16,633 nt of DNA from Sedimentisphaerales bacterium. GTDB lineage: Bacteria; Planctomycetota; Phycisphaerae; Sedimentisphaerales; SG8-4. Position 1 is the stretch's first letter. The number at the start of each line of letters is the position of its first letter. This document shows, one piece after another, positions 1-16,633 of the stretch. The DNA lies in NCBI GenBank assembly GCA_016932895.1, contig JAFGCA010000162.1:1-16633 (forward strand). The letters run 5' to 3'. The notes beneath the pieces were generated by a model. The model did no database searches. It was given only the letters and a program-made list of their open reading frames with translations, and was not told the origin of the DNA. A program made the position numbers and the translations under genes.

Positions 1-700
1 CCCGCCGGCGCGCCGGATCGCTCTCGTCCCGCGCCAGTTCCAGCGCCCTCTCGGCGTGCCGCTGGGCGAAGGCGATAATCGCATCGGCGCAAATCTCCAT
101 CGCGCGATATTCCTGGTCCTTGTCGTAGGCGCGCGGGTCGTTGAGATAGTCGAGCTTGCTGCGGTTCTCCGCAATGTCCTGTTTGAAGTCCAGCATGCCA
201 CGGCGGTAAATCTTGTCGTCCAGGATGGCGTGGCCGGGGGCCCGCTGCTCCATAAACTCGGTGAAGACGCCCGCCTTGAACGCCCGCTGCCAGGCCGGCT
301 CCATCGCGGCAAAGACCTTTTCGCGCATCGTCTTGCCCGACCAGAAGGGAATGATCTTCTCCTCGTAGGTCTGTTTCGCCTCGTCGCTGACCTGGAACTG
401 CGTCTTGTTCCGCGTGCTGAGGATGCGAAAATCCTCCAGGTCGTGGCAGCACAGTTCCGGGTACGTCGGCGTGGCCTTCGGAGCCGGGCCGCGCTCGCCC
501 ACGATGAGCTCGCCGGCGTTGATGCACACCGTCTTGTTCTCCAGGATATACTTGAAGGCCAGCGCCCGAGACACCGGCGCCGATTCGCGCATGGGAACGT
601 CGCTGTTGTAGAACTCCGTGACCAGCTCTGCCCGGCCGGTCGAGATATAGGGCCGGGTTCCCACACTCTCTTCGCGCAGCTTTGCCACTCGCTCGTTCAT
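1..700 (-). CDS. Glycyl radical enzyme (PFL / hydroxyproline-dehydratase-like), 5' part only
   Basis: Partial gene: the reading frame opens at an ATG (698-700) and stays open for 233 codons until the left edge, so the catalytic Cys and the C-terminal Gly-radical loop are outside the window. The N-terminus (MNERVAKLREESVGTRPYIS) followed by a segment with TGRAELVTEFYNSD, ENKTVCINAGELIVGERG and ATPTYPELCCHDLEDF matches what I know of the PFL domain of glycyl radical enzymes, especially the dehydratase/decarboxylase branch (HypD, glycerol dehydratase) rather than classical pyruvate formate-lyase. These are cytoplasmic anaerobic enzymes that use a protein glycyl radical to start difficult C-X bond cleavage. 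The substrate cannot be assigned from this fragment. A strong ribosome site (AGGTGG, 7 nt before the ATG) lies in the last codons of the upstream activase gene, so the two genes are probably co-transcribed and translationally coupled. Confidence 0.88.
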   Translation of the reverse strand, partial: MNERVAKLREESVGTRPYISTGRAELVTEFYNSDVPMRESAPVSRALAFKYILENKTVCINAGELIVGERGPAPKATPTYPELCCHDLEDFRILSTRNKTQFQVSDEAKQTYEEKIIPFWSGKTMREKVFAAMEPAWQRAFKAGVFTEFMEQRAPGHAILDDKIYRRGMLDFKQDIAENRSKLDYLNDPRAYDKDQEYRAMEICADAIIAFAQRHAERALELARDESDPARRR

Positions 701-703
701 CTT

Positions 704-1714
704 TTATCCACCTGTCTTGACCTCGAATCCATAGCTTCTGAGGGTATCGGCAATTTCCTGCATGGCGTCGTCACTGGCCGGCGGGGCCCGCATCAGCTCG
801 ACGTCTCCGTTGAGCCGGACCGCCTTGTCCAGCCCTCCCGGATTATACGGCAGAATGTCGATGCGGCGAACCGTTTTCAGCGACCGCACGAATTCGGCGG
901 TTCGCTCGATATTGCCGCTATCGTCGTTGAAGCCGCCGATGACGGGTATGCGGATCATGACGTTCTTGCCGGCTGCCGCCAGTCGCCTGATGTTCCCCAG
1001 TATCTCCTCGTTGCCGACCCCGGTATAGCGCCGATGCGCCTCGGCGTCCATGTGTTTGATGTCGCAGAGAAACAGATTCACCGCCTGCGATACGCTGTCA
1101 ATCACGTCCGGTTCGGCATAACAGGTCGTATCGACCGCCGTATGGATGCCCCGGGCCCGGCATTCGGCCAGCAGGGCCCGCAGAAACTCGGGCTGCATCA
1201 GCGGCTCGCCCCCGGAGAACGTCGCGCCCCCGCCCGACTCGTCGTAGAAGATCACGTCCTTCTCGATCTCCGCCATGACCTCGGCCACCGTCATCCGGCT
1301 GCCGATAATCTCCCGGGCCCCGCCGGGACAGGCGGGAATACAGGTCCCGCACGAGACGCATTTCTCTGCGTCCGTCACGGGCCCGTCGCCGAGCATGGCA
1401 ATCGCGTTTTCCGGGCAGGCCTCCACGCACTGGCCGCATTGGACGCACCGGTTGTGCCGCAGGCTCAGCTCGGGCATTGCCCGCCAGCTCTCCGGGTTAT
1501 GGCACCACCGGCACCGCAGGGGACAGCCCTTGAAAAACACCGTCGTGCGAATGCCCGGCCCGTCGTGAATTGCATACTTCTTGATATCGAATACGTACCC
1601 GCTGTGGGGGGCTGGAGGCTGGCCGCTGGAGGCTGGAGGATTTCCTCCCCTCTCCGGGCCAGGCCTCGGCGCGGCTCGTTCACCAATAAAATGTCGTTCC
1701 TTCGAATCCGTCAC
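704..1714 (-). CDS. Glycyl radical enzyme activating enzyme (radical SAM, with two extra 4Fe-4S clusters)
   Basis: 336 aa. It should install the glycyl radical on the enzyme encoded directly downstream, using S-adenosylmethionine and a reduced 4Fe-4S cluster. The radical SAM triad is C64-x3-C68-x2-C71 (CPLRCRWC), preceded by the family signature IHDGPGIRTTVFFKGC. A ferredoxin-like insert carries two 4Fe-4S motifs, C90/C93/C96/C100 and C119/C122/C125/C129, as in the dehydratase-type activases and unlike the short PflA. GGEP (168-171) is the SAM-contacting motif. The frame needs a GTG start at 1714, and I see no usable ATG/GTG/TTG between it and the conserved GYVFDIKKYAIHDGPG. The first 38 or so residues are low-complexity, Pro/Gly/Arg-rich and not typical of the family; part of this stretch is a GCTGGAGG repeat tract. 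The stop codon is 3 nt before the radical enzyme's ATG. Activase-first order is less usual than enzyme-first. Confidence 0.93.
   Translation of the reverse strand: MTDSKERHFIGERAAPRPGPERGGNPPASSGQPPAPHSGYVFDIKKYAIHDGPGIRTTVFFKGCPLRCRWCHNPESWRAMPELSLRHNRCVQCGQCVEACPENAIAMLGDGPVTDAEKCVSCGTCIPACPGGAREIIGSRMTVAEVMAEIEKDVIFYDESGGGATFSGGEPLMQPEFLRALLAECRARGIHTAVDTTCYAEPDVIDSVSQAVNLFLCDIKHMDAEAHRRYTGVGNEEILGNIRRLAAAGKNVMIRIPVIGGFNDDSGNIERTAEFVRSLKTVRRIDILPYNPGGLDKAVRLNGDVELMRAPPASDDAMQEIADTLRSYGFEVKTGG
1611..1639. repeat. GCTGGAGG short repeat tract inside the activase N-terminus
   Basis: GCTGGAGG occurs at 1611-1618, 1625-1632 and 1632-1639. On the coding strand this reads as CCTCCAGC units and gives a PPASS...PPAP peptide. 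The same CCTCCAGC word, also coding for PPASS in one frame, occurs at 4754-4761 just before the last copy of the intergenic repeat array. The tract is therefore probably a dispersed low-complexity element that has entered the 5' end of the activase gene, not an ancestral part of the enzyme. Confidence 0.6.
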
Positions 1715-1758
1715 GAATACTGCCTGAGAAAAAAACTACAATTTCTGCCCCGCCTTAG

Positions 1759-1787
1759 AGAATACACAAATCCCCCCCCCAATACAA
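1759..1787 (-). promoter_or_regulatory. Candidate promoter of the activase / glycyl radical enzyme operon
   Basis: On the minus strand a -35-like TTGTAT (1787-1782) and a -10-like TATTCT (1764-1759) are separated by exactly 17 nt. Transcription would start near 1752, about 38 nt before the GTG at 1714. Nine of the 17 spacer bases are an uninterrupted G tract (1780-1772). It is a prediction from box similarity and position only. Confidence 0.45.
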
Positions 1788-1805
1788 CCCCCCGCCAGCC
1801 CCCCC
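1772..1805 (-). promoter_or_regulatory. G-run cluster with G-quadruplex potential overlapping the operon promoter
   Basis: On the minus strand the order is G7 (1805-1799), CTGGC, G6 (1793-1788), TTGTATT, G9 (1780-1772). Loops of 5 and 7 nt, plus the ability to split the G9 run into two G3 tracts, satisfy the usual pattern of four G3 runs with loops of 1-7 nt. The cluster includes the candidate -35 box and most of the spacer. Confidence 0.55.
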
Positions 1806-2102
1806 TTCGCAAACACCAGTGACGCCTCAAGAAGTGATACCACCACTAACGCGTCCCCGTCAAACCGCATGGGACAGACCGAAACCATGACTCTCGTCAT
1901 GGCGGAGCCGACGTGGAAACCCATCTGTTGCCCGCCTCACTCCTCGACAATCCCCCCGCCGCCACCCTCGCCCAACACATCATAAGCCACGGAACCGTCA
2001 CTGCGACCAGCACTTTCCGCTTAATGGTTGACTGCGCCCAATACTCCACAGACTGATTCATGATCTTCGAAGACCATGAGTGTCGCCGTGCAGCCCAAGA
2101 TG

Positions 2103-3476
2103 CTATGTCTTTCGCCTCTTCGCCAATTTTCTCACTTTCCAAAGGAAATAGAAGTCGTCCTGCTGAACGGTTTTTTCTGCATCTCCAAGTGCCATCAGTC
2201 TCTCAAGAAATGTTGAACCGAACGAGGCAATCCCGATTGTCTGAGCCAATTGCGCTATCTCCGCTGGTATCAGGCCGCTCAGAAGACCGAATGAGATCGC
2301 TCCTACCATGCCAGCAAGTGGTCTCGCCGTGGCGCTGACGAGATCCTGCTTTGACCTTTTCACTTTCTGGTCGAGCCTTGCTAACTCGGGTGCCAGCACA
2401 TCACCGTACAGTTCCCGGGCTACTTTGGCAGAAAGTCCGCGCTTCTGATCTCCGTACTCCGAAAGCACCCTGTTGAAAGCAGAACGAAATCGCACGAAGC
2501 TCTCTGCCTCTCGCTCGCGTAACTTGGAAAGCTTGCTGACAGGAACGTCAATCACAAAAGGGACAAGAGCAGTCAGGTGTTTCATTGCGATTGCATTTCT
2601 CCGTTCCAGCGCTATGTCACCTGAGGCTTTGTTCAAAAAGACAAGCTCCAATTCCTTGTTTGTGAGAAAGGATGCCTTCAGACACCGGTTCATGATGGCG
2701 TGGTAGGCCACACTGTGCACAACCTTACCGGCCAAATCATGGTGAATCTTCAGTGCCCTAATCATCGTCTTGGACAGCTTTACTTTCGCGCCCTTTGAAA
2801 GCTGCGCCATGATCCTGGGCCTAGCCTGGAAAGGGCGAGGTACTTCATTATACACCACGACCTGCCCGCATTCAGAATACGGTTCTGGACACGATACCTT
2901 GATCACTATCCATCTTCCTTTCTGGACGGCCGTCGGAACAACACTGTCCAAGAACTCGTCGGCAAGGTCGTTCCACGCATGATGGAACTCTCGCCCACAT
3001 TTTGAGCCAAATCCCAATGCCTGTCCCAAACAGTTCGGACAGAGCCTTTTCTCCGAAGCGAGGATTAAAAGACGTTGCGCCAACAACGGGGCGATGTGGA
3101 GGATGAGCGCTATATCATCATGTAATGTCATTCTCAAATCGTCTATCGAGCGTTCCCTTCTGTGCTCATAGTCACAGAAGAAGTTGCGCACGAACACGCG
3201 ATCACTATAGAATGCCGCGAAACGCGCGAGGCTATCAAGACGGGTTCTTCGACACTCCAAGAACTCGCAGTCGTCACGCCCGCCTCCCAATGAAATGGAC
3301 GCACAGTGTGTAATGGGCGGGTTTAGCACGCTCTCTTCAGGAGACGGTGTCAAGGAGGCGAGGTCCTCGGCAATATTTAGGATTTTGCTTTTGGAAAGGC
3401 ACCTGATCTGCTCATCATTCACGGTTCCCCCTCCGATCAAACCTTTGCGCCCCATATGCTCTAGAAATCTATCCAT
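2103..3476 (-). CDS. Hypothetical protein with a zinc-ribbon-like Cys pair and hydrophobic C-terminal segment
   Basis: 457 aa, not recognised. The start is supported by a GAGGAG ribosome site 9 nt before the ATG at 3474-3476. Visible features: a CPNC motif at residues 146-149 followed by C160 (with C70 and C75 earlier), possibly a metal site; several scattered Cys and His; a basic, charged stretch at about 315-380; a mildly hydrophobic Gly/Ala/Leu-rich segment at about 386-420 that could be one or two membrane helices; and a C-terminal DDFYFLWKVRKLAKRRKT ending. Sampled 60-base lines inside it are about 45-47% GC, against about 65% in the plus-strand cluster, and codon use looks more relaxed, so recent acquisition is plausible. 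It stands alone on the minus strand beside a gene-poor repeat region. No function is proposed. Confidence 0.75.
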   Translation of the reverse strand: MDRFLEHMGRKGLIGGGTVNDEQIRCLSKSKILNIAEDLASLTPSPEESVLNPPITHCASISLGGGRDDCEFLECRRTRLDSLARFAAFYSDRVFVRNFFCDYEHRRERSIDDLRMTLHDDIALILHIAPLLAQRLLILASEKRLCPNCLGQALGFGSKCGREFHHAWNDLADEFLDSVVPTAVQKGRWIVIKVSCPEPYSECGQVVVYNEVPRPFQARPRIMAQLSKGAKVKLSKTMIRALKIHHDLAGKVVHSVAYHAIMNRCLKASFLTNKELELVFLNKASGDIALERRNAIAMKHLTALVPFVIDVPVSKLSKLREREAESFVRFRSAFNRVLSEYGDQKRGLSAKVARELYGDVLAPELARLDQKVKRSKQDLVSATARPLAGMVGAISFGLLSGLIPAEIAQLAQTIGIASFGSTFLERLMALGDAEKTVQQDDFYFLWKVRKLAKRRKT

Positions 3477-3760
3477 TGTCCAACGCTCCTCAGGCGACCC
3501 AAGACCCCCACTTATTCTCCCTGTCTTGTCTCAATAACCAGGAATAGCCAGCTAGTCTCTAATTATCCTGTCTGGCTTACCTCCCTGCGTTCCCACTTGC
3601 GTGGGCACCCCACTCATTTGGCCCTCTACAGGACTACGGCCTTACGACGTTTATCGGGGCCGTGTGAAACTGGCAACGACAATCACCGTTTTCGGCCCAA
3701 TCTCTGTCTCCTCGGACCCCTGAACACGAGACGACCCATCTGGCCTTGAAGTCGATGTTT

Positions 3761-3931
3761 TCATGCCGATTCGGCGCGCGGCACGCCGAGGAGGTTGGCC
3801 TGCACGGACTCTGCGATGGTATCGCGGAGAAACTCCCTGGCGTTGAGAATAACGAACCTCTCCGCCTTGACGCGGTCCAGGCAACATCCACTGAACATCG
3901 TTCCTTCTCGCGACTCCGAACGACCATACAT
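3761..3931 (-). CDS. Possible small ORF of 45-56 aa, unknown
   Basis: This minus-strand frame is too short to be listed by most gene callers. It starts either at the ATG at 3929-3931 (56 aa) or at the internal ATG at 3896-3898 (45 aa), the latter preceded by GAAGGA at short spacing. The internal part, from the LDRVKAERFVILNAREFL segment to QANLLGVPRAESA, has protein-like composition and third-position GC bias, unlike the two other frames on this strand. A TATACT box lies at 3946-3941, just before the first ATG. It may be a real small protein, a degraded end of a larger gene, or chance. Confidence 0.25.
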   Translation of the reverse strand: MYGRSESREGTMFSGCCLDRVKAERFVILNAREFLRDTIAESVQANLLGVPRAESA

Positions 3932-4059
3932 CTGCCATAAGTATAGCCGATTAGAGAAATAGGGTCAATGCGACAGTATACGATTGTCCGGCTGCGCGGA
4001 TCTGAAATCGAGAGACCGGCGTCCGCTGGGTCATGTCCCTCTGCGATTCCAGTTTTCGC

Positions 4060-4088
4060 TTGACGGGGCCATAGCTATCTGATATATA
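4060..4088 (+). promoter_or_regulatory. Near-consensus sigma70-type promoter reading into the repeat array
   Basis: TTGACG (4060-4065) and TATATA (4083-4088) are separated by exactly 17 nt (4066-4082). This is the best housekeeping-type promoter match I found in the window. The predicted start near 4095 lies about 140 nt before the first repeat copy and some 835 nt before the BNR lipoprotein gene. It should give either a long repeat-containing leader or a separate non-coding transcript. Confidence 0.55.
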
Positions 4089-4236
4089 AAGATCAAATAG
4101 GACACACTCTCGATAGGAAGCAGGAAATCGAGAATCATGGCGAGCGAAGCAAACATCACACAACCCAGACCAGACGTTAGCAACGGCCGCGAATCCATGG
4201 CCCGCCGGCTGCGCGGGCTCCGGGCGGACGTTGTGC

Positions 4237-4787
4237 CAAACGAACCCAATCTGCGTTGCCGGCAGCGGCAAGGCCCGACACCGGAGGAGTCCCTCCGGCC
4301 TACCGGATCGTGTCAAACAAAGCCAATCTGCTTGCCGGGCGGGTGGCGGCCGAGGCCCCCGCCGTGTCAAACGAACCCAATTTCTGCGTTTTTGGCCTGG
4401 AAACGGGAGTGGCGATCAAAAACGAAGCCAATTCGCCCGGGCCCAGGTGGCCCCGGGAAAGCCGAAACTCAAAACAAGCGCAAGAAGCGAATGGCCCAAA
4501 CACGCAGGAAACGCAAAACAAAGCCAATTGGGCCTGCGCCACGTGCGGCAGAGACCACCGGTCGGGCAGGCGCGCCAAACGAACCCAATTTCTGCGTTTT
4601 GAGGCTGGAAATTGGGGTGGCGGTGAAAGAAGGAAGCCAATTTCCTCCGTCTTGGCCTGGAAATGGACGCGGTGGCGGAAACGAAACCAATCTGCGTTGC
4701 CGGCAGGGTCGAGACCGAAGGCGAGAGCCATTCCTGCAGCCTACAGCCTCCGGCCTCCAGCCTCTCCCCGTGTCAAACGAACCCAAT
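4237..4787 (+). repeat. Degenerate interspersed repeat array, core CAAACGAACCCAAT
   Basis: Nine copies of a 13-15 nt core lie on the plus strand: CAAACGAACCCAAT at 4237, 4368, 4576 and 4774, and variants ending in AAGCCAAT or AAACCAAT near 4314, 4418, 4515, 4627 and 4678. Spacings are irregular (77, 54, 50, 97, 61, 51, 51, 96), with a recurring unit of about 51 nt. Two flank types follow the core: one with TTCTGCGTTTT and GGCCTGGAAA or GAGGCTGGAAA (4368, 4576), and one with CTGCGTTGCCGGCAG (4237, 4678). In different frames the core encodes QTNPI, NEPN or KRTQF, so gene callers will make false proteins here. From memory, such peptides are common among spurious predictions in Phycisphaerae genomes. 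A perfect hairpin, CCGGAGG-AGTC-CCTCCGG (4281-4298), sits between copies one and two. No open frame here looks like a real protein. Confidence 0.8.
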
Positions 4788-4823
4788 TTCACCGAGGCGG
4801 AGGAGAAATGCCATGCTAAGGTG

Positions 4824-4851
4824 TTTACACATAAATGCTTACGAGTACACT
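4824..4851 (+). promoter_or_regulatory. Candidate promoter of the BNR lipoprotein gene
   Basis: A -35-like TTTACA (4824-4829) and a -10-like TACACT (4846-4851) have 16 nt between them. The start would be near 4858, giving a leader of about 70 nt to the ATG at 4930. It lies just after the repeat array in a short AT-richer stretch. Box matches are moderate. Confidence 0.4.
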
Positions 4852-4929
4852 GGGGCATTGTCGGCGTCATGATCGAGAGCCGGATGGAACGAAACCAGGC
4901 ACGAAGGTTGGAATTGGGAGGACCGTATC

Positions 4930-5970
4930 ATGAGAATGTGCAGGGGTTTGTGGGCATTGACGGTCGCGGTCGCTGTCGGAGGTTGTGCGATGGCCGGGGG
5001 CAATGATCCGAGTTCGGGATCGATCAAGCAGGCGGGGCTGATCTTCCCGCTGGAGGGCCGACCGACGCCGGGCTGCCACGCCTCGACGATCGAGCAAACG
5101 ACCGCCGGGCAGATCGTCGCGGCCTGGTTCGCCGGCGCCGACGAGGGCGAGGACGACGTGGGGATCTGGGTCTCCCGCCTCGAAAACGGCACGTGGTCGC
5201 GCCCGGTCGAGGTCGCCAACGGCGTCATGTCGCCCCAGAAGCGCTATCCCTGCTGGAATCCCGTGCTGTTTCAGCCCAGAAACGCCCCGCTGGTGCTGTT
5301 CTTCAAGGTGGGACCGACACCCGATGGATGGTGGGGAGAGATGATGATCTCGACCGACGAGGGCAAGACCTGGACGAGCCGCCGGCGGCTGCCGCCGCAC
5401 GTGATGGGGCCGATCAAGAACAAGCCGATCCAACTCGACGATGGGCGGGTCCTCTGTGGCTCCTCCAGCGAACACGAAGGCTGGCAGGCGCACGTGGAAA
5501 TCACGAGCGACTCGCGCGACTGGTCGGTGGTGGGTCCCCTTAACGACCCCTCGAAAATCTCGGTCATTCAGCCGACGCTTCTGACCTATCCCGACGGCCG
5601 GGTGCAGATGCTCTGCCGCACGCGCCGCGAGCGCTTCATCGCCCAGTGCTGGTCCAAGGACGGCGGAAGAACCTGGGGCGAGATGACGGCTACCACCCTG
5701 CCCAACCCGAACTCGGGAATCGATGCGGTCACCCTCGCCGACGGCCGGCAGTTGCTGGTCTTCAACAACGTCCCGCGGGGCCGGACCCCGCTGAACGTGG
5801 CGATCTCCACCGACGGCAAGCAGTGGGACGTCGTCGAGACGTTGGAGACGCAGCCGGGCGAATATTCCTACCCCGCCGTGATCCAGACGGCCAACGGCCT
5901 GGTCCACATCACCTACACGTATCGCCGCCAGAGCATCAAGCACGTCGTGCTGGACCCGAAGGCGCTGTAG
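4930..5970 (+). CDS. Sialidase-fold (BNR repeat) lipoprotein, probable glycan-active enzyme
   Basis: 346 aa. The start is fixed by GGAGG 8 nt before the ATG. An N-terminal hydrophobic segment ends in a lipobox with Cys19 (AVAVGGC), so the protein is probably lipid-anchored outside the inner membrane. Asp-box/BNR elements recur: STDEGKTW (141-148), SKDGGRTW (242-249) and STDGKQW (293-299), as expected for a six-bladed beta-propeller. HASTIEQ (50-56), AAWFAGADEGEDDVGIWVSR (64-83) and the RYPCWNPVLF...LFFKVGP block (105-129) are typical of the BNR_2 / exo-alpha-sialidase-like family in planctomycete polysaccharide loci. Many members are not true sialidases and act on other acidic or deoxy sugars, so the substrate is left open. 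The gene opens the plus-strand cluster and is followed 69 nt later by a sulfatase, which fits degradation of a sulfated glycan. Confidence 0.85.
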   Translation: MRMCRGLWALTVAVAVGGCAMAGGNDPSSGSIKQAGLIFPLEGRPTPGCHASTIEQTTAGQIVAAWFAGADEGEDDVGIWVSRLENGTWSRPVEVANGVMSPQKRYPCWNPVLFQPRNAPLVLFFKVGPTPDGWWGEMMISTDEGKTWTSRRRLPPHVMGPIKNKPIQLDDGRVLCGSSSEHEGWQAHVEITSDSRDWSVVGPLNDPSKISVIQPTLLTYPDGRVQMLCRTRRERFIAQCWSKDGGRTWGEMTATTLPNPNSGIDAVTLADGRQLLVFNNVPRGRTPLNVAISTDGKQWDVVETLETQPGEYSYPAVIQTANGLVHITYTYRRQSIKHVVLDPKAL

Positions 5971-6039
5971 CGTGACATCGGCGCAAGCGTCCCACGACAC
6001 CTGCGTCAAAACTGGAAATTCTTTTCGGAGAAGCACGCC

Positions 6040-7488
6040 ATGTCAAAGACCGACCGATTGAGCCGCCGACGTTTCCTGGGACACATGGCCGCGGCAGCGG
6101 CGTGGCCTTGTTTGAGCCCGCTGTCTCGAACCGGCGCTGCGCCGTCTCCCTTGGCCCGCAGGCCCAACATCGTCTTCATTCTCGCCGACGATCTCGGCTG
6201 GAAAGACCTCGGCTTCATGGGCAGTGCCTACTACGAGACGCCGAATCTCGACAAGCTGGCCGGCCAGGGCGTGGTCTTCACCAGCGCCTACACGAACGGC
6301 CCGAACTGCGCCCCGACGCGCGCGAGCCTGATGTCGGGACAATACACCCCGCGTCACGGTATCTACACGGTGGGCAGCTCCGAGCGGGGACAGGCCAAAC
6401 ATCGCAAGCTCATCCCGACACCCAACCAGACCACGCTGGACGCCGAGGTCGTGACATTGGCCGAGGCGATCAAGGGCGCCGGCTACGTCAGCGCCAGCAT
6501 GGGCAAGTGGCACTTAGGCAACGACCCGGAATTAGGGCCGCTCGGACAGGGTTTCGACCTCAACGTCGGCGGCTACGAGGCCGGGGCCCCCAGGAGCTAT
6601 TTCAGCCCGTACCGCAATCCGGAGCTGGCCGACGGACCCAGAGGCGAGTACCTCACCGACCGCCTCACCGACGAGGCCCTGAAGTTCATCGAGGCTCATC
6701 GCAGCGAGCCGTTCTTCCTGTACCTGCCCCATTACGCCGTGCATACCCCGCTCCAGGCGAAGAAGGAGCTGACGGAGAAGTACGCACAGAAGGCCCCGGA
6801 CAACGGCCAGGGCAACCCGAAATACGCCGCGATGATCGAGAGCCTCGATGCGGGCGTCGGCCGGATCATGGACAAACTGGATGAATTGTCCCTGACAAAC
6901 AACACGGTCGTGGTCTTCTTTTCCGACAACGGGGGCGTCAAAAACATCACCTCGCAGGCACCGCTGCGCGGCGGCAAGGGCATGCTGTACGAAGGCGGGG
7001 TTCGTGTCCCGCTGGCGGTGCGCTGGCCCGGGGTGGTGACGCCGGGACGCGAGTGCCGCGAGCCGGTCATCGGCATCGATTTCTATCCGACCCTGCTCGA
7101 AATCGCCGGGGCCACCAGGCCACAGGGGCAAATCCTCGACGGGCGCAGCATCGTGCCCTTGTTGCGCGGCGCGGAGACGCAGGCCCCCCGGGCCCTGTTC
7201 TGGCATTTTCCCGCGTACCTGCAAGGCAAGGCCGAGGGCGCGCGCGACGAGCGCTTTCGGACACGGCCGGCCGGAGCGATCCGGCTCGGTGATTGGAAGC
7301 TGATCGAGTACTTCGAAGACGGAACCCTCGAACTCTATAACCTCAAGGGCGACATCGGCGAAACCACGAACCTCACCGCCGAGCTGCCCGAGAAAACCAA
7401 TGAACTGCACGAGAAGCTGATTCAGTGGAGGCAGTCCGTAAACGCTCCCGTGCCCACCGAGCTCAATCCGAAGTACGAGCCGCAGTAA
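6040..7488 (+). CDS. Tat-exported arylsulfatase-type (S1 family) sulfatase
   Basis: 482 aa, the usual length for an S1 sulfatase. It should remove sulfate esters from sugars outside the cytoplasm. The N-terminus has a twin-arginine signal (SRRRFLG, residues 8-14, then an Ala-rich hydrophobic stretch). The maturation motif is C90-A-P-T-R, where Cys90 must be converted to formylglycine; in an anaerobe this needs a radical SAM maturase not present in this window. Other catalytic or metal positions visible are D50/D51 (ILADDLGW), K156/H158 (GKWHLG), H235 (YAVHTP), D296/N297 (FSDNGG) and K313 (RGGKG). A GGAG ribosome site lies 9 nt before the ATG. The fold domain is complete, and the C-terminal DGTLELYNLKGDIGETTNL block is typical. 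Exact sulfatase subfamily and sugar position cannot be read from sequence alone. Confidence 0.94.
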   Translation: MSKTDRLSRRRFLGHMAAAAAWPCLSPLSRTGAAPSPLARRPNIVFILADDLGWKDLGFMGSAYYETPNLDKLAGQGVVFTSAYTNGPNCAPTRASLMSGQYTPRHGIYTVGSSERGQAKHRKLIPTPNQTTLDAEVVTLAEAIKGAGYVSASMGKWHLGNDPELGPLGQGFDLNVGGYEAGAPRSYFSPYRNPELADGPRGEYLTDRLTDEALKFIEAHRSEPFFLYLPHYAVHTPLQAKKELTEKYAQKAPDNGQGNPKYAAMIESLDAGVGRIMDKLDELSLTNNTVVVFFSDNGGVKNITSQAPLRGGKGMLYEGGVRVPLAVRWPGVVTPGRECREPVIGIDFYPTLLEIAGATRPQGQILDGRSIVPLLRGAETQAPRALFWHFPAYLQGKAEGARDERFRTRPAGAIRLGDWKLIEYFEDGTLELYNLKGDIGETTNLTAELPEKTNELHEKLIQWRQSVNAPVPTELNPKYEPQ

Positions 7489-7498
7489 CGGCCCCCGC

Positions 7499-7562
7499 GT
7501 GCATTTTGGGAAGCAATTCTGCGCATAATGGGATTGTCTCAAATTCGCCTATGTTCTACAGT
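7499..7562 (+). promoter_or_regulatory. Copy A of shared operator/promoter, upstream of the pseudopilin gene
   Basis: Conserved with copy B (9667-9730): TTTTGGG (7504-7510), 8 variable bases, then CTGC-R-CAT-W-ATGG-K-ATTGT (7519-7537). Within it, GCATTTTGGGA (from 7501) and GCATAATGGGA (from 7523) form a direct repeat with 22-bp periodicity. The end overlaps a candidate -35 TTGTCT (7534-7539), followed 17 nt later by TACAGT (7557-7562). It ends 83 nt before the ATG. This is the layout of an AraC/XylR-family activator site; the regulator encoded at 8465 is the natural candidate. Confidence 0.6.
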
Positions 7563-7619
7563 CAGGGTAGAATTGCAGCAGAACAGATGCCTGTCTTGTG
7601 CATGCTGGGAAGGTGAAGT

Positions 7620-8363
7620 ATGAAGTCCAAGAGACATGGATCGGGTTTTACGCTCATCGAGCTCCTGGTGGTCATCGCAGTGATCGCGGTGCTGATGGGG
7701 ATTCTGCTGCCCGCCCTCGGCCGAGCGAGGAAACAAGGCCAGGGGGTCGCCTGCCTGAACAACCTCAAGCAGATCGGTTACGCGATGTATATGTATGCCC
7801 AGGACAACGACAGCAAGGTACTGCGGGCCGAAGCCCGCATGAACCTTAAGCCGGGCCAAGACCCCGCGTTCTGGGCGACCGCGTACATGGGGTATGTCGG
7901 CGGTTCGAAGACCGACGACGTGAGCTACTATTACGAAGTCGACGCCTATGACTGCCCCAGCTATCCGGAACGGGAGCAGACGATCGATTACATCGTCAGC
8001 TCGTTCAATTTCCAAAACCCCGAGGGCGAATGCTGGGACCCGACGCCCCTGGCGAACTTCCCCCGGCCGGGTTCGACCATCTACATGGCCGATTATGCGT
8101 ACCATCAGGTTTCGCCGCCTTTCCAGATGGTCCGCAAGGAGGACGTGCAGGACCCGGAAGCATTCCGAAAGAAGCTCTGGTGGCTGGACGCCTACAAAGC
8201 CGCGCACTTGCCGCATGCGGGGGACAACTCGCGACGCATAGCGCGCGATCGCCACGGCAAGAACACCAACTGCCTCTTCGTCGACGGCCATTCGGGCAAA
8301 ATGAACTCGATGGACATGACCACCTACGACTGGGGCCTGCCCCGAACCTACGATACGCCGTAG
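7620..8363 (+). CDS. Type II pseudopilin-like protein with H-X9-DG motif
   Basis: 247 aa. The start is set by GGGAAGGTGAAGT directly before the ATG. A short basic leader ends at G9-F10, then comes the prepilin methylation helix [18 protein letters not shown] with Glu at mature position 5. PilD-type peptidase would cut before F10 and leave a membrane-anchored, externally exposed protein. [10 protein letters not shown] block follows the helix, and the C-terminal half has the [14 protein letters not shown] motif near 232-244, the H-X9-DG signature of the large, mostly uncharacterised pseudopilin-like families of Planctomycetota. No other secretion gene is near, so it is a lone surface protein placed among glycan genes, and its promoter motif is shared with the DUF5060 enzyme. 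A role in holding substrate or enzymes at the cell surface is speculation. Confidence 0.88.
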
Positions 8364-8464
8364 CGGTGTTGGCCGAGCCCGGCCTTTACGCCGGCACCCT
8401 TGAACGGTACAATGCCTCCGATTCGCGAAACTGGAATGGTTAAGCGTGGAGTGCGTAGCCGGAC

Positions 8465-9634
8465 ATGTTCAAGGCGCCGAAGGTCATCCTGCTGATCGCC
8501 CCGACGCGGGCGTTCGACCGGGGTCTGCTCCAGGGGATCGCCCGCTACGCCAACGAATACGGCCCGTGGACCTTCTACCGGGAGCCGCCGCACTACCAGG
8601 CCATCGACTGGAAGAAGAAGGTCACCGACCGGCTCCGCAGCGGGCAGGTCGACGCGATCATCATGCGCGAGCCCGAGCGGATCGACGAGATCATCCAGTG
8701 CCGCGTCCCCGCCATCTGCGCGCCGGTGACGAAACGCACGATCGAAGGATTCGTCAACATCACCATCGACAACGAGTCGGTGGGCCGGCTCGGCGCCGAG
8801 CATCTGCTCCACTGCGGTTTCCGGCATTTCGCGTACTGCGGGTTCGAAGGAATCTACTGGTCGGCCAGGCGCGGCGAGGCGTTTCGGCAGCGCATCGCCC
8901 AGGCCGGGCATCCCTGCACCATGTACGCGCCGCCGCCGTCGAAGCGCGTCCGGGAGCTCTATGAGAAGGAGCAGCCGCGGCTGGTGGACTGGCTCCAGTC
9001 CCTTCCCAAGCCCGTGGGCGTGATGACCTGCAACGACGACCGCAGCCAGCACGTGCTCGACGCCTGTCACGCCGCCCAGATTCACGTGCCCGGCGAGGTG
9101 GCGATCATCGGCGTCGACAACGACGAGTTCATCTGCCGGCTGGCCAACCCCCCGCTTTCGAGCATCTGCCTGCATCCGGAGAAGCTCGGCTACCGCGCCG
9201 CCCAACTTCTCGACGCCGTCATGGCCGGTCGCAAAAGCGGCGACAACACCGTCGTCGGCGGACCGACCCACGTGATCGCCCGCAGCTCGACCAACATCCT
9301 GCTCGTGGAAGACGACGACATGGTCGAGGCCCTGCGATACATTCGCGACCGGTCCGATGAGCCGCTGCAGGTGAACGACGTGGCTACGGCGGTCGGGATG
9401 TCACGCCGGACCCTGCAGTACCGCTTCTCCAAGGCCGTCGGCCGGTCCGTCCATTCGCAGATCCTCCGCGAACGCGTCAACCGAATCACGCAACTGCTCG
9501 TCGATACCGACCTGACCGTCGCCCAGATCGCGGGCGAGCTGAATTTCTCCAGTCCCAAGCAGTTGGATCGAGTCTTCACCAAATTTCAGGGCATTCCGCC
9601 GACCACGTACCGCTCGCGGTACTGCATCCGATGA
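8465..9634 (+). CDS. XylR-type regulator: LacI-like sugar-binding domain plus AraC HTH
   Basis: 389 aa cytoplasmic transcription factor, standard length for the XylR family. Residues 1-275 form a periplasmic-binding-protein-like sensor (LacI/Peripla_BP_3 type), with KVILLIAPTRAFDRGLLQGI at the N-terminus, GVMTCNDDRSQHVLDAC (185-201) and VAIIGVDNDEFICRLANPPLSSI (212-234). Residues 285-386 are an AraC-type double helix-turn-helix with VNDVATAVGMSRRTLQYRF (303-321) and TVAQIAGELNFSSPKQLDRVF (351-371), ending in GIPPTTYR. By analogy with XylR it should bind a sugar or sugar acid and activate catabolic promoters. It lies between the two genes carrying the shared direct-repeat operator, which are its best predicted targets. 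The ribosome site is weak (GGAG about 13 nt upstream of the ATG). Confidence 0.93.
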   Translation: MFKAPKVILLIAPTRAFDRGLLQGIARYANEYGPWTFYREPPHYQAIDWKKKVTDRLRSGQVDAIIMREPERIDEIIQCRVPAICAPVTKRTIEGFVNITIDNESVGRLGAEHLLHCGFRHFAYCGFEGIYWSARRGEAFRQRIAQAGHPCTMYAPPPSKRVRELYEKEQPRLVDWLQSLPKPVGVMTCNDDRSQHVLDACHAAQIHVPGEVAIIGVDNDEFICRLANPPLSSICLHPEKLGYRAAQLLDAVMAGRKSGDNTVVGGPTHVIARSSTNILLVEDDDMVEALRYIRDRSDEPLQVNDVATAVGMSRRTLQYRFSKAVGRSVHSQILRERVNRITQLLVDTDLTVAQIAGELNFSSPKQLDRVFTKFQGIPPTTYRSRYCIR

Positions 9635-9639
9635 TCGTC

Positions 9640-9675
9640 GCGGCGCCACCGCCGGCTGCCGCCGCTGCGCGTTTT
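9640..9675 (+). terminator. Possible weak terminator after the regulator gene
   Basis: GCGGCG (9640-9645) can pair with CGCCGC (9660-9665) around a GC-rich loop, and TTTT follows at 9672-9675. The T run is short and is shared with the start of operator copy B, so this may be a regulatory overlap or simply GC-rich sequence. Confidence 0.25.
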
Positions 9676-9730
9676 GGGGTATGGGTCTGCACATTATGGT
9701 ATTGTTCCCGAGACGTCCATCGGACATACT
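9667..9730 (+). promoter_or_regulatory. Copy B of shared operator/promoter, upstream of the DUF5060 enzyme operon
   Basis: Aligns without gaps to copy A (28 of 42 bases identical over 9667-9708). TTTTGGG (9672-9678) and CTGCACATTATGGTATTGT (9687-9705) are the conserved blocks. GCGTTTTGGG (9669) and ACATTATGGT (9691) form a direct repeat with 22-bp periodicity. A candidate -35 TTGTTC (9702-9707) and -10 CATACT (9725-9730) have a 17-nt spacer. The motif ends 84 nt before the ATG at 9789. It probably drives the operon from 9789 onward. Confidence 0.6.
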
Positions 9731-9788
9731 GCTGGTTTCGTCTTGCCAAACGAGTGCGTTCCTGGAACTGTAAGGAGGTCAATGAATC

Positions 9789-12746
9789 ATGAGACGCCAA
9801 CCGAAGTACCTCGTACCGGGTCTGCTGATCGCTCTGTTGTTGTGCTCCGCGTCGTGGGCCGGTGCTATCTCGGGTGAGCTCAAGACCTGGCACAAGATCA
9901 CCCTCACGTTAGACGGGCCCGAGACGAGCGAGACCGCCGAGCCCAATCCCTTCAGCGACTACCGCCTGAACGTCACGTTCTCCAAGGGCGCCACGACGTA
10001 CAGCGTCCCGGGCTACTATGCCGCCGACGGCAACGCCGCCAACAGCAGCGCCTCGTCGGGAAACAAGTGGCGGGTCCACTTTGCCCCTTGCGAGGCGGGA
10101 CGGTGGCAGTACCGGGTGACGTTTCGCAAGGGCCGCCACGTCGCCTTCAGCGACGACCCGCAGGCGGGGACTTCCGCCGGCTACATGGACGGCGAGACCG
10201 GCAGCTTCCGGGTCGCCCCCACCGACAAGCGCGGCCGCGACAACCGCGCCAAGGGCCTGCTCCAATACGTAGGCGAGCACTACCTGCGCTTCGCCGGCAC
10301 CGGCGAGTACTTCCTCAAGGCCGGCGCCGACGCGCCCGAGAACTTCCTGGCCTATCGCGACTTCGACGGCGACTTCAAGAACGACGGCCAGAAGGACAAC
10401 CTCATCAAGGACTGGGCCCCGCACATCAAGGACTGGAAGCCCGGCGATCCGACCTGGCAGAACGGCAAGGGCAAGGGAATGATCGGGGCGATCAACTACT
10501 TGGCCTCCAAGGGCATGAACGTCTTCTCGTTTCTGCCCATGAACATCGGCGGCGACGACCGCAACGTCTTTCCGTACCTCACCTACGACGAGCGGTTGCG
10601 CCTGGACTGCTCCCGGCTGGACCAGTGGGAGATCGTCTTCGAGCACGCCGACACGCTCGGCATGTACCTGCACTTCAAGACGCAAGAGACCGAGAACGAG
10701 CTGCTTCTCGACAAAGGCGATCTGGGCCCGCAGCGCAAGCTCTACTACCGCGAGCTGATCGCACGCTTCAGTCACCACCTGGCGCTGAACTGGAACCTCG
10801 GCGAGGAGATCAACGACGCCACACACGAGCAAAAGGTGGCCTGGGCCAACTACTTCTGGACGCACGACCCGTACCAGCACCACATCGTCATCCACAACAT
10901 GGGCGATCCCCATTACGACCTGCTGGGCGACGCCTCGGCGCTGACGGGCTTCTCTCTGCAAACCAGCAAGCCCGACTTCAGCGAGGTCCACCGGCGAACG
11001 CTCGACTACGTCAAGCGCTCGGCAGCAACGGGCAAACCCTGGGTCGTCGCGTGCGACGAGCCGGGCGACGCCACCCACGGGCTGATCACGGACGCCGAGG
11101 ACCCCACCCGCGACAACGCCCGCAAGAACGCCCTGTGGGGCGTCTTCATGGCCGGCGGCGCGGGCATCGAGTGGTACTTCGGCTACAAGCACCCACACAG
11201 CGACCTGACCTGTCAGGACTACCGCTCGCGCGACAAGATGTGGGACCAGAGCCGTTACGCTCTCGAGTTCTTCCGGAAACAGGACATCCCCTTCTGGGAG
11301 ATGACCAACGATGACGATCTGACCGACAATCCGGACGACTACTGCTTCGTCAAGCCGGGTGAGGTCTACCTGGTCTACCTCAAGCACGGCGGCACGGTCC
11401 GCCTGGACGTCACGCAAGGCGAATTCACCTGCGGCTGGTTCAACCCGCGCACCGCAGACGGACTGACCGAACTGCTCGGCAAACGCACGGTCGAGGCAAA
11501 GGCCAAAACGCAATGGGCCGCGCCCGACGACAACGACTGGCTCCTCGTCGTCAGAGGCAAGGGCAAGGTGCAACTGGCCTCGGACGCCCCGCCCCCACCG
11601 CCGGTGAAACCGACCGTCAAAGGCGAGATCGTTCTCGACGCGCTGCGCCACTTCCGCATCGTCGAAGGCGACGGCTTCGTGCCGGCCTACAAGGACCAGG
11701 GACACAACGCCCTGGCGATCGACCCGGACCGGTACAAGGACAAGTTCGGCGCCGCCGAGACCACGTTCGCCGGCAAGCCCGGTGTCTACGACATCACGCT
11801 TGCGACCATGGCCGAGACCGACGGCGAATCCACCTACAGGCTCCGCATCGCCGGCGCGCTCGTCGGAGAATTTACGAACCCGAAGACCTCCGTGGACTAC
11901 AAGCCCACCGACAAGACGTGGAAGAAAGTCACGGTCGGCAAGGAAGCGAAGATTCGCGTCGAATTCAACACCGCCACCAACAGCAAGACGCAACAGGGCA
12001 ACCGCAAGGCCTACGCCCGGGGACGCTGGACCAAACTGACCTTCACGCCGCCGGGAGCCCGGCCGGCGAAAACGACGGCTCCAATCGTCACGCCTGCCCC
12101 GATCGAGACCGGGACCGATATCGTCTTCGAAGAGCGCGACGGCCTGGTCGCCGTCGAGGCCGAGCACTTCTTTCAGCAGACCCAAGCCGGTAAGCGTCGC
12201 TGGTACGTCACCACGAGCGACCGGACGCCGAGCGTCCAGCCCGACGGGGACGACAACCACGCCGCCAAAGCCGGTGCCGGCGCCTACGTGGAAGTCCTTC
12301 CCGACACGCGGCGCACGCACGGCGACAAGCTGATCGCCGGAGAGAATTTCTGCAACGATCCGGGCCGGATGGCCATCCTGTCCTACAAGGTGCATTTCAA
12401 CACGCCCGGCCGGTACTACGTGTGGGTCCGCGCCTATTCCACCGGCAGCGAGGACAACGGCCTCCACGTCGGCCTCGACGGCGACTGGCCCGCCTCGGGA
12501 CAAAGACTCCAGTGGTGCGAAGGCAAGCAGTCCTGGTGGTGGGAGAGCAAGCAACGCACCAACGCCGAGCACTGCGGCGAGCCGTACAAAATCTACCTCG
12601 ATATCGAAAAAGCCGGCCTGCACACCATCTCCTTTTCGATGCGCGAGGACGGCTTCGAGTTCGACAAGTGGCTCATGACCACCGACCGCAACCTGAAGCG
12701 CCCCGACGACGCCGGACCCGGCGAACGAATCCGCAACGCCGGATGA
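9789..12746 (+). CDS. Secreted DUF5060 putative glycoside hydrolase with C-terminal accessory domains
   Basis: 985 aa. A full Shine-Dalgarno AAGGAGGT (9772-9779) lies 9-10 nt before the chosen ATG; a second ATG at 9782 is only 2 nt from it and out of frame. A signal peptide covers about residues 1-26 (hydrophobic core then SWAGA). Residues 28-145 are a DUF5060 beta-sandwich. Residues 155-505 look like a TIM-barrel hydrolase: NWNLGEE (334-340) and VACDEPGD (420-427) would place Glu339/340 and Glu424 as the catalytic acid/base and nucleophile of a clan GH-A-like enzyme. Residues 525-590 (VYLVYLKHGG, GWFNPRT, DWLLVVRG) resemble the putative collagen-binding beta domain that usually follows such barrels. 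After a PPPPP linker comes a beta-rich domain (612-755), then a GH115-C-like domain (775-965: GLVAVEAEHF, RYYVWVRAYS, FEFDKWLM). Substrate unknown; sulfatase and uronate-type transporter neighbours point to a sulfated acidic glycan. Confidence 0.9.
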   Translation: MRRQPKYLVPGLLIALLLCSASWAGAISGELKTWHKITLTLDGPETSETAEPNPFSDYRLNVTFSKGATTYSVPGYYAADGNAANSSASSGNKWRVHFAPCEAGRWQYRVTFRKGRHVAFSDDPQAGTSAGYMDGETGSFRVAPTDKRGRDNRAKGLLQYVGEHYLRFAGTGEYFLKAGADAPENFLAYRDFDGDFKNDGQKDNLIKDWAPHIKDWKPGDPTWQNGKGKGMIGAINYLASKGMNVFSFLPMNIGGDDRNVFPYLTYDERLRLDCSRLDQWEIVFEHADTLGMYLHFKTQETENELLLDKGDLGPQRKLYYRELIARFSHHLALNWNLGEEINDATHEQKVAWANYFWTHDPYQHHIVIHNMGDPHYDLLGDASALTGFSLQTSKPDFSEVHRRTLDYVKRSAATGKPWVVACDEPGDATHGLITDAEDPTRDNARKNALWGVFMAGGAGIEWYFGYKHPHSDLTCQDYRSRDKMWDQSRYALEFFRKQDIPFWEMTNDDDLTDNPDDYCFVKPGEVYLVYLKHGGTVRLDVTQGEFTCGWFNPRTADGLTELLGKRTVEAKAKTQWAAPDDNDWLLVVRGKGKVQLASDAPPPPPVKPTVKGEIVLDALRHFRIVEGDGFVPAYKDQGHNALAIDPDRYKDKFGAAETTFAGKPGVYDITLATMAETDGESTYRLRIAGALVGEFTNPKTSVDYKPTDKTWKKVTVGKEAKIRVEFNTATNSKTQQGNRKAYARGRWTKLTFTPPGARPAKTTAPIVTPAPIETGTDIVFEERDGLVAVEAEHFFQQTQAGKRRWYVTTSDRTPSVQPDGDDNHAAKAGAGAYVEVLPDTRRTHGDKLIAGENFCNDPGRMAILSYKVHFNTPGRYYVWVRAYSTGSEDNGLHVGLDGDWPASGQRLQWCEGKQSWWWESKQRTNAEHCGEPYKIYLDIEKAGLHTISFSMREDGFEFDKWLMTTDRNLKRPDDAGPGERIRNAG

Positions 12747-12803
12747 ACACGCTGCAATACGGGCATCTGCACCAGTACGTTCAATGAAAGAAGACCACGA
12801 ATC

Positions 12804-13868
12804 ATGACGCAAAAGTACAAGATCGCGATTGTCCCCGGCGACGGGATCGGCCACGAAATCATTCCCGCCGGCGTCGGCGTGCTCGAAGCGGCCGCCGAAC
12901 GCTTCGGCTTTACGCTGGCGACGGAGACGTTCCCCTACGGTGCCGGTTACTACAGGGCAACCGGGGCATTTCTCCCGCCCGATGCGCTCGAGACGTTGAA
13001 GCAATTCGACGCCATCTACTTCGGCGCCGTCGGCCTGCCGGACGTGGATGACACCCTGCCGGCCAAGCTGTTCACCTTCAACATCCGAACGAGCTTCGAG
13101 CAATACGTGAACTACCGGCCGGCGCGTCTGCTGCCCGGGATCGAAAGTCCGCTGCGGGGCAAGACGCCCGCCGACATCGATTTCGTCGTCATCCGGGAAA
13201 ACACCGAAGGCGAATTCGTGCAGGTCGGCGGTTTCGTCCAGCCCGGCCTCGATTCCGGCCTGGCGCTGGACACGAGCATCTTCACGCGGCGCGGGATCGA
13301 ACGCATCGCCCACTATGCCTTCCGCCTGGCCCGGCGCCGCCGGCGCAAGGTGACCAACATCACCAAGTCCAACACCCTGATCCACTCGCTGGCGTACTGG
13401 GACCGCGTCGTCGAGCAGGTCAGCGGCGACTATCCCGACGTCGAGTATCGCAAAATGTACGTGGACAACGCCTCGGCCAACTTCGTGCTGCATCCCGAGG
13501 GCTTCGACGTGATCGTGACCACCAACTTCATCGGGGACATCCTCAGCGACCTCGGCGGTGCGATCATGGGCAGCCTGGGTCTGGGCCCCAGCGGCAACAT
13601 CAACCCGGAGAAGGACTATCCCTCGATGTTCGAGCCGATTCACGGCTCGGCGCCCGACATCGCGGGCAAGGGCATCGCCAATCCGATCGGCGCGATCTGG
13701 TCGGGGGCGCTGTTGCTGGAGCACCTGGGCGAGACCGCCGCCGCCGAGACCATCATCAAAGCCATTGAAAAGACGGTAGCCGTCGGTATACTGCCGGTGG
13801 ACCTGGGCGGTTCCGCCCGCACGGCCGAAATCGCTGACTGCATAACGAAGAACCTGCAAACGCTCTAA
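12804..13868 (+). CDS. Isocitrate/isopropylmalate-family dehydrogenase, tartrate/D-malate dehydrogenase-like
   Basis: 354 aa, full length. These are cytoplasmic NAD(P)- and divalent-metal-dependent enzymes that oxidise a 2-hydroxy acid and usually decarboxylate it. Visible motifs: IVPGDGIGHEI (9-19), FGAVG (73-77), R95 in the NIRTSFEQYVNYRPARLLPG block, IRENTEGEF (130-138), catalytic K188 in NITKSN, VTTNFIGDILSDLGG (238-252) with the metal Asp residues 245 and 249, and HGSAPDIAGKGIANP (280-294). The block after FGAVG and the QYVNYRPARLLPG wording are closer to tartrate/malate dehydrogenases than to LeuB or Icd. It lies 57 nt after the DUF5060 gene and 6 nt before a cyclase-family hydrolase, so it is a catabolic enzyme here and not leucine biosynthesis. 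The true substrate is probably a sugar-acid-derived hydroxy acid and is unproven. Confidence 0.9.
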   Translation: MTQKYKIAIVPGDGIGHEIIPAGVGVLEAAAERFGFTLATETFPYGAGYYRATGAFLPPDALETLKQFDAIYFGAVGLPDVDDTLPAKLFTFNIRTSFEQYVNYRPARLLPGIESPLRGKTPADIDFVVIRENTEGEFVQVGGFVQPGLDSGLALDTSIFTRRGIERIAHYAFRLARRRRRKVTNITKSNTLIHSLAYWDRVVEQVSGDYPDVEYRKMYVDNASANFVLHPEGFDVIVTTNFIGDILSDLGGAIMGSLGLGPSGNINPEKDYPSMFEPIHGSAPDIAGKGIANPIGAIWSGALLLEHLGETAAAETIIKAIEKTVAVGILPVDLGGSARTAEIADCITKNLQTL

Positions 13869-13874
13869 CGATTG

Positions 13875-14507
13875 ATGTCTCGAATACTCGATTTGACGGT
13901 ACCTCTGCAAGACGGCATGCCGGGCGTCTCCATCGAACCGGCCAGGACCGTGGACGAAGACGGCTGGAACGCCACGACGCTGCACCTCTACTCGCACTGC
14001 GGGACCCACATGGACGCCCCGCTGCACTTCGGCGTCAGCAGACAGAGCATTGACGAGATTCCGCTGGAGCACTTGATGGGGCCGGCGTGGGTGGCGGACC
14101 TGTCGGGCATCGAGCCGCGTGCTCTCATCGAGGTCGGCGACGTCGCCGGCGCGGTGCCGCACCTGAAAGCCGGCGACGGACTGTTGCTTCGCACCGACTG
14201 GAGCCGGCGCCTGGGCGATCCGTCCTATCGCAACGCTCTGCCCCGCGTGAGTCTCGATCTGGCCCGGTGGTGCGTGGATCGGGGCGTGCGTCTTCTCGGG
14301 GTCGAGCCGCCGTCCGTGGCCGACGTTCACAACATCGAGGAATTGACGGCCGTGCATACGGTGTTGCTCGAAGGCAATGTCGTCGTGGTCGAAGGGTTGG
14401 CCCATCTGGACCAGATTCGCAAGGACAAGGTGATCTTCATGGCGTTTCCGCTGAAGGTCGCCGGCGGAGACGGCGCGCCGGTGCGGGCGCTGGCCATCGA
14501 GGACTGA
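13875..14507 (+). CDS. Cyclase-family metal-dependent hydrolase (kynurenine formamidase-like fold)
   Basis: 210 aa from the ATG at 13875; a TTG one codon earlier also keeps the frame, but the ATG is preferred. Stop TGA at 14505-14507. The hallmark H41-x-G-T-H45-x-D47-x-P-x-H51 (HCGTHMDAPLHF) binds Zn or Mn in this family, which includes KynB, isatin hydrolase and many unassigned cyclases. The start LDLTVPLQDGMPGV and the C-terminal FMAFPLKVAGGDGAPVRALA are also characteristic. It is 6 nt after the dehydrogenase gene with almost no ribosome site, suggesting translational coupling. In this setting a role in opening a lactone or hydrolysing a sugar-acid intermediate fits better than tryptophan catabolism, since no kynurenine genes are near. 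That is inference. Confidence 0.88.
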   Translation: MSRILDLTVPLQDGMPGVSIEPARTVDEDGWNATTLHLYSHCGTHMDAPLHFGVSRQSIDEIPLEHLMGPAWVADLSGIEPRALIEVGDVAGAVPHLKAGDGLLLRTDWSRRLGDPSYRNALPRVSLDLARWCVDRGVRLLGVEPPSVADVHNIEELTAVHTVLLEGNVVVVEGLAHLDQIRKDKVIFMAFPLKVAGGDGAPVRALAIED

Positions 14508-14565
14508 AAGACCCGGCCCGCGCGAGGTCTCCACAATACGAGTATAGAGGACGAGGATCGACGAT

Positions 14566-16005
14566 ATGACCACATCCCCGCCACGTATGAGTCGCCAGCG
14601 CTTCATTCTCATCGGCATCCTGTTCTTCCACAGCGTCAACACCTACATGGACCGCGCGTGCATCGCCTCGGCCGTGGACTATATCAAGAGGGACCTCTCG
14701 ATATCCAAGGAGCTGATGGGCCTGGTGCTGGGCATCTTCGCGGTGGGGTACGCCTTGTTTCAGGTGCCTTCCGGCTGGATTGCCGACCGCCTCGGCCCGC
14801 GCAAGGCGCTGACCATCGTCGTGGCCGTCTGGAGCGCGTTTACCGCGCTGACCGGCGCGGCACGCAACGCCCTGCAAATGCTGACCCTGCGCTTTCTGTT
14901 CGGTGTGGGCGAGGCCGGCGCTTTTCCCGGCGCCGCCCAGGCGTTCTTTCGCTGGCTGCCCGTCAAGGACCGCGGCTTCGCCCACGGGATCAACTTCTCC
15001 GGCAGCCGCCTGGGAGCGGCATTCTCCCTCTTCTTGATGCCGTGGCTAATTCTGCAGATCGGCTGGCGGTGGACGTTCGCGGTCAACGGACTGATTGGAG
15101 TGGTCTGGGCCACCGTGTGGCTCATCTGGTTCCGCGACAACCCGAAGGATAATCCCAAGGTCAACCGGGAAGAGCTGGAGTACATCGAGCGAGGCCGCGT
15201 CAGTGACTTCACCGCCACGGTGAAGGCCTCGTTTGCGGAAGTCTTCACCTCGCTGAATATGTCACTGGCCATGGTGCAGTATTTCGCCAGCAACGTAACG
15301 TTTTTCATCAGTCTGACCTGGCTGCCCTCGTACCTTAAGAACCAGTGGCCCAACGATCCGCGGGCGGTGTACTGGTCGGCGGCGCCGCTGATCTTTGCGG
15401 CCTTTGCCAACTGGATCGCCGGCGCCATGGTCACGCAGTTGTTCCAGCGAGGCTATCACGTGGGCTCCCGCCGGGCCACAGCGATCGTGGGCTTCGCGCT
15501 CGGCGTGCTGGGATTGCTGCTGGCCACGCAGACGAACAATCTGTACGGATTCGTCTTTTGCTTTAGCCTCGCGACGTTCGGGGTGGACATGACACTGAGC
15601 CCGAGCTGGGCCTTCTGCAACGACATCGGCGGCGCCAACTCCGGCGCCGTGTCCGGCTCCATGAACATGGTGGGCAACATCGGGGCGGCCCTGAGCGCCA
15701 TCGCGTTTCCGCTTCTCCAGAACCAGGAAACCGGAAATGCCAATACCTTCTTCGTCGTGGCGGCCGTCTTGAACTTCGTGGCCATCGCCGCCTGGTGCGT
15801 CATGAACCCCAACCGCGTCTCCGACAGGAAGCTCTCGCCGGCCGCCATTCGCAAGCGCTTCATCACCATGCTCACCGCGCTGTTCGTCCTGACCGGTGCG
15901 GCGGTGGGCTTCAAGATCTACCGCTCCCTCGAAAAGAAACCGACCCCGGTGGCCGAGCCCAACCAGACCGACGCCAACGAGGTGACCGATGCGAATCAAC
16001 CGTAG
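14566..16005 (+). CDS. MFS transporter, anion:cation symporter (hexuronate/glucarate-type), with extra C-terminal helix
   Basis: 479 aa. Inner-membrane secondary transporter. Motif A-like FAVGYALFQVPSGWIADRLG (loop 2-3), MDRACIASAVDYIKRDLSIS after TM1, the FLFGVGEAGAFPGAAQAF block in TM4-5 and FRDNPKDNP at the central loop are typical of the ACS family (ExuT, GarP, GudP), whose substrates are hexuronates, aldarates and related organic acids. Twelve membrane segments fit the length up to about residue 415. After that comes an unusual basic stretch, a thirteenth hydrophobic helix (about 431-450) and a polar, Asn/Thr-rich tail. The ATG at 14566 follows AGAGG/GAGG ribosome sites. It lies 58 nt after the cyclase-family gene, in the same operon, and probably imports the acidic sugar released by the exported enzymes. 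Confidence 0.92.
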   Translation: MTTSPPRMSRQRFILIGILFFHSVNTYMDRACIASAVDYIKRDLSISKELMGLVLGIFAVGYALFQVPSGWIADRLGPRKALTIVVAVWSAFTALTGAARNALQMLTLRFLFGVGEAGAFPGAAQAFFRWLPVKDRGFAHGINFSGSRLGAAFSLFLMPWLILQIGWRWTFAVNGLIGVVWATVWLIWFRDNPKDNPKVNREELEYIERGRVSDFTATVKASFAEVFTSLNMSLAMVQYFASNVTFFISLTWLPSYLKNQWPNDPRAVYWSAAPLIFAAFANWIAGAMVTQLFQRGYHVGSRRATAIVGFALGVLGLLLATQTNNLYGFVFCFSLATFGVDMTLSPSWAFCNDIGGANSGAVSGSMNMVGNIGAALSAIAFPLLQNQETGNANTFFVVAAVLNFVAIAAWCVMNPNRVSDRKLSPAAIRKRFITMLTALFVLTGAAVGFKIYRSLEKKPTPVAEPNQTDANEVTDANQP

Positions 16006-16017
16006 AGAGTAAAAGTC

Positions 16018-16036
16018 ATCGCCGCCTCGCGGCGAT
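16018..16036 (+). terminator. Hairpin after the transporter gene (possible attenuator or weak terminator)
   Basis: ATCGCCGC (16018-16025) pairs perfectly with GCGGCGAT (16029-16036) around a 3-nt loop, 12 nt after the transporter stop. No clean T run follows directly (TCCGGAATTTTGATT). It may reduce, not end, transcription into the oxidoreductase gene, or protect the upstream mRNA end. Confidence 0.4.
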
Positions 16037-16075
16037 TCCGGAATTTTGATTCTTGCTATTTGATCTTTGATTTTG

Positions 16076-16090
16076 CATGCCGGAGGCATG
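16076..16090 (+). promoter_or_regulatory. Hairpin containing the ribosome binding site of the Gfo/Idh gene
   Basis: CATGCC (16076-16081) and GGCATG (16085-16090) form a perfect 6-bp stem with a GGA loop, and the Shine-Dalgarno GGAGG (16082-16086) lies in the loop and 3' arm. The site is 7 nt from ATG 16094 but only 1 nt from the in-frame ATG at 16088, which decides for 16094. The fold could lower translation of the gene. Confidence 0.45.
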
Positions 16091-16093
16091 ACG

Positions 16094-16633
16094 ATGGCGC
16101 AGTTCAAAGGCGTATGTGTCGGTGCCGGATACTTCAGCCACTTCCAGTACGAGGCGTGGCAGCGAATCGGCGAGGTCACCATCACGGCCATGTGCAACCG
16201 CAACGCCGAGCGGGCGAAGACAATCATGGACAAGTTCGGCATCGCCAACCACTACACCGACTACCGCGAGATGCTCGAGAAGGAAAAGCCCGACTTCGTC
16301 GATATCATCACACCGCCGCCGACGCACCTGGAGATGTGCCAAACCGCTGCCGACCTCGGCATCCACGTGATCTGCCAGAAACCGCTGGCACCGACGTTCG
16401 ACGAGGCCAAACGGATCGTGGCCTGCACGAACGAGGCGGACGTTCGTTTCATGGTGCACGAGAACTGGCGGTTCCAGCCCTGGTATCGCGAGATCAGGCG
16501 GCTGCTCGACGACGGCGCGGTGGGGCAGAAGATTCACGTGATGAGCTTTCGCTCGCGCATGGGCGACGGCTGGGGCGCCGAGGCCTACCTGAACCGCCAG
16601 CCGTACTTTCGGGACTACCCGCGCCTGCTCGTC
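16094..16633 (+). CDS. Gfo/Idh/MocA family oxidoreductase, 3' end outside the window
   Basis: 180 codons visible and open to the right edge; family members are usually 330-450 aa, so about half is missing. The N-terminus is a Rossmann domain that binds NAD(P): GVCVGAGYFSHFQYEAW (6-22), AMCNRN at strand 2 (32-37), DFVDIITPPPTH (67-78) and the catalytic Lys in QKPLAP (95-100), where most relatives have EKP. HENWRFQPWYREIRRL (122-137) and IHVMSFRSR (147-155) begin the C-terminal sheet domain. The family oxidises or epimerises sugars, inositols and sugar acids in the cytoplasm. It follows the transporter after 88 nt and probably acts on the imported sugar. Substrate not assignable. Confidence 0.93.
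   Translation, partial: MAQFKGVCVGAGYFSHFQYEAWQRIGEVTITAMCNRNAERAKTIMDKFGIANHYTDYREMLEKEKPDFVDIITPPPTHLEMCQTAADLGIHVICQKPLAPTFDEAKRIVACTNEADVRFMVHENWRFQPWYREIRRLLDDGAVGQKIHVMSFRSRMGDGWGAEAYLNRQPYFRDYPRLLV

Follow-up and report, generated by a model that had tools for sequence, protein, structure and literature searches.

The 16,633-nucleotide stretch of DNA studied here, hereafter the window, carries two similar 42-bp segments, one upstream of the gene coding an H-X9-DG pseudopilin and the other upstream of the gene coding a DUF5060 enzyme (Table 1). The question raised by this locus is whether the segments form a common regulatory site and, if so, which protein acts on them and how. Both are very probably operator-promoters of class II activator type in a XylR-type regulon, at which the XylR-type regulator encoded between them would co-activate the pseudopilin gene and the DUF5060 operon.

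The twin segments and the genes of the window

The ungapped alignment of positions 7499–7540 and 9667–9708 has 28 identities in 42, as reported in the first-pass annotation, and no other pair of 42-base segments from the two intergenic regions matches better. The identity of TTTTGGG in both segments and the presence of three mismatched positions in the 19-base block (7519–7537 and 9687–9705) were also reproduced. The distances of 83 and 84 nt to the start codons are correct when counted from the ends of the 19-base block (7537, 9705) to the first codon base (7620, 9789), but the 42-bp segments, to which they had been attributed, end 80 and 81 nt before that base. Dinucleotide shuffles of the two intergenic regions equalled the observed best match 8, 15, 6, 1 and 0 times in 2000 for lengths of 19, 22, 30, 35 and 42, respectively. 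The fall from 8 to 0 between lengths 19 and 42 shows that support for the match increases with length, the value of 42 being a choice of the first-pass annotation. Since 30 diagonals of the whole window have 28/42 identities (among the 15 listed, 8 are in the 4.2–4.8 kb repeats and 7 elsewhere), this score is not decisive by itself. The pattern TTTTGGG-N7-TCTGCNCATNATGGNATTGT, derived from the same two segments, matches only these segments within the window at up to three mismatches. Conservation in other genomes (see below) settles that the match is real.

The H-X9-DG motif of the pseudopilin is read straight from its translation, and its amino terminus has the prepilin cleavage/methylation motif recognized by PF07963 and TIGR02532. 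Its assignment as the type II secretion major pseudopilin GspG was rejected (TIGR01710 34.9 bits for a cut-off of 88.85). The regulator has a LacI/GalR-like ligand-binding sensor domain (Peripla_BP_3, E 1.6e-37) and a carboxyl terminus with an AraC-type double helix-turn-helix (HTH_18, E 1.8e-19). Its top PDB match is Escherichia coli XylR (4fe4, E 5e-46), with residues 3–384 of 389 aligned co-linearly on residues 4–385. Binding of xylose and control of its catabolism define XylR proper; none of the xylose-pathway families was found among the 10 window proteins scanned, and a tRNA search of the window was negative. The dehydrogenase-like, cyclase and MFS genes that follow the DUF5060 gene in the window are found upstream of the regulator gene in the relative L005.

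Table 1. Positions in the window of the probable operator-promoter elements and of the genes around them.
Feature	Positions	Strand	Basis
Operator 1 distal half-site CGTGCATTTTGGGAAGC	7498..7514	+	22 bp upstream of proximal half-site; alignment of 17 clade sites gives period 22
Operator 1 proximal half-site TGCGCATAATGGGATTG	7520..7536	+	Tandem-repeat alignment of clade sites
Operator 1 sigma70-like -35 TTGTCT	7534..7539	+	First half overlaps proximal half-site
Operator 1 sigma70-like -10 TACAGT	7557..7562	+	17-bp spacer; in an alignment of 16 sites the mean TATAAT match is highest at this spacer
H-X9-DG pseudopilin gene	7620..8363	+	Prepilin N-methylation motif; PF07963 and TIGR02532 above cut-off
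XylR-type regulator gene (putative binding protein)	8465..9634	+	Pfam Peripla_BP_3 and HTH_18
Operator 2 distal half-site TGCGCGTTTTGGGGTAT	9666..9682	+	Tandem-repeat alignment of clade sites
Operator 2 proximal half-site TGCACATTATGGTATTG	9688..9704	+	Tandem-repeat alignment of clade sites
Operator 2 sigma70-like -35 TTGTTC	9702..9707	+	Aligned clade sites
Operator 2 sigma70-like -10 CATACT	9725..9730	+	17-bp spacer
DUF5060 enzyme gene	9789..12746	+	DUF5060, Collagen_bind_2, GH115_C
Isocitrate/isopropylmalate-dehydrogenase-like gene (probable operon member)	12804..13868	+	After DUF5060 gene in L001–L004
Putative cyclase gene (probable operon member)	13872..14507	+	Family match and neighbourhood in relatives
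MFS transporter gene (probable operon member)	14566..16005	+	Family match and neighbourhood in relatives

Probable operator-promoters in the window and in related genomes

In each segment a 17-bp half-site is repeated directly in tandem with a period of 22 bp, and the end of this repeat forms a sigma70-like -35 followed 17 bp further by a -10. The mean self-match computed over 17 clade sites is 9.24/15 at period 22 and 2.18–5.76 at periods 15–21 and 23. The mean likeness to TATAAT in 16 sites reaches 3.5/6 at the 17-bp spacer, compared with 0.56–2.25 at the other spacers between 0 and 57; three or more matches are found at spacer 17 in 13 of these sites and at 16 or 18 in the remaining 3. Two sequence hallmarks of AraC-type class II operator-promoters are present, namely a proximal half-site lying over the -35 with a -10 at 16–18 bp (16/16 clade sites by this measure, with weak hexamers) and directly repeated half-sites separated by about two helical turns (22 bp in the 17 clade sites and 21 bp in the sister code described below). 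In 7 of the 16 sites the 40 nt that follow the motif contain a second hexamer that equals or beats the spacer-17 hexamer in TATAAT likeness, and the window pseudopilin promoter, with TAGAAT at spacer 28, is one of them. A generic promoter scan reported neither operator promoter and gave a single promoter-like site at 8385–8413; a terminator scan of the + strand between 7400 and 9850 found none.

Conservation was computed in 161 genomes of one order, a set external to the window's own genome. The first-pass annotation had proposed to scan related genomes upstream of pseudopilin and glycan genes. The two-copy pattern matched 4 of the 5 genomes bearing a regulator ortholog, with 10 sites at up to three mismatches vs 0 for the reversed pattern. 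A refined clade pattern yielded 15 sites in 5 of the 161 genomes (reversed-pattern control 0), which are exactly the five that have the ortholog (62–78% identity; nominal Fisher P 1e-9, the genomes being related). The refined pattern was built from sites recovered by the same pattern and independent support comes from the two-copy pattern and from absence elsewhere. The motif flanks the regulator ortholog gene in all five genomes.

The 15 sites and the two of the window precede genes coding pseudopilins (6), DUF5060 enzymes (6), F5/8-type secreted proteins (4, assigned by a Pfam domain in two and by similarity in the other two) and another apparently secreted protein (1). The equal position claimed earlier for the two copies extends to the pseudopilin and DUF5060 sites, which end 71–86 nt from the start codon in the 10 measured of 12, but not to the F5/8-type genes, whose sites end ~188–288 nt upstream. 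DUF5060 orthologs (67–71% identity) are found downstream of an operator copy in L001–L005, and pseudopilin orthologs (49–51% identity) adjoin four of the five regulator orthologs. The exception is L005, which has no pseudopilin next to the regulator and whose second site precedes the apparently secreted protein. Sites vary in quality: the L001 pseudopilin site has a weak distal half-site, and there are four mismatches in both the L002 DUF5060 site and the best L005 site. One relative (G001) has an additional site before a second pseudopilin locus that is unlinked to the regulator. This site adjoins the gene of a 40%-identical regulator paralog, to which it could belong.

The recurrence of the motif before pseudopilin and DUF5060 genes argues, at the level of sequence, for a shared regulatory site rather than a random repeat, as the first-pass annotation had proposed. 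Its reading that the pseudopilin would be coupled to a polysaccharide-degrading operon also gains support and becomes more precise. The 22-bp tandem repeat fused to the -35/-10, the probable binding protein encoded between the copies and the larger code family were absent from it.

Proposed mode of action of the candidate regulator

E. coli XylR combines an AraC DNA-binding domain with a LacI/GalR-like ligand domain (PDB 4fe4, 4fe7) and its xylose operators are direct repeats next to the promoter. In the class II operator I1-I2 of AraC, direct repeats are about two helical turns apart and the proximal one overlaps the -35. The window operators share this repeat/-35 layout but have another sequence, and their candidate regulator has another sensor domain and a predicted ligand of another class. 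In the preferred reading, the two direct-repeat half-sites (approximately TGCGCATTTTGGG and TGCGCATAATGGGATTG), separated by two helical turns, would be occupied by a regulator dimer, and the proximal half-site overlaps a poor -35. A glycan-derived ligand would occupy the LacI-like domain, and the ligand-bound regulator would recruit sigma70 RNA polymerase. One predicted target is the pseudopilin gene; the regulator gene, which follows it after 101 nt, would probably be transcribed along with it, making for positive autoregulation. The other is the DUF5060 enzyme gene with its downstream operon; in relatives a secreted F5/8-type protein would be a further target. Repeat layout, promoter geometry, conservation and co-occurrence with the regulator are results of computation, from which binding, activation, ligand and autoregulation are inferred.

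The operator architecture is already known in kind. The direct-repeat operators of E. coli XylR are referred to in the available part of PMC12125979, from which their AT-rich xylose code can be inferred; the half-site code here differs (GCGCA plus AAAATGG or TTTTGGG), as do the targets, a pseudopilin and a polysaccharide enzyme. The same part of that paper presents Vibrio XylRA as a positive regulator of a beta-1,3-xylan locus, with predicted two-direct-repeat sites at several promoters and binding tested by EMSA. XylRA shares with the window regulator an identical domain architecture and the association with a polysaccharide-degradation locus. It differs in its AT-rich repeats, xylose ligand and gammaproteobacterial host, and no pilin gene is mentioned in the part of the paper available (PMC12125979). 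In the literature searched, most subscription papers being outside its reach, neither this operator code nor a pseudopilin within a XylR-type regulon was found described.

The main competing explanation retains the same operators and makes the regulator a repressor that blocks the -35 and is released by the glycan ligand, LacI-style. The LacI-like sensor domain and a proximal half-site over the -35 would suit this mode of action. The AraC-type DNA-binding domain, the tandem direct repeats, the confinement of the overlap to the first half of the -35 and the weak -35/-10 hexamers fit activation instead, which is also the role of XylRA, of identical architecture and with two-direct-repeat sites, in the part of PMC12125979 available. 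Repression is accordingly considered unlikely. There is a smaller chance still that the main binder is a different protein, such as a XylR paralog encoded elsewhere in the genome. Each of the five genomes codes 2–5 regulator-type proteins at E<=1e-60, ortholog included, and the paralog beside the unlinked G001 site could be one such binder. The restriction of the motif to ortholog-bearing genomes, in all five of which it flanks the ortholog gene, speaks against it, as does the second helix-turn-helix, which differs from that of the clade in the 18 compared paralogs with sister-code sites and in the L091 paralog.

A promoter for an alternative sigma factor, common to cell-surface genes and independent of the adjacent regulator, would account for a block that keeps nearly the same distance to the start codon in two kinds of genes. 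It is quite improbable considering that the -35/-10 spacing is sigma70-like, that the distinctive part of the motif recurs 22 bp away, that motif presence tracks the regulator ortholog, and that sister-code sites concentrate near the genes of paralogous regulators. Chance similarity, a dispersed repeat and an RNA leader element can practically be dismissed: other window pairs also reach 28/42, but there are 2–4 sites per genome, before orthologous genes and with scant similarity beyond the promoter. The element is situated on the upstream side of the -10, and no Rfam family matched in the window.

Sister code at paralogous regulators and its link to pseudopilin genes

The clade motif is absent at up to six mismatches from 75 paralog loci (the best 75 of 113), which led to the search that revealed a sister code, the tandem CGCAAAATGG with repeats 21 bp apart. 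The set of loci comprised the best 80 of 118 found. Pairs of TGCGCAAAATG with up to two mismatches each occur 17 times at 21 bp in paralog loci and 0 or 1 times at every other spacing from 12 to 44. A looser cut-off gives 35 pairs at 21 bp. Of these, 29 are no more than 400 bp from the regulator gene, a zone that makes up 5.1% of bases, and 6 are away from it; the 29 include an L073 pair that overlaps on both strands and enters the count twice. The reversed half-site control had no peak at the stricter cut-offs and, at the loosest, 4 pairs at 21 bp and 3 each at 24 and 29. As alternative probes of the paralog loci, the full half-site TGCGCATAATGGGATTG was discarded as overly specific (1–3 pairs, all at 21) and TGCGCA alone gave no useful spacing peak. 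The -10 of the sister code tends to be found 37 nt from where the proximal half-site begins (mean 2.77/6, next highest 2.49), a less sharp preference than in the clade.

Order-wide there are 108 sister-code sites in 44 of the 161 genomes vs 1 control match. Forty of the 44 genomes, by manual count, are among the 90 that have a regulator match at E<=1e-60 and four lack such a match. A genome-wide list of 59 rows (55 sites, as 4 are duplicates from L117/L137 and L118/L149) places 29 rows within 600 bp of a regulator gene, on short loci. Two Pirellulaceae/Rhodopirellula genomes have no sister-code sites at up to three mismatches. The four Verrucomicrobia genomes, picked as sources of loci, have 10 sites, only 2 of which precede a prepilin motif, which makes for a weaker link to pilins in this group.

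The link is stronger in two MAG chromosomes (G030, G031), in which at least 12 of 26 sister-code sites lie before a pseudopilin gene; genes of this class represent ~2% of the total, assuming one gene per 1.15 kb. The count is a lower bound that relies on the TIGR02532 matches listed (25 of 46 in G030, 23 of 42 in G031). They were used since the automatic choice of downstream ORFs, which found a pilin-like ORF by motif behind 16 of the 55 genome-wide sites, misassigned some genes. Conversely, of the 88 prepilin-motif matches that the two chromosomes contain, at least 12 stand behind a sister-code site at the stringency used. There are 42–100 pilin-like genes per genome. Planctomycetales genomes were reported to code at least 41 N_methyl/SBP_bac_10 pilin-like proteins each (PMC8567305), the kind of protein found in the window; the part of that paper available gives no regulator or regulatory site for them. 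The L001 ortholog of the window pseudopilin also matches SBP_bac_10/DUF1559, and the window pseudopilin itself matches only N_methyl.

A tentative extension, which we hold to be possible yet less probable than its contrary, is that XylR-type glycan regulons of Phycisphaerae and relatives each have their own pseudopilin. These would form a wardrobe of substrate-specific subunits, each induced by the sugar set free from one polysaccharide and mounted on a common type II/type IV pilus-like machine, serving the capture, processing or import of that polysaccharide. The two codes provide a readable operator code for many glycan-type regulators of Planctomycetota and Verrucomicrobiota (four genomes tested in the latter), making regulons predictable from sequence. 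They also offer a handle on why 42–100 pilin-like genes persist per genome, and a role in polysaccharide use becomes directly testable. If the extension is true, some of the tens of pilin-like genes in each genome would code polysaccharide-specific subunits.

Paired segments and their gene context

Alignment places the two 42-bp segments (copies 1 and 2) where the first-pass annotation had put them, and its 28 identities are confirmed. Dinucleotide shuffling of the two intergenic regions never reached this match in 2000 pairs (best shuffle, 26), and at lengths 19, 22, 30 and 35 the observed best was equalled by 8, 15, 6 and 1 shuffles per 2000, respectively. The distances of 83 and 84 nt to the two start codons, attributed earlier to the ends of the segments, hold when counted from the end of the 19-base block inside each copy; measured from where the 42-bp segments end, they come to 80 and 81 nt. 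The paired segments are real and, on present evidence, very probably functional. Copy 1 is found upstream of the pseudopilin and regulator genes, which are separated by 101 nt with no plus-strand terminator found between them in a terminator scan. Copy 2 starts 31 nt after the regulator stop codon and precedes the enzyme gene. Regulator residues 3-384 match Escherichia coli XylR (4fe4; E 5e-46). Elsewhere in the window a glycyl-radical-enzyme activating protein is encoded, and no glycyl radical enzyme was found among the 10 window proteins scanned. The window also has clustered imperfect direct repeats, which resemble a dispersed family of intergenic repeats.

Features of the window and of related loci (window coordinates unless a locus or genome is named)
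Feature	Position	Basis or content
Activating protein gene	704-1714 (-)	TIGR02494
457-aa ORF	2103-3476 (-)	nothing matched in Pfam or NCBIfam at E 0.001
Repeat cluster	4220-4790	CAAACGAACCCAATTTC-like units; 5 copies of 32 nt and longer families
Sulfatase gene	6040-7488	family scan
Copy 1	7499-7540	
Pseudopilin gene	7620-8363	prepilin motif; score far under GspG cut-off
Regulator gene	8465-9634	Peripla_BP_3 and HTH_18
Copy 2	9667-9708	
DUF5060 enzyme gene	9789-12746	family scan
Iso_dh, cyclase and MFS genes	after DUF5060 enzyme gene	family scans
Shared-block stretch, L001	5863-6150	
Shared-block stretch, L004	5891-6159	
Shared-block stretch, L105	minus strand, behind its site	
Tenth two-copy-pattern site	G001 6046567	
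Locus L091	G001:C1:6038000-6056000	
Sister-code site in G030	G030:C1:399291-399325	

The probable 22-bp operator of the regulator clade

The best 120 of 4179 protein matches to the regulator fall into a group of full-length relatives (68-86% identity), some matches at 58-63% and others at 52% and below. A contig scan with an alignment of 41 relatives gave 118 encoding stretches, the best 80 of which hold five orthologs (L001-L005, the clade; 62-78%) and 75 paralogs (38-47%). The pattern built from the two copies has two to three sites in each of L001-L004 at up to 4 mismatches and one, at 4, in L005; it is absent from all 75 paralog loci at up to 6 mismatches. The scan of related genomes proposed in the first-pass annotation bore out the motif, with 10 sites in four of the five whole ortholog genomes at up to 3 mismatches and none for the pattern read backwards. 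Nine of these ten sit at the regulator locus, and the tenth precedes another pseudopilin gene by 83 nt. This tenth site is the clade operator of locus L091, where two pseudopilin genes adjoin a 40%-identical XylR paralog and the neighbours include a fucose-isomerase, FGGY-kinase and SSF-symporter group; either the clade regulator or the adjoining paralog may use this operator.

Redrawn from aligned sites, the refined pattern gave 15 sites in 5 of 161 genomes of the order of G001 (control, 0), and a protein search of the 161 finds a regulator ortholog (62-78%) in exactly these five. Weaker matches only are present in 85 other genomes (among the matches listed, best E at least 7e-116 and identity at most 48%). 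The nominal Fisher P of 1e-9 for this co-occurrence is a guide only, given the kinship among these genomes and the fact that the refined pattern derives from the very same sites.

The site alignment comprised 16 sites, or 17 once locus L105 was added. A direct repeat with a period of 22 bp characterizes the 17 sites (mean self-match 9.24/15, against 2.18-5.76 for periods of 15-21 and 23) and is plainest in L005, where TGCGCAAAATGGGCATT is followed by TGCGCAAAATGGGATTG. The end of the proximal half-site forms a sigma70-like -35. TATAAT-likeness is highest 17 bp past it (mean 3.5/6, against 0.56-2.25 at the other spacers from 0 to 57), the -10 being at spacer 17 in 13 of 16 sites and at 16 or 18 in three; in 7 of the 16 another hexamer within the next 40 nt equals or beats it. 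The genes behind the 17 sites code for pseudopilins (6), DUF5060 enzymes (6), F5/8-type secreted proteins (4) and another apparently secreted protein (L005). Start codons follow the site end by 71-86 nt at the 10 measured of the 12 pseudopilin and enzyme sites, and sites lie about 188-288 nt upstream of the four F5/8-type genes. In L001, L004 and L105 the stretches between operator and F5/8-type gene have a block in common, GGAGGCGTGTGATG.C...CGGC.GGA.GGAGGCAGGATTCG, which could be a leader peptide or an RNA element.

A sister code at paralogous regulators and its pseudopilins

With no more than 2 mismatches per member, TGCGCAAAATG pairs number 17 at 21-bp spacing across the 75 paralog loci (1.16 Mb) and at most one at any other spacing from 12 to 44. 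When the cut-off is loosened, 35 pairs have the 21-bp spacing, and 29 of these lie no more than 400 bp from the regulator gene, a zone that makes up 5.1% of the bases. The -10 tends to lie 37 nt from the proximal half-site, as in the clade, at a less sharp position (2.77/6, next best 2.49). The pattern CGCAAAATGG-N11-CGCAAAATGGCGTT has 108 sites in 44 of the 161 genomes (control, 1 match), and 40 of these 44 fall among the 90 with a regulator match (nominal P 1e-8). The 59 rows examined, for 55 sites in loci of limited length, include 29 that are no more than 600 bp from a XylR-like gene. The window motif is therefore read as the 22-bp clade version of a family-wide operator. In the second HTH the six clade members compared have SSxKQLDRVF, and the 18 paralogs compared and L091 are mostly HI(A/S)RYF-like, a difference that, from the sequences, may be tied to the half-site change.

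For 8 of the 21 pseudopilin ORFs in the paralog loci, the 420 nt upstream contain a 21-bp tandem (0, 0, 0 and 1 at spacings 19, 20, 22 and 23). In genomes G030 and G031, each of which has all its sites on one contig, 12 of 26 sister-code sites (8/16 and 4/10) are followed on their own strand by a TIGR02532 match no more than 450 nt away, where about 0.5 would be expected among next genes, the class being about 2% of genes at the assumed gene density. Conversely, 12 of their 88 TIGR02532 matches, a lower bound, stand behind a site. Four Verrucomicrobia genomes have 2 of 10 sites before a prepilin-motif match. Pseudopilins being recurrent behind sister-code sites, the proposed coupling of a pseudopilin to a polysaccharide operon is no quirk of the window locus. 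One sister-code site in G030 is just 43 nt ahead of a prepilin-motif match, which implies either an almost leaderless transcript or another start. Prepilin-motif matches number 100, 77, 46 and 42 in G001, G004, G030 and G031; each of the four has 10-30 T2SSF-domain matches and one prepilin-peptidase match (that of G004 under cut-off). A proteome paper describes at least 41 pilin-like genes of this kind per genome in Planctomycetales (PMC8567305).

Probable mode of regulation

The regulatory architecture is of an already known kind. Vibrio XylRA, which has the same domain architecture as the window regulator, is described as regulating positively, through sites that hold two direct repeats and to which binding was tested by EMSA (PMC12125979), and binding of direct repeats is reported for AraC-family proteins (PMC9723621). 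The operator code and the regulon content were not found in the literature searched. By analogy, the XylR-type regulator would most likely act as a class II activator on sensing a sugar or sugar acid released when the polysaccharide is broken down.
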